From NCBI RefSeq assembly GCF_000013405.1, contig NC_007759.1, forward strand, positions 2,543,001 through 2,607,000: 64,000 bases of DNA, read 5' to 3'. Shown here piece by piece: positions 1-64,000 of the stretch. This stretch comes from Syntrophus aciditrophicus SB. Lineage in GTDB: Bacteria > Desulfobacterota > Syntrophia > Syntrophales > Syntrophaceae. The stretch's first letter is position 1. Each line of letters opens with the position of its first letter. The notes under the pieces are model-generated. The model was not told where the DNA came from. It saw nothing but the letters and a program-made list of their open reading frames with translations, and did no database searches. The position numbers and the translations under genes were made by a program.

Positions 1-3
1 GTC

Positions 4-1308
4 TTAAAACTTCCTGTTGTCGACCACCCTCTTCGCTTTTCCTTCACTCCTCTCGATGGTCATGGGTTCCACAAGGGTGATCTTCGCGGAAATCCCGATC
101 GTTTTCCGGAAACGATCACTGATCCTGTTCTTGACGGCATCCAGGAACTTGACTTCATCGGAGAACAGCTTTTCGTTAACCTCAACCTTGACCTCGATTT
201 CATCGAGGGCTCCCCGCCGGTCGACGAAGATCTGATAATGAGGTTCCGTACCCTCCACAGACATAAGGACATCCTCGATCTGGGAAGGAAAGACGTTGAC
301 CCCCTTGATGATCAGCATATCATCCGTTCTTCCCATCACCTTTTCCATCTTGACGAAGGTCCTGCCGCAGCGGCATCCGTCATGATACAGTCGGGTGATA
401 TCCCGGGACCGGTAGCGGATATTGGGGAAGGCCTCCTTGGTCAGGGAGGTGTAAACGATCTCCCCCTTCTCGCCTTCAGGCAGAACCTCCCCGGTTTCCG
501 GATCGATGACCTCCACGTAGAAATGATCCTCGTTGACATGGAGTCCGGATTTCTCGGAACATTCGCTGGACACCCCGGGGCCGATGACCTCGGACAGTCC
601 GTAGATGTCATAGGCACTGATCCCCAGCCGGGATTCAATCTCCCTCCTCATCGGTTCAGACCAGGGCTCCGCGCCGAACACCCCAATACGCAGCTTTGTA
701 GACCTGATGTCATAATCGGGCCTTTTTTTCTCGATGTAATCCGCTATACTCAAGGCAAAGGAGGGGGTGCAGCACACTGCTGTCGTGCCGAAATCCTTGA
801 TCAGCATGAGCTGCCTGTCGGTATTTCCCGTGGAGATGGGCACGACCATGGCCCCAAGCCGTTCAGCCCCGTAATGAACGCCGAGCCCCCCTGTGAAAAG
901 ACCATAACCATAGCCGATCTGAATGACATCATTTTCATCGGCCCCGGCCGCCGCCAGACACCTGGCGACAACCTCAGCGAAAACATCGATATCATTCCTT
1001 GTATAACCTACGACCGTCGCGTTTCCCGTTGTACCGGAAGAGGAGTGAACCCGGACGATCTTGCTCAGGGGAACCGCAAAAAGGCCGAAAGGATAGTTTT
1101 CCCTCATCTCCTGCTTCATCTGGAAAGGGATGCGCCGCATATCATCGAACGATTTGATCTGATCCGGATGAAAGCCGGCCGCGTCATATTTCTTCCTGTA
1201 GTATTCACTGTTGTTATAGGCGTGATTGACCGTCCACTTGATCCTTTCGAGTTGAAGTTCTTTCAGCTTCTTCTCGGGCATCAGCTCAAATTCTTTATTG
1301 AAAATCAT
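4..1308 (-). CDS. paaK: Phenylacetate-CoA ligase (AMP-forming)
   Basis: This 434-residue enzyme should activate phenylacetate, or a related aryl acid, with ATP and CoA to the aryl-CoA thioester in the cytoplasm. The ANL-superfamily phosphate-binding loop SSSGTTGNATVVGYT lies near residues 90-104. The adenylate-binding motif YGLSEVIGPGVSSEC follows near 238-252, and the C-terminal lid domain has GRTDDMLIIKGVNVFPSQIE. The length is normal for the PaaK family. The ATG at 1308 is preceded on the minus strand by GAGG at a good distance. The gene stands alone before a similarly oriented hypothetical gene. Anaerobes often carry several paralogs of this family, so the exact aryl acid cannot be read from the sequence; indoleacetate and other aryl acetates are alternatives. 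Confidence 0.9.
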   Translation of the reverse strand: MIFNKEFELMPEKKLKELQLERIKWTVNHAYNNSEYYRKKYDAAGFHPDQIKSFDDMRRIPFQMKQEMRENYPFGLFAVPLSKIVRVHSSSGTTGNATVVGYTRNDIDVFAEVVARCLAAAGADENDVIQIGYGYGLFTGGLGVHYGAERLGAMVVPISTGNTDRQLMLIKDFGTTAVCCTPSFALSIADYIEKKRPDYDIRSTKLRIGVFGAEPWSEPMRREIESRLGISAYDIYGLSEVIGPGVSSECSEKSGLHVNEDHFYVEVIDPETGEVLPEGEKGEIVYTSLTKEAFPNIRYRSRDITRLYHDGCRCGRTFVKMEKVMGRTDDMLIIKGVNVFPSQIEDVLMSVEGTEPHYQIFVDRRGALDEIEVKVEVNEKLFSDEVKFLDAVKNRISDRFRKTIGISAKITLVEPMTIERSEGKAKRVVDNRKF

Positions 1309-1652
1309 AGTTACCTCGCTCTAGTTTAAATGCTTGGAAAGCCATGCGAATCCTTCGTCAATGCGCTATCATCTTCATCATCGGGAAACGGCAGAAGCCG
1401 CATCTTAACGGTATATGAGGCGCCCGGTTGGAGAAAAAGAGATAATTACAAAGTAGCTGTCCATATAACATTTTGCTTTGATCTTGCAATAGGGAAAGTT
1501 ATTCTTTTTCCCCTTTCAACAAAAAAAGCCGGGGTAATCCCGTCACATCGGATTGCCGGTTCACGCCCTTCATTGAAAAACGGAAAAATCAGATCCTGTC
1601 TGTGCAATTCAAAAGGGAGTGGCAGAAAGCCTCTTGAAGGTTCCCGCACACC
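1309..1652. other. Intergenic region upstream of paaK with no recognised gene
   Basis: This stretch separates two minus-strand genes and should contain the paaK promoter. No convincing coding sequence, long hairpin or -24/-12 element was found on either strand; the open frames across it resemble no family I know. Confidence 0.4.
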
Positions 1653-2393
1653 TTAAGACAGGGTAAATTTCCAGGAGCAGAACCAGTCCCGGGGATGGGG
1701 ATCGGGGGGACAGCCCAGACACTCCGTTACGATGGCGGGATCGATCGTTCGGGCAAAGGTGGTGTACTCGACGATGCCTCCGGACTTGCAGGGGTAGTCT
1801 TCCAGCCCTTTGCGTTCTCTTGTTTCCTGTACCCGACACCGCTTCATCCGGTAGATCATCGTACGCTCGTCGGGCCGCTCTATTGCATATTCATTGAGGT
1901 TCACATAGAGACGATGGCGCAATGCCTCTTCCAGGGCATTCAGACCGCCTTTTTCCGGAAGGGCGAGCAGAGCCTTGAGGTGAAAGGCTTCAAGCGGAGA
2001 GAAGCGGCTCCAGCAGGTGTCGTTGCATCTTTTGGCGGTATACATCTCGTGCCTTTTTTCCACACTCTGGAACCAGACTCCGTCGGAAGCGAGCCAGTTG
2101 GCCGAAAGGGCTGAAAGAATTTCCTGCAGTTCTTCCTCGGACTTACCGTACAGCCGGAGCGGAATTCCCCGGGAATCGGTCTCAAATCCCAGGACCCGCG
2201 CCAGGCGCTTCATGATGATGGGAAAGACGGTCTGCCAGGTCTGTTCCTCCAGTTCCATGGCGCTCTGCAGGCCAAGCTGATATTCGACTTCCTTGAACCA
2301 TATGCCGTAATGGATAAGGCTGAGTCTCAATCCGTCCACAACCCGGGCAATGGCTTTTTCCTTCCCCTCCGTCACTTCTTTTTCATTCATCAT
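1653..2393 (-). CDS. DUF6125-like cytosolic protein of unknown function
   Basis: This 246-residue soluble protein resembles the DUF6125 family found in anaerobic bacteria and archaea; its function is unknown. The C-terminal half is cysteine-rich and includes KRCNDTCW, MKRCRVQETR, DYPCKSGG and TECLGCPPDPHPRDWFCSWKF, which could bind a metal or Fe-S cluster. An upstream extension of the open frame exists, but AGAAGGAGGG lies just before the ATG at 2393, so the shorter start is preferred. It has no signal peptide or membrane segment. The gene is divergent from the sigma-54 activator at 2626, which may or may not imply shared control. The family assignment comes from overall resemblance and the W/C-rich C-terminus. 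Confidence 0.7.
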   Translation of the reverse strand: MMNEKEVTEGKEKAIARVVDGLRLSLIHYGIWFKEVEYQLGLQSAMELEEQTWQTVFPIIMKRLARVLGFETDSRGIPLRLYGKSEEELQEILSALSANWLASDGVWFQSVEKRHEMYTAKRCNDTCWSRFSPLEAFHLKALLALPEKGGLNALEEALRHRLYVNLNEYAIERPDERTMIYRMKRCRVQETRERKGLEDYPCKSGGIVEYTTFARTIDPAIVTECLGCPPDPHPRDWFCSWKFTLS

Positions 2394-2625
2394 TCCTGTC
2401 CCCTCCTTCTTCAGTTCACACCAGTATCTGCCGCAAGCTCTCCGCTTGTCCCTCTTCTGCTCTCTTTCCCGGGTCAATAGTCGTGAGAACTTGAAAATTC
2501 GGTTCCTGAACGTCACAAGGCCAGTAATATCTATTCAATTGAACTTTTTTCTGATAAGCACCTTTTAAAGCGGCCATTAATGAACCGAACTGCTGATTCT
2601 TATACAAAGACTGCAGAGAAAAGCA

Positions 2626-3993
2626 ATGAGCAAACAGAGAGAAAAGACCGCCCCCCGGGAAAGGGACACCATTCTTGATTCCATCGCGGACGGGGTTTTT
2701 TCCGTGGACGACCGGTGGCGCATCACGTCCTTCAATCGCGCGGCGGAGAAGATTACCGGCGTTTCCCGCGAGGATGCCGTGGGACAGCGCTGCAAGGATG
2801 TACTCAAGGCCGAGATCTGCGACCGCGGCTGCCTTCTGAAGAAAACCATGGAAACGGGAAAACCGGTGGTCAACCGCACGGTCTACATCGTCAATGCCGA
2901 AGGCCGGCGGCTGCCCATCAGCATCTCCACGGCGCTGCTGCGCGACGAAGACGACCGGATTATCGGCGCCGTGGAAACATTTCGGGATCTCAGTCTGGAA
3001 GAGCAGCTTCGAAAGAAGATCGAAGCACGCTATTCCTTCGAGGACATCATCTCCCGGAATCACCGGATGCATGAACTCTTCAGCATTCTTCCGGATATAG
3101 CAAACAGCACCAGCACGGTTCTCATCGAGGGTGAGAGCGGCACGGGAAAGGAACTCGTCGCCAGGGCCATTCACAACCTCAGTACGCGGAAAAGCAGACC
3201 CTTTGTTGCAGTCAATTGCGGCGCCCTGCCGGATACGCTTCTGGAATCGGAACTGTTCGGGTACAAGGCCGGCGCCTTCACGGATGCGCGGAAGGACAAG
3301 CCGGGCCGCTTCAAACTGGCGGAGAAAGGCACCCTTTTCCTCGATGAAATCGGAGACGTCTCGCCGGCCATGCAGGTCCGGCTGCTTCGCGTCCTCCAGG
3401 AAAAGACCTATGAACCCCTGGGATCCGTGGAAAGTGTCCGGCACGATGTCCGGATAATCGCGGCAACAAACAAAAAACTCCCGGACCTGGTCAGGGAAGG
3501 CAAATTCCGGGAGGATCTCTATTACCGGATCAACATCGTCAGGCTGGAACTCCCCCCCCTACGGGAAAGAATGGAGGACATTCCCCTGCTGGTCGATCAC
3601 TTCATCGGACATTTCAACGTTCTTCAGAACAAGGAGATCGCCGGGGTGACCGATGAAGCCCTGGCCTGCCTGATGACCTATACATATCCCGGCAACATCC
3701 GGGAGCTGGAGAACATTATCGAACGTGCCTTCATCCTCTGCAAATCCGGGATGATCGACCGGATCCACCTGCCTGACCCGGTTTGCGGGATCTCCGGCGC
3801 CGCTGAGATCCCGGCGTGGGAATCCATGTCCTTCCGGGATATGGAAGCAATATTTCTGACCAACGTTCTCCGGAGGAACGCCTGGAACAAAAGCCGGACC
3901 GCCCGGGAACTCGGGATTCACAAAAGCACCCTTTTCCGGAAGCTGAAGGCTCTGGGCATTCGCTCACCCGACAAAACTCAGGAAAAATCATGA
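2626..3993 (+). CDS. PAS-domain sigma-54-dependent transcriptional activator (copy 1)
   Basis: This 455-residue enhancer-binding protein should use ATP to open sigma-54 promoters. An N-terminal PAS domain spans about residues 12-125 and carries Cys56, Cys65 and Cys69 in a C-x8-C-x3-C pattern. The AAA+ domain follows with GESGTGKE, the sigma-54 contact loop written GAFTDA instead of the usual GAFTGA, and the Walker B sequence GTLFLDEIGD. A Fis-type helix-turn-helix closes the protein (SRTARELGIHKSTLFRKLKALGI). It closely resembles the activator at 10567 in layout and PAS cysteines. Desulfovibrio ORP operons are controlled by such a cognate activator, so this protein is a plausible regulator of the NifX/MinD operon beginning at 4750. 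The signal sensed is unknown; the cysteines suggest redox or an Fe-S cluster. Confidence 0.93.
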   Translation: MSKQREKTAPRERDTILDSIADGVFSVDDRWRITSFNRAAEKITGVSREDAVGQRCKDVLKAEICDRGCLLKKTMETGKPVVNRTVYIVNAEGRRLPISISTALLRDEDDRIIGAVETFRDLSLEEQLRKKIEARYSFEDIISRNHRMHELFSILPDIANSTSTVLIEGESGTGKELVARAIHNLSTRKSRPFVAVNCGALPDTLLESELFGYKAGAFTDARKDKPGRFKLAEKGTLFLDEIGDVSPAMQVRLLRVLQEKTYEPLGSVESVRHDVRIIAATNKKLPDLVREGKFREDLYYRINIVRLELPPLRERMEDIPLLVDHFIGHFNVLQNKEIAGVTDEALACLMTYTYPGNIRELENIIERAFILCKSGMIDRIHLPDPVCGISGAAEIPAWESMSFRDMEAIFLTNVLRRNAWNKSRTARELGIHKSTLFRKLKALGIRSPDKTQEKS

Positions 3994-4056
3994 TGCCTTA
4001 CAAAGAGACCCGGAGCATCCTTCTCTCCATATTCGATTGTTTTTACCAGGCTTCCA

Positions 4057-4329
4057 TCATCGGGCGCGCCGACGCTGCGCAGCCGCAATTACCCGGCGGA
4101 TGCCGGCCAGCACCGCGAGTAAGACGATTCCCAGAAAGCTCCAGACCATCAACTCGAACGCCAGCAGATAATGCCGGGCCGGCTCGATAACGATCCAGAT
4201 AACGATGGCGCTTACAATGAACACGGGCATCAGCGCCGCCAGCCTCCACATTCCCCGCCATCGAACGAGAGCGAAGATCTCCGCTGCTGCAAAACCGATA
4301 AAAAGTGCGAACACAAGTTCCATCAACAT
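4057..4329 (-). CDS. Small hydrophobic membrane protein, hypothetical
   Basis: This open frame encodes 90 residues with about three hydrophobic segments (MELVFALFIGFAAAEIFALV, LAALMPVFIVSAIVIWIVI and AFELMVWSFLGIVLLAVLAG) and a basic Arg-rich tail. That is the topology expected of a small inner-membrane protein with a cytoplasmic C-terminus. No family was recognised. It runs opposite to its neighbours, between the first sigma-54 activator and the NifX operon. The ribosome binding site is weak, and the second ATG at 4323 is an equally possible start. Clean hydrophobic periodicity argues for a real gene, but homologs would be needed to be certain. Confidence 0.5.
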   Translation of the reverse strand: MLMELVFALFIGFAAAEIFALVRWRGMWRLAALMPVFIVSAIVIWIVIEPARHYLLAFELMVWSFLGIVLLAVLAGIRRVIAAAQRRRAR

Positions 4330-4574
4330 GTTAGGTATTTGCCCTGCTCCTCAACTTGACTGTTTACGCCTGCCACTAAAAAAAGCTGCGCGCTCCGTCC
4401 CGAACGGCCTGCCCGGATTTGCCTGTGAAATCTCCGGATGTTTCCAATCAACCCCAACCCGATGCAGTAAATTAAATCCGATTTAAGATATCAACCATGA
4501 ATGGGAAAAAGAGGACGCGCAAATCCTGCTGCCCATTGCCCGCCAGCGTCATGATCGGATGGAAAGAAAATTAT

Positions 4575-4588
4575 TTGCAGTAATGCGA
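4575..4588. promoter_or_regulatory. Inverted-repeat site, TTGCA-GTAA-TGCGA
   Basis: This imperfect dyad with 5-bp arms and a 4-bp spacer matches the perfect site at 12006 (TTGCA-TTAT-TGCAA) in nine of ten arm bases. It lies about 120 bp upstream of a -24/-12 element, a normal distance for an enhancer-binding-protein site. It is read as an upstream activator site for one of the two local sigma-54 activators. Confidence 0.6.
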
Positions 4589-4607
4589 TGATGATTTCAA
4601 CTTATGA

Positions 4608-4621
4608 TTGCATTATCGCGA
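4608..4621. promoter_or_regulatory. Inverted-repeat site, TTGCA-TTAT-CGCGA
   Basis: This second site has the same layout 33 bp downstream of the first, close to three helical turns. It ends 86 bp before the -24 GG. The left arm and spacer are identical to the perfect site at 12006; the right arm has two changes. Confidence 0.6.
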
Positions 4622-4706
4622 CTATATTTTCCAACTATTTTTTCTTTTTATAACTTATCTTATTGAGATCACAAAATATTGTATTTTAAAAACGGTTTCC
4701 TGCATC

Positions 4707-4723
4707 TGGCACGCTTCATGATT
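4707..4723 (+). promoter_or_regulatory. Sigma-54 -24/-12 promoter candidate for the NifX/MinD operon
   Basis: The sequence TGGCACGCTTCATGATT has a consensus -24 half (TGGCACG) and GG-N10-GA spacing; the -12 half has GA instead of the canonical GC. It lies about 27 bp before the start at 4750. The paired upstream dyads strengthen the assignment. Confidence 0.6.
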
Positions 4724-4749
4724 TATATGGCTGTCAGGGAGTGGAAAAT

Positions 4750-5160
4750 ATGAAATCAGCCATTCCGGTTTGCGGGCAGGACATAGCTCTGGTTTTTGAT
4801 GACGCGGATTGCCTGCTCGTTATCGAGATCGGGGAAAAAGGTGTGTACAGAGAGGAACGGTTGCGCTGTACCGGCAGAACAATGATCGACAGGGCAAACC
4901 AGTTGAGATCTCTTGGCGTAAATCTCCTGATCTGCGGGGCGATTTCGTGCCCGCTGCAGCGAATGATCGAAGCATCGGGAATCGACATCATTCCCTTTGT
5001 GCGGGGAAATGCGGCGGAGGTGTTTGATGCCTGGCTCCGAAAAGGTCTCGCAGATAGGCGTTTTTTTCTGCCTGGGAGGCGTATCCTGCCGAATGGCCGC
5101 TTGTGCAGAGGATTGCAGGCGCGCTGCCGCAACAGAGGGGAAAGGAAAGATCAGAGATGA
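4750..5160 (+). CDS. NifX/ORP-family protein (dinitrogenase Fe-Mo cofactor-binding domain)
   Basis: This roughly 136-residue protein has the ribonuclease-H-like fold of the NifX/NafY/MTH1175 superfamily, whose members carry or protect metal-sulfur cofactors. It shows IPVCGQDIALVFDDADCLLVIEI at the start and LGVNLLICGAISCPLQRMIEASGIDIIPFVRG in the middle, the typical core strand-loop-helix. The C-terminal 30 residues are Arg-rich and unusual. ATG 4750 is preferred over GTG 4741 because AGGGAG sits at the right distance. It is first in an operon with the NifX gene at 5157 (ATGA overlap) and two ferredoxin-MinD ATPases, the arrangement of the Desulfovibrio ORP locus. A role in Mo/Cu- or Fe-S-cluster handling is inferred from the family. 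Confidence 0.8.
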   Translation: MKSAIPVCGQDIALVFDDADCLLVIEIGEKGVYREERLRCTGRTMIDRANQLRSLGVNLLICGAISCPLQRMIEASGIDIIPFVRGNAAEVFDAWLRKGLADRRFFLPGRRILPNGRLCRGLQARCRNRGERKDQR

Positions 5161-5525
5161 AAATAGCGATTACGTCTCAAGGAAAGGAACAGAACAGTCA
5201 ACCGGACATGAGCTTCGGAAGGGCCAAATGGTTCATTATTTATGATGAGGATACAGGCCGCTTGGAAGCAATTGAAAATGCTCAGAATGTTCAGACAGCG
5301 CATGGGGCCGGCATCAATGCCGCGCAAACGGTTGCCGACCTGGGAGCCGGCGTGGTATTGACGGGAAATGTGGGACCCAATGCTTTTCGGACGCTTCAGG
5401 CTGCCGGAATCAGAATCGTGCTCTTCGACAAGAATCGAAAAACCGTGGAGGATGTTCTTCAGGGATGGAAGACCGGCGATTTTTCCGAAGCAACCAAAGC
5501 CACGGTTAAAGGTCATCGGGTTTAA
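5157..5525 (+). CDS. NifX/ORP-family protein (dinitrogenase Fe-Mo cofactor-binding domain)
   Basis: This 122-residue protein is a standard single-domain NifX/MTH1175-type protein. It begins MKIAITSQGKEQNSQPDMSFGRAKWFIIYD and contains GAGINAAQTVADLGAGVVLTGNVGPNAFRTLQAAGIRI, the conserved core. It is the closest relative in the window of the ORP protein of Desulfovibrio, which binds a Mo-Cu-S cluster in vitro; binding here is inference. The chosen ATG overlaps the stop of the previous gene (ATGA), implying translational coupling; an upstream in-frame start would lengthen it with unrelated residues. A decayed copy of its N-terminus lies at about 27965-28024. Confidence 0.9.
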   Translation: MKIAITSQGKEQNSQPDMSFGRAKWFIIYDEDTGRLEAIENAQNVQTAHGAGINAAQTVADLGAGVVLTGNVGPNAFRTLQAAGIRIVLFDKNRKTVEDVLQGWKTGDFSEATKATVKGHRV

Positions 5526-5600
5526 TTCAGGCAGAAAGGTCCCTTTCTGCAGAAAATGCCATATTTCGAGAACAAAATAGGTAAAGGAACGGTCTGAACA

Positions 5601-6452
5601 TTGAAAATCGCTATAGCAAGTGGAAAAGGGGGAACGGGAAAAACGACGGTGGCAGTCAATTTTGCCCAGGTTCTGGCAGCTGCCGGTCAGGAGGTCACTC
5701 TGCTGGACTGTGATGTGGAAGAACCCAATGTCCACCTTTTTCTTCATCCGGAATTCGATTCTGTTTCGGCTGTAGAAACAACAATCCCTCAAGTGGATGA
5801 GGAAAAGTGCACGGGGTGCAGGGTGTGCGCCGAAGTCTGCGAGTATCACGCTCTGGCCGTTCTCGGGAAGAACGTCCTGGTTTTTCCCGAACTTTGTCAC
5901 GCCTGCGGCGCCTGTGTCCGGTTTTGCCCGGAAGAAGCCATTGTCGAGATACCACGGGAGATCGGCACGATTCGGAAGGGAAGAAAAGGAAAAATCCGCC
6001 TGATCGAAGGCAGGTTGAATGTGGGCGAGGTCATGTCGCCGGCAGTCATCGAGAGGGTCAAAAAAATCGGGCTTGACGGAAAAATCGGGATTATCGACGC
6101 CCCGCCGGGCACTTCCTGCCCCGTCATCGCCGCGGTCAGGGACACGGATGGCGTTCTGCTTGTCACGGAGCCCACGCCTTTCGGCCTTTATGACCTGAAG
6201 CTTGCCGTCGGAATGGTCCGGCTCCTTGGAATACCCTGCGCCGTGGCCATCAATCGTTCCGATCTCGGAGAAAAGGAATTATGGCGTTACTGCTCCGATG
6301 AGCGCATCCCCATTATCCTTGAAATTCCCAATGACCGGCGGATCGCGGAGGCTTATTCGCGCGGCAGAACCATTATCGAGGAACTCCCCGAATATCGGGA
6401 AAAGTTCCTCCAGGGATGGCAGGCCCTGCTGGAAAGTTGCTCTATAGCGTAA
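5601..6452 (+). CDS. MinD/ParA-type ATPase with 2x[4Fe-4S] ferredoxin insert (copy 1)
   Basis: This 283-residue P-loop ATPase belongs to the Mrp/MinD group. The deviant Walker A SGKGGTGKTT lies at residues 7-16. A bacterial ferredoxin domain is inserted after the DCDVEEPN switch, with Cys70/73/76/80 and Cys99/102/105/109. The later DAPPGTSCPV and ITEPT-like segments complete the nucleotide-binding fold. It starts with TTG at 5601, because AAAGGA lies upstream and the P-loop begins at once. Such proteins occur in pairs in ORP loci and form a complex with ORP in Desulfovibrio. They are thought to act in cluster assembly or delivery, not septum placement. It follows two NifX genes in the same operon. 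Confidence 0.92.
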   Translation: MKIAIASGKGGTGKTTVAVNFAQVLAAAGQEVTLLDCDVEEPNVHLFLHPEFDSVSAVETTIPQVDEEKCTGCRVCAEVCEYHALAVLGKNVLVFPELCHACGACVRFCPEEAIVEIPREIGTIRKGRKGKIRLIEGRLNVGEVMSPAVIERVKKIGLDGKIGIIDAPPGTSCPVIAAVRDTDGVLLVTEPTPFGLYDLKLAVGMVRLLGIPCAVAINRSDLGEKELWRYCSDERIPIILEIPNDRRIAEAYSRGRTIIEELPEYREKFLQGWQALLESCSIA

Positions 6453-6492
6453 GAAAGCGTGTTTTGTCTGTTTCAAATTGCTCCTTTCTCGG

Positions 6493-6534
6493 AAACAGCG
6501 CCGGGAGATCCCGTTCGGAACCCGGCGCTGTTTT
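6493..6534 (+). terminator. Strong intercistronic hairpin between the two MinD genes
   Basis: A 13-bp perfect stem (AAACAGCGCCGGG with CCCGGCGCTGTTT) and a 15-nt loop are followed by only a short T run. It may terminate part of the transcripts or protect the upstream mRNA, giving unequal levels of the two ATPases. Confidence 0.65.
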
Positions 6535-6570
6535 ACGCAATGAAGGGATACACGGAGAAGCGGTATCGCA

Positions 6571-7464
6571 ATGAAAGAAATCGTAGTGATCAGCGGAAAA
6601 GGTGGAACGGGGAAAACCAGTATCGTGGCAAGCTTTGCCTTTCTTGCGGAACGGAAGGTGCTGGCCGATTGCGACGTTGACGCGGCGGATCTTCATCTGG
6701 TCCTTGCCCCGACAATTGAATACCAGGAAGATTTCAGCGGAGGAGGAAAGGCGCGGATCGATCCCGAACGCTGTATCGGCTGCGGCCTCTGCATGGGGTT
6801 GTGCCGTTTCGGAGCCATTTCTTCCTCAAAAAACGAGGCGGGCAGAGATGCCGGTGAATTGGAGAAACCCTGTGTCAATCCACTGCTGTGCGAAGGATGC
6901 AAGCTCTGTGTGCGGGCCTGTCCCGAGCAGGCCATCGATTTCGAACCGCACATCGACGGGCGGATGTTTATTTCTTCAACAGATTATGGTCCCATGGTTC
7001 ACGCCGGACTGGGCATCGGACAGGGAAATTCCGGAAAGCTGGTCGCACTTGTCCGCGAAAAGGCTCGCAACGTCGCTCAGGAAAAAGGGCTGGATCTTGT
7101 GATCATCGACGGATCGCCGGGCATCGGCTGTCCGGTGATCGCCTCTATTACGGGAGTGGATCTCGTGCTTGCCGTTACCGAACCGACCGTTTCGGGCAGG
7201 CACGACCTGCTTCGGGTATCGGAATTGACGTCTCACTTTCAGATTCCTCTGCTGGTTTGTGTCAATAAGTGGGATTTGAATCCGGAAGTTGCCGGACAGA
7301 TTGAAGAACTGGCCCTGGAACGGGGCGCGCGACTGGCGGGACGAGTCCGGTATGATCCGGCTGTCACACAGGCCATGGTGGCCCGGAAAAGCATGGCGGA
7401 ATTCTCAAAGGAAGGGGCAGCGGAAGACATCCGGAAATTGTGGCGGACAGTCTCTGAAAATTGA
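6571..7464 (+). CDS. MinD/ParA-type ATPase with 2x[4Fe-4S] ferredoxin insert (copy 2)
   Basis: This 297-residue partner of the preceding ATPase has Walker A SGKGGTGKTS at residues 8-17. The ferredoxin insert has Cys68/71/74/78 and Cys107/110/113/117, with a longer linker between the two clusters than in copy 1. IIDGSPGIGCPVIAS and VTEPTVSGRHDL follow. The two copies are clearly diverged, as in Desulfovibrio, where both members of the pair belong to the ORP complex, so a heterodimer is likely. GGAG lies upstream of the ATG at 6571. It is cytoplasmic with no membrane-targeting helix evident at the C-terminus, which argues against a MinD division role. Confidence 0.92.
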   Translation: MKEIVVISGKGGTGKTSIVASFAFLAERKVLADCDVDAADLHLVLAPTIEYQEDFSGGGKARIDPERCIGCGLCMGLCRFGAISSSKNEAGRDAGELEKPCVNPLLCEGCKLCVRACPEQAIDFEPHIDGRMFISSTDYGPMVHAGLGIGQGNSGKLVALVREKARNVAQEKGLDLVIIDGSPGIGCPVIASITGVDLVLAVTEPTVSGRHDLLRVSELTSHFQIPLLVCVNKWDLNPEVAGQIEELALERGARLAGRVRYDPAVTQAMVARKSMAEFSKEGAAEDIRKLWRTVSEN

Positions 7465-7573
7465 TCGCGATGCCGGCAAAGACACAGCCCTGATCAGGAT
7501 AAAATCAGTCTGGATCGATAATCGGCTTGCGTAAATAAAGGTATGGCAATAAATCGAAAAGGAGAAAAAAGAT

Positions 7574-8467
7574 ATGGGTTCATGCAGTTCATGTAATTCA
7601 GGAAATTCCCTGGAGGGTGAAGGCTGCTCGATGGCGGGAGGTCAGTCGGATAAAGGGATGGCAAATCTCAGCGAAGATGAAAAGCTGAAAAGAAACATGG
7701 AGCGCATCGCTCACAAGATCCTGGTTCTTTCGGGAAAGGGCGGGGTCGGGAAAAGCACCGTCGCCGTCAATCTGGCGATTGCTCTGGCCCTCGAAGGAAT
7801 GCGGGTGGGCCTTCTGGATGTGGATTTTCACGGTCCCAGCGTTCCCACGCTCCTTCATCTTGAGGGGAGAAGGCCGGAGGTCACCGAAAACGGGATGCTT
7901 CCCATCACAATCGAAGGCGGTATGAAGGTCATGTCTCTGGGATTTCTGCTGCAGCGTCCGGATGACGCGGTGATATGGCGCGGGCCGTTGAAAATCGGCG
8001 CGATCAAGCAGCTCCTTGGGGATGTGGAATGGGGCGATCTGGACTACCTGGTCATCGATTTCCCTCCCGGCACGGGAGACGAACCGCTCACCGTGGCCCA
8101 GACGATCCCGGAAGCGGACGGCGCCGTCGTGGTAACCACCCCCCAGGATGTCTCGACGATCGACGTCAGCAAATCCGTCACATTCTGCCGTCAGCTGAAC
8201 ATCCCCGTTCTGGGCGTTGTTGAGAACATGAGCGGTCTGGTCTGTCCGCACTGTTCAAAAGTGATCGACCTGTTCAAACAGGGAGGCGGCGAGGCCATGG
8301 CCAAGCGGATGGATGTTCCCTTCCTGGGACGGATACCCCTGGATCCTGAAATTGTGGAAGCCTCGGACGCGGGACGTCCCTTTATCTATCACCATCAGAA
8401 CACAGAGGCCGCCGCCGCGTTCCGCCGGATCGTCGAATCGCTGCTGAAGCTCCGGAAATCAGCATAA
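7574..8467 (+). CDS. mrp: Mrp/NBP35-type Fe-S cluster carrier ATPase (copy A)
   Basis: This 297-residue ATPase should bind a bridging [4Fe-4S] cluster and pass it to apo-proteins. The N-terminus has Cys4, Cys7 and Cys18 in MGSCSSCNSG...GEGCSM, like NBP35. The Walker A motif SGKGGVGKST lies at about 53-62, and WGDLDYLVIDFPPGTGDEP forms the switch. The C-terminal CPHC motif (about residues 222-225) supplies the bridging cysteines. AGGAG precedes the ATG. It sits in the ORP-like operon between the MinD pair and the arginine decarboxylase. A nearly identical paralog occurs at 31578 with a matching ribosome-binding region. Confidence 0.93.
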   Translation: MGSCSSCNSGNSLEGEGCSMAGGQSDKGMANLSEDEKLKRNMERIAHKILVLSGKGGVGKSTVAVNLAIALALEGMRVGLLDVDFHGPSVPTLLHLEGRRPEVTENGMLPITIEGGMKVMSLGFLLQRPDDAVIWRGPLKIGAIKQLLGDVEWGDLDYLVIDFPPGTGDEPLTVAQTIPEADGAVVVTTPQDVSTIDVSKSVTFCRQLNIPVLGVVENMSGLVCPHCSKVIDLFKQGGGEAMAKRMDVPFLGRIPLDPEIVEASDAGRPFIYHHQNTEAAAAFRRIVESLLKLRKSA

Positions 8468-8482
8468 GGAGCAGAGGGTAAA

Positions 8483-9028
8483 ATGTTTTTACCGAATAAA
8501 ATTTTCTTCACAAAGGGCGTCGGAACTCATCGCGCGGAACTGCATTCCTTTGAGCTGGCCCTGCGGGACGCGGGAATAGAAAAATGCAACCTCGTACAGG
8601 TATCCAGCATCATGCCGCCGGGATGCCGGGTGATTTCACGTACTGAAGGCCTGCGCCTGCTGAAACCCGGTTCGATTACCTATTGCGTCATGAGCCGCTG
8701 TGCCAGCAATGAACCCAGGCGGCTGCTGGCAGCCTCGGTCGGCTGCGCCATCCCGGCGGATAAAACCACCTATGGCTATATCAGTGAACATCATGCCTTC
8801 GGACAGACTGAAAAGCAGGCTGGAGATTACGCGGAAGATCTCGCAGCTGCCATGCTGGCTTCGACGTTGGGCATCGATTTCAATGTTGATGAAAGTTGGG
8901 ATGAAAAAAAGGAAATTTTCAAGATCAGTGAAAAAATCGTGGGCACAAGAAACGTCACCCAGTCCAGCATCGTGAAAGGTACGGATTACACAACCGTACT
9001 GGCGGCAGCGGTCTTCGTTTTTTCCTGA
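8483..9028 (+). CDS. pdaD: Pyruvoyl-dependent arginine decarboxylase
   Basis: This 181-residue protein matches the PvlArgDC family, which decarboxylates arginine to agmatine using a pyruvoyl group made by self-cleavage. The cleavage site is recognisable as VSSIMPPGC, with Ser41-Ser42 as the expected scissile pair. Other family features are [21 protein letters not shown] near the start and the distal [23 protein letters not shown] segment. The length is typical for the single proenzyme. It begins 15 bp after the Mrp gene with AGGAG upstream, so it is almost certainly cotranscribed with the cluster-assembly genes. Agmatine could serve polyamine synthesis or acid response; why it sits in this locus is unknown. 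Confidence 0.88.
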
Positions 9029-9084
9029 AATTTCAGGGAAGCGATCCGCTGCGGCCCGCGTGCGGCATATAGGAAAAATGCAAC

Positions 9085-9801
9085 ATGGGATTGGAAATGA
9101 CGATCACTGGCCTGCTGATAATGGCTTCGGTAATGATGGCACTGGCCCTTGCCTGGTTCGGACTTCACTACCTGCTGAATCCGCGTATGGAGAACCCGGA
9201 CGGCATCGCGAAAGTGACCGGCTCCTGTGGAGACACCATGGAGATCGCCCTGAAATTCAACGGACCCAGGGTGGAAGATGTTCATTGCTGGACCGACGGC
9301 TGCGCAATAAGCAAGATGTGCGTGGAAACGGTGGGAATGCTTGCCCGCGGCAAGACCGTACCGGAACTCAGAACCATCGATACGGCATCAATCCTGGAGC
9401 GGGTGGGACAATTGCCGGAGACGCACATGCATTGCGCCGTTCTGGCGGAAACAACCCTGCAGAAGGCTGTTTCCTTTTATACGCTCAAAAATCCGGATGT
9501 CGACCCTTTGAGACCATCATTCCGTGAGGCACCCCCTCGGCATGACGGCCAAAACAGCCGGGATGACGCAGCCTTGGAGGAACAAACCACTTACGTCGTT
9601 TACCTTTTTCCTTCTGTCAGCTACGTCATGAAGGCGGAAAAAATCCTCAAGGAGAGGGAAATCGTCCACAAGGTGATCCCCGTCCCCCGCCATATCAGTT
9701 CCGACTGCGGCGTGTGTCTCCGGATTCCGGCGGATCAGCAGGAGAGAGTCACCGAAGCCCTGCGGGGAAAGGTTGCCTGGGAGAATACGGCCGAAATGTA
9801 A
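9085..9801 (+). CDS. Membrane-anchored IscU-like scaffold fused to a DUF3343 domain
   Basis: This 238-residue fusion begins with one hydrophobic anchor (about residues 6-28). An IscU/NifU-N domain follows and keeps all three cluster ligands and the aspartate: Cys48, Asp50, Cys73 and Cys117, the last in MHCAVLAE. After a linker rich in charged residues comes a DUF3343 domain (about 168-235) with the characteristic KVIPVPRHISSDCGVCLRI, including Cys208 and Cys211. DUF3343 proteins are suspected sulfur or selenium carriers. The combination suggests assembly of a cluster at the membrane with its sulfur source in the same chain; this is inference. It lies between the arginine decarboxylase and a NifU-like gene. 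Confidence 0.85.
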   Translation: MGLEMTITGLLIMASVMMALALAWFGLHYLLNPRMENPDGIAKVTGSCGDTMEIALKFNGPRVEDVHCWTDGCAISKMCVETVGMLARGKTVPELRTIDTASILERVGQLPETHMHCAVLAETTLQKAVSFYTLKNPDVDPLRPSFREAPPRHDGQNSRDDAALEEQTTYVVYLFPSVSYVMKAEKILKEREIVHKVIPVPRHISSDCGVCLRIPADQQERVTEALRGKVAWENTAEM

Positions 9802-9875
9802 ACAGGGCAAGGGGATAAACGCATCGACCAGAGAGAAGACAAGAATCGGAAAGGCATAGATAAATAAATAGAACC

Positions 9876-10565
9876 ATGTGGGATTATACGGATAAGGTCA
9901 GGGAGCATTTCTGGAATCCCCGCAACGTGGGGGAAGTTGAAAATCCTGACGGTATTGGTCAGGTCGGTTCCCTTGCCTGTGGCGACGCGCTCCGCCTTAC
10001 ATTCAAACTGGATGAAAACAAAAGGATCAAAGAAGCGAAATTCAAGAGTTTCGGCTGTGCCAGCGCTATTGCCGCGGCGTCGGTCCTGACGGAAATGGTC
10101 GTGGGCCTTACGATCGAACAGGCGGAAAAAATCACGAATCAGGACATTGCCGCCGCCCTTGGAGGACTGCCTGAACAAAAGATGCACTGTTCCGTTCTCG
10201 GGGAACAGGTTCTTGAAAAAGCGATTGCCTGTTATCGAGGGCGCCCGGCAGGCGCAAAAGAAGAAAAGATGATCTGTGAATGTTTCAGCGTAACGGATCG
10301 GGAAATCGAGAAAGCCGTCAGGGAGAACCGTCTTACTTCGGTGGAACAGGTAACCAACTACACGAAAGTGGGAGGCGGCTGTGGAAACTGCCACGGGAGG
10401 ATTCAGGAGATTCTTGACTGGGAGCGAACCGAATTCCGCAAGTCCGTCCGCCCGAAATTAATCGATATCCGGACAATCAGCAGAATACAGGATAAACCAG
10501 AAACCGGAAACTGGGAGAAATCAGGGAATCAATTCCCGAGCGGACAGGACAAAATCAACCCCTGA
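9876..10565 (+). CDS. NifU-like Fe-S scaffold (IscU domain plus BFD [2Fe-2S] domain)
   Basis: This 229-residue protein has an IscU-type scaffold domain with Cys35, Asp37, Cys61 and Cys105 (KMHCSVLGE). A Bfd/NifU central [2Fe-2S] domain follows with Cys134, Cys136, Cys169 and Cys172 (MICECFSV...GGGCGNC). The C-terminal Nfu domain of full NifU is missing; the last 45 residues are unrelated and polar. It should build transient clusters for transfer, perhaps to the ORP-complex ATPases. No cysteine desulfurase (NifS/IscS) gene occurs in the window, so sulfur must come from elsewhere or from the adjacent DUF3343 fusion. The stop lies one base before the next gene's ATG. Confidence 0.9.
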   Translation: MWDYTDKVREHFWNPRNVGEVENPDGIGQVGSLACGDALRLTFKLDENKRIKEAKFKSFGCASAIAAASVLTEMVVGLTIEQAEKITNQDIAAALGGLPEQKMHCSVLGEQVLEKAIACYRGRPAGAKEEKMICECFSVTDREIEKAVRENRLTSVEQVTNYTKVGGGCGNCHGRIQEILDWERTEFRKSVRPKLIDIRTISRIQDKPETGNWEKSGNQFPSGQDKINP

Positions 10566-10566
10566 G

Positions 10567-11934
10567 ATGAGTAAAGATATTGAAGATCAGACGCAGATCA
10601 TTCTTGACAGCATTGCAGATGGCGTTTTTACCGTTGATTCTGAATGGAAAATCACATCTTTCAACCGCGCAGCGGAGAAGATAACCGGCATAGCCAGGGA
10701 AGAGGCCATAGGGAAGCAATGCCGGGAGGTTTTCAGGGCCGGCATCTGTGAAAACCATTGCTTTCTAAGGCACACCGTCGAGAGCGGACAGCCCGTCGTC
10801 AACCAATCCATATTTATCCTGAATGCGAGGGGAGAGCGCATCCCCGTAAGCATCTCCACGGCCCTCCTTAAAAACAGGGAAAAACAGGTGATCGGCGGGG
10901 TCGAGACATTCAGGGATCTCAGTCTGGTGGAAGATCTGCGCAAGGAACTGTACAACCGCCGCTCCTTTCATGACATCATCAGCAAAAACAAAGAGATGCA
11001 TCGTCTTTTCCATATTGTGGAGCAATTGTCCGAAAGCGATGCCACCGTCATTCTTGTCGGCGAAAGCGGCACAGGAAAGGAACTGTTTGCAAAGGCCATT
11101 CATTACGAGAGTTCAAGAAGGGATGGCCCCATCATAACAATCAACTGCGGCGCTCTGCCGGACAATCTCCTTGAGTCAGAGCTTTTCGGCTATAAAGCAG
11201 GAGCCTTTACAGACGCCAAAAGGGATAAGCCCGGACGTATAACCCTGGCTCATGGCGGAACGCTTTTTCTCGATGAGATCGGTGATATCTCCCAGGCCAT
11301 GCAGGTCAGACTCCTGCGCGTCCTCCAGGAGAAGGTTTTTGAACCTCTTGGAGGGACGAAATCGGAAAAAGTCGACGTCCGGATCATTGCGGCAACCAAT
11401 AAGGATCTGGAGAAGCTTGTAAAAGAAGGGATTTTTCGTGAAGATTTCTACTACAGAATCAATGTGGTCAAACTTCTTCTTCCTCCCTTGAGGGATCGTA
11501 AAGAGGATATTCCTCTCTTATCGGAACACTTCATCCGAAAATTAAACCGGCGCAAGGGGACGGACATTCTGGGACTCCAACCCGAGGCCCTGGCAATCCT
11601 TATGGCATATGACTATCCCGGCAATATCCGGGAACTGGAAAATATGATCGAATACGCGATGGTCGTCTGTAAAAACAGTCTCATCGGCATCGAGCATCTC
11701 CCCGATTACCTGATCCAGAGTTTAGACCATGGCAGTCAAAAATCATTTCTCCCGAAACAAAAGCAGATTTCATTGAAGGGTCATGAAAGAGAATTCCTTT
11801 ATAACGCACTGGCCGAAAACAATTGGAACAGAAAACGCACCGCAGCCCAATTGGGCATACATCCCACGACCCTCTGGCGAAAGCTCAGGAGACTGAATAT
11901 TGAGCTTCCAGAACAGGATGGACGCCATAAGTAA
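10567..11934 (+). CDS. PAS-domain sigma-54-dependent transcriptional activator (copy 2)
   Basis: This 455-residue activator has the same layout as the protein at 2626. A PAS domain carries Cys52, Cys61 and Cys65 in the identical C-x8-C-x3-C pattern. The AAA+ domain has GESGTGKE, GAFTDA in place of GAFTGA, and GTLFLDEIGDI. A Fis-type helix-turn-helix ends the protein (KRTAAQLGIHPTTLWRKLRRLNI). The recognition helices differ between the two copies, so they may bind different sites. It is the last gene of the 4.7-11.9 kb run and immediately precedes the dyads and -24/-12 element of the 12390 unit. By analogy with the Desulfovibrio ORP locus, it is probably the cognate regulator of the cluster. 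Confidence 0.93.
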   Translation: MSKDIEDQTQIILDSIADGVFTVDSEWKITSFNRAAEKITGIAREEAIGKQCREVFRAGICENHCFLRHTVESGQPVVNQSIFILNARGERIPVSISTALLKNREKQVIGGVETFRDLSLVEDLRKELYNRRSFHDIISKNKEMHRLFHIVEQLSESDATVILVGESGTGKELFAKAIHYESSRRDGPIITINCGALPDNLLESELFGYKAGAFTDAKRDKPGRITLAHGGTLFLDEIGDISQAMQVRLLRVLQEKVFEPLGGTKSEKVDVRIIAATNKDLEKLVKEGIFREDFYYRINVVKLLLPPLRDRKEDIPLLSEHFIRKLNRRKGTDILGLQPEALAILMAYDYPGNIRELENMIEYAMVVCKNSLIGIEHLPDYLIQSLDHGSQKSFLPKQKQISLKGHEREFLYNALAENNWNRKRTAAQLGIHPTTLWRKLRRLNIELPEQDGRHK

Positions 11935-11975
11935 TTTATGTCCTATGTCCTTCGAAAAAGATCGTTGAAATAATA

Positions 11976-11997
11976 TTGCAACATTGCATTATTGCCC
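11976..11997. promoter_or_regulatory. Two overlapping TTGCA-type inverted-repeat sites
   Basis: Two overlapping dyads lie here: TTGCA-ACAT-TGCAT at 11976-11989 and TTGCA-TTAT-TGCCC at 11984-11997. They share arms with the perfect site just downstream. They lie just after the copy-2 activator gene and about 125-145 bp upstream of the -24 element. Confidence 0.6.
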
Positions 11998-12005
11998 ACA
12001 CACAA

Positions 12006-12019
12006 TTGCATTATTGCAA
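12006..12019. promoter_or_regulatory. Perfect inverted repeat TTGCA-TTAT-TGCAA, activator site
   Basis: This is the best copy of the dyad, with two perfect 5-bp arms and a 4-bp spacer. It ends 100 bp upstream of the -24 GG of the next promoter. It is about 22-30 bp from the two overlapping upstream copies, which would allow cooperative binding of an activator oligomer. Confidence 0.65.
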
Positions 12020-12118
12020 ACACCCTAAAATCCGTCCTGATTTTTCTTAAATATTTTTTCATATATTTTTCTAAACAAAACAATTATATACATCATAATT
12101 TCGCATCGCCGGTCATAA

Positions 12119-12134
12119 CGGCACAAGAAATGCT
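12119..12134 (+). promoter_or_regulatory. Sigma-54 -24/-12 promoter for the 12390 NifX unit
   Basis: The core GGCACAAGAAATGC at 12120-12133 has exact GG-N10-GC spacing. The same 14 bases recur at 18736-18749. Transcription from here would give a leader of about 245 nt before the gene at 12390; a second, sigma-70-like start (TTGTAA, 18 bp, TATATA at 12334-12363) is possible. Confidence 0.75.
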
Positions 12135-12389
12135 CTATAGACATGACATGATGCGCTTGCAAGATCCCGTGATGACGAATCCGCCTTTGCCCCCGCTGAC
12201 CGAACCCTCTTGAAGATCGGGAAATTTTGCATTAATGAGTTTGCGGTTCCGAACAGATCGAAGTGCCTGTGATTCTCTGCGCACCAGCCTTGATCTGAAC
12301 CGGAGAAGAAAAAAGGATTACTTCTTGCGGTAATTGTAAATTTTTTAAAGATAACAATATATAATTTTGAATCGAGGAGGATATTTAAA
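12135..12389 (+). other. Long untranslated leader upstream of the 12390 gene
   Basis: About 250 bases lie between the -24/-12 element and the start codon, which has a strong GAGGAGG site. A short open frame begins at the ATG at 12131 and ends at 12213, but no family or good ribosome binding site supports it. No known riboswitch consensus was recognised. Confidence 0.35.
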
Positions 12390-12770
12390 ATGAAGGATGG
12401 AAGAATAGCTGTTCCGTCAATGGAAACCGGCGGTCTGGATGGTCACAGGTCAGGCCATTTTGGTCATTGTGATGTCTTTACCCTGGTGGATGTCAAGGAT
12501 GGCGAAATTGAAAACGTAACGACGATTGCAAACCAGAGCCATGTTCAGGGAGGCTGCATGGTCCCGGTCAATCTGCTGGCCCAGCATAATGTCAACGCGC
12601 TGGTTGTCGGCGGCATCGGGTTGAGGCCTCTGATGGGTTTCCGGCAGGTCGGAATCGATGTGTATTATGACGTGACACGGCCGGAGATCAGACCTGTTGT
12701 TGAAGACCTTATCGCGGGAAGACTTCCCCAGATCGAGGATGACCAGGTCTGCGGCGGTGGCGGACGCTGA
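12390..12770 (+). CDS. NifX/ORP-family protein
   Basis: This 126-residue NifX/MTH1175-type protein begins MKDGRIAVPSMETGGLDGHRSGHFGHCDVFTLVDV. It contains VQGGCMVPVNLLAQHNVNALVVGGIGLRPLMGFRQVGIDVYYD, a variant of the conserved GAG...GGxGxxA core. The tail is CGGGGR. His/Cys residues in HFGHCD and GGCMV could bind a metal cofactor. It is preceded by GAGGAGG and by its own sigma-54 promoter and dyads. It is followed 14 bp later by another NifX gene, so the two form a transcription unit ending at the terminator at 13182-13240. The function is inferred as metal-sulfur cofactor binding. Confidence 0.88.
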   Translation: MKDGRIAVPSMETGGLDGHRSGHFGHCDVFTLVDVKDGEIENVTTIANQSHVQGGCMVPVNLLAQHNVNALVVGGIGLRPLMGFRQVGIDVYYDVTRPEIRPVVEDLIAGRLPQIEDDQVCGGGGR

Positions 12771-12784
12771 TCGAAGGGAGACGG

Positions 12785-13147
12785 ATGATGAAAATTGCCG
12801 TGACATCCCAGGGCAGGGAACTAGATTCACCGGTTGACCCTCGCTTCGGCAGGGCCGCCTATATTCTTATCGTGGATTCGGACACCTGGAGTTTCGATGT
12901 TCTTGACAACAAGGCGAATGTCAATTCGCTTAAAGGGGCGGGAATCCAGGCCGCGGCCAACATACACAGCAAAGGCGCGGAGGTTCTGCTTACCGGTTTT
13001 TGCGGTCCAAATGCCTTTAAGACCTTGACGGCCGGCGGGATAAAAGTAGCCAATGACGCCTCCGGCACTATCAGAGAAGCGGTTAGATCGTTCCTTGACG
13101 GGAAGCTGACTTTCGCGGATCAGGCCAATGTAGAAGGAAATTGGTAA
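12785..13147 (+). CDS. NifX/ORP-family protein
   Basis: This 120-residue protein begins MMKIAVTSQGRELDSPVDPRFGRAAYILIVD and keeps the core GAGIQAAANIHSKGAEVLLTGFCGPNAFKTLTAGGIKV. It is a canonical stand-alone member of the NifX/MTH1175 superfamily and the nearest sister of the gene at 5157, sharing the MKIA-TSQG start and the G-CGPNAF-TL turn. ATG 12788 is an equally good start (the two methionines are adjacent). It is cotranscribed with the gene at 12390. It probably carries or senses a metal-sulfur cluster; no direct evidence for the metal is visible. Confidence 0.9.
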   Translation: MMKIAVTSQGRELDSPVDPRFGRAAYILIVDSDTWSFDVLDNKANVNSLKGAGIQAAANIHSKGAEVLLTGFCGPNAFKTLTAGGIKVANDASGTIREAVRSFLDGKLTFADQANVEGNW

Positions 13148-13181
13148 AAAAATTAACTTCTTCAAGAGGAGCCAAAGAAGG

Positions 13182-13240
13182 GTGCAGGGCATATGGCGAA
13201 GAGATGAGATCGCTTAGCGCCACAGGCCCTGTGCTTTTTG
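13182..13240 (+). terminator. Rho-independent terminator after the NifX pair
   Basis: Outer arms of about nine pairs (13182-13190 with 13226-13234, including two G-U) and an inner GGCG/CGCC helix are followed by TTTTT. It ends the 12390-13147 unit and separates it from the receiver gene. Confidence 0.7.
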
Positions 13241-13274
13241 TAAATACTGCGTTCATACTGATCAGAGGACTATT

Positions 13275-13652
13275 ATGCTCAAGTTATTATTGGTGAGCCG
13301 GGATGACGATTCGTTAAGCGGTCTGTCGGCGGCGTTAGGTGGACAGGACGATATTGAACTGGAGATCTCCGCATCCGGAGAACAGGCCCTGGCAAGGCTG
13401 TCCGGAAAGGCTGTCGATCTCGTTGTCGCGGATGAAGACCTGGGAGATATGACGGCGCTGGATTTCTCGGCGCGGCTTCTCAAAATCAACCCCATGATCA
13501 ATTGCGCCGTAGTCAGCACCCTTTCTCAGGAGGAATTTCATGAGGCTTCCGAGGGGCTCGGCATCATGGCTCAATTACCGAAGCAACCCGGCGCAGAGGA
13601 TGCGGAACGGCTGATCCAGACCCTGAAGCGGATCAAGGGATTGATGTCTTGA
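13275..13652 (+). CDS. Stand-alone response-regulator receiver-like protein
   Basis: This 125-residue protein has the CheY-like fold pattern. The acidic pocket is Asp-Asp-Asp in VSRDDDSL, and a likely phosphoacceptor lies in LVVADEDLGDM. A later hydroxyl-rich strand VVSTLSQEEFHEA corresponds to the Thr/Ser switch, and the conserved Lys is represented by LPKQPG. There is no output domain, so it could act through protein contact, perhaps on one of the two PAS/sigma-54 activators. AGAGGA precedes the ATG. No histidine kinase gene lies in the window. It follows the terminator of the NifX pair, so it likely has its own promoter. Confidence 0.75.
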   Translation: MLKLLLVSRDDDSLSGLSAALGGQDDIELEISASGEQALARLSGKAVDLVVADEDLGDMTALDFSARLLKINPMINCAVVSTLSQEEFHEASEGLGIMAQLPKQPGAEDAERLIQTLKRIKGLMS

Positions 13653-13851
13653 TTCATTCCGGTAGAAAACCATTCCGCGGGACACAGGCCGGGAGATACG
13701 GCAAGTCGGCGAGGATCGACGAAAATCCGTGGAACCGGATGCCTGACCGGCGATGTGAAGTGGACTGATCCGGACAGTCTCAACTGTTTCATCAGAGAGT
13801 TTTTGGATATGGAACTGGAATAACAGCTAAGGAAAGGGTACAGGTATCGGT

Positions 13852-14574
13852 ATGCAGATTCGCATCGTTGCAACGGGTTCAACTCCTCGGGAGCGAAGAG
13901 AGAAACGGTGGGGGCTTTCTTTTCTCATCGGTGAATCCGTACTTCTTGATACGTTCGGCCTGTCCGACCTGTTCTGGGAAAATCTCTGCAGCATGGCTGA
14001 AGACGTTTCCCGCATCCGGCATGTCGTTCTCTCCCACGAGCACTGGGATCATGTCTCCGGTCTGGAAAAATTTGCGGAGCAGAGGCCGGCGGCAACTGTT
14101 TATATCTGCCCCCACACGGAACCCTCGGTAAAGGCCTGGATCGGGGGAATGAAACTGCCGGTGGTGGAAGTGGACGATTGGCTCGAAATCGAAAAAGACG
14201 TCTTTCTTTCGGGAGAACTGGCGGGAAGCTGGAATGGAAATCCCCTATGGGAGCAGTTTCTGGTCATTCGCGAGCAGTCTCGGCTTTCCGTTCTGACGGG
14301 ATGCGCGCACCCGGGTCTCTTCCCGATTCTTCAGCATGTGCGGAACCGGTTTGCCGAACCCCTCACCCTGCTGATGGGCGGCTTTCATCTGATGAACAGC
14401 CCGGAGGAAGAAATTGCAGCGGCGATCGACGCCCTTTTGATGTTCGGCGTTTCGCGGGTTGCGCCGACGCACTGTACGGGAGAACCGGCCGTTCGCCTGC
14501 TCCGGGAAGCCTTTGTAAATCGCTTTCTTACCGTAGAGGAAGGCGGCGTGATCGATACCGCTGAAGAAGTGTAA
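13852..14574 (+). CDS. Metallo-beta-lactamase-fold hydrolase
   Basis: This 240-residue protein carries the MBL-fold metal-binding motif LSHEHWDHVSGL (HxHxDH pattern) near residues 61-72. Later metal-ligand regions are TGCAHPG and GGFHLMN, and APTHCTGEPA closes the active site. The order and length match the branch annotated as 7,8-dihydropterin-6-yl-methyl-aminobenzene phosphate synthase-like proteins of archaea and anaerobes. The substrate is unknown. It lies in the same direction as the NifX genes, and such hydrolases recur near NifX/Mrp genes in anaerobes. An involvement in pterin or metal-cofactor chemistry is a guess. Confidence 0.85.
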   Translation: MQIRIVATGSTPRERREKRWGLSFLIGESVLLDTFGLSDLFWENLCSMAEDVSRIRHVVLSHEHWDHVSGLEKFAEQRPAATVYICPHTEPSVKAWIGGMKLPVVEVDDWLEIEKDVFLSGELAGSWNGNPLWEQFLVIREQSRLSVLTGCAHPGLFPILQHVRNRFAEPLTLLMGGFHLMNSPEEEIAAAIDALLMFGVSRVAPTHCTGEPAVRLLREAFVNRFLTVEEGGVIDTAEEV

Positions 14575-14672
14575 ATTCAAGATCACGCCCGACGGCGGCA
14601 TACATAAAAAGGGCGCCGTCCATTTCCTTCAAGTTTTTAACCACTCTTGCTTTTCCTGTATTGAGGTTTCCA

Positions 14673-15425
14673 ATGATGGAATTAGATGAGAAAATTTACC
14701 GGTTTTTTGAAAATCGAGGCAGGGACGTCACCGTTGAATACTTGAATCTGGGTCTCGGTTATACGGCTGTGACCACCTCGGACGGGGGCATTGGAATCGC
14801 CTATACCTGTTTCGGCGCGAAGGAAAGCTGCAGTTTTATGAACAGCTATTATGATTTCGAGGGCAGACCCGCAGTGGAGCTTCTGGAAAAGATCAAAAGC
14901 ACTCACCCTCTCGAAAGGACCATGGCTCTCGCGCTTGTCAATGCCCTCAACTATGAATATGCCCTTTCCCTGCCGGAAGATAAGGAAAACAGGGCTCTTT
15001 TTGAAAGTTTCGGCATCGGAGAAAAAACACGCGTAGCCATGGTCGGATATTTTGCTCCCATAGCCGGAATGCTTGGAAAAATGGGGGCTCTTCTGGAGGT
15101 CATCGATATTTCCAAAAAAATCGGACACCAGGCTGATTTTTATGACAGGCTGGAAAACTGGGCTCAGGTGGCGTTTATAACCTCCACTTCGATTCTGAAT
15201 TCAACGACGGAAGATATCCTTCGGCATGCAGGCAAGGGGGTGAAAACCGTCATGCTCGGTCCCAGCACGCCCATGATCGGGGAAGTCTTTTCGCACCTTC
15301 CCGTGCACATGCTGGCCGGCACGGTACCCCTTGAAAAGGAAAAAGTGCTCAAAGCCATCCGCCATGGTTTTGGAACAAGGGAAATCCAGAGGTTCAGTCG
15401 AAAATCCTATCTTGCACTGTTTTGA
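14673..15425 (+). CDS. DUF364/DUF4213-type putative heavy-metal-chelating protein
   Basis: This 250-residue protein resembles the DUF364/DUF4213 family, which has an enolase-like N-terminal part and a Rossmann-like C-terminal part and is suspected of chelating metals. Seen here are an N-terminal domain with YTAVTTSDGGIGIAYTCFG and a later RVAMVGYFAPIAGML strand-loop. TSTSILNSTTEDIL and VMLGPSTPMIGEVF follow. ATG 14673 is chosen because GAGG lies six bases upstream; ATG 14676 follows at once. Family members often neighbour Mo, W or Fe-S cofactor genes, consistent with this locus. No enzyme reaction can be named. Confidence 0.75.
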   Translation: MMELDEKIYRFFENRGRDVTVEYLNLGLGYTAVTTSDGGIGIAYTCFGAKESCSFMNSYYDFEGRPAVELLEKIKSTHPLERTMALALVNALNYEYALSLPEDKENRALFESFGIGEKTRVAMVGYFAPIAGMLGKMGALLEVIDISKKIGHQADFYDRLENWAQVAFITSTSILNSTTEDILRHAGKGVKTVMLGPSTPMIGEVFSHLPVHMLAGTVPLEKEKVLKAIRHGFGTREIQRFSRKSYLALF

Positions 15426-15500
15426 TCTGCCGCAGTCGATGGCGGCACAGGACATTTAGAAAAAAGCAACCAGAACATCGAACAGTCGAGGAACTCGGAT

Positions 15501-15992
15501 ATGGAGGAAACTTTAATTATCTACAGGCCCATCGGCGTGATTCACAGCGAACATGTTGTTGCGGAACAAACACCGATCCAGCCGGCATATGCCCGGGGAT
15601 GCAGAGGACAGGCGGAAATATTCCCGGAATTCGCAGAGGGATTGCGTGACCTGGAAGGGTTCTCCCATTTGTACCTGATTTATCATCTCCACCGGGTAGA
15701 GCCGTCACAGATGCTCGTCAAACCCTTTTTACAGAACGCCATCAGGGGAATTTTTGCGACCCGTGCGCCCTGCCGTCCCAATGCCATCGGGTTGAGCATT
15801 CTTGAACTTCTCCATCGCGAAGGAAATGTTCTTTATCTCGACGGAATGGACATCCTGGACGGCACACCGCTGCTGGACATCAAACCCTACACGGCCAAAT
15901 TCGACTTCGTTAAGACGACCCGCAACGGCTGGCAGGACGAGGTGGACGAAAAAGAAGCCAGAAAGTTAGGAAAGCGAGGCTGTCAAAAATGA
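15501..15992 (+). CDS. trmO: TrmO-type tRNA m6t6A37 methyltransferase
   Basis: This 163-residue protein fits TrmO (YaeB/TsaA family), which methylates the N6 of t6A37 in tRNA with S-adenosylmethionine. The family signature is clear: RPIGVIHSEH at the start, RGCRGQAEIFPEFAEGLRDLEGFSHLYLIYHLHR, and RAPCRPNAIGLSILELLHREGNVLYLDGMDILDGTPLLDIKPY. The bacterial form often has a C-terminal extension that is absent here, as in archaeal members. The gene begins 75 bp after the DUF364-like gene. Its place within an Fe-S/metal locus may be chance; in some anaerobes TsaA-type genes do lie next to such genes. Confidence 0.9.
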   Translation: MEETLIIYRPIGVIHSEHVVAEQTPIQPAYARGCRGQAEIFPEFAEGLRDLEGFSHLYLIYHLHRVEPSQMLVKPFLQNAIRGIFATRAPCRPNAIGLSILELLHREGNVLYLDGMDILDGTPLLDIKPYTAKFDFVKTTRNGWQDEVDEKEARKLGKRGCQK

Positions 15993-16008
15993 TGAAAGGA
16001 TCGAAACC

Positions 16009-16272
16009 ATGCTGACTTACGAATACGAATGTGAAATGTGCGGGTTGAGGTTTGAACGTCAGCAGGCCATTTCGGAGGACCCGCTCACGGAATGCCCCGA
16101 ATGCCGGGGCAAGGTCCGACGGTTGATCAGCGGCGGGGCAGGATTTCTGTTCAAAGGGTCCGGACCTGATCAGGCAAGCCGGAGTGAAGGGGGGTGCTCC
16201 CTCGAACGAACAGGCCGGACCTGCTGCGGCCGGGAAGAACGCTGCGGCGATTCTTCCTGCGGGAGAGAGTGA
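16009..16272 (+). CDS. FmdB-family zinc-ribbon protein
   Basis: This 87-residue protein begins MLTYEYECEMCGLRFERQQAISEDPLTECPECRGKVRRLISGGAGFLFKGSG. That is the single-strand regulatory FmdB zinc ribbon with Cys8, Cys11, Cys29 and Cys32. The C-terminal tail has further cysteines (GCSLERTGRTCCGREERCGDSSCG) that could bind metal. FmdB was named as a candidate regulator of formamidase; most homologs are uncharacterised. The stop overlaps the next gene's ATG (TGATG), so the ribbon is translationally coupled to the radical SAM enzyme. Confidence 0.85.
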   Translation: MLTYEYECEMCGLRFERQQAISEDPLTECPECRGKVRRLISGGAGFLFKGSGPDQASRSEGGCSLERTGRTCCGREERCGDSSCGRE

Positions 16273-17258
16273 TGAGTGAAAAGGGTTTTCGCTATGTTTA
16301 CGGTCCTGTTCCATCGCGGCGCCTTGGCCGTTCACTGGGTGTCGATCTCGTTCCCTTCAAGGTCTGCACCTTTGACTGCGTTTACTGCCAACTGGGCCGG
16401 ACCACGATCAAGACGGTGGAGAGGAAGGAATACGTTTCCGCCGCGGATGTTCTGGACGAAGTGAAACGCAAGCTGGCTGAGGAAGATAATCCGAATTACA
16501 TCACCTTCGCGGGCTCCGGGGAACCGACGTTGAACAGCCGGATCGGAAACCTGATTCTACGGATCAAGGATCTGACGGATATCCAGGTGGCCGTCCTGAC
16601 CAACGGCTCACTCCTGTGGACGAAGGAGGTTCAGGATGACCTGATGGCAGCCGATCTGGTCATCCCCTCCCTGGATGCCGGTGATGAACAACTGTTCCGG
16701 TATGTTAACCGCCCCCATGAGAACATTTCCTTTGACCGGCTGGTTGACGGTCTGGTCGATTTTACGCGGCGTTTTCCCGGACAGGTGTGGCTTGAAATCC
16801 TGCTGCTCGAGGGCGTCACGAGCATGCCCTCTCATGTAAAAAAAATTGCTGACCTTGTGGCGCGCATCGCGCCGGCCTGCGTTCAACTGAATACCGTCTG
16901 CCGTCCACCCGCTGAGGAATTCGCCTTTCCCGTTTCGCAGGACATTCTGCTGTCTTTGAGGGAGTTCTTTCCCTGTCCGGTGGATGTAATCAGTGAGGAA
17001 AGTCAGGAACATTCAGAAATATCCGCTTTTTCTGAAAGCAGGGAAGAAGATGTCCTGGCTCTGCTTCGCAGACGCCCCTGCACTTCCGAAGATGTTGCCG
17101 AAGGTCTTGGCATCCATATAGCGGAAGCCCTTAAACGTCTCAACGCTCTGATAGCCATCGGAACGGTGCGCTCCACCATCTCCGGAGGACGAAATTTCTA
17201 TACCGCAACGGGGGGAAAATCGCCTTCCGGGGCGCCGGGAAACAAACAGGACAAATGA
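16272..17258 (+). CDS. Radical SAM protein with C-terminal winged-helix domain
   Basis: This roughly 328-residue protein has the radical-SAM cluster motif CTFDCVYC (Cys32, Cys36 and Cys39), preceded by YGPVPSRRLGRSLGVDLVPFKV, a signature of a widespread uncharacterised group. The GEPTLN motif and later barrel strands are present. The C-terminus (about residue 256 on) looks like a winged helix (LLRRRPCTSEDVAEGLGIHIAEALKRLNALIAIGTVRST), unusual for an enzyme and suggesting nucleic-acid or partner binding. The ATG at 16272 overlaps the previous stop. Its own stop overlaps the following transporter start. The reaction is unknown. Confidence 0.88.
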   Translation: MSEKGFRYVYGPVPSRRLGRSLGVDLVPFKVCTFDCVYCQLGRTTIKTVERKEYVSAADVLDEVKRKLAEEDNPNYITFAGSGEPTLNSRIGNLILRIKDLTDIQVAVLTNGSLLWTKEVQDDLMAADLVIPSLDAGDEQLFRYVNRPHENISFDRLVDGLVDFTRRFPGQVWLEILLLEGVTSMPSHVKKIADLVARIAPACVQLNTVCRPPAEEFAFPVSQDILLSLREFFPCPVDVISEESQEHSEISAFSESREEDVLALLRRRPCTSEDVAEGLGIHIAEALKRLNALIAIGTVRSTISGGRNFYTATGGKSPSGAPGNKQDK

Positions 17259-18520
17259 AAACGCTCGGGGTCGGCAGCGAAAATCAATCTGCACACCGGC
17301 CGGAAAAACGCCTCGACCAGGAAGCGGAATTGATCGGCAAGGTCGCCCTTTACGCCTTCCTTTTGAATCTCGGTCTCGCGGCCATGAAAGGCGTTCTTGC
17401 ATTCTGGTCCGACAGCCTTGCCGTCACCGCAGGCGCCATCGATTCCGCAACCGATTCCGCAGCGTCACTCGTCCTCTATGGGGGCCTTAAGCTTTCGACG
17501 AGAAAAACGCCTTCCTTTCCAGAAGGGCTTTACAAAATCGAAAATGTTCTATCCGTCTTTGTCGCACTGTCGATCTTTTTCGCCGGCCTTGAGATCGCGC
17601 TGAAGTTATTCAAACAGAGCGTTTCATCACCACGGATTTCCCTGGATATTGTTGTCCTGCTTCTGGTCAGTGTGGCGGCAACTTTCCTGTTCGGCCGGTA
17701 TGCGATCCTGACCGGGAGGAAAACGGAATCGCCCACCCTGATCGCGGAAGGTCGGCATCGTCAGGTGGATGTCCTGTCTTCCAGCGTCGTGTTGATATCC
17801 GTCCTTCCGGAGTATTTCGGATACCACGTTTCCCTGTTCGGTCTTTCAATCGATTCGATCGCTGCATGTGCGGTCCTGATCTTCATTGCCTTCGCCGGAT
17901 GGGAATTGCTTTCGAACGGGATGCGGGTGCTGCTGGATGCCTCTCTCGATTTCGAAACCCTGGACGAGGCGAGAAGCATCCTGAAAAACCATCCCATGGT
18001 GGTAAATATCCGATCACTTTCAGGTCGTAACGCAGGCCGTTTCCGCTTTCTTGAAGCCAGTGTCATCCTGCGGACGGGCGATCTCAAAAAAGCCCACCGG
18101 ATCAGCGAAGATCTGGAGCAAAGCATCAGGGAAAAGATTCCCCATGTGGAACGCATTATGATTCATTATGAACCCCAATCTCATTCCCACATCCGCTTTG
18201 CTGTCCCCCTGTCTGATCCCGCTGGTGTCATCAGTCGACATTTCGGTGAATCTCCTTTCTTTGCCATCCTGACGTTCCGCCCTGCGGATCGTTCCATCGT
18301 GCAGCAGGATATTATTGAAAATCCGCACAAAGAAATTGAAACGGCTAAAGGCATTCGTGTGGCGGAATGGCTCGTTGAGCAGAAAATCGATCAGATTTTT
18401 ATGACCGAGGATCTTTCCCACAAAGGCCCCTCTTATGTATTCAGCAATGCCGGGGTAAACGTGCAAAGGACCGATGCGGTACATCTTGAAGAGATTCTTG
18501 AAAACCTCAAGACCTGGTAA
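17255..18520 (+). CDS. FieF-type cation efflux protein fused to a C-terminal NifX domain
   Basis: This 421-residue fusion joins a cation diffusion facilitator with a NifX-type domain. The transporter part (about residues 25-300) has the metal-site pairs Asp63/Asp67 (DSATD) and His168/Asp172 (HRQVD), the combination found in FieF/YiiP, and a cytoplasmic domain with IMIHYEPQ. From about residue 310 the sequence IRFAVPLSDPAGVISRHFGESPFFAILTF...GIRVAEWLVEQKIDQIFMTEDL is a NifX/MTH1175 domain. Such an add-on could gate Fe2+ or Zn2+ export by cofactor status; this is inference. The ATG overlaps the previous stop (ATGA), so it is cotranscribed with the radical SAM gene. Confidence 0.9.
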   Translation: MKTLGVGSENQSAHRPEKRLDQEAELIGKVALYAFLLNLGLAAMKGVLAFWSDSLAVTAGAIDSATDSAASLVLYGGLKLSTRKTPSFPEGLYKIENVLSVFVALSIFFAGLEIALKLFKQSVSSPRISLDIVVLLLVSVAATFLFGRYAILTGRKTESPTLIAEGRHRQVDVLSSSVVLISVLPEYFGYHVSLFGLSIDSIAACAVLIFIAFAGWELLSNGMRVLLDASLDFETLDEARSILKNHPMVVNIRSLSGRNAGRFRFLEASVILRTGDLKKAHRISEDLEQSIREKIPHVERIMIHYEPQSHSHIRFAVPLSDPAGVISRHFGESPFFAILTFRPADRSIVQQDIIENPHKEIETAKGIRVAEWLVEQKIDQIFMTEDLSHKGPSYVFSNAGVNVQRTDAVHLEEILENLKTW

Positions 18521-18733
18521 ATTTCCCCGAGCATAACCTGTCCCACCTGCGGGAATCCTCTTTCCTGAAAGGGCCGGCCATCCCGGTTGAGCAAAATAGA
18601 GTAGCGTTTTTGCAACTTTATTTGTCATTCTTTATAGCATATAAGCACTGATGCATTTCGCCTCCCCATCTCTTTTTATTAATAATACCCCATATTAACA
18701 ACCAGTTAACTGTATTCATTCAGTTTAACAACA
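18521..18733. other. Regulatory intergenic region upstream of the DUF5320-like genes
   Basis: This A+T-rich stretch has the direct repeat TTAACAAC (around 18695 and 18724) and the palindrome CAGTTAACTG around 18703-18712. It also has a TTGCA half-site at 18610. No full TTGCA-N4-TGCAA dyad was found, so the promoter downstream may be served by a different activator. Confidence 0.4.
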
Positions 18734-18750
18734 TTGGCACAAGAAATGCC
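18734..18750 (+). promoter_or_regulatory. Sigma-54 -24/-12 promoter for the DUF5320-like genes
   Basis: TTGGCACAAGAAATGCC has exact GG-N10-GC spacing. Its 14-base core is identical to that at 12120-12133, linking this unit with the NifX units. The first gene starts about 120 bp downstream. Confidence 0.8.
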
Positions 18751-18869
18751 TTTTTATAATGACAGAAGGACGTGCAGAACTTTGAAAATAAAAGCTGCTG
18801 AGAAAAATGAAATGAACCGGCGCGTCCGGAAAACAGAAAAATAATCTTCTCAGAGAGGAGGAGGCAGTT

Positions 18870-19088
18870 ATGCCAAGAGGAGACGGAACAGGACCCTTGG
18901 GAACGGGTGGCGGAGCGGGTCGAGGACGAGGCGGCCGTGGATTGGGTCGCAGAGGTGGTCCTCTTGCTGCCGGACCGGGCGGCTACTGTGTGTGCCCCGA
19001 ATGCGGCCACAAGGAACCTCATCAAATAGGGTTGCCCTGTGTTCAGCAGAAATGTCCCAAGTGTGGCGCCGCAATGGCCAGAGAATAG
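18870..19088 (+). CDS. Small Gly/Arg-rich zinc-ribbon protein
   Basis: This 72-residue protein starts MPRGDGTGPLGTGGGAGRGRGGRG, a flexible Gly/Arg segment, and ends in a compact cysteine module (CVCPECGHKEP and QKCPKCGAAM) that should bind one zinc or iron ion. The first nine residues match those of the next gene, so the two share an N-terminal signature used for DUF5320-type proteins. GAGGAGG lies upstream of the ATG. Small proteins of this type are repeatedly found beside NifX and Mrp genes in anaerobes. The sigma-54 promoter supports common control. The function is unknown. Confidence 0.82.
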   Translation: MPRGDGTGPLGTGGGAGRGRGGRGLGRRGGPLAAGPGGYCVCPECGHKEPHQIGLPCVQQKCPKCGAAMARE

Positions 19089-19148
19089 GTTGAAACAGAA
19101 TAAAAGGAAGAAAAACAAAGATAATTATGAATAGAGGAGGGCAAAATC

Positions 19149-19496
19149 ATGCCAAGAGGTGATGGTACAGGGCCCATGGGATTGGGTCCAATGACAGGGC
19201 GTGGACTCGGATTCTGCAAGCCGGGTTACGTAAGCGCCCCACCTGCATATGGGTTGGGAATGGGCTTTGGCCGAGGCCGCGGATTCCGGGGCGGCGGTCG
19301 AGGCTGGTGTGGCCGGTTTTTCGCTTCAGGTTTCGGGGGCTGGCTGCGGCCTGAAGGTTATTCCGCTCCGTATCAGGCACCGGATCCAAATCTTGAAAAA
19401 CAGATGCTCAAGAATGAGGCAGATGCCCTGCAATCGGAGCTGAACCTCATCAAGAAGCGTCTGGAGGATCTGGAATCCAGAAAATCTGCAGAATAA
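19149..19496 (+). CDS. DUF5320-family glycine-rich protein
   Basis: This 115-residue protein begins MPRGDGTGPMGLGPMTGRGLGFCKPGY, the signature of DUF5320 proteins. A Gly/Arg/Phe-rich middle and a C-terminal heptad-like helix (LEKQMLKNEADALQSELNLIKKRLEDLESR) follow and probably form a coiled coil. Only a few cysteines remain (Cys22 and the one in WCGRFF). It is 60 bp downstream of the zinc-ribbon protein with GAGGAGG before the start, and is clearly in the same operon. It may act as a scaffold for the NifX/Mrp machinery, but that is only association. Confidence 0.85.
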   Translation: MPRGDGTGPMGLGPMTGRGLGFCKPGYVSAPPAYGLGMGFGRGRGFRGGGRGWCGRFFASGFGGWLRPEGYSAPYQAPDPNLEKQMLKNEADALQSELNLIKKRLEDLESRKSAE

Positions 19497-19722
19497 ACAC
19501 GCAGAAATTACAATGACGGCCGCGCTGGTTTTTACAGGGCGGCCGCCCTGCATGTCATTCCAATTCCAGATCAAAGATGATATCAAGACGCCAAGACAGA
19601 GGCGACTCCAGCGGTCATAAGACAACCAGAGAGAAGCCGATAGCGAAGACGGTGAAAGGTTCACTTCGATGTGGAATCGGAATGACATCATGATCTGACC
19701 AGGCAGAGGAGGAATTTCACGT
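19497..19722. repeat. Intergenic region with GC hairpin and one copy of a dispersed 26-bp repeat
   Basis: A GC-rich palindromic segment (GGGCGGCCGCCC, near 19539) is followed at 19556-19581 by a sequence matching, in 24 of 26 positions, the reverse complement of 40085-40110. No gene was recognised here. The hairpin may end the DUF5320 operon. Confidence 0.5.
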
Positions 19723-20247
19723 ATGGCGCTTTATCAGTACGGCGACCGGATACCCAGAATCGGCAGGGACGTTTATGTCAGCGATTCCGCCCGGGTGATC
19801 GGGGATGTCGAGATCGGAGACGGATGCTATATCGGCCATGGAGCGATCCTCCGGGGAGATTACGGCAGTATTCGACTCGGCGCAGGAACCGCCATCGAGG
19901 AAAATGCCGTGATTCATATCCGGCCGGAGGGGTTGAGTGTCCTTGGGGAACGGGTTACCGTCGGCCATGGGGCGATTCTCCACGGCGACCTGATCGATGA
20001 TTTTGCCGTGATCGGCATGGGGGCGGTGCTCAGCCTGAACGTGGTTGTTGGGAAATGGGCCATCGTCGGCGAAGGAACAGTTCTGCCCAGCAACACACGG
20101 ATCGAGGCGGAAAAATTCGTTGCCGGAGTTCCATGGAAGGTGATGGGAGACGTCCAGCCCCGACACAAGGAGTTCTGGACCTGGGGCAAGCAGCTCTATG
20201 TGGACCTCGCCAAATCTTATCCGGAGAAGCTCAAGCGCCTGGATTGA
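19723..20247 (+). CDS. Gamma-class carbonic anhydrase family protein
   Basis: This 174-residue left-handed beta-helix (hexapeptide) protein resembles CaiE/PaaY/Cam. Turns such as VIGDVEIGDGCYIGHGAILRGDYGSIRLGAGTAIEENAVIHI carry the repeat, and the metal histidines appear in HIRPEG, VGHGAILHG and the earlier GHGAI. The family reversibly hydrates CO2, or in some members has no shown activity. GAGGAGG lies upstream. In an anaerobe that exchanges CO2 and formate, a carbonic anhydrase role is reasonable. The gene precedes the Fe-S/FAD oxidase operon by about 55 bp but may be separately transcribed. Confidence 0.9.
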   Translation: MALYQYGDRIPRIGRDVYVSDSARVIGDVEIGDGCYIGHGAILRGDYGSIRLGAGTAIEENAVIHIRPEGLSVLGERVTVGHGAILHGDLIDDFAVIGMGAVLSLNVVVGKWAIVGEGTVLPSNTRIEAEKFVAGVPWKVMGDVQPRHKEFWTWGKQLYVDLAKSYPEKLKRLD

Positions 20248-20302
20248 AGGTTCCGTTCGGGAATAATACATAAAAGAAATTGACCTTTGAAAGGAGGTCG
20301 AA

Positions 20303-21331
20303 ATGTTTAAACTTAAATTCGATGAAAACCGTTGCCTGACCTGTCCGGACGGCGACTGTCTGGTCAAATGCCAGTATATGGATTTTGACAGAAATTCAGC
20401 CAGAGAAGAGATGGTCAAAATCTACCGGGGCGAAGATTCCCCTGTGCTTCAAAACTGTGTCACCTGCTATTCCTGTGAAGAATACTGCAGGCGGGGCAAG
20501 CATCCCTTTTACCTGATCAACGAGCGGCGGGAAGATAAAGGCATCCTCACGGCCCCCCGCGCGATTACCCGCCAATGGATTCATATCGGGGAACCCAAAG
20601 GGAAAGTTCAACTGGGCGAGATCGGTAAGATCGCCCTTTCCTTTGGCTTCATGCCGCAACTTAAGGATATCGCCAAAGGGAAACTCTTTGAGGACGTTCT
20701 ACCGTCCTGGTTTTTCGGGCAGGAATTTTTCTGCAACGTCGTTTATATCCATTTCGCCAACACGAAGATTTTCAAGGAACGGCTTCCCGTCGTGATCGAA
20801 AATATCCGCAAACTGGGAGTCGAAGAGGTCATCTTTCTCCATGATGAGTGCTATGCCGCCTTCACCTCCCTCGCCCCCGCCTACGGGATGGAAATTCCCT
20901 TCAAAACCGTGCACTACTTCGAATACCTTTACAATCGCCTGACCGCCTTGAAGGATCTGATCCGTCCTTTGAATATGAAGGTGGCCTACCAGAGGCCCTG
21001 CTCCAACCGCCTCTGCGGGGACAGTTACCTCTATGTGCCGAAAATCATGGATTTGATCGGCGTGACGCTGATGCCGAGAACCTATCAGGACGAAAACGCC
21101 CTGTGCTGCGGCAGCATCTTCCGGGCCATGTACGGATACGACCTGATGAAGGACGTCCAGACCCGTAATCTGGACGACATGCAGCAAAGCGGCGCTGAAG
21201 CCTGCATCTTCAACTGCCATGGGTGCATGAACGCCCTGAGCGCCCTGGTCGCCTCGCGGGGGATCAAACCTCTTCACATGATCGATCTGTGCCGGATGGC
21301 CATCGGCGAGAAACCGGATATGGAGTCATGA
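20303..21331 (+). CDS. Fe-S protein with a CCG domain (HdrB/GlcF-related)
   Basis: This 342-residue protein starts with CLTCPDGDCLVKC (Cys11, Cys14, Cys19 and Cys23). CVTCYSCEEYCRRG follows, enough for two [4Fe-4S] clusters. The C-terminal half has the CCG-type cluster or thiol-binding motif ENALCCGSIFRAMYG and FNCHGCMNAL. It resembles subunits of heterodisulfide-reductase-like and glycolate-oxidase-like complexes. GAAAGGAGG lies upstream. The stop overlaps the next gene, so this protein, the FAD oxidase and a second Fe-S protein form one operon. It probably relays electrons from the flavoprotein; the electron partner is unknown. Confidence 0.85.
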   Translation: MFKLKFDENRCLTCPDGDCLVKCQYMDFDRNSAREEMVKIYRGEDSPVLQNCVTCYSCEEYCRRGKHPFYLINERREDKGILTAPRAITRQWIHIGEPKGKVQLGEIGKIALSFGFMPQLKDIAKGKLFEDVLPSWFFGQEFFCNVVYIHFANTKIFKERLPVVIENIRKLGVEEVIFLHDECYAAFTSLAPAYGMEIPFKTVHYFEYLYNRLTALKDLIRPLNMKVAYQRPCSNRLCGDSYLYVPKIMDLIGVTLMPRTYQDENALCCGSIFRAMYGYDLMKDVQTRNLDDMQQSGAEACIFNCHGCMNALSALVASRGIKPLHMIDLCRMAIGEKPDMES

Positions 21332-22719
21332 AAATGGAAAACATCACGCAAGAACTTGCTGAAATCGTCGGAAAGACTTATGTTTCCTGGCAGGCGGAAG
21401 AGCGCTGGTTCTATGGAAGAGACTCGGGGCTGATGCCCGCCCATCAGCCGGATTATGTCGTTCTTCCCCGAACCGTCGAGGAAATTCAGGCGATTGTCAG
21501 ATTCGCCGGCCGGGAAGACATCCCCGTGGTTCCCATGGGAGCCGGGATGTCCCTGAGCGGTCTTGTCATTCCGCAGAAGGGCGGCATCGTCGTCGACATG
21601 AAGCGCATGGACAGAATCCTGAAAGTCAACGAAACCGCCCGGTATGCCGTTGTCGAAGGCGGAACATCCACCGGGGCGCTTCACGCCCATCTGAATCGAT
21701 ATTATCCCCGTCTGCGGTTCAGCATCCCGGACTCGCCCGCAACGACCACCATTGCCGCCAATGTCATGATCCACGGCCAGGGGCGGTTGACCCAGCAGTA
21801 CGGCTTCAACTCCGACATGGTTTCCGGCCTGGAGGTCGTCCTTCCTTCGGGAGAGCTCTGCCGGATCGGTTCCTGCGCCCTGTCCGACGACTGGTTTTCC
21901 AAGGGTCCTCCCCTGCCCGATCTCTCCGGCCTTTTCCTCGGCTGGTTCGGCGCGACGGGAATTCTCACCAAGGTGGGCCTCAAGCTTTATCCACGGAAAA
22001 AAATGCGGGATGTGGAAATCTTCATCACCGACAGCCCTGACTTCGTTCCCGGGATCCTCTACGAGATCACCCATACGGAGATGGCGGAGGACATCAACAT
22101 CTTCGCCCAACCCCTGCCCCTTATATTCAAAGACAATCACCACATCGTCGTCTACTTTACCGGAGAGGATCTTGAAGAGCTGGATTTCAAAAAGAAGAAA
22201 ATTTTCCATGCCCTTGACGGATTCATTCGCAACAAGGACGGCGGGTTTATGACCATCGGCGAAGGGATGAGGAAAACCCTCCTGGACATGCCCCAGCGCA
22301 GCGCCACGACATTCGCGGACGTAACCAGGGGGGGCGGTTTCGAATACTCCGGACCGATCATTCCCATCGACCGCTACCCCCAGTGTTCCCGGAAGCTCGA
22401 TGAACTTGCGGTAAAGTATGATCTCAAGTATCACGCGACGGCCAGGGTCATCGGCAGAGGACACGCCATGATGTTCGCCTTTTCCTTTACATTCAACCGG
22501 GCGGACGTGGACATGATGGAGCGGACGCGGAAGGCGCTCCATGAAGCGAGCGAATATGCCCTTTCCATCGGCGGCCTTTTCTGGAAACCGACGCTGGATG
22601 AACAGCGGATCGCCCTGGCGAAGATGGACCCGCAAACCGCAAAACTCATGAAGATGATCAAGGAGAATCTGGACCCGCAGGGGATCATGAATCCCGGAAA
22701 CTGGGAGGTTGCTGAATGA
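21328..22719 (+). CDS. FAD-binding oxidoreductase (GlcD/D-lactate dehydrogenase type)
   Basis: This 463-residue flavoprotein oxidises a 2-hydroxyacid-like substrate. A PCMH-type FAD domain starts near residue 40 with RTVEEIQAIVRFAGREDIPVVPMGAGMSLSGLVIP and RYAVVEGGTSTG. Its C-terminal oxidase domain ends in GIMNPGNW, the usual substrate-loop signature of GlcD, Dld and alkyldihydroxyacetonephosphate synthase relatives. The start ATG overlaps the previous stop, and its stop overlaps the next start. With Fe-S proteins on both sides it should pass electrons to a cytoplasmic or membrane acceptor. D-lactate, glycolate or another hydroxyacid are all possible. Confidence 0.88.
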   Translation: MKMENITQELAEIVGKTYVSWQAEERWFYGRDSGLMPAHQPDYVVLPRTVEEIQAIVRFAGREDIPVVPMGAGMSLSGLVIPQKGGIVVDMKRMDRILKVNETARYAVVEGGTSTGALHAHLNRYYPRLRFSIPDSPATTTIAANVMIHGQGRLTQQYGFNSDMVSGLEVVLPSGELCRIGSCALSDDWFSKGPPLPDLSGLFLGWFGATGILTKVGLKLYPRKKMRDVEIFITDSPDFVPGILYEITHTEMAEDINIFAQPLPLIFKDNHHIVVYFTGEDLEELDFKKKKIFHALDGFIRNKDGGFMTIGEGMRKTLLDMPQRSATTFADVTRGGGFEYSGPIIPIDRYPQCSRKLDELAVKYDLKYHATARVIGRGHAMMFAFSFTFNRADVDMMERTRKALHEASEYALSIGGLFWKPTLDEQRIALAKMDPQTAKLMKMIKENLDPQGIMNPGNWEVAE

Positions 22720-23876
22720 AATACGCCGATATCGCCCATCGCTGTTTTCGCTGCGGCTACTGCAAATTCACCAGCGACTACGAAAATTTCAACTGTCCCT
22801 CCTACCGGAAATACCGTTTCGACACCTTTGCCCCGGGGGGCCGGATGTGGCTGATCCGCGCCTGGCTCACTGGAGAGATCGAAAACAGCGAACGGTTTCA
22901 GGAAATTCTCTATTCCTGCGCCACCTGTGGAAGCTGTGTCGAACACTGCGCCTTTACCTTCCGGGAGGATCTGGTCAACATCTTTATCGCCGCCCGGGAA
23001 GAAATGGTCAACAGCGGACGGATTCCACCGGCTGTCAGAGATTACTTCAAGGCCATCTCCATCCACGGCAACCCTTACAATCTGCCGGCAGCGGAACGGG
23101 CCGCCTGGGCGGAAAATCTGCCCGTCGAAAGTTACAACGGTCAGGAATACCTATTCTATGTCGGTTGTGTCGGGTCCTATGATGAACGGGGGAGAAAGAT
23201 GGCGCAGGCGGTGAGCCGGTTGCTCTCGAAAGCCGGCGTTTCCTTCGGAATCCTGGGAGAACAGGAACCCTGCGACGGCAACGAGGTGCGGGTCCTGGGC
23301 GAGGCCGGTCTGTTTCAATTTCTCGCGGAAATCAACATCGCCCTTTTCCGGGAAAGAGGAGTAAAAAAAATCATCACTCTGGATCCTCACGCCTTCAATG
23401 CCTTTACAAAGGATTATCCGGAATTCGGCGGAGACATTGAGGTCCGGCATTATTCCCAGGTGCTCGTGGACCTGATCGAATCCGGGAAACTGAAGCCGAA
23501 AGCGTTTGCCGCCAAAGCAACCTTTCATGATGCCTGCTACCTGGGAAGGCACGGGGGAGAATACAAAGCCCCCAGGAAAATTCTTCGGGCGATTCCCGGA
23601 ATCGAGCTGGTGGAAATGGATCAGAATCGTGAAAATGCCCTGTGCTGCGGCGGCGGTGGGGGGAATTTCTTCACGGACATCCTGGGCGGAGATGCGGACA
23701 GTCCGAATCGGATCCGGGTCCGGCAAGCCCGGGAAACGGGCGCGGAGCTTCTGATCGTCTCCTGCCCCCAGTGCGCCAAAATGCTGGAGGATGCCATCAA
23801 GGCGGAAGGATTGGAAAATTGCCTGACCGTGATGGATGCGGGAGAACTTCTCGATGCCTCTATTCACGAAGATTAA
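22716..23876 (+). CDS. Fe-S reductase subunit (GlcF/HdrD-like)
   Basis: This 386-residue protein has an N-terminal ferredoxin-like half (HRCFRCGYCKFTSDYENFNC and YSCATCGSCVEHC). A CCG half follows, with FHDACYLGRHGGEYKAPRKIL and ENALCCGGGGGNFFTD. The latter motif binds a noncubane cluster in Hdr-type proteins. It is the third gene of the operon and overlaps the FAD oxidase by four bases. Together the three genes resemble glycolate or lactate oxidase complexes with an extra Hdr-type subunit. The operon lacks Etf or ferredoxin genes here. Confidence 0.88.
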   Translation: MKYADIAHRCFRCGYCKFTSDYENFNCPSYRKYRFDTFAPGGRMWLIRAWLTGEIENSERFQEILYSCATCGSCVEHCAFTFREDLVNIFIAAREEMVNSGRIPPAVRDYFKAISIHGNPYNLPAAERAAWAENLPVESYNGQEYLFYVGCVGSYDERGRKMAQAVSRLLSKAGVSFGILGEQEPCDGNEVRVLGEAGLFQFLAEINIALFRERGVKKIITLDPHAFNAFTKDYPEFGGDIEVRHYSQVLVDLIESGKLKPKAFAAKATFHDACYLGRHGGEYKAPRKILRAIPGIELVEMDQNRENALCCGGGGGNFFTDILGGDADSPNRIRVRQARETGAELLIVSCPQCAKMLEDAIKAEGLENCLTVMDAGELLDASIHED

Positions 23877-23934
23877 AAAAGGAGTAAATACAACAAAGTA
23901 AATAGTCAGCCCAATTTGTTTCCAGGAGGCCGTC

Positions 23935-24945
23935 ATGAGCCACATAACAGAAAAAGGCGGGGGAACGTTCCAAGGCATCAAACTCCTCCTTTGCGAAAAC
24001 CCGTTGCCGCCGATTGACCAAGCCATCGCGGCAGCCCGGTCCGAGTTGCCGCGAAGCAATTACTACACGGAACCTTATTCAGCACCTTTGCGCTCGCTCA
24101 TCAGCGAACAGCTCGGCATTTCAGAACGACTCATTCACATTAATGCCGGCTCCGAGCTCATCCTCCGACAGCTCTTTGACCGTTTCGGTCAGCAGGTCCA
24201 CCTGCTGACTCCGACCTATGTCCTCTTCCCCGAAATCGCGCGGCATTATACAGAAACACGACTTTCTCCTGAAAAAGATTTCGCATATGACCTGGCCGAC
24301 GTAGTGATTCCCGAGGGAACCACACTAACCGTTATCGTAAATCCAAACAACCCCAATGGGGGCGTTTTCGACATGGCCTCCTTGCCCGAGCTGTTAAGCC
24401 GCCACCCGAAGACAATGTTCCTTATTGACGAGGCGTTCATCGGCCTGGCCGGAAAATCCGTCACGCACCTGGTTCCGAAGTATCCCAATCTGCTTGTCAC
24501 CCGCACCCTCTCCAAGGCGCACAGTCTTGCAGGTTTCCGAGTAGGTTACGGCATATTTCCCGAGGCTGTCGCCGATGACTTGAACAACCGTAACGATGCC
24601 TATCCGCTTGCCCGCCCCAGCCAGGCGGCAGCCATAGCCACACTCCAAAATGAAGAACGCATTCAGGAACGGGCTTCCCAGTTGCGCCTCTGGACAGAGG
24701 AACTCGCCGTACAATTGCGAACCCTGGGCGTGCGCACTTTTCCGACTGAAACCTATTTCTTTCTGGCGGACTTCTCACCTCATGACGCATCCAGGATTGC
24801 CGATCAGCTTCGCAGCCGCAACATCCTGATTAAGCCGCTTAACGATCCTGTACTCGGTCCGGGATATATGCGCATTACCACGGCGCTGCCGGAAGACAAC
24901 CGCCGGTTCATAGATGCTTTGCGCGAGGTCATGTCCGGTGCCTAA
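23935..24945 (+). CDS. Class I/II PLP-dependent aminotransferase (HisC-like)
   Basis: This 336-residue enzyme resembles histidinol-phosphate aminotransferase and related group II enzymes. Seen are the PLP-binding NPNNPNGG and LIDEAFIGLA, and the catalytic-lysine segment TLSKAHSLAGFRVGY. The protein is somewhat short at its N-terminus compared with HisC. It starts with ATG after an AGGAGG-like site. A methyltransferase gene overlaps its stop, and a ZIP transporter follows, an unexpected set. No other his genes are nearby, so the amino acid or amine substrate is uncertain. Confidence 0.85.
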   Translation: MSHITEKGGGTFQGIKLLLCENPLPPIDQAIAAARSELPRSNYYTEPYSAPLRSLISEQLGISERLIHINAGSELILRQLFDRFGQQVHLLTPTYVLFPEIARHYTETRLSPEKDFAYDLADVVIPEGTTLTVIVNPNNPNGGVFDMASLPELLSRHPKTMFLIDEAFIGLAGKSVTHLVPKYPNLLVTRTLSKAHSLAGFRVGYGIFPEAVADDLNNRNDAYPLARPSQAAAIATLQNEERIQERASQLRLWTEELAVQLRTLGVRTFPTETYFFLADFSPHDASRIADQLRSRNILIKPLNDPVLGPGYMRITTALPEDNRRFIDALREVMSGA

Positions 24946-25573
24946 AATCGTTCCTTTCGAGACTCACCATCGGCGCTATGAAGCGTGGTTTGAAAAGCAT
25001 GAGGCCGTTTACATCTCCGAGCTGCTTGCCTTGCGCCCTTTCGTTCCCTGGAAAGGCAGGGGGATCGAGATCGGCGTCGGCAGCGGCCGCTTCGCCGCCC
25101 CTCTGGGTGTGCCGCTGGGTCTGGACCCCTCCCCGGCAATGCTGGCATATGCCGCATCACGCGGTATCGAGACCGTGGAAGGCGTTGCCGAGAACCTGCC
25201 TTTCGCAGCAGATACCTTTGATTACGCCTTGCTGGTGACGACCATCTGCTTCGTCGATTCCCCAATGGAGGCGCTCGCGGAGGCTCATCGAATACTCAAG
25301 CCGGGCGGCCGCCTGACAATCGGTTTCATTGACCGGGAGAGCTTCCTGGGACAGGAATACCTGGTTCACCAGAACGAAAGCGTCTTTTACCGCGAGGCCA
25401 CGTTTTATTCTGCGGATGAGGTGGGGCTTTTTCTTGCAAAAACCGGTTTTTTGATTGACGACTGGGGTCAGACACTCGCACGCCCTCTCCACAAGATTTG
25501 CAAGATCGAACCTCTCCGGACAGGGCACGGCCAATGTGCCTTTGTGGTTGCAGCAGCAACGAAAGTGGATTAA
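24938..25573 (+). CDS. SAM-dependent class I methyltransferase
   Basis: This 211-residue protein has the SAM motif GRGIEIGVGSGRFAAPLGVPLGLDPS. AENLPFAADTFDYALLVTTICFVDSP and a post-I region with RILKPGGRLTIGFI follow, typical of the UbiE/Methyltransf_11 group. The best start is GTG at 24938, which overlaps the stop of the aminotransferase and has GAGG upstream. A longer ATG frame would add residues that lie fully inside the previous gene. The target is unknown. Its coupling to an aminotransferase suggests a small-molecule pathway. Confidence 0.82.
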   Translation: MPKIVPFETHHRRYEAWFEKHEAVYISELLALRPFVPWKGRGIEIGVGSGRFAAPLGVPLGLDPSPAMLAYAASRGIETVEGVAENLPFAADTFDYALLVTTICFVDSPMEALAEAHRILKPGGRLTIGFIDRESFLGQEYLVHQNESVFYREATFYSADEVGLFLAKTGFLIDDWGQTLARPLHKICKIEPLRTGHGQCAFVVAAATKVD

Positions 25574-25651
25574 TCTGAAGCAAACGGGTTTGATCAACAA
25601 GGCTTTTCGTTTTTCCGGCGTACGCGTTTTGTTGCGCATCAGGACACTTCA

Positions 25652-26392
25652 ATGAACACTCTTCTCTGGATTATTGTCGGCGGTCTGCTGATGAGCGCCA
25701 TTGCCATGATCGGCGGCATCTCTGTTATCTTGCCGCCTGCAGTGCTGCAGCGATTTCTTCTGCCCATGGTTGCACTTGCCGCGGGAACGCTGCTGGGCGG
25801 CGCCTTCTTCCACATGGTTCCCGAAGGGATAAAGACATTAGTCCCCCTTGATGCGGCGGTATGGCTCGTTGCAGGCTTTACGACGTTCCTTCTCGTGGAA
25901 CAGTTTCTCCACTGGCATCACTCGCATGACAGTGCGGCCACTGATTATGAGCCCATGACGTATCTGGTTCTCCTCGGGGATGCCTTGCACAACTTTCTCG
26001 GCGGAATCGGGATCGCCAGCACGTTTCTCATGGATCCCAAAGCCGGGATTACTGCATGGTTTGCAGCCGCCGCTCATGAGGTACCTCAGGAACTCGGTGA
26101 TTTCGCCATATTGGTGCATGGCGGCTGGAACCGATGGCGGGCGCTGCTCTGGAACGTGATTTCCGCATTGACCTTCCCTCTGGGAGCTCTGCTTGCCTAC
26201 CTGTTCTCTCAGCGCTTTTCGGTAAGCGGACTGGTTTTATTCGGAGCCGGAAACTTCCTTTACATAGCAGCCTCAGATCTTGTCCCGGAAATCAAGGCAC
26301 ATCCCAGTCTGCGCGTTGCAGCCCTTCATTTCGGCTGTTTCGCCCTGGGCCTGATCTCCATGCTGGTCCTGGCGTATGGTTTTCACAAATGA
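25652..26392 (+). CDS. ZIP-family divalent metal transporter
   Basis: This 246-residue membrane protein has about eight hydrophobic segments. The ZIP metal motif HNFLGGIGIA lies in one helix, with HEVPQELGDFA in the next; their His, Asn and Glu residues form the transport site. A short His-rich loop (HWHHSHD) precedes it. ZIP proteins import Zn2+ or Fe2+ into the cytoplasm. It is upstream of a small open frame and a frameshifted Mrp ATPase, so iron or zinc supply to the cluster machinery is conceivable. It appears full-length. Confidence 0.9.
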   Translation: MNTLLWIIVGGLLMSAIAMIGGISVILPPAVLQRFLLPMVALAAGTLLGGAFFHMVPEGIKTLVPLDAAVWLVAGFTTFLLVEQFLHWHHSHDSAATDYEPMTYLVLLGDALHNFLGGIGIASTFLMDPKAGITAWFAAAAHEVPQELGDFAILVHGGWNRWRALLWNVISALTFPLGALLAYLFSQRFSVSGLVLFGAGNFLYIAASDLVPEIKAHPSLRVAALHFGCFALGLISMLVLAYGFHK

Positions 26393-26426
26393 CCCTGCAA
26401 CTGTTACAGGAATTGAAGGAGGGTCT

Positions 26427-26621
26427 ATGCAACGGGTTTTGATTTCTTCGATTGCAACAGGAAGATCCGCAACGGGTTGCATGGTTTACAAGGAAACAGC
26501 CATGCAGCGAGGCAAAAAAGGCTGTCATAAATCAAAGGTCATTAACACGGAAAAGATTTCGGCGATGAATGCAGAATTGAAAACAAAACATTGCAAGGAA
26601 GGTCGTTGTCATGATCGATGA
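26427..26621 (+). CDS. Possible small Cys/Lys-rich protein
   Basis: This 64-codon open frame starts at an ATG with a strong AAGGAGGG site. It encodes a basic peptide with scattered cysteines (TGCMV, KGCHK, KHCKEGRCHDR). Its end overlaps the start of the Mrp gene at 26611 by 11 bases, the sort of overlap seen with translational coupling. No family was recognised. It could equally be a leader for the following gene. The support is the ribosome binding site and the position, not homology. Confidence 0.35.
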   Translation: MQRVLISSIATGRSATGCMVYKETAMQRGKKGCHKSKVINTEKISAMNAELKTKHCKEGRCHDR

Positions 26622-27650
26622 GCAGAAGGTTCGAGAGGTCCTCAAACTCATCCTGGATCCCGAGCTGAAAAAGAGTCTGCTGGACCTGGGAATGATTCGG
26701 GATGTCTGCGTGAAAAAGGATCGGGTCAGCCTGACCCTTGCCCTTACCACGGTGAAGTGCCCTAAAAAAGATGCCATCGTGGCTGAGATCAAGCGCGTGC
26801 TTATGGCCTTGCCCGGGATCGCCGGGGTCGATGTCGAGTTGACGACGCTGAACCGGGAAGAACTGCATTCATTGTTCCCGAAACATCCTCTGGTCGGCCT
26901 GGACAAAGTGCGCCATGTCCTGGCTGTTGCCAGCGGCAAAGGCGGGGTGGGAAAAACAACTATCGCCGTAAATGTCGCCCTGGCCCTGGCTCGAAAGGGC
27001 AACCGGGTCGGCCTGCTCGATGCGGATGTTTATGGCCCAAGCATTCCGATCATGCTGGCCATCGATGATTCCCCTGAATGGGAAAATCAGATGATTCTTC
27101 CTATTGAAAAGTTCGGACTCAGGATTATGTCATTGGGCATGCTCACCGCAGAGGGCCAGTCCATTGTCTGGCGCGGCCCTCTGGTTTCCAGGGCCATCAA
27201 GCAATTGCTGGGCGAGGTTATGTGGGGCGATCTGGATTATCTGGGTTTGTGGATCTCCCTCCTGGAACCGGAGATCCTTCCATCACGATCGCTCAATCCA
27301 TTCCCACCGCTGCCGTCCTTATGGTGACAACGCCACAGGAAGTCGCCCTGGCCGATGTCCGCAGGGCCATTAATTTGTTCAAAAAATTCGAGATAAACAT
27401 GATCGGCCTTGTGGAAAACATGTCTTATTTCTTCGACAGGCGCTCCGAAAAACCGATTGAGATTTTCGGCCGGGGCGGGGGTGAAAAATTAAGCAGGGAA
27501 TTCGGGCTTCCTTTGCTTGCCCGGCTTCCTCTCGATCCGGATATCGGGAGAAGCGGAGACTCCGGTGTGCCTCTGATGATTTCGTCTCCGAATTCCGAAG
27601 CGGGCCGCATCTTTCAGGTCATTGCGGAAAAAGTCCTTTCTTCGATCTGA
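26611..27650 (+). pseudogene. Frameshifted Mrp-type ATPase with N-terminal MIP18 (DUF59) domain
   Basis: The first 210 or so codons encode a DUF59/MIP18 domain (about residues 1-85). A ParA-type ATPase follows, with Walker A ASGKGGVGKTT at about 107-117 and WGDLDYL. Around 27241-27247 the reading frame shifts. The expected DLPPGTGDPSITIAQSIP continues in another frame and runs to the stop at 27650, ending in GRGGGEKLSREFGLPLLARLPLDPDIG. The shift corresponds to two extra bases (or one missing) just after the Leu of LDYL. The C-terminal CPHC cysteines of the two other Mrp proteins are absent (SYFFDRR instead). It is a decayed gene or a sequencing error. Confidence 0.8.
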
Positions 27651-27774
27651 TAAAAGGCCTGATTACATTATCCATAGCGATAACATATCACCTGTTTCCT
27701 TAAAAAGTATCCAAAACAACGCTTATTCTGTGTGCAGGCGCCAATCCCTGCAGGAGCCGTTGCCTTCCTGATGT

Positions 27775-27788
27775 GCGCAATATCGCGA
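27775..27788. promoter_or_regulatory. Inverted-repeat site, GCGCA-ATAT-CGCGA
   Basis: This degenerate version of the dyad seen at 4608 shares the CGCGA right arm with that site. It lies 33 bp from the second copy, the same pair spacing as at 4575/4608. Confidence 0.45.
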
Positions 27789-27807
27789 TCTCCCAATAAA
27801 AATACAG

Positions 27808-27821
27808 TCGCATAATTGCAT
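27808..27821. promoter_or_regulatory. Inverted-repeat site, TCGCA-TAAT-TGCAT
   Basis: It matches the consensus TTGCA-N4-TGCAA in eight of ten arm bases. It ends 88 bp before the GG of a weak -24/-12 element. Confidence 0.5.
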
Positions 27822-27908
27822 CCTATTTACTGAAAATCCTTTCTTCCCACATTCCATCACGAATGGACATCATTAATTTTCGTAATTAAATAAGTGATTT
27901 ATTATTTT

Positions 27909-27925
27909 TGGAATATTTTGTGATT
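27909..27925 (+). promoter_or_regulatory. Degenerate sigma-54 -24/-12-like element
   Basis: TGGAATATTTTGTGATT keeps GG-N10-GA and the TGATT end of the element at 4707, but has lost the CAC of the -24 half. It is probably a relic, though it might still serve wtpABC. Confidence 0.35.
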
Positions 27926-27964
27926 ATTTCTTACTCTTTGTAAGAAAAGGAAATCAGGGACGGC

Positions 27965-28024
27965 AAAACAGCAATTGCGGCAAACGGTAAAAAGTATAAG
28001 AGTCAACCGGACATGAGTTTAGAC
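27965..28024 (+). pseudogene. Remnant of a NifX/ORP gene N-terminus
   Basis: In one frame the sequence reads KTAIAANGKKYKSQPDMSLD, against MKIAITSQGKEQNSQPDMSF of the gene at 5157. A run of 17 bases (AGTCAACCGGACATGAG) is identical between the two. No start codon remains and the similarity stops after about 20 codons. It lies about 40 bp after the degraded promoter. Confidence 0.55.
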
Positions 28025-28137
28025 GGGTCATGCCGCCGACCTTCTCATTAAATGTGTGCCTGTGATTTCCTATGTGCATGATCGGCTTATTGAATGACCT
28101 GTTAAAAGCAGGTTAAATTTTTCATAAGGAGGAATGA

Positions 28138-29130
<993 letters not shown>

Positions 29131-29143
29131 CAGGAAGAACGTT

Positions 29144-29929
29144 ATGGTGAGGAAGGGACCGTTCTATTGGGTTTCGATTTCGTGCGGCATCATGGTGCTC
29201 GCCTTTATTCTCCTGCCGCTCGTCGAACTGCTGACGGCCCCTTCCGGAACCATGCTCAAGGAAACGCTCCGGGACAAGAATGTCATACGCTCCATCTGGC
29301 TGAGCATCTATACGGCCATGTCGGCAGCCGGGATATCTTTTATCGTCGGAACGCCGCTGGCCTATGTGCTCGCCCGATCACAATTCAGGGGTAAACATTT
29401 CATCGAAAGCATCATCGATCTGCCTATCGTCATTCCCCATCCCGTGGTCGGTATTGCGATTCTGAGTGTGGCGGGAAGGAACCACTGGCTTGGCCATTTC
29501 ATGCAGGAACTCGGAATCAGGATCATGGGCAGTACGACAGGCATCATAACCGTTCTCACCTTTGTGGGCATGCCCTTCTACATCAACGCCCTCAAATCCG
29601 GCTTCGAGGCCATCTCCCCCAGACTGGAAAACGTTTCCCGGAGCCTCGGCGCCTCCATGTGGAGCACCTTTATCCGAATTACCTTCCCCCTTGCATGGCG
29701 GAGTGTTCTGGTGGGACTGATCATGTGCTGCGCACGATCCATCAGCGAGTTCGGAGCCGTCGTTGTGGTAGCCTATCATCCCATGATCGCTCCGGTGCTC
29801 ATCTACGAACGGTACGAGGGATACGGACTCCAGTACTCTCAACCTGTAGCGGTGTGGCTTGTTCTCGTATGCCTTTCGCTGTTCCTTGTCCTCAGAGTGC
29901 TCGCTCTTCCGCAGAAAAAGGCATCATGA
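29144..29929 (+). CDS. wtpB: Tungstate/molybdate ABC transporter, permease
   Basis: This 261-residue permease has about six hydrophobic helices. The binding-protein-dependent transport EAA loop appears as SPRLENVSRSLGASMWSTFIRITFPLAW, which contacts the ATPase. The final segment includes MCCARSISEFGAVVVVAYHP, the SEFGA turn typical of molybdate and tungstate permeases. It lies 13 bp after wtpA and overlaps the ATPase start by four bases. The gene is complete. Substrate choice between Mo and W follows the binding protein. Confidence 0.92.
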   Translation: MVRKGPFYWVSISCGIMVLAFILLPLVELLTAPSGTMLKETLRDKNVIRSIWLSIYTAMSAAGISFIVGTPLAYVLARSQFRGKHFIESIIDLPIVIPHPVVGIAILSVAGRNHWLGHFMQELGIRIMGSTTGIITVLTFVGMPFYINALKSGFEAISPRLENVSRSLGASMWSTFIRITFPLAWRSVLVGLIMCCARSISEFGAVVVVAYHPMIAPVLIYERYEGYGLQYSQPVAVWLVLVCLSLFLVLRVLALPQKKAS

Positions 29930-30960
29930 TCGACATCAAAGGACTTAAAGTACACCTTGGCGAATTCCGCCTGAAAGACATCGATCTCTCCATAGATGAG
30001 GGGGAATTTTTCGTGCTCATGGGCCCCACCGGCGCCGGAAAAACCGTCCTGCTGGAAGCCATTGCCGGACTCGTACCCATCATCGACGGATCTATCGCCA
30101 TCGGCGGCTGTGACGTGAGCCGCTTGCCTCCGGAGCAAAGGGGCGTCGGCATCATGTATCAGGATTATGCCCTGTTTCCCCATCTGACCATCACGCGCAA
30201 CATTACTTACGGGCTGCGCTATCAAAAACGCAAAGGAACTTCGGAGAAACTGCTCAGGCAGCTCGTGGATGACCTCGGCATCGGCCACCTGCTCCGCCGC
30301 TATCCGGAAACTCTCAGCGGCGGCGAGTTGCAGAGGGTTGCACTGGCGCGTGCCCTCATGGTGGAGCCTCGGGTCATCCTGCTGGATGAACCTCTTTCAG
30401 CCCTTGACCAGAACTTCAGGGAGGAAATCAGGCTGCTGCTCAAACAGATTCACCGGGGTTCACGAATCACGTTTTTCATGGTGACGCACGACTTTTCAGA
30501 AGCGCTGACTCTCGCTACCAAGGCAGCAATAATGAATAACGGCGCCATTGTTCAGACCGGAACAATCCGGGATATTTTCCAGAAACCTTCATCCTCTTTT
30601 GTGGCCAACTTCGTGGGCATGAAGAACGTCTTTCCAACAGAGTTCAATGGATCGACAGCCATAATTGACACGCTCGCTATAGAAGTTCCTCCTCCAAACA
30701 CCAATTCCACGGGGCACATAGCCATCAGGCCCGAAGACATCGTAATCAGCCTGAAGCCGCTGGAGTCGAGCATGCGCAATTCTTTTACCGGCATTGTAAG
30801 CGGTATCATCGACCAGGGTTTCCTCTACGAGGTGCATGTCCGCGTCCATGACGTGGTTTTCAAGTCGCTCGTCACCAAGGGCTCGGCGATTGACCTGGAG
30901 CTGGATGTCGACAAGGATGTATACATTTCATTCAAGTCGTCCGCCGTTCATATCTTCTGA
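29926..30960 (+). CDS. wtpC: Tungstate/molybdate ABC transporter, ATP-binding protein
   Basis: This 344-residue ATPase has Walker A GPTGAGKT, the Q-loop YQDYALF, the signature LSGGELQRVALARAL, and Walker B VILLDEPLSALD with the H-loop VTHDFSEAL. Residues from about 280 form a TOBE-like domain (IAIRPEDIVISLKPLESSMRNSFTGIVSGIIDQG) that may bind the oxyanion and inhibit import. The chosen ATG at 29926 overlaps the permease stop (ATGA). The longer frame upstream is inside wtpB and is not coding. The operon ends here. Confidence 0.93.
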   Translation: MIDIKGLKVHLGEFRLKDIDLSIDEGEFFVLMGPTGAGKTVLLEAIAGLVPIIDGSIAIGGCDVSRLPPEQRGVGIMYQDYALFPHLTITRNITYGLRYQKRKGTSEKLLRQLVDDLGIGHLLRRYPETLSGGELQRVALARALMVEPRVILLDEPLSALDQNFREEIRLLLKQIHRGSRITFFMVTHDFSEALTLATKAAIMNNGAIVQTGTIRDIFQKPSSSFVANFVGMKNVFPTEFNGSTAIIDTLAIEVPPPNTNSTGHIAIRPEDIVISLKPLESSMRNSFTGIVSGIIDQGFLYEVHVRVHDVVFKSLVTKGSAIDLELDVDKDVYISFKSSAVHIF

Positions 30961-31083
30961 TACGGCTGGCGATCCGGCCGGATCAGGATACGCCCCAATC
31001 ATCTTTTCCAACCCCATCCGTCCCGGACAATGGATCAGGTGGGAAAACTCGATGTCCTCATCAGAACATGAAACTTCCGGAAT

Positions 31084-31338
31084 TTATCCTTCTTCCTCTT
31101 TGAGAAAGAATCGATGGTATTCCGGCTCGGACAGGTATTTTTTCAGCACTTTACCCGCGACATCAAAGATTTCCGTCAGATCTTCATCGCTCATCCGTTT
31201 CAGAATGACTTTCATCAACTCGTCATCGGATAATTTCTGCAGATAGAACTGGACGGTATTCTCGTCGGTCTGCCGGTCCAGGCCATAACCCACAAAACCG
31301 TCATACGTCTCCACAAAACGATGGGAATGCTTTGCCAT
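31084..31338 (-). CDS. Small acidic cytosolic protein, hypothetical
   Basis: This 84-residue protein starts MAKHSHRFVETYDGFVGYGLDRQTDENTVQFYLQKLSDDELMKVILKRMSDEDLTEIFDVAGKVLKKYLSEPEYHRFFLKEEEG. It is highly charged and mostly helical by appearance, with no cysteine, signal peptide or membrane segment. It runs opposite to its neighbours between wtpC and the second Mrp gene. It resembles small conserved proteins of deltaproteobacteria, but no named family could be assigned. The even spread of helix-forming residues favours a real protein. Confidence 0.65.
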   Translation of the reverse strand: MAKHSHRFVETYDGFVGYGLDRQTDENTVQFYLQKLSDDELMKVILKRMSDEDLTEIFDVAGKVLKKYLSEPEYHRFFLKEEEG

Positions 31339-31577
31339 AACGACCCCCTGATTCCTTTTTTGTTTTTTTCGACCCGTCGCAATAAACCAGACTGGGCGCA
31401 GGATATCAACCTTCTCATGAGAAAAATGGAATTTTTTTATCGGGATCGCACATGACCGCCATTTCTTCGGTGGAAACTCCGGTACCCGATATGGTAATGA
31501 GTAGGCGCTTATCCAGTCAGGATAAACATAAGCATGTAATCATCATATCGCAATAAAACGAAAAAGGAGAAAACATT

Positions 31578-32465
31578 ATGGGATCATGCAGTTCGTGCAA
31601 TTCAGGCAATTCACCGGAAGGCGGAGGTTGCTCGATGGCGGGAGGTCAGCCGCCCAAGGCCCCCTCAGCCTCCCTCGAAGATGAGAAATTGAAGAAAAAC
31701 CTGCAGCGCATCGCGCACAAAATCCTCGTTCTATCGGGAAAAGGCGGGGTCGGAAAGAGCACTGTCGCCGTCAATCTGGCGATTGCCCTGTCCCTCGAAG
31801 GAAAGCGTGTGGGCCTTCTCGATGTGGATTTTCATGGCCCGAGCATCCCCACGCTCCTTCATCTGGAGGGAAGAAGGCCGGAAGTGACCGACCACGGGAC
31901 GATGCTTCCCATTGCCATTGAAGGCGGGATGAAGGTCATGTCCCTGGGATTTCTGCTGAACCGTCCGGAGGACGCGGTGATCTGGCGCGGGCCGTTGAAG
32001 ATCGGCGCGATCAAGCAGCTCCTTGGCGATGTGGAGTGGGGCGACCTGGACTATCTCGTCATCGATTTCCCCCCCGGCACGGGAGACGAACCGCTCACCG
32101 TCGCCAACCTGATCCCGGAAGCGGACGGCGCGGTGGTGGTGACGACGCCTCAGGATGTCTCGACGATCGATGTCAGCAAATCCGTGACGTTCTGCCGGCA
32201 GTTGAACATCCCCGTCCTGGGCGTTGTCGAAAACATGAGCGGCCTGGTCTGTCCGCACTGTTCACAGGTGATCGACCTGTTCAAACAGGGCGGCGGCGAA
32301 GAAATGGCCAAACGGATGAATGTGCCCTTCCTGGGGCGAATCCCCCTGGATCCCCAGATCGTGGAATCGTCCGACGCGGGAGAACCCTTTATCTTCCACC
32401 ACAAGAACACGGAAGCCGCGGAAGCGTTCCGGCGGATCGTCGCACCGCTGCTGGCGCTTCCGTAA
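31578..32465 (+). CDS. mrp: Mrp/NBP35-type Fe-S cluster carrier ATPase (copy B)
   Basis: This 295-residue protein is nearly identical to the copy at 7574. Both have MGSCSSCNSGNS at the start (Cys4, Cys7, Cys18), the same Walker A SGKGGVGKST, and CPHC near residue 224. The ribosome-binding stretch AAAAGGAGAAAA is also shared, which points to a recent duplication. Differences gather in the linker after residue 12 and at the very C-terminus. It lies alone after a minus-strand gene and is followed by a strong hairpin, so it should be expressed independently of the ORP-like operon. Confidence 0.93.
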   Translation: MGSCSSCNSGNSPEGGGCSMAGGQPPKAPSASLEDEKLKKNLQRIAHKILVLSGKGGVGKSTVAVNLAIALSLEGKRVGLLDVDFHGPSIPTLLHLEGRRPEVTDHGTMLPIAIEGGMKVMSLGFLLNRPEDAVIWRGPLKIGAIKQLLGDVEWGDLDYLVIDFPPGTGDEPLTVANLIPEADGAVVVTTPQDVSTIDVSKSVTFCRQLNIPVLGVVENMSGLVCPHCSQVIDLFKQGGGEEMAKRMNVPFLGRIPLDPQIVESSDAGEPFIFHHKNTEAAEAFRRIVAPLLALP

Positions 32466-32517
32466 GACGGGGGGAAAATCTTGTCTCCTTCTGCGGATGT
32501 TCGGATGTCCGGCGTTC

Positions 32518-32556
32518 AGCGGGCTGCTTCAGTGAACCTTACGGAAGCAGCCCGCT
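32518..32556 (+). terminator. Terminator-like hairpin after Mrp copy B
   Basis: A perfect 13-bp stem (AGCGGGCTGCTTC with GAAGCAGCCCGCT) and a 13-nt loop are followed by CTTC rather than a full T run. Confidence 0.65.
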
Positions 32557-32817
32557 CTTCGCCTGCTCCGGACCGTCTTCAAGTCGCTTTCCTGCCGGCA
32601 TCGAGGGCGGGTTCATGAGGATTCCCGCTGTTTTTGTTTGACACAGACGACATCCTGTGGCAGGATATTCACCAATTTATTAATTAATTCTATCGGTTAT
32701 CCCTGTCGTTCTTTTACCGTCGAACCGCTTCCCCGCCCCGGCATGAAAGGCGTTGTATCGGATGCGGCCCATCGATCATCCGTCCGCCCATCATACCGGG
32801 AACACGAAGGAGTTTTC

Positions 32818-33207
32818 ATGCTTCCGCCCTCTCCCGCCCTTCTGCTGCTCATCGGCTTCATCGCCGGAATCGCCGCCGGTCTGTTCGGCATCGGCGGCGG
32901 AGTGCTTATCGTTCCCGCCCTCGTTTACCTGGCTGGATTTCCGCTGCATACGGCCGTCGGCACGAGTCTGGCGATCCTCCTTCCCCCGGTGGGACTGGCC
33001 GCCGTTCTGACCTATTACCGTTACGGACAGGTCAATCTCAAAGCCGCGTTGATTGTCGCTGCCGCCCTGTTTCTGGGAAGCTGGCTGGGCGCCATCCTGG
33101 CGAATCATCTTTCCGGTCCGCATTTGAAACTGGCCTTTGGAATTTTTGTAGCGGGTCTCGGCATCTACCTGATCATTGGCGCAATGCGCCAACTGGCATG
33201 GATCTGA
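32818..33207 (+). CDS. Half-size TauE/SafE-type membrane protein
   Basis: This 129-residue protein has about four hydrophobic helices. It starts with the family turn LLLLIGFIAGIAAGLFGIGGGVLIVPALVYLAGFPLHTAVGTSLAILLPP, the N-terminal half of TauE/SafE exporters. Usual family members contain two such halves. Here only one is present, and no second half follows. It could dimerise to make a complete carrier, as other half-size members are thought to do. The start at 32818 is chosen because GAAGGAG lies upstream. Sulfite, sulfonates or other anions are possible substrates. Confidence 0.85.
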   Translation: MLPPSPALLLLIGFIAGIAAGLFGIGGGVLIVPALVYLAGFPLHTAVGTSLAILLPPVGLAAVLTYYRYGQVNLKAALIVAAALFLGSWLGAILANHLSGPHLKLAFGIFVAGLGIYLIIGAMRQLAWI

Positions 33208-33232
33208 AGCTAAGATCACGGAAAGGAGCCTC

Positions 33233-34501
33233 ATGTCCCCCGGCAAACTCACAAAGCCCGAATCTCATGACCCGTTGAAAACGCTTTCCGCGATTCAGGA
33301 AAAGGACTATCCTTATCTTGAAAGTCTCTATCAGGATCTCCACCGCCATCCGGAACTTTCCGGAAGGGAAGAGAAAACGTCCAGGCGGATGACCGTGGAG
33401 ATGGAGCAGGCAGGTTTCCGGGCTACGCCGGGCATCGGCGGTAACGGGGTGGTGGGGATGCTGGAAAACGGTCCCGGTCCGGTCGTCATGGTCCGGGCGG
33501 ACATGGACGCCCTGCCGATTGAGGAGAAAACCGGTCTCCCTTACGCCAGCCGGGTCAGGACCCTGATGGAATCAGGGCAGGAGGTCGGCGTGATGCATGC
33601 CTGCGGCCACGATGTCCACATGACCGTCCTGATTGGGGCGGCACGGCTGCTGGCGCGATTCCGCAATTGCTGGCAGGGAACCCTGCTTCTGGTCGCTCAG
33701 CCTGCCGAGGAAAACGCCGCCGGCGCGGCGGCCATGATCGCCGACGGCCTTTTCATCCGCTTTCCCCGTCCCGATTTCGCTCTTGGCCTCCATGTTCTCC
33801 CCGGGCCGGCAGGCGCCGTTCTTTATCACGAAGGTTTCTGGTTCGCCGGCTCGACAACTCTCGAGCTGACCGTGTACGGGAAAGGAGGACATGCCGCCCG
33901 GCCTCATGAGACGCGGGACCCCGTCGTTCTGGCTGCCCAGATGATCCTCGCGTTTCAGACGGTGGTCAGCCGGGAAACCGATCCGATGGAACCGGCGGTG
34001 CTCACCGTATCCTCTTTTCATGCGGGAAACCGGGACAACGTCATTCCGGAAACGGCCACTCTCCAGATCAGCCTCCGCGCGTTCAGCCGCGAACAGCATG
34101 AGCGGATGATTTCCGCCCTGAAACGGATCGCCGAGGGCATCGCCAGGACGGGCGGCATCCCCGAGGATCAGCTTCCCCGACTGTCAGTCAGATCATCCAC
34201 GCCGGTCCTCTACAACGATCCTCGGCTCACCCGCAGACTCGTCCGCCGGTTCCGCCGGACTTTCGGCCGTTCCCGGGTCGCTGAAGTGCCGGCAATGACG
34301 GCCTCGGAGGATTTCTCCTGTTTCGGGCAGGCGGGAATTCCTCTCTGCTATTTCGGACTGGGAATGGCGGATCCCCAGGGAGAAAGCCCTCCCCTTCACA
34401 GTCCTTACATGGCTCCTCTCCCGGAACCGACGATTTCGACCGGAGTTGCCGCCATGACCGCAGCCGTTCTGGAACTGCTCCCGGCTCTTGATCAAAGCTG
34501 A
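33233..34501 (+). CDS. M20-family amidohydrolase (hippurate hydrolase type)
   Basis: This 422-residue zinc peptidase-like enzyme hydrolyses N-acyl amino acids. The M20D metal-binding motif MHACGHDVHM is present near residue 121. RADMDALPI, the catalytic-glutamate segment QPAEENAAGA, and the dimerisation region GKGGHAARPHETRDPV follow. The C-terminus retains TASEDFSCFGQAGIP. It is related to hippurate hydrolase, IAA-amino-acid hydrolase and AbgA-type proteins. In a relative of benzoate-degrading syntrophs, release of an aromatic acid from a conjugate is an appealing but unproven role. The ATG at 33233 has AAAGGAG upstream. Confidence 0.9.
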   Translation: MSPGKLTKPESHDPLKTLSAIQEKDYPYLESLYQDLHRHPELSGREEKTSRRMTVEMEQAGFRATPGIGGNGVVGMLENGPGPVVMVRADMDALPIEEKTGLPYASRVRTLMESGQEVGVMHACGHDVHMTVLIGAARLLARFRNCWQGTLLLVAQPAEENAAGAAAMIADGLFIRFPRPDFALGLHVLPGPAGAVLYHEGFWFAGSTTLELTVYGKGGHAARPHETRDPVVLAAQMILAFQTVVSRETDPMEPAVLTVSSFHAGNRDNVIPETATLQISLRAFSREQHERMISALKRIAEGIARTGGIPEDQLPRLSVRSSTPVLYNDPRLTRRLVRRFRRTFGRSRVAEVPAMTASEDFSCFGQAGIPLCYFGLGMADPQGESPPLHSPYMAPLPEPTISTGVAAMTAAVLELLPALDQS

Positions 34502-34656
34502 TGCTCAGGCGGCAAGGCAGAGGCAGAGAAGGTTCAATTTTTAAGGTTCAAGATTCTATGTTCTACGTTTCAGGTCAGGATTTCCAGGCGAAAAACTTAG
34601 AACATTGAACTTTGAACGCTGAATAGAATCTCATTTTATCAACAGGAGGTGTCAGA
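34502..34656. repeat. Intergenic GTTCAA-type repeat tract
   Basis: A cluster of imperfect GTTCAA/TTGAAC words (for example AAGGTTCAAGATTC and GAACATTGAACTTTGAACG). Similar words recur at 43210, 51901-51945 and 58337-58360. The function is unknown. Confidence 0.45.
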
Positions 34657-35139
34657 ATGCAGGTACTGGTAATGTATTATTCCCGGACGGGACACACAAA
34701 ATTGCTGGCGGAAGCGATAGCCCAGGGCGTTTCCGAAGTTGATCCGGTCAAATGTCTGCTGAAGCCCATCTCCGAGGTCACGAAGGAAGACTTCCTCAAT
34801 TCCGATGGCGTCATTGCCGGCTCCCCCGTTTATTTCGGCGGGATGGCGGCGGACATGAAGGCCCTGCTGGATTCCTTCGTCTCCGTACGCCCGAAGATGG
34901 CCGACAAGATCGGCGCCGCCTTCGCCACTTCGGGAGACCTCTCCGGCGGCAAGGAAACGACCCTGATGTCTCTGCTTCAGGCCCTGATGATCTACGGGAT
35001 GATTGTGGTGGGCGATCCCATGGATGCCACGGGACATTACGGCGTTTCCTGCGTGGGAGAACCCGATGCGGCAGCCCGGGCCAACGGGGCCAAGCTGGGC
35101 AAGCGGGTCGCCACTCTGGTCAAGAAACTGAAAGGATAA
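34657..35139 (+). CDS. Flavodoxin/WrbA-like FMN protein
   Basis: This 160-residue protein begins MQVLVMYYSRTGHTKLLAEAIAQGV, with the FMN phosphate-binding loop SRTGHT. SDGVIAGSPVYFGGMAADMKALLDSF and AAFATSGDLSGGKETTLMSLLQALMIYGMIVVGDP follow, the second and third flavin loops of the WrbA/flavodoxin fold. It could act as an NAD(P)H:quinone reductase or an electron carrier. The length is a little short for WrbA. AGGAGG lies upstream. It converges with the zinc-ribbon gene downstream, leaving only three bases between. Confidence 0.88.
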   Translation: MQVLVMYYSRTGHTKLLAEAIAQGVSEVDPVKCLLKPISEVTKEDFLNSDGVIAGSPVYFGGMAADMKALLDSFVSVRPKMADKIGAAFATSGDLSGGKETTLMSLLQALMIYGMIVVGDPMDATGHYGVSCVGEPDAAARANGAKLGKRVATLVKKLKG

Positions 35140-35142
35140 AGT

Positions 35143-35598
35143 TCAGGGCGCTTTCGTATTCATCGCCATGCGCCGCAGGGCGTCCTCGAAAAGGACATCC
35201 ATCCGGGTCTCGGAAAGAAGCCTTTCCACAAATCCGATCCCGAAGGTCGGATGACGGATCACGTCACCGGCCTGAAAGGATTTCTGGAGATCATAAGCCC
35301 GGATATCCCCCTCATCCTTGATTTTTTCACATTTCCTTGTCCATTCCTGAAGCGTCGGCTTCCTTTGTTCGGACTTTGCGGACGGGGAAGCCGACACCCT
35401 CCGACCGACCTTCGCCCCTCTCAGTCGCGCGGCGCCGGGTTTCATTTCCGGTTTCGGCCCCCGATACTTGTGCTCGGCGCCGCAGGTTCTGCATTTGACC
35501 TTCTGGATCACCCCTCCCATCTCGAAAAGGACGACGTGGGACAGGGTCAGTTTACAGCGCAGACAATACGCGTCAATCAGTTCACCAACGGAAGACAC
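35143..35598 (-). CDS. Zinc-ribbon protein with C-terminal Tudor/UvrD-like segment
   Basis: This 151-residue protein has an N-terminal ribbon (CLRC...CRTCGAEHKYRGPKP). A basic, Lys/Arg/Pro-rich linker follows. The C-terminal beta-rich stretch FQAGDVIRHPTFGIGFVERLLSETRMDVLFEDALRRMAMN resembles the RNA-polymerase-binding Tudor segments at the end of UvrD/PcrA and in CarD (GDxVxHxxFGxGxV pattern). Together they suggest a nucleic-acid or RNA-polymerase-associated protein. It is not a named family to my knowledge. It is convergent with the flavodoxin-like gene. Confidence 0.75.
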   Translation of the reverse strand: MSSVGELIDAYCLRCKLTLSHVVLFEMGGVIQKVKCRTCGAEHKYRGPKPEMKPGAARLRGAKVGRRVSASPSAKSEQRKPTLQEWTRKCEKIKDEGDIRAYDLQKSFQAGDVIRHPTFGIGFVERLLSETRMDVLFEDALRRMAMNTKAP

Positions 35599-35987
35599 AT
35601 AAACTCCTTAATCATTTTTTACGGGAAAAACCTGTCCCCGGCCAAAAAATCGTCGAAAACTCCCCACCTGCCGGAAAAGCCGGAAGACCCGGAAAAGCAC
35701 AGGCTTGAGACGGGAATCTCGAGGAAACGATAAAAAATTGAATTAATCTGAAGCAGGATAAAAATCGGAATTCGGCCTGAACTTCGCGAAAAAAAACTGC
35801 GGTTTCCCCTGTTGAAGAGGGGGTTCTCTTATCACATCCGGTTGTGGAAGAAAAAGGTTTTTTATTTCAGATCCGCATGAAAACGTTCAAAACCAGCGGA
35901 AGATAAAAAATCTTTACAATAAAGCTATAATGTAAAAAAAAAGCTTTACATTATAGCTTCAAAGTAATAAGCAAGTGCGTGTGCGGT
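35599..35987. other. Intergenic region with a perfect 15-bp inverted repeat upstream of higBA
   Basis: The main element is AAGCTATAATGTAAA (35923-35937) with its exact reverse complement at 35945-35959 around a 7-nt loop. A TATAAT lies inside the left arm, so this is a plausible operator/promoter of the HigBA-type locus. The rest of the stretch shows nothing I can assign. Confidence 0.55.
35923..35959. promoter_or_regulatory. Perfect 15-bp palindrome, probable HigA operator
   Basis: Arms of 15 bp flank AAAAAGC. Autoregulated toxin-antitoxin operons usually have such dyads over the promoter. It sits about 30 bp upstream of the higB remnant. A hairpin role as a terminator of the preceding region is an alternative. 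Confidence 0.6.
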
Positions 35988-36231
35988 AAAGAATTCATCA
36001 CAGATCGTACCGTTCGACGTTTTGAGGCTGTTGCACGAAAAAAAGGAAACTTGATCATCTGCATCATGATCGTCATCTGCAAGACATCAGGCAACCTCCC
36101 GGCAATTGACCTTATCCGCTGAAAGGCACCAGGAAGAACGAAGCAGCATTCAGATCCGCATTCGATGGCAAGTCCATCTTAAAGGGGAAAACGAACTTGC
36201 CTGTGTTATTAAAATTTTAGAGTGTCACTAT
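35988..36231 (+). pseudogene. higB: Decayed HigB-type toxin gene
   Basis: Three frames must be joined to follow the toxin. KEFITDRTVRRFEAVARKK resembles the HigB N-terminus. LHHDRHLQDIRQPPGN, a stop codon and PLKGTRKN match the family's LHxAxxLxDLRxPPGNRLExLKGDRK. WQVHLKGENELACVIKILECHY then aligns position for position with WRICFKWENSNAYDVEIVDYHY. At least two frameshifts and one stop make it inactive. The intact HigA-type gene follows directly. Confidence 0.7.
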
Positions 36232-36247
36232 GAATCAGGAGGTAGAT

Positions 36248-36544
36248 ATGAAAGATCAATCATTAACTCTGACTTCACCCGGGAAAATACTGTATGAAAA
36301 ATACATGTTGCCCAATGGGCTGAGTGTCAGCGACCTGGCTCGCAACATTGACGTTTCTCCGGAAAAAATCAATGGAATCATCGATGATCGACGGGCTATT
36401 TCAGCAGACATCGCTCTTCGCTTAGGTGAATTTTTCGATGTATCCCCCAGAATGTGGCTTGAACTTCAACTCGATTATTCGATCACGAAGTGCAGCTTGA
36501 ACAGCCCGGAACTGTCCCCCGCATCCATGGAGGCCGTGGCGTAA
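36248..36544 (+). CDS. higA: HigA-type antitoxin (XRE helix-turn-helix)
   Basis: This 98-residue protein has the HigA/VapI-type helix-turn-helix. The sequence PGKILYEKYMLPNGLSVSDLARNIDVSPEKINGIIDDRRAISADIALRLGEFFDVSPRMWLELQLDYSI matches the family through its typical MWLxLQxxYDL end. AGGAGG lies immediately upstream of the ATG at 36248; a second ATG 18 bases earlier is less likely. Without its toxin the protein may remain as a repressor acting on the palindrome at 35923. It is an orphan antitoxin in effect. Confidence 0.92.
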   Translation: MKDQSLTLTSPGKILYEKYMLPNGLSVSDLARNIDVSPEKINGIIDDRRAISADIALRLGEFFDVSPRMWLELQLDYSITKCSLNSPELSPASMEAVA

Positions 36545-37092
36545 AACAGGAGCAGACAACCTTTTGAGGTCCCGGTCCATGCGGGCAGGATTCCATTCCC
36601 CTTGAGTCTTCCCCAAACCGGACATCCTGAAAAGTTCAGACTCCCGGAATTGCCCCGAACATGGTGAAGACCGGTTCAGATGTCCAGTTCTTTCTTTATA
36701 GACGGTATTTCCCGGTGTTTTCCTGAATCAGCGCTTCATCCTTGTTATGGTGTCGGCGTTGCCCGGAAGTCGCGGATGCCTTTGGAATCGGTTCCGCAAG
36801 GGTTCGTCGTGTTTATCCCCCATTAATGGCGATATCGTTGCCGTTGCCTGCCATTTGCGGGCAACGGCAATCGCCGGATTACCGCCACCCTCAGAGCTTC
36901 CTTCCTGGATTCAGCATGCCCCTCCGGGCAATCGACAGAAACCGTTCCCAGCCAGTCACGCTTCAAAAACCGTCTTTCACCGCTACCCCCTGCTTTATCC
37001 ATGATCATTTTAATCACCCCTTAACTGAGAATTTCCTTGACATCGGACGGTAAGCCTATTAACGAATTCAGAAAAAAATGCAGGAGGATTCC
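36545..37092. other. Intergenic region upstream of leuB with a stable hairpin
   Basis: A 14-pair stem (36838-36851 with 36857-36870, one G-T) with a 5-nt loop is the main structure. A TTGACA box occurs at 37037, but no -10 box lies at a normal distance. No coding sequence with family resemblance was found; the leuB promoter should lie here. Confidence 0.45.
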
Positions 37093-38160
37093 ATGGGGAC
37101 AGAATTTCATGTCGGTGTGATTCCCGGTGACGGAACAGGGCCGGAAGTCGTTGCGGAAGGCATCAAAGTGCTCAATGCCGCGGCCAGTCGATACGGCTTC
37201 GGCCTGAAATATACCACCTACGACCTGGGCGGGGAACGCTACAAGCGGACAGGCGAAACCCTTCCGGACAGCGTGATCCGGGAACTGAAACAGCATAAGG
37301 CCATCTTTCTCGGCGCGATCGGTCATCCCGAAGTAGCACCGGGCATCCTCGAAAAGGGCATCCTGTTGAGGGCCCGCTTTGAACTGGATCAGTACATCAA
37401 TCTGCGCCCCGTGAAACTTTATGAAGGCGTCGATACGCCTCTGAAAAACAAGGGACCGGAGGAAATCGATTTCGTGGTCGTCCGGGAAAACACCGAAGGG
37501 CTCTATGCCGGCGCGGGCGGCGTCCTTAAAAGGGGAACCGCCGATGAAGTGGCCATCCAGGAATCCATCAATACACGCAAGGGTGTGGAGCGCTGCATCC
37601 GCTTCGCCTTCGACATCACCCGAAAACGAAACAAGGGAAAGAAACTGACCCTGTGCGGCAAAACCAACGTCCTGACCTTCGCCTTCGATCTCTGGGAACG
37701 AACCTTCTATGAAGTCGCGAAGGACTATCCCGACATCGCGACGGATTACGCCCACGTGGACGCCACCTGCATGTGGATGGTCAAGAATCCCGAATGGTTC
37801 GACGTCATTGTCACGGACAACATGTTCGGCGACATCATCACCGATCTGGGCGCCATGATCCAGGGCGGCATGGGCGTTGCCGCCGGCGGCAACATCAATC
37901 CCGAGGGCGTCTCCATGTTCGAGCCCATCGGCGGCTCCGCGCCCAAATACACGGGCAGGAACGTCATCAATCCCCTGGCCGCCATCATGGCCGGCGCCAT
38001 GATGCTGGATTTTCTCGGTCAGGAGGAGGCGGCCCAGTGCATCGAAACGTCGGTGCAGAAGGCCATCCGGAACGATCTCACCTCCATGGACGCCGGAAAG
38101 ATGGGCATGGGGACCAAGGAAGTGGGCGACCTGATCAGCCGGTACGTTCTGGAAAAATAA
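37093..38160 (+). CDS. leuB: 3-isopropylmalate dehydrogenase
   Basis: This 355-residue NAD-dependent dehydrogenase oxidises and decarboxylates 3-isopropylmalate in leucine synthesis. Seen are [17 protein letters not shown], the substrate-binding arginines in [34 protein letters not shown], and metal-binding [33 protein letters not shown]. The NAD region has [26 protein letters not shown] lies six bases before ATG 37093, so this is preferred to ATG 37078. LeuA follows after an attenuator-like region. Confidence 0.92.
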
Positions 38161-38233
38161 GGAAAATCAGGGCTTGACAAGCTCCGCTTTTTATTTTAAG
38201 GAGAGAAACGTTTTTAGAAAGGATCTGACTTCC

Positions 38234-38341
38234 GTGGCAAATAGAGAAAGGGCCGATATCCTGTTAGACAGCCTGTTGCTTCTGGGCCTCGCCCTTCTGT
38301 GCCTTGCTTTCCATCGCCCGGTCTTTTCAGGTCAACCGTAA
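38234..38341 (+). CDS. leuL: Leucine-rich leader peptide of the leuA attenuator
   Basis: This short frame of 35 codons starts with GTG at 38234 and stops at 38341. The middle encodes [15 protein letters not shown], ten leucines in fifteen residues. AAAGGA precedes the start by about ten bases. It lies between leuB and leuA and is followed after 23 bases by a strong terminator hairpin. This matches leucine attenuation in enterobacteria: stalled translation at leucine codons would prevent termination. The codons used for leucine are mixed. The peptide has no other evident role, but a tiny membrane protein cannot be excluded. Confidence 0.7.
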
Positions 38342-38364
38342 ACGAAGAAAAAAAAGAAAAACTG

Positions 38365-38399
38365 AAAGGCCATGGGCGGAAAGCTCATGGCCTTTTTTT
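38365..38399 (+). terminator. Leu attenuator terminator upstream of leuA
   Basis: The perfect 10-bp arms AAAGGCCATG and CATGGCCTTT are extended inward by three more pairs and followed by seven Ts. It lies between the leucine leader and the leuA ribosome binding site. Confidence 0.85.
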
Positions 38400-38418
38400 A
38401 TCCAGGAAAGGAGCCTTT

Positions 38419-39969
38419 ATGGATTCACCAGAGAAAAGAATTTATATTTTTGATACGACGCTCCGGGATGGGGAACAATCACCCGGTTCGAGCATGAACC
38501 CCGCGGAAAAACTCCGGATCGCCCGCCAGCTCGAAAAGATGGGGGTCGATATCATCGAAGCCGGCTTCCCCATCGCTTCCGAAGGCGATTTCCTTTCGGT
38601 CCAGCAGATCGCCCAGGAGATCCGCGGCGCCCAGATTGCCGGTCTGGCCAGGGCCAACAACGCCGATATCGACCGGGCTTGGGAAGCGATTCGGGACGCG
38701 GCCAATCCGCGCATTCACACCTTCATCTCCTCCTCGGACATCCATCTGAAATATCAGCTCCGGAAATCCCGGGAGCAGGTCCTGAAGGAGGCCGTCGCCG
38801 CCGTCGAAAGGGCGCGGAGCTATACGCCCAACGTGGAATTTTCCCCCATGGACGCCACCCGCACGGATCGGGGTTATCTCTGCGAAATGGTGGAGGCGGT
38901 CATTGCCGCCGGGGCATCGACGGTCAACATCCCCGATACGGTGGGATACGCCATTCCGCAGGAATTCGGCGAACTGATCGCCTATCTTCGTGCCAACGTT
39001 CCCAATATTTCCCAGGCGATCATCTCCGTGCACTGCCACAACGATCTCGGACTGGCAGTGGCCAATTCCCTGTCCGCCATCCTCAACGGCGCCCGGCAGG
39101 TCGAATGCACGATCAATGGCATCGGGGAGCGGGCGGGCAACACGGCCATGGAGGAAGTGGTCATGGCCCTCCGGACGCGCAAAGATCTCTTCGGCTTTTA
39201 TACGGGCATCAAGACGGAGAGCATTTATCAGTCCTCCCGTCTGCTGACCCAGATCACGGGCGTCGCGGTACAGCCGAACAAGGCTATCGTCGGGGCGAAC
39301 GCCTTCGCCCACGAATCCGGCATTCATCAGGACGGCCTGATCAAGGAAAAAATCACCTATGAGATCATGACGCCTCAGTCCGTCGGCATTTCCGACTCCC
39401 ACATCGTTCTGGGCAAGCATTCCGGTCGTCACGCCGTTTCGGAGCACCTGAAAAAACTGGGGTTCAACCTGTCCGACACGGAGCTGAACAAGATTTTTGT
39501 CCGCTTCAAGGAACTGGCCGACGCCAAAAAGAACGTCTTCGACGAAGACCTGGAAGCCATTGTCTATGAAGAGCTTTACCGGGTAGAGGACAAATACAAG
39601 CTGATCTACCTCAATGTGGTCAGCGGAAACGTCGCCATCCCCACGGCCACGATGCAGATGGAAGTGGACAGGGAAATCGTCCAGGATGCCGGCTTCGGTG
39701 TCGGTCCGGTGGATGCCACCTTTGACGCGATCCGGAAAATCACGGGCACAAACTACGATCTGCTCCGCTACGTCGTCAATGCCATCTCCGGCGGGACGGA
39801 CGCTCAGGGCGAAGTGACCGTGCAGCTCAAGTTCAACGGCCGCTCCGTCGTGGGGCACGGCGCCGACCTCGATGTCATCGTGGCTTCGGCCCGGGCCTAC
39901 ATCAACGCCCTGAACCGCCTGGAGTTCCTCAAGCGGGATGCCGGCAAGATCAAATCGGAATACGAATAG
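38419..39969 (+). CDS. leuA: 2-isopropylmalate synthase
   Basis: This 516-residue enzyme condenses acetyl-CoA with 2-oxoisovalerate, the first step of leucine synthesis. The catalytic motif [20 protein letters not shown] begins the barrel. [16 protein letters not shown] and [16 protein letters not shown] carry metal ligands, and the regulatory LeuA-C dimer domain is at the end ([17 protein letters not shown]...[38 protein letters not shown]). The full-length C-terminal domain suggests leucine feedback control. ATG 38419 is chosen because AAAGGAG lies just upstream; the attenuator separates it from leuB. Confidence 0.95.
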
Positions 39970-40136
39970 GCAACATCGTTAAACTTGAATTAATACGCAT
40001 TTTACGATATCGAGAAAAGCCTGTTCCAATCCCGTTTCAAAGCGCGCTCCGCGTTGGCTTCGTTATCGGTTCGCCGCCCTGCGGTCATCTTTGATCTGGA
40101 ACTGGAATTAAAATCCTTTCATGGGAGTGGAAAATC

Positions 40137-41399
40137 ATGGGAATGACCATTACGGAAAAGATCCTTTGCCGGCATACCGACCTCGACGAAGTCCGTCCCG
40201 GAATGCTGATCAACGCGAAGGTGGATATCGCCCTGGGAAACGACGTCACGGCTCCGCTGGCTATTGACGAATTCCGCAAGGCGGGAGGAAAGAAGGTCTT
40301 CGACCGGGACAAGGTGGTCCTCATTCCGGACCATTTTACCCCCAACAAGGACATCAATTCCGCCGCGCAGTGCAAGATCATGCGCGACTTTGCCCGGGAG
40401 CAGGAGATCACCCATTACTACGAAGTCGGGGAAGTGGGTGTGGAACACGCCCTCCTGCCGGAAAAAGGCATCGTCCTGCCGGGCGACCTGGTGATCGGGG
40501 CGGACAGCCACACCTGCACCTACGGGGCCCTGGGGGCCTTCGCGACAGGTGTGGGCAGTACGGACCTGGCGGCGGCCATGCTGACCGGCGAAGTCTGGTT
40601 CAAGGTTCCGGAATCCATCAGGTTCGTCCTCTCCGGAACGCTCAATCCGTGGGTCTCGGGCAAGGATCTTATCCTTTACATCATCGGTAAGATCGGCGTG
40701 GACGGCGCCCTTTACAAGGCCATGGAATTTACGGGCGACACGATCGCCTCCCTGACCATGGCGGACCGCTTTACCATCGCCAACATGGCCATCGAAGCGG
40801 GAGGCAAGAACGGCATCTTCACCCCCGATGAAATTACGGAAGCTTATGTGAAGCCCCGGGCAAAACGCCCCTACACCTTTTACGCCTCCGACCCCGATGC
40901 CGCCTACGCCCAGGTCATCGAGATCGATGTGAACCGGATAGAACCCCAGGTCGCCTTCCCTCATCTGCCCTCCAACACGAAGGGGATCAGCGAGGTGGGC
41001 CAGGTCCCGCTCGATCAGGTCGTCATCGGCTCCTGCACCAACGGACGGATCGAGGATCTGCGGGCAGCGGCCGCCGTGCTGAAAGGACGCAAGGCCGATC
41101 CCCGGGTCCGGCTGATCGTCATCCCGGCAACTCAGGAAATCTATCGAATGGCCATGAAGGAAGGACTCTTCGACATCTTCCTTGACGCCAACGCGGCCAT
41201 CAGCACTCCGACCTGCGGCCCCTGCCTGGGCGGGCATATGGGAATCCTCGCCGCCGGCGAACGGGCCCTGGCGACGACCAACCGGAATTTCGTCGGCCGG
41301 ATGGGGCACCCCCGCAGCGAGGTGTATCTGAGCAATCCCGCCGTAGCCGCCGCTTCCGCCGTCCTGGGAAGAATTGCCGGCCCTGATGAACTGAAATGA
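40137..41399 (+). CDS. leuC: 3-isopropylmalate dehydratase, large subunit
   Basis: This 420-residue aconitase-like subunit isomerises 2- and 3-isopropylmalate. The [4Fe-4S] cysteines are visible in [37 protein letters not shown] and [18 protein letters not shown]. The sequence matches the shorter, archaeal-type LeuC/HacA group common in anaerobic bacteria rather than the 470-residue enterobacterial form. Homoaconitase-type substrate use is an alternative, but the leuB, leuA and leuD neighbours favour leucine. It starts at ATG 40137 with GGGAG upstream and ends before a strong terminator. Confidence 0.93.
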
Positions 41400-41417
41400 A
41401 ACTCTCCCGTCTTCCAG

Positions 41418-41453
41418 AAAACCGTCTCCCCTTTCCGGAGGAGACGGTTTTTT
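41418..41453 (+). terminator. Terminator between leuC and leuD
   Basis: A perfect 12-bp stem (AAAACCGTCTCC with GGAGACGGTTTT) and a 10-nt loop end in a T run. It sits between two genes that make one enzyme, so it should only be partly effective or processed. Confidence 0.8.
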
Positions 41454-41488
41454 CCGGAAAGACCCAAGACTTCTGAAGGATAAAGCGA

Positions 41489-41983
41489 ATGAAATTTACA
41501 GGAAAAGTATGGAAATTCGGCGATAACATCGACACGGACGCCATCATCCCGGCCCGTTATCTGAACACCTTCGATCCCCAGGCCCTCGCCGCCCACTGCA
41601 TGGAAGACGCCGATCCCGACTTCCCCAAAAAGGTCAGCGCGGGCGACATCATCGTCGCCGGCGAGAACTTCGGCTGCGGCTCATCGAGGGAGCACGCCCC
41701 CATCGCCATCAAGGCCGCCGGCGTATCCTGCGTGATCGCGAAAAGCTTCGCCCGGATCTTCTATCGGAACGCCTTCAACATGGGACTGCCCATTTTCGAA
41801 TCGGCGGAACTGTTTGACCGGGTCGACGAAGGCCAGACCATAACCGTCGACGGCGATTCCGGGGTCATCCTTCTCGAAGGCGCACAGACGCCTCTTTCCA
41901 TCCAGCCGATCCCCCCTTTCATGCAGGAATTGATCGCCGATGGCGGACTCATGAAGCACCTCGCCCGAAAAAACCGGGGATAA
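41489..41983 (+). CDS. leuD: 3-isopropylmalate dehydratase, small subunit
   Basis: This 164-residue subunit supplies the swivel domain of isopropylmalate isomerase. The sequence has [22 protein letters not shown], then the active-site loop [23 protein letters not shown] and [20 protein letters not shown]. The length matches the short LeuD of the archaeal/anaerobe type that pairs with the LeuC upstream. It is separated from leuC by 89 bp with a terminator. rtcA follows after about 110 bp. Confidence 0.94.
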
Positions 41984-42092
41984 AAATTTTCCATCCGGCA
42001 GCGGCGTGGATTTCAGTGTGAGGTGTAAGGTGTGAGGCGTAAGGCGAGTCTCCATTCGGCAACGGCGCGGACTTCGTAAAAGGCGGGGAAAG

Positions 42093-43160
42093 ATGATCGA
42101 GATTGACGGCAGCCAAAAATCTGGATCGGGAACCATCGTGCGGGACGCCGTTTCCCTGTCCGCCCTGGCCGGGCGGGATCTGCATCTGACGAACATCCGG
42201 GCGAAACGGCGTCCGAAGCCGGGTCTGAGAGCCCAGCATCTCCGGGGCATCGAGGCCATCGCGGAACTCTGCCGCGGCCGGCTGGAAGGCGCGGCAATCA
42301 GCTCCGGAGAGATCCGGTTCTTCCCCGGACAGACAATCCGCGGCGGCCGGTATGACTGGGACATCGGCACGGCCGGCTCCACCACGATGCTCGTCCTTTG
42401 CGTTCTCCCCCTGGCTCTGTTTGCCGACGGGCCTTCCCTTTTCCGGATTACAGGCGGGCTCTTTCAGGACTTCGCCCCTTCCGTTTACTCCCTGCAAACC
42501 GTCCTCCTCCCCCTTTTGAGGCGGATGGGCGCACAGATCGATCTTCGCATTATGCGCCCCGGCTATGTCCCCCAGGGGCAGGGCCAGATCACCGTCGACG
42601 TGACGCCGTTGAAGCGCCCGCTGAAGCCGCTGATCCTGACAGCCCAGGGAAATCTGCTGGAAATCCGGGGAATCGCCCTGTCCTCCCTGTTGAAAGAGAG
42701 ACAGGTCTCCGAACGGATGGCGGAGGAATGCCGGAAAACCCTGCAGGCCGAGGGGCATGACGCCCGGATCGATCTCCTTTACGATACGGCGGGAAACCCC
42801 GTCTATGAAAAATCGGCGGTCCAGGCGGGAGCTGCCCTCGCCCTCTGGGCGAAAACCGACACGGAATGTCTGCTGGGTGCGGACCGCGCGGGCGCGCCGC
42901 GCCGCAGTTCGGAAACCATCGGCAGGCAGGTGGCCCGGATGATGACGGAAACCCTGCAGACCGGCGCGACTCTGGATGTTCACGCAGCGGACCAGATCAT
43001 CCCCTTCGCGGCCCTGGCCGAAGGAGAGAGCTCCTTCGTGATTCCGCGGATGACCGATCACATCGATTCCCGGCTCTGGCTGGTGGAAACCTTTCTCGGG
43101 GCGGAAACGGAGCTCCGGGACCGCACCCTGCGCATCCGCGGGATCGGCTACCGGAGATAA
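42093..43160 (+). CDS. rtcA: RNA 3'-terminal phosphate cyclase
   Basis: This 355-residue enzyme converts RNA 3'-phosphates to 2',3'-cyclic phosphates with ATP. The start IEIDGSQKSGSGTIVRDAVSLSALAGRDLHLTNIRAKRRPKPGLRAQHLRGIEA is typical of RtcA. The catalytic histidine is expected in LDVHAADQIIPFAALAEG, equivalent to the HLADQ segment of the E. coli enzyme, where it is adenylated. No rtcB ligase is in the window. It is flanked by leuD and a MetH-activation protein, so its regulation is unclear. The length is normal. Confidence 0.92.
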   Translation: MIEIDGSQKSGSGTIVRDAVSLSALAGRDLHLTNIRAKRRPKPGLRAQHLRGIEAIAELCRGRLEGAAISSGEIRFFPGQTIRGGRYDWDIGTAGSTTMLVLCVLPLALFADGPSLFRITGGLFQDFAPSVYSLQTVLLPLLRRMGAQIDLRIMRPGYVPQGQGQITVDVTPLKRPLKPLILTAQGNLLEIRGIALSSLLKERQVSERMAEECRKTLQAEGHDARIDLLYDTAGNPVYEKSAVQAGAALALWAKTDTECLLGADRAGAPRRSSETIGRQVARMMTETLQTGATLDVHAADQIIPFAALAEGESSFVIPRMTDHIDSRLWLVETFLGAETELRDRTLRIRGIGYRR

Positions 43161-43250
43161 ACGTTAAAGCTTCAACGTTAAATGCTCACTTGTCCGCACA
43201 AAAGTCCGGACAGCGAACATCGAACCTGGAACATTATAAGGAGTCCCGTC

Positions 43251-43910
43251 TTGCCCGCTGAAAATGATTATTCCGGCCCCTCAGCCGCCCGGCTTGACTT
43301 CGAGACCATCCGGATCGACCTGCCCCGGCAATCGATCTACCAGCGGCTTGGCTACCGGCGGGACGCCACGCGGATCTCCCCTCAGCAGGCCGCGGAAATC
43401 GAAAACTACATGGAAGAGGCACGGGATCTGATCCATCTCCAGGGAACGGTCCTGCGCCTGCCGATTCGTGAGCACACTCCCGAGCGCGTCATCCTGGGCG
43501 ATGACATTCTTTTCGAAAGCCGCAACCTTGCCCGATTTTTTGCCGGCTGCCAGGAAGCGGCGATCATGGGAGCGACGGCGGGACCGGCGATCATGGCGGC
43601 CATCGCGGAAGACGCCGCCGGACGCAACGTCACCCGCGCCGTCGTGATGGACGCCACGGCCAGCGAGATGGCGGATGGTGCACTGGACTGGATCATGAGC
43701 TATCTGCGCGGCATCCTCCGCAGGGAAAACAGGATGCTCCTGCCCCGGCGCTACTCCGCAGGCTACGGCGATTTTCTTCTGGAGAATCAGCGCGTTCTTT
43801 ATCGCCTCCTGCAGTTGGACCGCTTCGGCGTCGCACTCACGGAAAGCTGCCTGCTGGTCCCCGAAAAATCCGTAACGGCCCTCACGGGAATCAGGGAAAC
43901 CGCACCGTGA
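43251..43910 (+). CDS. Methionine synthase activation-domain-like protein
   Basis: This roughly 219-residue protein resembles the C-terminal activation (SAM-binding) domain of B12-dependent methionine synthase as a separate protein. It begins with LDFETIRIDLPRQSIYQRLGYRRDATRISPQQAAEIENYMEEARDLI. GATAGPAIMAAIAEDAAGRNVTRAVVMDATASEMADGALDWIMSY follows, and then RYSAGYGDFLLENQRVLYRLLQLDRFGVALTESCLLVPEKSVTALTGI. The last stretch is the RxSxGYGDF-type motif. TTG at 43251 after AAGGAG is chosen. It could reactivate the truncated MetH encoded at 45061. Confidence 0.85.
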   Translation: MPAENDYSGPSAARLDFETIRIDLPRQSIYQRLGYRRDATRISPQQAAEIENYMEEARDLIHLQGTVLRLPIREHTPERVILGDDILFESRNLARFFAGCQEAAIMGATAGPAIMAAIAEDAAGRNVTRAVVMDATASEMADGALDWIMSYLRGILRRENRMLLPRRYSAGYGDFLLENQRVLYRLLQLDRFGVALTESCLLVPEKSVTALTGIRETAP

Positions 43911-43956
43911 AGGCCGACCCCGCCCACACCATTTTTCAGGGCGGGAACATCGATTT

Positions 43957-44412
43957 CTACCAGGCCTCGGGAAAGGCCATATTGGTATAGAGATCTTCCA
44001 GTTTTGCCTTGTGGGATTGTTCCATCGCCGCAAGTTTGTCAAAAATATTTTTCTGCTCCGCGTCGTCGCTGGCCTGAGAGAATCCGAGGTACAGGTTCAT
44101 GGCGTCCTCTTCCTTTTTCATGGCCAGTGCTATGGCATCAACAGGCTTCATATCCATGGAGAGTTTCGGCCTCTCAACGGTTTCGGACACTTTGTAATTC
44201 TGGCCTGCCTGGAACTTCATAATCCGCGACTCATCGGCGAGAAAACCTTCCAACAATGCGCGGTGTCCACGTTCCTCAGCAGCCAGATTGCCAAAAATGG
44301 TCTTCAGATTGCTGTCCGCCGTTTTGTCGCACACGTCCTGATAAAAAATCGCCGCCTCTATTTCCCTTCCTATCGCCATGCTTAAAATCTCTTTGTAGAC
44401 CTCTGATTTCAT
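43957..44412 (-). CDS. Ferritin-like diiron protein (rubrerythrin type)
   Basis: This 151-residue four-helix protein has the repeated Glu/His metal motifs of the ferritin-like superfamily. REIEAAIFYQDV and AAEERGHRALLEGF form the first pair, and KKEEDAMNLYLGFSQ with AAMEQSHKAKLEDLY the second. It lacks the rubredoxin-like C-terminal domain of rubrerythrin. Such proteins protect anaerobes against peroxide or store iron. It faces the metH-associated genes in convergent orientation. AAGGAGAA precedes its start on the minus strand. Confidence 0.88.
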   Translation of the reverse strand: MKSEVYKEILSMAIGREIEAAIFYQDVCDKTADSNLKTIFGNLAAEERGHRALLEGFLADESRIMKFQAGQNYKVSETVERPKLSMDMKPVDAIALAMKKEEDAMNLYLGFSQASDDAEQKNIFDKLAAMEQSHKAKLEDLYTNMAFPEAW

Positions 44413-45060
44413 TTTCTTCTCCTTGTGTTTTTTTAAATTCTACGGGATCACCCCATTCAATCCCCGCCGGCGCTCCGGCAACGATCAGAACCGACCCTGC
44501 CCTGAAGAATAAGAATGGAGCGGCATCTGCAACGAATTTTCAACCATCTGGACAACTGACACTTCCACATCTGCCCCTTCTGTTTTCCAAATCTGCCCCT
44601 TCTGTTTTCCAAGGACAAATATAGAGATATCGGACAGCGGTGTCAATCCAATGCTGGGCCGAAAATCCGCCCTATAAAAACAGGAGATTGCCAAAATCTG
44701 AATATGCTATACAAGTTTGCGTATCTCCATTTGTTCTGGTTGGTTCCGTGAGGATCAACGCCCTTTACCACCTGCCAGCGATATTCCGCAGCGGTACGGT
44801 TCAAAACGAAAAGCGGCAGGATCCATAGGGGGTTGCTTTCCTTGACGGCCGGTTGACGGGGCCGTTGTGAAATATCCCCTTACCGGAAAATCCGCGGCAC
44901 ATCGGAGGCGTTCGCTCAGAAAATATCTTTCTCTGAAAACCTTTCCTCATCTTCACATGGACAAAAGGCTATTGACAGGGCCTAACCCTACAGGCTAAAA
45001 ACAAACCCTCAAAAGATGACATGATCAAGCCATTCGACCTCTACTCTGGAAAGGAACTTC
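44413..45060. other. Intergenic region between ferritin-like gene and metH
   Basis: The region contains a tandem 22-bp repeat (44569-44612) and should hold promoters for both genes. I searched for the cobalamin riboswitch box and for SAM riboswitch consensus but saw neither. No protein family matches its open frames. Confidence 0.45.
44569..44612. repeat. Two tandem 22-bp repeats
   Basis: Two perfect adjacent copies begin ATCTGCCCCTTCTGTTTTCC and end in AA. The origin is probably replication slippage; no function is apparent. Confidence 0.85.
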
Positions 45061-47502
45061 ATGAAGTCCAAAGAAACGATCCGCCGCCTTTTAAAGAAGA
45101 AGATCCTGGTTCTCGACGGCGCCACGGGAACGGAGCTGCAGAAACGGGGCATGCCCGGCGGGGTCTGCCCGGAACTGTGGTGCCTGGAACATCCGGAGAT
45201 CATTAAGGAAATCCACAGATCCTACCGGCAGGCGGGTTCAGACATCGTCTATACCTGCACCTTCGGGGCGAACCGTTACAAACTCGCCCAGTACGGGACG
45301 CGGGAAGTCCGGGAAATCAATCGGAACCTGGCCCGGCTCGCCCGGCATGCCGTCGGCCCGAAAGCCCTCGTCGCCGGAGACATCGGCCCGACCGGCCATT
45401 TCGTGGAACCCTTCGGCGATCTCCCCTTCGAAGAGGCCGTCTCCGCCTTCAAGGAACAGATCCAGGGGCTGCTGGAGGGAGGCGTCGATCTGTTCGTCAT
45501 CGAAACGATGATGGACATCCAGGAGGCCCGCGCCGCCCTGATTGCCGTCAAGGAAACCTGCCCGGCCTTTACAGTCGTCACCCTCACCTATGAAAACGGC
45601 GGCCGCACCCTCAACGGAACCGATCCCGCCACGGCCCTGATCACCCTGCAGAGCCTCGGCGCCGATGCCGTGGGCTGCAACTGCTCCACCGGTCCGGAGG
45701 CCATGCTGGCCTTCATCGAGGCCATGAAGCCCCACGCCACCGTTCCCCTGGCCGCCAAGCCCAACGCGGGACTGCCCCGGCTCGAGGGGGAAGAGACCTT
45801 CTTCGACATGGACGCCGAGACCTTCGCCTCCCACGGTCCGGCCTTCGCCGCCGCCGGGGTCAACCTGCTGGGCGGCTGCTGCGGGACAACCCCTGACCAT
45901 ATCCAGGCCCTGGCCGGGACCCTGCAAAATGCCCCGCCGCGTCCCCCCGTCCGCGCCGCGCTAAGCGCCGTCAGTTCCGCCCGGAGTTACCGTCTGCTGA
46001 CCCGGAACGAACCTCTGGTCATCGTCGGCGAACGCCTCAATCCCACGGGGAAGAAGGCCCTTCAGCAGGAGCTGCTGGCGGGAAAGATGTCCCTCGTCCG
46101 GCAGATGACCCGGGAACAGGAACAGCAGAAGGCCGACCTTCTGGACGTCAATGTCGGGGTTCCCGGCCTCGATGAAGTCAAAACGATCCGGGAAGTGATT
46201 TCCCTGCTGGCCACGGCGACGGAACTGCCGCTGGTCATCGACTCCTCGAAGGTGGAAACCATCGAGACGGCCCTGCGCCTTTATCCCGGCCGCGCCCTGA
46301 TCAACTCCATCTCGGGGGAAAAGAAAAAATGCGAACGGCTCCTTCCCCTGGCAGCCCGCTACGGGGCGATGTTCATCCTCCTGCCCCTGGCCGACGGCGA
46401 GGTTCCCGAAACAGCCGACCGGCGGATCGCCATTGTCCGGGAGGTCTACGGCAAGGCCCGGCGCTTGGGCTTCACGAAGGAAGACATCGTCGTCGACGGC
46501 CTGGTCATGACGGCCGCCACGAATGCCAACGCACCGGCGGAAACCCTGAAGACAATCGCCTGGTGCACCGACCGCTTCCAGGCGAAAACGATCCTGGGCA
46601 TTTCCAACGTCTCTTTCGGCCTGCCGGAACGCAAATGGCTCAATGCCGCCTTTCTGGCTATGGCCCAGCTCTCCGGCCTGACGATGGCCATCGCCAACCC
46701 GTCCATGGAGGAACTCATGGCCCTCAAGCGGGCGGCGGACGTGCTGACGGCAAGGGACGCTCAGGCCTCCGCCTACATCGCTCATTTCGCCGGAACCGCC
46801 GAAGGGAAAAAGCCGGCGGGAACATCGGCAATGCAGCCCCCGGCCCCCGCGGGTCCGGAAGAAAAAGTCCGCGCCGCCGTGCTGGAAGGCAACCGCGACG
46901 ATATCGGCGATCTGGTTGAAGGCGCCCTGAGCGCCGGTTTCGAGGCCCGGAGCATCGTCGATGACCTGCTCATCCCGGCCATTGTCCAGGTGGGAGAACT
47001 TTTTGACCGGAAGGTCTATTTTCTCCCCCAGCTTATCGCCAGCGCCGAGACGATGAAGAAGGCCCTGGCGATCCTGGAGCCCCGGCTGAAGAGCGGCGGC
47101 ATCCCGGAAAAAGCCAGGGGAACGGTGGTCATGGCAACGGTCCAGGGAGACATCCACGACATCGGAAAGAACATCGTCGTCCTCATGCTGAAAAACCATG
47201 GTTTCCGGGTTCTCGATCTGGGCAAGGACGTCCCGGTGGAAACCATTCTCGAAACGATCCGGACGGAAAACCCGGACGTGGTGGGGCTTTCCGCCCTGAT
47301 GACCACGACGATGGTCTCCATGAAAACAACCATCGAGCAGGCCCGATCGGCAGACCTGACCTGCCCCTTTCTGATCGGGGGCGCCGTCGTGACCCGGTCA
47401 TACGCGGATTCCATCGGCGCCGCTTACGCCCGGGACGGCGTGGAAGCGGTCCGTGTCGTCGAACAGCTCATCGGAAGCGCGGGCGGAGAACTTTCGAAAT
47501 AA
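45061..47502 (+). CDS. metH: B12-dependent methionine synthase lacking its activation domain
   Basis: This 813-residue protein has the homocysteine/zinc domain (residues about 15-290) with ILVLDGATGTELQKRG, VGCNCSTG and GGCCGTTPDHI. A pterin-binding domain follows (about 320-570: IVGERLNPTGKKALQ and DVNVGVP). The cobalamin cap and Rossmann domain come last, with the B12 histidine in GDIHDIGKNIVV near residue 698. The C-terminal activation domain of E. coli MetH is absent; a stand-alone activation-type protein is encoded at 43251. This split layout is common in anaerobes. It should methylate homocysteine using methyltetrahydrofolate. AAAGGAA precedes the start. Confidence 0.93.
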   Translation: MKSKETIRRLLKKKILVLDGATGTELQKRGMPGGVCPELWCLEHPEIIKEIHRSYRQAGSDIVYTCTFGANRYKLAQYGTREVREINRNLARLARHAVGPKALVAGDIGPTGHFVEPFGDLPFEEAVSAFKEQIQGLLEGGVDLFVIETMMDIQEARAALIAVKETCPAFTVVTLTYENGGRTLNGTDPATALITLQSLGADAVGCNCSTGPEAMLAFIEAMKPHATVPLAAKPNAGLPRLEGEETFFDMDAETFASHGPAFAAAGVNLLGGCCGTTPDHIQALAGTLQNAPPRPPVRAALSAVSSARSYRLLTRNEPLVIVGERLNPTGKKALQQELLAGKMSLVRQMTREQEQQKADLLDVNVGVPGLDEVKTIREVISLLATATELPLVIDSSKVETIETALRLYPGRALINSISGEKKKCERLLPLAARYGAMFILLPLADGEVPETADRRIAIVREVYGKARRLGFTKEDIVVDGLVMTAATNANAPAETLKTIAWCTDRFQAKTILGISNVSFGLPERKWLNAAFLAMAQLSGLTMAIANPSMEELMALKRAADVLTARDAQASAYIAHFAGTAEGKKPAGTSAMQPPAPAGPEEKVRAAVLEGNRDDIGDLVEGALSAGFEARSIVDDLLIPAIVQVGELFDRKVYFLPQLIASAETMKKALAILEPRLKSGGIPEKARGTVVMATVQGDIHDIGKNIVVLMLKNHGFRVLDLGKDVPVETILETIRTENPDVVGLSALMTTTMVSMKTTIEQARSADLTCPFLIGGAVVTRSYADSIGAAYARDGVEAVRVVEQLIGSAGGELSK

Positions 47503-47680
47503 CTCCAGCCGGATTACATTGGGTTTTTAACATCCGACATCAGGTCGCATTTTTTTGATAACTGTATCATCTTCTGCATCGGCGCTTCGATTTACTATCT
47601 CAGCGAATGCGCCCTTTTTCCGGACGCCCCGCTATCCTGTCGAATGCGGCCCGATGTAAATTTATTCAAGGAGGTAAATC

Positions 47681-48271
47681 ATGACAACTCAGGAAGCCAG
47701 AAAGCAGCGTCTCATTGAAATCATCCTGGAGAAATCCTTCAAATACAGTGAAGATCCGCCCTTTACGCTGGCCTCGGGAAGAACGAGCCCTTACTATTTC
47801 AACTGCAAGCCAACGACCCTGAATCCGGAAGGGATGAACCTCATCGGCAGCCTGCTGGCGGATATGCTGGCCGACGCGGACGTGACAGCCGCCGGAGGGC
47901 TTACCCTGGGAGCCGATCCGCTGGCCAACGCCCTGGCCGTCATCTCCTGGCAGAAGGGGAAGCCCATCAAGGCCTTCATCGTCCGCAAGGATGTCAAGGG
48001 GCACGGGACCAGGAGCGCCCTGGAAGGTGACGTGCAGCCGGGCGAGCGGGTCGTCATTCTCGATGACGTCATCACCACGGGAGGCTCCACGATCACCGCC
48101 ATCGAGCGCGCACGGGAGGCCGGACTGGTCATCGACAGGGTGATTGCCCTGATCGACCGGGAAGAAGGCGGCCGCGCCAACATCGAAGCCCATGTCCCCC
48201 GCGTCGACGCCGTCCTGACCCGGTCGGAGATCATGAATCACTTTTCAGGCAAAGCCCCGATCGCGTCCTGA
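47681..48271 (+). CDS. pyrE: Orotate phosphoribosyltransferase
   Basis: This 196-residue enzyme joins orotate with PRPP to make orotidine monophosphate. The sequence has FTLASGRTSPYYFNCKPTTLNPEGM and then the PRPP loop VVILDDVITTGGSTITAIERAREAG, which is unmistakable. The RKDVKGHGTRSALEGD segment carries active-site basic residues. AAGGAGG lies upstream of ATG 47681. It is followed by truA about 70 bp later in the same direction, so they may be cotranscribed. Confidence 0.94.
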   Translation: MTTQEARKQRLIEIILEKSFKYSEDPPFTLASGRTSPYYFNCKPTTLNPEGMNLIGSLLADMLADADVTAAGGLTLGADPLANALAVISWQKGKPIKAFIVRKDVKGHGTRSALEGDVQPGERVVILDDVITTGGSTITAIERAREAGLVIDRVIALIDREEGGRANIEAHVPRVDAVLTRSEIMNHFSGKAPIAS

Positions 48272-48341
48272 TCCGGCGCGGCTTATACCGGAAAATCAGG
48301 ACACCTGATACCAGTTCCGGATCAGATCAGAAAGGATATCC

Positions 48342-49328
48342 ATGCGGCAAGACAGAAGCGACGCGGACCAGCACAGGAAGACCGTCAAGAAAAGAATGAC
48401 GAAGCCGGAAAGGAAGACAGGCCCGTCAGCCGGAGAAAGACGGCCGGGAATGAAGCTCCGGCAGGAAAAGGGGGAGAGGCCGCGGCAGAAAGTTCAAGCC
48501 GGTGAAAAGGCCGGCAGGGGGGACGTCTCCCCGGTCAAATACAGGCTCACCCTGGAATATGACGGCACGGGCTACAGCGGCTGGCAGATGCAGAAGAACG
48601 CGAAAAGCATCCAGGGCACCCTGCTCCGCGTTGCCGAGGATCTGCTCGGAGGGCCGGTGGACATCCAGGGGGCAGGCCGAACGGACGCCGGCGTCCATGC
48701 CCTGGCCCAGGTGGCCCACCTGGAGACGACCCGGAGGATGCCCCCGCGAAAACTGCTGGAAGGCCTGAACGACGCCCTTCCTTCCAGCATCAACATCCTG
48801 CGGGTGGAAGAGGCCCCGCCCCTTTTTCACGCCCGCCACTCCGCCCAACTGCGCAGCTACCTCTACGTGATTTCCGGCCACCGCACCGCCTTCGGGAAAC
48901 GCTACGTCTGGTGGATTCGGGACCACCTGGAACTGAAAAAGATGCAGGCGGCAAGCCGGCTCTTCGCCGGTTTTCATGATTTTTCTTCTTTTGCCGACAA
49001 GCGGATGGACAAGCAGGCCCCCACCCGGGTTAAGGTCGAGGCCACGGAACTGCACGCTTCAGGCGATCTGATTTTTTTCCGGGTCACCGGTTCCCACTTT
49101 CTCTGGAAGATGGTTCGGCGGATGGTGGGGGTCATGGTGGAGGTGGGACGGGAAAAACTGGATATTTCGGATGTCCGGCAAATGCTGAAGAGTTATTCTC
49201 CGGAACCCGCCCGCCTGACGGCGCCGCCCTCCGGCCTCTACCTGGAGCGGGTCCTTTATGAAGGCGATTCCCTGCAGTCACTCACCCTGCCGCTTGTCCC
49301 CTGGTTCGCCATAGGTCTGCAGAAATAG
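48342..49328 (+). CDS. truA: tRNA pseudouridine(38-40) synthase with basic N-terminal extension
   Basis: This 328-residue protein contains a complete TruA beginning near residue 66 (VKYRLTLEYDGTGYSGWQMQ). The catalytic aspartate lies in GAGRTDAGVHALAQVAH, and FRVTGSHFLWKMVRRMVGVMVEVG follows. The first 65 residues are strongly charged, mostly Lys/Arg/Glu, and not part of the family. AAAGGA lies five bases before the ATG at 48342, which supports the long form. An inner start (for example ATG 48450) would give a shorter protein still containing the enzyme. The extension might bind RNA. Confidence 0.9.
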   Translation: MRQDRSDADQHRKTVKKRMTKPERKTGPSAGERRPGMKLRQEKGERPRQKVQAGEKAGRGDVSPVKYRLTLEYDGTGYSGWQMQKNAKSIQGTLLRVAEDLLGGPVDIQGAGRTDAGVHALAQVAHLETTRRMPPRKLLEGLNDALPSSINILRVEEAPPLFHARHSAQLRSYLYVISGHRTAFGKRYVWWIRDHLELKKMQAASRLFAGFHDFSSFADKRMDKQAPTRVKVEATELHASGDLIFFRVTGSHFLWKMVRRMVGVMVEVGREKLDISDVRQMLKSYSPEPARLTAPPSGLYLERVLYEGDSLQSLTLPLVPWFAIGLQK

Positions 49329-49337
49329 GGCAAAAAT

Positions 49338-49350
49338 GGGCGCTGTCCCT
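49338..49350. repeat. Dispersed GGGCGCTGTCCCT element
   Basis: This is one of several intergenic copies of this 12-13-bp word in the last 15 kb (also at 51881, 58319, 59332, 59810 and variants at 52696 and 61958). It lies just after the truA stop in A-rich surroundings. Confidence 0.7.
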
Positions 49351-49450
49351 CTATTGACGGCCTATCGGAAAAGCATGACGAAGATTTCGAACAGCTCCGA
49401 GCAGATGCCTGTGCCACGGCATCTCCAGAATTCCGATTCCATCGTGAAGA

Positions 49451-50320
49451 TCAACATTCGCCGCAGAGAACTTTCATCAATTCGCTGCCATACAGGTCTG
49501 TTTTCCCCTCGGAAAGAATGCCGGCCGAGCGCAGCTCCTCCACGGACTGCCAGTTCCCCTCGCTCAGGGAAAGGAGAGCGGAATCCGGGAGAATGAGAAA
49601 CATCGCCCGGTTGGTCTGCCGTGCTTTGTGAAAACGCCAGCGGTAGAGTTTTTTCAGGCGGCCTTTCGAATCCGCCGTCAGAGAGGCATAGCCGCTGATT
49701 CTTCGATGCCCCAGCAGATCCAGCGTCTTTTCCCGCCAGCTCACGGCGGCCACGTTCTCAAAGACCTTCCGGGCCCGCTCCTGCATCCCTTTCAGGGACA
49801 GCTTCTCGTTCAGATGCCGGTACAGATCGGCCAGATAAGCGGTGTCCTGCACGGCGTACCGCAACTGCCCTTCCGACAGGGGCCGCGCCTCCCATTTCGA
49901 CCGCTGCATCTTTTTGGTTTTCTCGATTTCAACGCCCAGGTACTGCTCGATGATGCTCGACAGGGCCAGATACTGGGAACCCAGCATATGCGCCGCCCGG
50001 TGGGTGTCGAAGATATTCCGGAATTCGAAGCCATAGTCGCGCTTCAGAATCCGGATGTCGTTGTCCCCCGCGTGGGTCACCTTGAGCAGGCGGGGGTCGG
50101 CGAAGTAAGGCCGGAGGAACTGGAGGTCGATGCCGTTGAAAGGATCGAAGACATAGGTCCGCTTTGAGGCCCGGACCTGAACCAGGCAGAGTTTCTCACG
50201 GAAATAATGCATCGAATCATATTCCGTATCCAGGGAGATCAGCGAAGAACTGTCCAGATCCTCTCTGGCTTCCTCCACCTTGGCCTCGCTGTCCACCCAC
50301 ATCCAGGAATTTTCAATCAC
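49451..50320 (-). CDS. rnd: RNase D-like 3'-5' exonuclease with HRDC-type C-terminus
   Basis: This roughly 290-residue DEDD exonuclease trims RNA 3' ends. The motifs are SLDTEYDSMHYF (motif I, Asp and Glu), KVTHAGDNDIRILKRDYG (motif II) and YAVQDTAYLADLY (motif III). The C-terminal part looks like an HRDC-type helical domain (LRKARQTN-like RFHKARQTNRAMFLILPDSALLSLSEGNW). GTG at 50320 is preferred because AAAGGTGAG lies upstream. The open frame runs further upstream, to 50470, without family similarity. It is convergent with truA and divergent from the aminotransferase. Confidence 0.85.
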   Translation of the reverse strand: MIENSWMWVDSEAKVEEAREDLDSSSLISLDTEYDSMHYFREKLCLVQVRASKRTYVFDPFNGIDLQFLRPYFADPRLLKVTHAGDNDIRILKRDYGFEFRNIFDTHRAAHMLGSQYLALSSIIEQYLGVEIEKTKKMQRSKWEARPLSEGQLRYAVQDTAYLADLYRHLNEKLSLKGMQERARKVFENVAAVSWREKTLDLLGHRRISGYASLTADSKGRLKKLYRWRFHKARQTNRAMFLILPDSALLSLSEGNWQSVEELRSAGILSEGKTDLYGSELMKVLCGEC

Positions 50321-50563
50321 GTCCGCGGAACTCACCTTTTTCCGACACCTGCCCCTTTCTGATACTTGAGCGCCCCATCCGGATTTTACGGCGGGGCGTT
50401 GGACGCTATAAGAGCACAATTTCCCGAAATATGCAATGAAGTCATCAACTAAAGTTGGGGAGGGCGTCACAAAAAAAATGTGGATATTTTCTTGGAAGTA
50501 TAATAGTCATCAAGTTTCTATCTCTGATTGAGAACCACTGAATCGCAGCGAGGTGTTTGCCTA

Positions 50564-51874
50564 ATGAGACTCGATATAGCCAAAGGCGGAACCGGTCTGG
50601 TTTATGAGATCCGCAACATCGTCAACGTCGCCAACCGGCTTAAGGAATATGGAATTGATGTGATCTGGGAAAATATCGGCGATCCCATCCAGAAAGGGGA
50701 GCAGCTTCCCGGCTGGATGAAGGAGACCCTGACCGAAATCATGCAGGACGACCGCTCCTACGGGTACTCGCCGACAAAAGGCATGCTGGAAACCCGCAAA
50801 TTTCTGGCGGAAAAGGTCAACGCCCGGGGGAAGGTCCAGATCACACCGGAGGACATCCTGTTCTTCAACGGCCTGGGGGACGCCATCGCCCGGTCCTACA
50901 GCGCGATCCGCGTCGACGCCCGCATCATCATGCCGGAGCCGACCTACTCCACCCATTTTCTGGCCGAAGTCCTGCACGCCTCCTTCCCGCCCAACACCTA
51001 CCGGATGAATCCCTACCGGGACTGGCATCCGGACATCCACGAACTGGAGCACAAGGTCCGAAGCTACGGGTCCATCGTGGGCATCCTGGTGATCAATCCC
51101 GATAACCCCACCGGGTTCGTCTATTCCGAGGAATCCCTGCGGAAAATCGTGGACATCGCCCGAAAATACGATCTTTTTCTCGTCTTTGACGAGACGTACC
51201 ACAACATTGTCTACAACGGCAGGGAAACCCTTCCCCTGTCGGACATCATCGGCGACGTGCCGGGTGTCAGCCTGAAGGGAATCTCCAAGGAATTCCCCTG
51301 GCCGGGTTCGCGATGCGGCTGGATGGAGATCTACAACGCCGACAAGGATGAATGCTTCGCCCGCTATATGAAGGCCATCCTGGATCAGAAAATGTCCGAG
51401 GTCTGCTCAACCACGCTGCCCCAGATCGCTATCCCGAAGATCATGAGCCATCCGGAATACAAGAATTACCTCAACCAGCGGCTCCACCACTACGAACGGT
51501 TCTCCAACATCGCCTACGAGCTGCTGAAGGACGTCCCCTACATCATGGTGAACAAGCCCAACGGCGCTTTTTACCTGAGCATCGTCTTCAACGAAGCAGT
51601 CCTGAACGGCAGGCAGCGCCTGAAAATCGAACACCCCGAAATCCGCCGGTACATCGAAAGCATCATGACGGAGTCGATCGAATACGACAAGCGCTTTGTC
51701 TACTATCTCCTCGGCGCCACCGGCATCTGCGTGGTTCCTCTGACGTCCTTCTTTACCGCCCTCCCCGGATTCCGGATGACCCTCCTGAGCCAGGATGAGG
51801 CCAAGTTCGAGTACACCGTGCGCACAATCGCCGAAAAGGTCGTGGAATATATCGAATCAGGAAACCAAGGCTGA
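50564..51874 (+). CDS. Class I/II PLP-dependent aminotransferase
   Basis: This 436-residue enzyme has the fold-type-I hallmarks YGYSPTKGMLETRKFLAEKVNARG, VINPDNPTGFVYSEE, LVFDETYHNIVYNG and the catalytic-lysine stretch GVSLKGISKEFPWPGSRCGWMEIY. The first 20 residues and the SEVCSTTLPQIA segment mark a subgroup often annotated as alanine or aromatic aminotransferase-like. The substrate is unknown. GAGG precedes ATG 50564. A copy of the dispersed GGGACAGCGCCC element lies just after its stop. Confidence 0.88.
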   Translation: MRLDIAKGGTGLVYEIRNIVNVANRLKEYGIDVIWENIGDPIQKGEQLPGWMKETLTEIMQDDRSYGYSPTKGMLETRKFLAEKVNARGKVQITPEDILFFNGLGDAIARSYSAIRVDARIIMPEPTYSTHFLAEVLHASFPPNTYRMNPYRDWHPDIHELEHKVRSYGSIVGILVINPDNPTGFVYSEESLRKIVDIARKYDLFLVFDETYHNIVYNGRETLPLSDIIGDVPGVSLKGISKEFPWPGSRCGWMEIYNADKDECFARYMKAILDQKMSEVCSTTLPQIAIPKIMSHPEYKNYLNQRLHHYERFSNIAYELLKDVPYIMVNKPNGAFYLSIVFNEAVLNGRQRLKIEHPEIRRYIESIMTESIEYDKRFVYYLLGATGICVVPLTSFFTALPGFRMTLLSQDEAKFEYTVRTIAEKVVEYIESGNQG

Positions 51875-51880
51875 AAAAGA

Positions 51881-51945
51881 GGGACAGCGCCCTTTTTCGT
51901 GTTCAATGTTCAAGGTTCGATGTTCGACGTTCAAGGTTTCGGGTT
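51881..51945. repeat. Dispersed GGGACAGCGCCC element and GTTCAA-type words
   Basis: The inverted form of the GGGCGCTGTCCC element (51881-51892) is followed by a run of GTTCAA/GTTCGA words up to about 51945, like that at 34520-34620. Confidence 0.6.
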
Positions 51946-51995
51946 CGAGGTTATTGTGAAAAACAAGGGGGGTTGTTTCTGAAAGGGTTTTCTGC

Positions 51996-52676
51996 ATGAG
52001 GGTGGGCTTACATCTTGATATTGTTCTGGAAGAAGACCTGGAGCGGGACCGGGTCGTCGCGAGAAAAGCTGTGGTTTATGATGTTGTGGAACGCCTGATC
52101 ACCATTTCCCAGACATCGCCTTCTTTCGTCAGAAGGCATCTCGGTGACCGGATCAACGCAAGCTACGTCACCACCGTCGGAGAGGGAGAGAACAAAAGAC
52201 CTGTCCGGATGGGCTTCCCGGCGACCATTCTGGAGTATCGGGAAGATTATCCCCTCGCTTCATCCAACCTTGTCCCCGCCTTCGTTCTGCAACAGGACGG
52301 GAAACCCGTGGAAATCAATCTGCGGATGCACTACCGCGTGCACCCGATGATAGAAAGCGACCTCGCCCTGCAGGCAAACGGCGAAACGGTCAACCTGATT
52401 GACATCTCCCTCGGCGGGATCCAGTTCAGTCACCGAAGAAAGGAACCGCCCCTGAAATACGGAGGCATCGTCCTGAAGCTCTCGTCCGGCAGCAGAACCT
52501 TCAGGATCGACGGGCAGATCATCCGGATCGACACCCCCGTTTCGCCCGGCGGCCGCGGCGAGGATATGGAATACGTCATGGTCAAATTCCTCAGCCTCAA
52601 CCGGGACGCGGAAGCCTTCCTGGGAAAGAAAATCCTCATGATCGAACGCGAGCTTATCGCCGCCGGAAAAGTCTGA
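51996..52676 (+). CDS. PilZ-domain protein
   Basis: This 226-residue protein has a PilZ-type beta-barrel in its C-terminal half. MHYRVHP carries the Arg pair region and NLIDISLGGIQFSHRRK the D/NxSxxG motif, which binds cyclic-di-GMP. The N-terminal 110 residues resemble the YcgR-N type barrel (FVRRHLGDRINASYVTTVGEGENKRPVRMGFPATILEYRED). It should respond to c-di-GMP and may influence surface polysaccharide or motility; the polysaccharide export genes lie 2-12 kb downstream. No other motility gene is nearby. Confidence 0.88.
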   Translation: MRVGLHLDIVLEEDLERDRVVARKAVVYDVVERLITISQTSPSFVRRHLGDRINASYVTTVGEGENKRPVRMGFPATILEYREDYPLASSNLVPAFVLQQDGKPVEINLRMHYRVHPMIESDLALQANGETVNLIDISLGGIQFSHRRKEPPLKYGGIVLKLSSGSRTFRIDGQIIRIDTPVSPGGRGEDMEYVMVKFLSLNRDAEAFLGKKILMIERELIAAGKV

Positions 52677-52695
52677 AAGCATGAGGGCGATAAAT

Positions 52696-52708
52696 GGGCG
52701 CAGTTCCT
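52696..52708. repeat. Variant of the dispersed GGGCGC element
   Basis: GGGCGCAGTTCCT, a two-base variant of the word at 49338, lies right before the 13-bp tandem array. Confidence 0.5.
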
Positions 52709-52759
52709 GTTTATTGCCGCTGTTTATCGCCGCTGTTTACTGCCGCTGTGTATTGCCCA
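52708..52759. repeat. Four tandem 13-bp repeats
   Basis: The units are TGTTTATTGCCGC, TGTTTATCGCCGC, TGTTTACTGCCGC and TGTGTATTGCCCA. The array covers the 3' end and stop codon (52737-52739) of the minus-strand gene. Slippage would change the C-terminus of that protein. Confidence 0.85.
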
Positions 52760-53291
52760 TGAGGAATCTCCGGCCGGCGAAGGTTTCTTCCAATCCGACC
52801 CGCCAGAGGCCGTTTTCCCTGAACAGCTTCAGATGGGCGGGCTGATCCGCTTTCTGGTGCTGGATGATGATCTTCGCCTCTTTTTTCCCTATCGGCCCCA
52901 GTTCCCACCGGCTGTGCTCCAGCACGGCGTCCGGATCAAAGGCCGTCAGATAACTGTCCCAGTAGGCCCTGGCAAACGCTCCCCCCTCGGCAAAATCCCG
53001 GCTGACTTCCGCCTTCCCGACCCCGGCGCCGGCTTTTTTGGCCGCCTTCGCCACATTGTCGACGATGGTCTTCTGTGATTTCCGGCTCAGCATCTCCCAG
53101 AGCGCCGGATAGTTCCGCTGTTTCATGGCTTTGAACGCCGATTCGGCCGTTGAGATCACGGCATCGTCCACCAGCGACAGGACCGCGGCTGTTTCCGCGA
53201 AAGCGACGCCGGGGAAAATATGGGGGGGCTCCCCGCTTTTGATGAGAAGCAGGAATAAAATGAGACTATAAAGGAAAACCGGATGACGCAT
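52737..53291 (-). CDS. Secreted hypothetical protein
   Basis: This 184-residue protein has an N-terminal signal-type hydrophobic stretch (MRHPVFLYSLILFLLLIKSG...GVAFAETAA), probably cleaved after VAFAE. A mature domain follows that resembles DUF4878/lumazine-binding-type stress proteins, with helices around AFKAMKQRNYPALWEMLSRKSQKTIVDNV and a strand NGLWRVGLEETFAGRR. The typical W-V-x-L/E pattern at the end suggests a cone-shaped NTF2-like fold. The function is unknown. The C-terminus and stop codon are covered by the 13-bp repeat array, so the last residues may vary. Confidence 0.7.
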   Translation of the reverse strand: MRHPVFLYSLILFLLLIKSGEPPHIFPGVAFAETAAVLSLVDDAVISTAESAFKAMKQRNYPALWEMLSRKSQKTIVDNVAKAAKKAGAGVGKAEVSRDFAEGGAFARAYWDSYLTAFDPDAVLEHSRWELGPIGKKEAKIIIQHQKADQPAHLKLFRENGLWRVGLEETFAGRRFLMGNTQRQ

Positions 53292-53319
53292 GGTGATTTT
53301 CAGATATAAGGCGGGAGAA

Positions 53320-53358
53320 AAATATTAAAGGCGAAGCCCTGTCAACAAGAGCTTCGCC
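53320..53358 (-). terminator. Terminator of the Ala/Thr/Gly-rich protein gene
   Basis: On the minus strand an 8-bp stem (GGCGAAGC with GCTTCGCC) closes a loop and is followed by TTTAATATTTTT. It lies about 55 bp after the stop of the minus-strand gene at 53413. Confidence 0.75.
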
Positions 53359-53412
53359 CCATTGCGAAAAAGATCATCAAATCCGAACACGTCCTGCTGA
53401 AACGGAAGGGGA

Positions 53413-53880
53413 TCAGTGATGGCTTGTCGTCGATGAGGAATCGCTTGCCGCGGCAACAGCAGCCGCAGCGGCAGCGGCAACAGCGACACCGGCCGCAATC
53501 GTTCCAGCTCCGATTCCGGCAGCGGCAGCCGTTCCAGCCGCAATTCCCGCACCCGTAGCGGCGGCCGTACCCGTGGCGGCCGCTCCCGTTGCCGCGGCGG
53601 CGCCCGCGGTCGTCGCGCCCGTTGCGGCAGCTCCTGTTGTCGCCGCACCGGTGGTCGCAGCCGCTCCTGTCGTTGCGGCAGTGCCTGTCGCTGCGGTTCC
53701 CGTGGTGGCGGCTCCCGTCGTCGCTGCGGTTCCGGTGGTCGCCGCAGTTCCTGAAGTGGTAGAAGCTCCCGCCGCCGCTCCGGCGCCTGTCGTTTCAGCC
53801 GCTGCAAAGAGCAGGGACGGTGCAACCAGACTCATTGAAAACAAAATCGCAACCATGATGACGTATTTCTTGAACAACAT
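53413..53880 (-). CDS. Secreted low-complexity Ala/Thr/Gly-rich protein
   Basis: This 155-residue protein has a clear signal peptide (MLFKKYVIMVAILFSMSLVAPSLLFAAA). A mature part follows, almost wholly of Ala, Thr and Gly in loosely repeated units (TGAATTG, TGTAATG, TGAAATG), then an Ala/Val helix-like stretch and SDSSSTTSHH. No family is recognised. The composition resembles extended surface or antifreeze-type repeats. GAAAGGAGGTAGAAAGG precedes the start on the minus strand, a very strong ribosome site, and a terminator follows. The DNA repeats could allow length change. Confidence 0.75.
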   Translation of the reverse strand: MLFKKYVIMVAILFSMSLVAPSLLFAAAETTGAGAAAGASTTSGTAATTGTAATTGAATTGTAATGTAATTGAAATTGAATTGAAATGATTAGAAAATGAAATGTAAATGAGIAAGTAAAAGIGAGTIAAGVAVAAAAAAAVAAASDSSSTTSHH

Positions 53881-54089
53881 CCTTTCTACCTCCTTATTTA
53901 TAAGCTTGATGACTCCCTGGCCGCCCAGGTATTATCCGTTAATTAGTTGATATTCTTGTTGCCGCCCGCAAATGGATCTTCGTAAAAAAGCGTGAAATAA
54001 CTATATCAGCTGATTGTCTCTGTCAAGTTTTATTCCGGTATTTCACCATAAAAAAGTTGAGCCCTTCACTCAGCTCCACCCTTTCACAC

Positions 54090-57000
54090 TCAGTAGAGAT
54101 TGATCGCCACCCCGGCCGTAACGGCCATCTGCATGAGAATCGACGTAATGTCCTTGATCTCCCGCAGCCAGGCGATCCGCTCGATCTTCTCCGGCACCAC
54201 GATCTGGTCCCCCGGCTCGATCTCCTTCACGTCCTCCTCGAAGGGGCCGAACTGCCAGCGCGACTTCATGGCATTCCAGTTGACGAGGCCCCGCGCCACC
54301 TTCCGGGCGCTGCCGTCAACCTTCATGACAAAGATATTTTTCTCGTCGGCATAGCGGGAATAGCCCCCCGTCATGGCGATGTAATCCTGGTAGCCGAGCT
54401 TTCCGTCATAGATAAAGCTGCCTCCGGCCATGACGGCCCCCAGCACGTTCACCACGCCGTTCTTCTCCGGGACAGAAAGGCTGTCTCCCTCCTCCAGCTC
54501 GATGTCATAATGACTTCCCTTCAAAAGCCGCATGTGGGCCAGCCGGATCGTCATGCGCCCCGTGGCCTTCAATTCCTTCAGCGACTGGACGAATTTCTGT
54601 TTCTGCTCCAGTTCGATCTTTCGGGCCTGGACCTCCTCCGTGGAGAGGGCCGTTGAGATCTGCGCCGCCCTTTCCGTCAGCAATTCCCGCTCCATGCGGG
54701 AAATCAGCTCTTCCATGCCTTTCTGCTGGAGCGTCCGGACGCGTTCCCGGGTAAAGACGGCCCCCCGCAGGTAGGCCTTGTCGGTAAATCCGCCCGCCCG
54801 CTCGATCAGGGAGGACAGCTTTTCCCCCTTCCCGATGATGTAGCGCCCCGGAAAGCGGAATTCCCCGGAGACGGTGACATAGCGCTCCTGATCCCAGTTG
54901 GTGATGCGCTTCACAAACAGCCGGTCCCGATTCTTCAACCGAACGTTATTCTGAGGATCTCCGGCCAGGGCTTTTCGCAGGCTGATGGTTTTCCGCTCCA
55001 GGCGGGCCGCCTTCCCGTCTTCGATCACCACGGAAGTCAGCTCCGCCTCGTCCGGATAGGCAGAATCCATGAGATTTCCCGCCCGGAAAATCAGGTCGCT
55101 CACCATCATCCGCTCGGTCAGGACATAACTACCCGGTTTCTTCACATCCCCTTCGACAAAGACGCTCCGGTCCTCGGTATGCTCCCAGACGGCGTGGACA
55201 ATCACCCGGTCCCGGTGCTGAAGGGGAAGGTTCTCTCCCGGATCGCCGGCCATGGCCTTTTCCACATTGAAATAAATCGTCGAATACACCCGCTCGTCGC
55301 TGACCCGGATGATCTCCCCGCGGGCAAGATAGGAATCATGCGTCAGACCGCCCGCACTCATGACGGCGTCCTTCACCCTCATCCCCGTCTGATAGGGCGT
55401 GCGGCATTCCGTTTTCAGCGCGTCCGCCGTTTCCCGGATTTTCTGCGTCAGATCCGGCCGTTTCTCCCGCTTCAACTCCTCTTCCAGGTCGATCATATCC
55501 CTCACGCGGACATTCTGATTCTTCGCCAGGGCCTCCCGGATGACCTTCAGGCGTTCGGCGAGTGCGTATTTCCCTTCCTTTTTCAGATCCTCTTCCATGG
55601 CGGCCAGATTTTTCGCCTCCGAATCCATCCTTGACACCCGACTGTCCCCGCCGACTTCCATGGTTTCCTGAGAAATCCGGCATTCTCCCCGGATTTCGCC
55701 TTCCACAGTCACATAGGGTTTGTCCTCGAACAGCCATTTGGAAAAAACGTAAACGCGGTCTTCCGGCCGAAGCTCCACATCATGGACCGAATCGCCCCCC
55801 TTCAGCATTTTCCCGAGATGAAAGGGCACCAGTTCCACCTTCCGGTCGGGCGGCACGATCCGCTTGATCAGGGCGTACTCGAAGCAGGTCTCGTCGAGCA
55901 GTTCATCGGAACTTTTGATCAGATCCCCGACCCGCATGCCCTTTCTGAACTGGTATTTTCCCGGACGCTTGATGTTCCCCTCCAGGTAGACGGCGTTGCG
56001 GTCGCGATCAACGATGCTGAACACCTTGACCAGGTCGGCATCCTGAAGCCTGACCGTGCGGGATTTCTGCAGGTTTTTGTCATCGATGTCGATGACCACC
56101 TGCCGTTCGTTTTTCTGAATGCGCGACACCTGGATCTGCTGGGTATCCGCCGACGGAATGATGCCGCCCGCCAGCTCGAAGAGCCCCTCCAGATCGTAAC
56201 GGTCCTTCATCTCGTAGATCGCCGGGCGCTTCACGTTGCCGGCAATGCCCGCCAGCGGCCCGGTCACCGGCACGAACACGACATCCCCCGCCTGCAGAAT
56301 CAGGTCTTTGGACTTGTCCCCTTTCAGGAGGAGATTGTACAGATCGAAGGTCGTCACGAGCCGCCCTTTGCGCTTCAACTGCACGTTGCGCATGGAGCCG
56401 ATGTCGTTCGGCCCCCCGGCAAGCAGAAGGGCGTCGGTGATCGTGGCGAACGAGCCGATGGTGTAAGCCCCGGGCCGGCGCACATCCCCCAGGACAAAGA
56501 CAGGGATGCTTTTGAGGGAACCCATGGTGATGTCGATGTTGGCCCCCACCATCTGCGTCGCCTGGGTGATGATGTGTTCGGACATCTGCTCGAAGGTCAT
56601 CCCGGCGACGAAAATCGGCCCGATCTCGGGAAGCGTGATCCTGCCGTCCCGGTCCACCGTCAGATTGTGCTGGGCATTGACCCGCCCCCAGAGCATGATC
56701 CTGACTTCATCCCCCGGACCGACGACGTAATTGACAGGAACGGGAATGTCCTTCCGCTCCGCGACCACCCGGACCGAGCCATCCCGGAAAAAGTCATGAC
56801 CGAAGGGCTTCAGATCCGTGGAAATGTCCTGATACTTCCCCGTATGGCGGACGCGATCAAAGAGGGATTTCGCCCGGCCTTCCTCACTGACGGCATGATT
56901 CGGCGCCGCGGCGGGAACGGCAGAAACGGGCTGAACGGCTTTTTCCGCTCCAGCCCGGGATTCCAGGGATTCCTGTTTTTCGAGAAGCTCCCTCCCCTGC

Positions 57001-57236
57001 TGAATGTCCTCCGTTTTCAACCGGCTGAATTCCGCGCTATTTCTGAGATTCTCCACGGCCTCCGGGGTAACCTGCCCGCCCGTCGGGGCCAGTCGGGCTT
57101 TCAGAAGCTGACACTGCTCCGGGGTGAGATTTTTCTGCCGACAGATCTCATCGGCGGTCAGGGCGTGCCCGATCCCCGGAAAAAGCAGCAGCGTCAGGAA
57201 AATCGTCCAGATAAAAAAAATAACCCGTTTCGTCAT
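54090..57236 (-). CDS. SLBB-domain polysaccharide export protein (Wza/OPX family)
   Basis: This 1048-residue protein is a large outer-membrane polysaccharide exporter. A signal peptide begins it (FFIWTIFLTLLLFPGIGHA). A Poly_export domain follows near residues 160-260 (YVVGPGDEVRIMLWGRVNAQHNLTVDRDGRITLPEIGPIFVAGMTFEQM). At least six SLBB-type repeats follow, with recognisable starts such as VFVLGDVRRPGAYTIG, VYLEGNIKRPGKYQFRKGMRVGDLI, VFVEGDVKKPGSYVLTERMMVSDLI and VTVSGEFRFPGRYIIGKGEKLSSLI. Typical Wza is much shorter (about 380 residues). It overlaps the Wzz gene by four bases, forming an export pair. Confidence 0.92.
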   Translation of the reverse strand: MTKRVIFFIWTIFLTLLLFPGIGHALTADEICRQKNLTPEQCQLLKARLAPTGGQVTPEAVENLRNSAEFSRLKTEDIQQGRELLEKQESLESRAGAEKAVQPVSAVPAAAPNHAVSEEGRAKSLFDRVRHTGKYQDISTDLKPFGHDFFRDGSVRVVAERKDIPVPVNYVVGPGDEVRIMLWGRVNAQHNLTVDRDGRITLPEIGPIFVAGMTFEQMSEHIITQATQMVGANIDITMGSLKSIPVFVLGDVRRPGAYTIGSFATITDALLLAGGPNDIGSMRNVQLKRKGRLVTTFDLYNLLLKGDKSKDLILQAGDVVFVPVTGPLAGIAGNVKRPAIYEMKDRYDLEGLFELAGGIIPSADTQQIQVSRIQKNERQVVIDIDDKNLQKSRTVRLQDADLVKVFSIVDRDRNAVYLEGNIKRPGKYQFRKGMRVGDLIKSSDELLDETCFEYALIKRIVPPDRKVELVPFHLGKMLKGGDSVHDVELRPEDRVYVFSKWLFEDKPYVTVEGEIRGECRISQETMEVGGDSRVSRMDSEAKNLAAMEEDLKKEGKYALAERLKVIREALAKNQNVRVRDMIDLEEELKREKRPDLTQKIRETADALKTECRTPYQTGMRVKDAVMSAGGLTHDSYLARGEIIRVSDERVYSTIYFNVEKAMAGDPGENLPLQHRDRVIVHAVWEHTEDRSVFVEGDVKKPGSYVLTERMMVSDLIFRAGNLMDSAYPDEAELTSVVIEDGKAARLERKTISLRKALAGDPQNNVRLKNRDRLFVKRITNWDQERYVTVSGEFRFPGRYIIGKGEKLSSLIERAGGFTDKAYLRGAVFTRERVRTLQQKGMEELISRMERELLTERAAQISTALSTEEVQARKIELEQKQKFVQSLKELKATGRMTIRLAHMRLLKGSHYDIELEEGDSLSVPEKNGVVNVLGAVMAGGSFIYDGKLGYQDYIAMTGGYSRYADEKNIFVMKVDGSARKVARGLVNWNAMKSRWQFGPFEEDVKEIEPGDQIVVPEKIERIAWLREIKDITSILMQMAVTAGVAINLY

Positions 57237-58261
57237 TGTTGCCCTTCCCCCTTCATGATTTCCCTTTCCTCCCCCGGAGCGCCGTTTCGGATTTTTTCGA
57301 GATATTCCAGAAAAAAGGCGCTGAAAACGCCCAGAAACAGGGCCACCACAAAAGACAGCATCACCATGAGAGCCCGCTTCGGCTTGATTTTCTTGTCGGG
57401 AACCCGCGGCGGATCGATCACCTTAAAGGCAAAGTTCTCCTTCACCTCCGTCATCATGGCCGTTTCCAACTGCTGGGCGATGAGATTGTAGATTTTCTGC
57501 CGGATCAGCGGGTCCGCCGTTTTCGCGAGCTGCGCCTCCAGATAAGCCCGGTTGGTGAGGGCCACCCGCTTCGCCTCGGCGGTCATGTGGTCCGTCAGGG
57601 TTTCGAGGAAGTAACCCGCCATTTTCGCCGCCAGCTCCGGGTCCTCGTAATCCACCGTCAGGGTGATGGTCTGTTCCTTGATGTTGTGATTGATTTTCAC
57701 CATGTCGTCCAGAAGGCGCAGGGCGTCCCAGAGCAGGGGAATGCCCTCCTCCCCCTGCCGGCTGACGGCTTTCGCGTCGGTCGGCTGGACGGCGGCCGCC
57801 ATATTCGACAGCCATCCAAGGGGGTTCAGGTTGATCCCTTCTTCCCGCTTCCAGTCCTTTTTCCCGCTGTCCCACTGTTCGTAAAAAAGAACCGGCATCA
57901 GCCGATACCGCTCGACAATCTTCTCCCGCAGGACATTGGATTTGAGCAGACTCACGATTTCCGTGGCGGAAGCCGAGCCGGGCAGCGCGATGCCGGGAAG
58001 TCCGCCGAATTGCGAGGCCAGCGCCGACAGCGTCCCGCCCCCGCCGCCATCCTTGGCCGTTACCGGAACAATGACCGCCTTCGCCTGATAGACGTTCGTC
58101 ATGAACAGCGACGCAGCCGCCGTAAGAAACACGGCAGCAACCACCAGCGCGCCGATGAACCTCCGCCGTTTCCAGATGACCCGCCAGAGATCCAGCAGGT
58201 TGATCTCGTCTTCCTCCAACCCGTTCGGGGGATACCCATAGTACGGCGACGGTTCCGTCAT
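57233..58261 (-). CDS. wzz: Wzz-type polysaccharide chain-length regulator
   Basis: This 342-residue inner-membrane protein has an N-terminal cytoplasmic tail (DEINLLDLWRVIWKRRR). A first transmembrane helix lies near residues 35-55 (GALVVAAVFLTAAASLFM), followed by a large periplasmic helical domain. The second helix is at about 305-325 (ALMVMLSFVVALFLGVFSAFFLEYL), preceded by the proline-rich IDPPRVPDKKIKPKR typical of the family. It lacks a BY-kinase domain, so it is the Wzz type. It starts the operon with the SLBB exporter downstream. Confidence 0.93.
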   Translation of the reverse strand: MTEPSPYYGYPPNGLEEDEINLLDLWRVIWKRRRFIGALVVAAVFLTAAASLFMTNVYQAKAVIVPVTAKDGGGGGTLSALASQFGGLPGIALPGSASATEIVSLLKSNVLREKIVERYRLMPVLFYEQWDSGKKDWKREEGINLNPLGWLSNMAAAVQPTDAKAVSRQGEEGIPLLWDALRLLDDMVKINHNIKEQTITLTVDYEDPELAAKMAGYFLETLTDHMTAEAKRVALTNRAYLEAQLAKTADPLIRQKIYNLIAQQLETAMMTEVKENFAFKVIDPPRVPDKKIKPKRALMVMLSFVVALFLGVFSAFFLEYLEKIRNGAPGEEREIMKGEGQQ

Positions 58262-58318
58262 GACGACCGCCCCCGCTTGTCAAAACTTCTCTTCACTTTC
58301 TTCTCTCCTTCAAAAACA

Positions 58319-58330
58319 GGGACAGCGCCC
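58319..58330. repeat. Dispersed GGGACAGCGCCC element
   Basis: An exact copy in inverted orientation lies about 58 bp upstream of the wzz start, followed by a GTTCAATGTTC word. Confidence 0.65.
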
Positions 58331-58479
58331 TTTTTTAGAATGTTCACCGTTCAATGTTCCAAAATGAAGATCAGCACTTGTATTTGCTCTGTTCTTGCCC
58401 GGCGCCCGCCCGGATAGACTGCCGCGTTTCTCCCGATGGATCGAGCCTCGCGGGAGGGGTGGGGCGTGAGGGGCAACAC

Positions 58480-58983
58480 CTATTTTTTATTTAATTTTTC
58501 AAGAGTTGCGAATGGCAGGAAAAGTTGTAATGTTTGATTGGAAAGAGGAATAAATCCGAAATACTCATAGAAAGATTGCGCCTGCTTGTTCTTTGCGTCG
58601 ACGAAGAGACCGATTAATCCGGCCTGTTCCGCGATAAGAACGGTTCGATGGATTGCCTCCGTGAGAAGCAGGCTGCCGAAACCTCTCCCCTGGTGCTTTT
58701 TTGAAACCGCCAGCTTTGCAAGGCGAACAGCCGGAAGGCCGTGTTGCGGGTATTTTTTTGCGTACTCTGCAGGAAGATGATCAACCCTCACCTCACACAG
58801 CGTGAGTGTAAAATAGCCTGAAATGACGGCGGGCCGTTCCTGATCGGTAAGCACGAATGTACGGGAAATGCCCTTTTCAATATGCTGTCTGGCTGTCGCC
58901 TTCAGGAAGGCATTCAACTCCGGAACGCCGCAGTCAAATCTGGAACGATCGTGATCGCGCGAAAGGGCAACTATTTCCTGCAC
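58480..58983 (-). CDS. GNAT acetyltransferase toxin (TacT-like)
   Basis: This 167-residue acetyltransferase has the acetyl-CoA pyrophosphate loop in LAVSKKHQGRGFGSLLLTEAI. The N-terminal start VALSRDHDRSRFDCGVPELNAFLKATARQHIEKGISRTFVL is typical of the TacT/AtaT toxins that acetylate charged tRNA. The C-terminal tyrosine region FYEYFGFIPL is present. It overlaps the DUF1778 antitoxin gene by 13 bases, the usual order (antitoxin first). It appears intact. Confidence 0.9.
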   Translation of the reverse strand: MQEIVALSRDHDRSRFDCGVPELNAFLKATARQHIEKGISRTFVLTDQERPAVISGYFTLTLCEVRVDHLPAEYAKKYPQHGLPAVRLAKLAVSKKHQGRGFGSLLLTEAIHRTVLIAEQAGLIGLFVDAKNKQAQSFYEYFGFIPLSNQTLQLFLPFATLEKLNKK

Positions 58984-59252
58984 AAAAGTTCCTCTCTGCG
59001 TTTCATTGCCTCTTTCAATCGATCACTCGGTTCAGGCGGATTTTCGATCGCCCGGAAGAAAACCTCCGCAGCCTCGGCGGAAAGGGTAATCACCCGCTCT
59101 CTTTCGAGAATTTCGTTGGCTCTATCCAGGGCGGACTGGACAAGAAACTGGTTGAGGGTTGCCCCGACAGCCTGCGCCGCGGCAGCGATTCGTTCATACA
59201 CTTCGTGAGGCATGCGTGCGGGAATTCTTTCCTCTGCTTTATTCAGCGCCAT
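58971..59252 (-). CDS. DUF1778 (TacA-type) antitoxin
   Basis: This 93-residue protein has the ribbon-helix-helix pattern of DUF1778 antitoxins (ERIPARMPHEVYERIAAAAQAVGATLNQFLVQSALDRANEILERERVITLS). A C-terminal toxin-binding tail follows. The start at 59252 is preferred because GAGG lies seven bases upstream; a longer frame reaches 59309. It should neutralise the GNAT toxin encoded by the overlapping gene and repress the operon. Confidence 0.92.
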   Translation of the reverse strand: MALNKAEERIPARMPHEVYERIAAAAQAVGATLNQFLVQSALDRANEILERERVITLSAEAAEVFFRAIENPPEPSDRLKEAMKRREELLCRK

Positions 59253-59331
59253 AAAAAGACCTCGTTTTTTTGCTGCTAAAGTAGCATATTGACGCCAAAA
59301 TGGCAACAATCAAAACTTCATTACAAAAACA

Positions 59332-59341
59332 GGGCGCTGTC
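59332..59341. repeat. Partial dispersed GGGCGCTGTC element
   Basis: A ten-base match to the dispersed word overlaps the stop codon region of the coiled-coil gene at 59341. Confidence 0.5.
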
Positions 59342-59658
59342 TATTTATTTTCTTTGATCCTGTATACCGGCGGATGTGCCTCCGTATCGGCTCGATGTGC
59401 AGCCAGATCAGCGGCCACCGCATCAATTTTCTTCGAAAGACGCGCTTCAACGCCGTCGATCTTCTGATTCAATTCATCTCGTACGCTGTCGACCTTTTTA
59501 TTCAGAGCCTCCACTTTGAAATCGACGAAGGTAATTTTTTCGCAGAGCTCCTGACGGACGTCCCTGATCTCTTTACGCAGGACTTCATGCCCCTCCAGCA
59601 CCAGGTCAAACTTTCCCTCGATGCTTTCAAGGATGACTTCCAGATGATCTTTTTCCAT
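59341..59658 (-). CDS. Small coiled-coil protein
   Basis: This 105-residue protein is a near-continuous heptad coil (MEKDHLEVILESIEGKFDLVLEGHEVLRKEIRDVRQELCEKITFVDFKVEALNKKVDSVRDELNQKIDGVEARLSKKIDAVAADLAAH). It resembles other small coiled-coil proteins of deltaproteobacteria but has no named family. ATG 59658 with GGGAG upstream is chosen; the frame can be extended to 59775 without support. It lies between the toxin-antitoxin pair and the YjbH-type gene, and has no membrane segment. Confidence 0.7.
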   Translation of the reverse strand: MEKDHLEVILESIEGKFDLVLEGHEVLRKEIRDVRQELCEKITFVDFKVEALNKKVDSVRDELNQKIDGVEARLSKKIDAVAADLAAHRADTEAHPPVYRIKENK

Positions 59659-59809
59659 ACTCAATGTCTCCCTTAGACTGTGAACCCGGCGGGCCGCCTT
59701 ATGGGGCGAACGGGGTGATAAAATATCCGAGGATGGTCGCTGGTTTTTGTTATCATGGCGATCCCAGAATGGCAACGTTTAAACCCTGATCGCTGGACAT
59801 AAATAAATA

Positions 59810-59822
59810 GGGCGCTGTCCCT
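59810..59822. repeat. Dispersed GGGCGCTGTCCCT element
   Basis: A perfect copy lies between two minus-strand genes, just next to the stop codon of the YjbH-type gene. Confidence 0.7.
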
Positions 59823-59829
59823 GATTTCT

Positions 59830-61902
59830 CTAATTTCTCCAGTCCTTGTCGAGGTAAATGCCGGTGTTTCTCCCGATGAAGTCGAAGAGGGAGGTGTGGT
59901 GGTCGATGTCCTGGGCGACGTCCCGGGTCCAGGGGGACAGGCTGTATTTGTAGACCGTCCGGGAATCGCTGCCTTTGAACAGCCGCAGGGGGATCGTGAC
60001 CGCGATGCCCTTGTCGTGATACCCCCTGTTGTGGCTGTCCGAAAATCCATCCGTGTCCGTCCAGCTGTACCAGGCGGACAGCTCCAGCCCGTTGAAGAAC
60101 CGGGACAGGGTAATCCGCGTCCCTCTGTCGCCCGCCAGGAAACGGCCGTACTTGATGTCGATGGCGGACTCCAGCCTGGGGATGTTGAGCCGCGCGTTCA
60201 CAAAGGCCGTCGTGTACGTGTCCTTCCAGTCGTCTTCCTTGAATTTCAGGGGATCGTCCTCATCCCGCTTCTTCACGACGCTGCCGCTGAGCCCCAGCAT
60301 CAGCCGCCCCCCGAGGAAGGGCCGGGCGATCTCGCCGTCGATGCCGCCGTACTGCACCTCCAGCATGCCCGCCGACAGGCGGCCGTAAATCTCGCCGTCG
60401 AATTTCCGGATCTGCTCCGCCATCAGCATGCTGAGGGACACATTCTTTTCCATGTAAGGGACGTTGTCCGTTCGGACCGGCTTCGATAACGGTTCGTTGG
60501 AAGAAGAAACCGTGTTCAGCGGAAACCCCTGCAATCCGGCGATGAAGGAGCCTCCCCGCCAGGGGGTCAGGCTCAGCCAGCCCGACACGCCGGCGCGGTA
60601 TTTGAAAAATCCCGAGGGGTCGTTCAGGAAGGTCTGGAATTCCGGCTTCAGACCGTAATCGAAATAACGGCGATAGTGCTTTTCGGCAGCCAGGGTCTCA
60701 TTGATATCCGTCTTCAGGCCGTCGGAGAGGGCATAAAGCTGATTGGCCGTCAGCTTTTCCTGATGGAAAAGGCACACATCCTCCCGCAGGGCCGTAAGCG
60801 CCACCAGCGGGATGCCCCTGTCCGTCAGAGTGAGGCGGAGAGTCGTAAACTCCGGCGGCACGATCTGCGCCAGGACCCGGAGCGCCACCTCGACCGCCGC
60901 CGGCGTGTAGAAATACCGGTCATTGGCCGCCTCCACCCGCAGCTCGTCGCCGCTCGCCTCGATGCCGATATCCCGGAATCCCGAGGCGTAAAGGGCGCGG
61001 ATCAGGCGCTCCGCCAGCGGATCGGAACGAAATTCCGGCTTTTCCCGCCAGGGATGATCGTAGATGGGAACCAGGGGCTTTCCCAGGTCGAAGCTCGTGG
61101 AAAGATTGACCCCGAGCTGCTCCCCCCGCTGCCAGCTGACGTCGATCTCCGCCCAATCCACGGGCTTCCAACGCAAACCAATATTCCATTTCGAGGGCAC
61201 CGGCTCCTGAAAGTATTTCGCCTGCGCCGAATCGCCTGTCTGCTTTTCGTACCGGATGGGACTGTATTCCAGGATGAAGGAGAATCTTTCGGACGGTGCA
61301 AATTCGATCCCCCCGAAAAACTGGGAATCTTCCAGCCAGGATCGCGGGTCACTGAGGATTTCCACCCGAAAGCCTTCGCCTTGGGCCGGCAGAGGATTTT
61401 TGCCATACCGCCCGTTTCCGAAACCCAGTGTAAAATCAAAAGGATAGATCTGCTTGCTCATCACCAGGTACTGGGAGGGGAATTTTCGGGTCCCGTGAGG
61501 GTCCATGATGCCCAGGGCTACTGCGGGGCGATATTTGCCCTCAGCCAGGAACTGATGCTTCAGATCGAATGATTTGTCCTTGTCGTTTCCGTAGCCCTCC
61601 CAGTCTGGAGATGAATTTGGATTGGCTGTAACCCCTAAAAATTCGGTCACTTTGCCGTCCAGCTCCAGCCCTTTCAGCGGGCTGACGGCGCCGTAATAAC
61701 GGCGATAGGGATCCACCTGGCTGAAGCCCACGCGAAATTTCCCTTCCGGCATCACCCGCGCTGTCGGGGTTTCCAGCAGGCCGGTCCCGCCCCAGTTCGC
61801 CGGTCCGTTGAAAGGCTCATCGCCCGCCTGCGCAGGAGCACTACACCAGAGAGCAAACCAGCACACGCACACCCACAGGAACGCATTAAGATATCGCAAC
61901 AC
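59830..61902 (-). CDS. YjbH-domain outer-membrane exopolysaccharide protein
   Basis: This 690-residue protein has a signal peptide (LNAFLWVCVCWFALWCSAPAQA). A beta-barrel-rich YjbH-type body follows, beginning NWGGTGLLETPTARVMPEGKFRVGFSQVDPYRRYYGAVSPLKGLELDGKVTEFLG. The end is rich in aromatic strands (GTRITLSRFFNGLELSAWYSWTDTDGFSDSHNRGYHDKGIAVTIPLRLF). YjbH proteins are outer-membrane lipoprotein partners in exopolysaccharide production. It stands among the export genes and is read in the same direction. Confidence 0.9.
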   Translation of the reverse strand: MLRYLNAFLWVCVCWFALWCSAPAQAGDEPFNGPANWGGTGLLETPTARVMPEGKFRVGFSQVDPYRRYYGAVSPLKGLELDGKVTEFLGVTANPNSSPDWEGYGNDKDKSFDLKHQFLAEGKYRPAVALGIMDPHGTRKFPSQYLVMSKQIYPFDFTLGFGNGRYGKNPLPAQGEGFRVEILSDPRSWLEDSQFFGGIEFAPSERFSFILEYSPIRYEKQTGDSAQAKYFQEPVPSKWNIGLRWKPVDWAEIDVSWQRGEQLGVNLSTSFDLGKPLVPIYDHPWREKPEFRSDPLAERLIRALYASGFRDIGIEASGDELRVEAANDRYFYTPAAVEVALRVLAQIVPPEFTTLRLTLTDRGIPLVALTALREDVCLFHQEKLTANQLYALSDGLKTDINETLAAEKHYRRYFDYGLKPEFQTFLNDPSGFFKYRAGVSGWLSLTPWRGGSFIAGLQGFPLNTVSSSNEPLSKPVRTDNVPYMEKNVSLSMLMAEQIRKFDGEIYGRLSAGMLEVQYGGIDGEIARPFLGGRLMLGLSGSVVKKRDEDDPLKFKEDDWKDTYTTAFVNARLNIPRLESAIDIKYGRFLAGDRGTRITLSRFFNGLELSAWYSWTDTDGFSDSHNRGYHDKGIAVTIPLRLFKGSDSRTVYKYSLSPWTRDVAQDIDHHTSLFDFIGRNTGIYLDKDWRN

Positions 61903-61957
61903 AATGAAATAACGTGGAATTCTTTTAACCAGGCAGGAATTGGAAAAGTGAAAAAAT

Positions 61958-61970
61958 GGGCACGGTCCCT
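61958..61970. repeat. Variant of the dispersed GGGC element
   Basis: GGGCACGGTCCCT, a two-base variant of the word at 49338, sits directly before the stop codon of the dehydratase gene. Confidence 0.5.
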
Positions 61971-61972
61971 GT

Positions 61973-63907
61973 TTATTTCACTCCTTCCGGAATTTTTTCG
62001 TAGTGCTTGACATAGGTTCGGAGAAGTTGCCGCACGCCGCCGTCGTCGTTGAGGCCGGGGGTGTCGACAGCGCGGCGGAACTCAGCGAGGATCTGCTCAA
62101 TCTCGGACAGGGAATATTTATCCCCGTTGCGGGCCACGAAGATCTTTTCGTGGCGGCTGGCGTCTGTGCCCTCTTCGGCCGTCAGGATTTCCTCGAAGAG
62201 CTTCTCTCCCGGACGGAGCCCCGTCACCTCGATATCCACATCCCGGTAAGGCTCCAAACCGTTGATCCGGATCAGCTCCTCCGCCAGGTCGCTGATCTTT
62301 ACCGGCTCTCCCATATCCAGCACCAGCACCTCGCCGCCGTTGCCGATCACGGCCGCCTGCAGAACCAGCGTCACCGCCTCGGGAATGGTCATGAAGTAGC
62401 GCTTCATCTCCCGATGGGTCACCGTCAGGGGTTGGCCGTGCTTCAACTGCTCCAGGAAAAGGGGGAGCACACTGCCCCGGCTCCCGAGGACATTGCCGAA
62501 GCGCACCGACACAAACCGCGCCGGCCCGTCACCCATGCCGTCGCAGGCCCGGCAGAGATACTCCGCCATCCGCTTCGTGGCCCCCATGACGCTCGTGGGC
62601 CGGACGGCCTTGTCCGTCGAGATCATGACGAACTTCTTCACCCCGTGCTCCACGGCAGCCCGCACCAGGTTCCATGTCCCGAAGATGTTCACCTTCACGG
62701 CCTCCTTGGGGTTGTATTCCATCATGGGCACATGCTTGTAAGCCGCCGCATGGAAAACGACCTCCGGCCTCAGCTCCGCGAAAACCTCCCTCAGCCGCAA
62801 GGCATCCCGCACATCCCCCGTCACAAAAGAAATCGCCTTCTGCAGGGAAGGGAAAAGCCTGTTCAGCGTCAGCCCCAGGTTGTGGAGCTCCGTTTCATCA
62901 ATGTCAAAGAGGATGATCTTTTCCGGATGGAAGGAACACACCTGCCGGACGATCTCCGAACCGATGGACCCGCCGGCTCCCGTCACCAGCACCGCCCGGC
63001 CTCGCAGAAACCGGCCGATCTCTCCGAAATCCACGGTCACGGCCTGCCGCCCGAGCAGATCCTCGATGCGGATATCCTCCAGGGCTTTCAGATTGATCTC
63101 CGGCTGATCGAAGGAATAAAACCGCGGAACGACCTTGATCGTCTTCACCCCAGCCTTACGGGCGGTTTCATACAGGTTCAGGAGTTTTTTGTGATTGACC
63201 GACGTAATGGCGATGATGACCGCCTCGACCGAATGCCGGGCAATCAACTCCGTCAACCGGTCCGTCCCCCCCAGAACCCGCACGCCGTGGATATAGCGCC
63301 CCTGCAGATCCGGGCTGTCGTCCAGAAAGCCGACCGGGCGGAAATCCGCAAAACGCTGGCGCATCATATCCCGCAGGATCATCTCCCCGCAGCTTCCCGC
63401 CCCCACGATGAGGGTGGTCTTACCTTCGGGAGTCCGCCCCTTCCGGCTGAGGATTTCCAGGTAAAGCCGCTTGGACACCCGCAATCCCACGATCAGAATG
63501 AGGGAGATCAGGCCGTCCACAAAGATGATCCGCTTGGGAAAGCCGTGAAGACTCAGCTCCACGGGAAGAACGCGGGGCAGGCTCAACACCACCAGCAGCA
63601 GTTCCGCCAGCACCAGCGCCGCAGCCAGATTGACGAGATCGCCGATCCCCACATAACGCCAGGTCATCCCGTAAACCCGCAGTACTAAAAAAGACGCCAG
63701 TTTGACGGCAACAAAAAAGGGGAGAACCTCCCCGATCAGAAACGTATAGTTGATCGTTGCGGCGAAATCGAAATGGAAGAGGAAGGCGAGATACAGGGAG
63801 AGGGTGAACAGGGAGACGTCGAAGAGCAGGAAAAAGAGGAATCGTTTCTGCGATGAACGGAGGGTCAGCAGATTTTTCGCCTTTTGCTCTAGCATGTATT
63901 GATCCAA
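61973..63907 (-). CDS. WbpM/PglF-type UDP-sugar 4,6-dehydratase
   Basis: This 644-residue membrane enzyme has about four N-terminal transmembrane helices (FLFFLLFDVSLFTLSLYLAFLF and following). A first Rossmann region follows (TTLIVGAGSCGEMILRDMM), then the catalytic SDR domain with the NAD loop AVLVTGAGGSIGSEIVRQV. FHAAAYKHVPMMEYNPKEAVKVNIFGTWNL and STDKAVRPTSVMGATKRMAEYLC carry the active site, with Met in place of the usual Tyr. It should make UDP-4-keto-6-deoxy sugars for surface polysaccharide. The last minus-strand gene of the window lies just upstream. Confidence 0.93.
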   Translation of the reverse strand: MDQYMLEQKAKNLLTLRSSQKRFLFFLLFDVSLFTLSLYLAFLFHFDFAATINYTFLIGEVLPFFVAVKLASFLVLRVYGMTWRYVGIGDLVNLAAALVLAELLLVVLSLPRVLPVELSLHGFPKRIIFVDGLISLILIVGLRVSKRLYLEILSRKGRTPEGKTTLIVGAGSCGEMILRDMMRQRFADFRPVGFLDDSPDLQGRYIHGVRVLGGTDRLTELIARHSVEAVIIAITSVNHKKLLNLYETARKAGVKTIKVVPRFYSFDQPEINLKALEDIRIEDLLGRQAVTVDFGEIGRFLRGRAVLVTGAGGSIGSEIVRQVCSFHPEKIILFDIDETELHNLGLTLNRLFPSLQKAISFVTGDVRDALRLREVFAELRPEVVFHAAAYKHVPMMEYNPKEAVKVNIFGTWNLVRAAVEHGVKKFVMISTDKAVRPTSVMGATKRMAEYLCRACDGMGDGPARFVSVRFGNVLGSRGSVLPLFLEQLKHGQPLTVTHREMKRYFMTIPEAVTLVLQAAVIGNGGEVLVLDMGEPVKISDLAEELIRINGLEPYRDVDIEVTGLRPGEKLFEEILTAEEGTDASRHEKIFVARNGDKYSLSEIEQILAEFRRAVDTPGLNDDGGVRQLLRTYVKHYEKIPEGVK

Positions 63908-63936
63908 TACGGGTTCATTGGAAATAGGGGTTGCCC

Positions 63937-64000
63937 TTAATTTGTCGCTTCCGTGACGACCTGCTCCGCGACGTCCGCCATCGCGGACATGTCCTCGGGA
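63937..64000 (-). CDS. 3' end of a minus-strand gene running off the window
   Basis: The minus strand shows an open frame of 21 codons ending in TAA at 63937, with the C-terminus PEDMSAMADVAEQVVTEATN. The frame is unbroken up to the window edge. It has the look of the final helix of an aminotransferase of the DegT type, which would fit next to a sugar dehydratase, but too little is visible to name it. Confidence 0.4.
   Translation of the reverse strand, partial: PEDMSAMADVAEQVVTEATN

Follow-up and report, generated by a model that had tools for sequence, protein, structure and literature searches.

The window analysed here is a stretch of 64,000 nucleotides from Syntrophus aciditrophicus SB (NC_007759.1, positions 2,543,001 to 2,607,000), whose genome is a single contig of 3,179,300 bases. 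The open reading frame at 9085-9801 (+) reads through without a stop and encodes a protein of 238 residues that joins an IscU-like domain to a DUF3343 domain. It lies in a group of genes that run one way and comprise the following features (positions are those of the window):

2626-3993, a sigma-54 activator similar to the PAS-containing one at 10567..11934
4741-5160, an ORP-like Nitro_FeMo-Co protein (Pfam)
5103..5525 (+), an ORP-like Nitro_FeMo-Co protein (Pfam)
5601..6452 (+), a MinD/ParA-type ATPase with 4Fe-4S ferredoxin motifs, Orp3/Orp4-like
6571..7464 (+), a second MinD/ParA-type ATPase with 4Fe-4S ferredoxin motifs, Orp3/Orp4-like
7574..8467 (+), an Mrp/NBP35-type P-loop ATPase that lacks the C-terminal ORP domain (best NCBIfam match, MrpORP)
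8483..9028 (+), a protein of the pyruvoyl-dependent arginine decarboxylase (PvlArgDC) family, directly upstream of the fusion
9085..9801 (+), the fusion: membrane helix, IscU-like domain, linker and DUF3343 domain
9097..9177 (+), its N-terminal membrane helix, residues 5-31 (hydropathy, model, orthologues)
9184..9495 (+), its IscU/NifU_N-like domain, residues 34-137, with C48, D50, C73, H116, C117 and an extra conserved C79
9496..9585 (+), its unconserved linker of about 30 residues, residues 138-167 (orthologue identity, dN about equal to dS, pLDDT <50)
9586..9780 (+), its DUF3343 / Se_S_carrier domain, residues 168-232, with C208 and C211 (Pfam, model)
9876..10565 (+), a NifU_N protein with a BFD-like [2Fe-2S] domain and no C-terminal Nfu domain, a canonical scaffold adjoining the fusion
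10567..11934 (+), a sigma-54 activator with a PAS domain
12390-12770 and 12785-13147, two further ORP-like Nitro_FeMo-Co proteins (Pfam)

The first-pass annotation of this DNA had described a full IscU active site (Cys48, Asp50, Cys73 and Cys117), a membrane helix and a DUF3343 domain with Cys208 and Cys211, and each of these elements was recovered. The Pfam NifU_N profile (PF01592) matches residues 46-136 (E 3.8e-17, 63 bits vs a cut-off of 22). In an alignment with a sequence that we take to be that of E. coli IscU, the ligands correspond as C48 to C37, D50 to D39, C73 to C63, H116 to H105 and C117 to C106, so that H116, which the annotation had not named, completes the set. Residues 172-228 match Se_S_carrier/DUF3343 (PF11823; E 7e-19, 67.5 bits vs a cut-off of 25), and C208 and C211 lie within the motif SSDCGVCLR. 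The NifU_N match starts at profile position 32, the membrane helix replacing the N-terminal segment of IscU. A structure model, built from a three-sequence alignment and of moderate quality (mean pLDDT 72, pTM 0.49; domain contacts are not readable from it), has one long N-terminal helix (residues 2-31), an IscU fold, a linker with pLDDT <50 and a separate beta-alpha-beta-beta-alpha-beta domain. Its top PDB matches in Foldseek are IscU chains, headed by 4eb5, an IscS-IscU complex (E 1.6e-9).

The hydrophobic segment covers approximately residues 5-31, and its best 19-residue window (7-25) has a Kyte-Doolittle mean of 2.17. Translation possibly starts at the ATG at 9097 and not at 9085, as two orthologues begin at the equivalent methionine. 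A cleaved signal peptide was considered and is disfavored: the window copy has an AxA motif at residues 21-23, but the other fusions conserve none there. Because this motif is unconserved and none of the four fusions has a basic n-region, we tentatively prefer to read the helix as an uncleaved membrane anchor. The charges flanking the helix fix no topology in a charge-bias check, and the IscU domain presumably lies on the cytoplasmic side of the membrane.

The fusion is present in all four genomes of the genus Syntrophus, with 65-69% identity and one uninterrupted frame in each, and every IscU ligand position (C48, D50, C73, H116 and C117) is kept in the four orthologues. For the IscU domain, pairwise dN/dS values, calculated by the Nei-Gojobori method with our own script and including some dS values near saturation, were about 0.05-0.08, and for DUF3343 they were 0.11-0.28. 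The linker gave a ratio of about 1, with dN close to dS, and its identity between orthologues was 3-27%. Both domains are thus under purifying selection with a linker that drifts freely between them, as would be expected of a genuine protein of two domains. The annotation had named a frameshift or stop hidden at the border of the domains as a refuting condition; this is ruled out, the same frame being open in the three further Syntrophus genomes, with selection acting on either side of the linker. An unconserved linker might by itself suggest a sequencing error or a functionless chance fusion in decay; the frame shared by four genomes and the purifying selection that flanks the linker refute this, and we consider it practically inconceivable.

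The combination of IscU and DUF3343 was found in the four Syntrophus genomes only, among the genomes searched. With the whole protein as query and at the E cut-offs used, those four were the only carriers among 155 genomes of the order, and the window's own genome was the only one among 395 genomes across the phylum. A DUF3343 search of 148 genomes of the phylum, in which 34 long ORFs were read, gave no further IscU fusion. One of these ORFs (L089) matched an IscU profile, and it was discarded, since the match falls on its DUF3343 part and the profile contained fusion rows. Short exact peptide patterns, which detect close relatives only, returned one Syntrophus record and one TM-only relative across 84,980 species, and a plasmid search gave partial matches only. 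The fusion is, from these sequence searches, a new architecture of the IscU family, limited to one genus as far as searched. No publication on a membrane-anchored IscU turned up in the open-access literature, of which our coverage was incomplete.

The protein scores below the NCBIfam equivalog cut-offs of IscU (43 vs 192.4 bits), NifU_clost (62.4 vs 187.9), NifU_proper (35.5 vs 273.3) and SufU (37.5 vs 92.5), so by its sequence it belongs to the IscU/NifU_N family and is none of these four types. It shares with the IscU / NifU N-terminal scaffold (PF01592) the fold and all cluster-ligand positions, and differs in having a helix as its N-terminal segment, a cysteine at +6 from C63 (E. coli numbering) and an attached DUF3343 domain. 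In a tree of 33 IscU-like domains, it falls in a clade (support 98/95) separate from canonical NifU/IscU, and the extra cysteine, at +6 from C73 (C79 in the fusion), is found in 14 of the 15 clade members and in none of the 18 other sequences. All proteins with an N-terminal membrane helix group with the fusions inside this side clade (95/91), and therefore the helix was probably gained once; DUF3343 was added later, in Syntrophus. The closest relative is a TM-IscU of 145 residues from a Desulfobulbaceae genome (L042; 50% identity, 100/97). Soluble IscU-like proteins of other Desulfobacterota (L082-L085, L154) resemble the fusion in clade and gene neighbours and differ in having neither membrane helix nor DUF3343; that they share the clade and the extra cysteine rests on L082-L084, the rows placed in the tree. 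We also observed that in one Syntrophus genome (L045:5045-5470) the gene immediately after the fusion encodes a soluble IscU-like protein from a different clade, at the position held by the NifU-BFD gene in the other Syntrophus genomes.

The gene surroundings match the parts list of the orange-protein complex of Desulfovibrio (PMC6345978). As in the D. vulgaris ORP system with MrpORP, an Mrp/NBP35 ATPase, two ferredoxin-MinD ATPases, Nitro_FeMo-Co proteins and sigma-54 activators occur together, here around the fusion. Unlike that system, the Syntrophus cluster has IscU-type scaffolds, PvlArgDC and DUF3343, its Mrp and ORP domains are on separate proteins and its operons are not divergent. The ORP domain being absent from the 7574-8467 product, this protein scores 402 bits against the MrpORP equivalog, under the cut-off of 450. 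All four Syntrophus genomes keep the order PvlArgDC-fusion, which lies in orp-type clusters whose gene set is retained, partly rearranged, in the other Syntrophus genomes. Consensus matches to sigma-54 promoters were fewer than expected by chance (12 vs 26) and none was convincing.

The soluble members of the side clade also appear to sit mostly in orp clusters. In other Desulfobacterota, genes of soluble IscU-like relatives lie between Mrp and MinD-type ATPases in three loci (L083-L085), beside Nitro_FeMo-Co genes in two (L082, L154) and beside Mrp, partly also PvlArgDC, in four (L049, L050, L055, L060). None of the seven TM-only relatives is in an orp cluster, and thus membrane tethering is not orp-linked in general. 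The orp-type cluster, the extra-cysteine clade and the separate gain of the membrane helix are all absent from the first-pass annotation, whose case the gene context strengthens.

Some further observations concern the same neighbourhood. A PvlArgDC gene lies at 5 kb or less from an IscU-like gene in 15 of the 53 genomes of the order that have PvlArgDC (a hand tally; about one would be expected by chance, by estimate). The PvlArgDC copy of the window is 95-97% identical across Syntrophus, above most of its neighbours. The gene at 17255-18520 encodes a cation-efflux transporter with a Nitro_FeMo-Co domain at its C-terminus, and a DUF364 heavy-metal chelation protein is encoded nearby (14661-15425).

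DUF3343 was proposed by Lin et al. to be a selenium or sulfur trafficking chaperone, from similar gene neighbourhoods, and it is also found in organisms without SelD; it is thus a proposed carrier, with neither proven chemistry nor recorded desulfurase activity (PMC5322559). It is usually a free protein of 75-100 residues, whereas in the fusion it forms the C-terminal part of a membrane protein, with a score above the cut-off and the conserved cysteines. Conservation of these cysteines had been named as a check on the annotation: all four fusions and 17 stand-alone DUF3343 proteins from the order have both C208 and C211, two more divergent proteins retain the first cysteine only, and no aligned DUF3343 sequence lacks C208. 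The four fused domains cluster together (93/86), nested among stand-alone proteins (97/96) whose genes adjoin YedF and SclA-like desulfurases or double-cubane reductases, the nearest copies being those beside YedF and an SclA-like desulfurase. In the order, stand-alone DUF3343 genes lie directly beside YedF and an SclA-like cysteine desulfurase or near double-cubane reductases (L056-L062, L047, L122).

Other DUF3343 proteins came to light in the same searches. Stand-alone copies in L047, L057, L058, L122 and L124 adjoin genes like those of double-cubane-cluster reductases and their activases, an assignment that NCBIfam confirmed for L058 and that was judged by eye from sequence for the other four, and this hints at a role in sulfur supply for double-cubane clusters. 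Next to the DUF3343 gene of L047, a protein of 975 residues (7908-10832) has radical SAM, ArsM-like methyltransferase and MbdU-like regions. Proteins of 180-209 residues that join DUF3343 to a C-terminal domain with the motifs GGGCPDVPY and GHTLCGYAL are widespread in the phylum (L088-L121), account for most of the 34 long DUF3343 ORFs and have just the first cysteine of the DUF3343 pair.

The annotation's statement that there is no cysteine desulfurase gene nearby holds for the window, the nearest strong Aminotran_5 gene lying about 44 kb upstream. Three cysteine desulfurases are encoded elsewhere in the genome, in a NifU-NifS pair at 1.09 Mb, as a NifS adjoining FdhD at 2.51 Mb and as an SclA-like desulfurase adjoining YedF at 2.80 Mb. 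About 4 kb separate the NifU-NifS pair from a selD gene with one in-frame TGA (L086, G000:C1:1086624-1087553), whose product is probably a selenoprotein. The annotation had further proposed that DUF3343 may supply sulfur or selenium, which would make the protein a self-contained scaffold. Carriage would be a fair guess, given a lineage beside YedF and the SclA-like desulfurase; as a supplier, a proposed carrier would itself need a donor. Self-contained is thus too strong a term, because DUF3343 is at best a carrier and no donor is encoded in the window.

The IscU ligand set argues for the building of Fe-S clusters from iron and persulfide sulfur. We tentatively favor, with a little less than even confidence, that the fusion serves orp-linked Fe-S maturation as a scaffold tethered to the membrane, its persulfide relay being tethered too and supplied by a desulfurase acting in trans. 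In such a scheme, the SclA-like/YedF pair or a NifS would load a persulfide on C208 of DUF3343, and the disordered linker of about 30 residues would give this domain the freedom to reach the IscU site; there C48, D50, C73, H116 and C117 would assemble a [2Fe-2S] or [4Fe-4S] cluster. A dN/dS ratio of about 1 between constrained domains is as expected of a tether. The cluster might then pass at the membrane to the Mrp/NBP35 ATPase (7574-8467) and from it to the ferredoxin-MinD ATPases (5601-7464). The Mrp/NBP35 ATPase is the likely receiver because the Desulfovibrio MrpORP passes the cluster that it carries on to Orp3/Orp4 and is located at a cell pole (PMC6345978). The upstream source of the MrpORP cluster is stated as unknown in the same work (PMC6345978), and with the polar location a membrane-held scaffold from the same gene cluster would therefore fit. 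We infer this cluster building and sulfur transfer, with its direction and its partners, from the observed architecture, conservation, selective constraint, origin, clade and gene context of the fusion. The adjoining canonical NifU-BFD protein (9876..10565) could itself be the scaffold.

Other roles of the two domains have to be weighed against this relay. DUF3343 might be a docking module for a desulfurase or a redox switch working through C208/C211, in either case without carrying sulfur itself, the IscU domain still being a scaffold. Its chemistry is unproven (PMC5322559) and in the model its fold is similar to regulatory domains of the PII/CutA/ACT type (VIA Z up to 7.9), though this fold is common and its matches (PII, UreE and others), all with Z <8, single out no function. 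As C208 occurs in every aligned DUF3343 sequence, as expected of a carrier residue, and stand-alone copies adjoin sulfur/selenium-transfer genes, we regard docking or redox sensing as unlikely. Quite unlikely is that the IscU-like domain builds or delivers a Mo/Cu/Fe sulfide cluster for the ORP-like Nitro_FeMo-Co proteins instead of serving general Fe-S assembly. The S2MoS2CuS2MoS2 cluster of the Desulfovibrio Orp8 (PMC6345978), the four Nitro_FeMo-Co proteins of the gene cluster and the conserved C79 of the clade, absent from canonical IscU, point that way, but the ligands are precisely those of an Fe-S scaffold, and the soluble relatives are nearest to Mrp and ferredoxin ATPases.

The fusion might also handle selenium, DUF3343 taking selenide or perselenide from an SclA-like enzyme and the scaffold storing, channeling or scavenging selenium at the membrane. 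This agrees with the selenium traffic predicted for DUF3343 from gene neighbourhood and with the selD of the genome, which contains an in-frame TGA, and its YedF and SclA-like enzyme. However, DUF3343 occurs also without SelD (PMC5322559), and the domain to which it is fused and most of the genes close by belong with Fe-S or metal cofactors and not with selenium, which leaves a selenium function decidedly improbable.

Beyond the membrane-tethered persulfide relay that we favor, it is conceivable, although rather doubtful, that Desulfobacterota have an Fe-S assembly line dedicated to orp, with its own IscU-type clade, which in Syntrophus would be membrane-tethered and loaded by its own sulfur (or selenium) carrier domain rather than by a desulfurase that docks to it directly. 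By tying a proposed selenium/sulfur carrier physically to an Fe-S scaffold, the fusion serves as a 'Rosetta stone' for the widespread DUF3343 family, which has no known function, and it puts the question of sulfur or selenium on one polypeptide. It also points to a clade of scaffolds with links to orp clusters. The maturation factors of the ORP complex were described as unknown in the 2019 MrpORP paper, which left open whether MrpORP depends on ISC or SUF (PMC6345978), and an IscU-type scaffold encoded in orp clusters would be a concrete candidate for such a factor.
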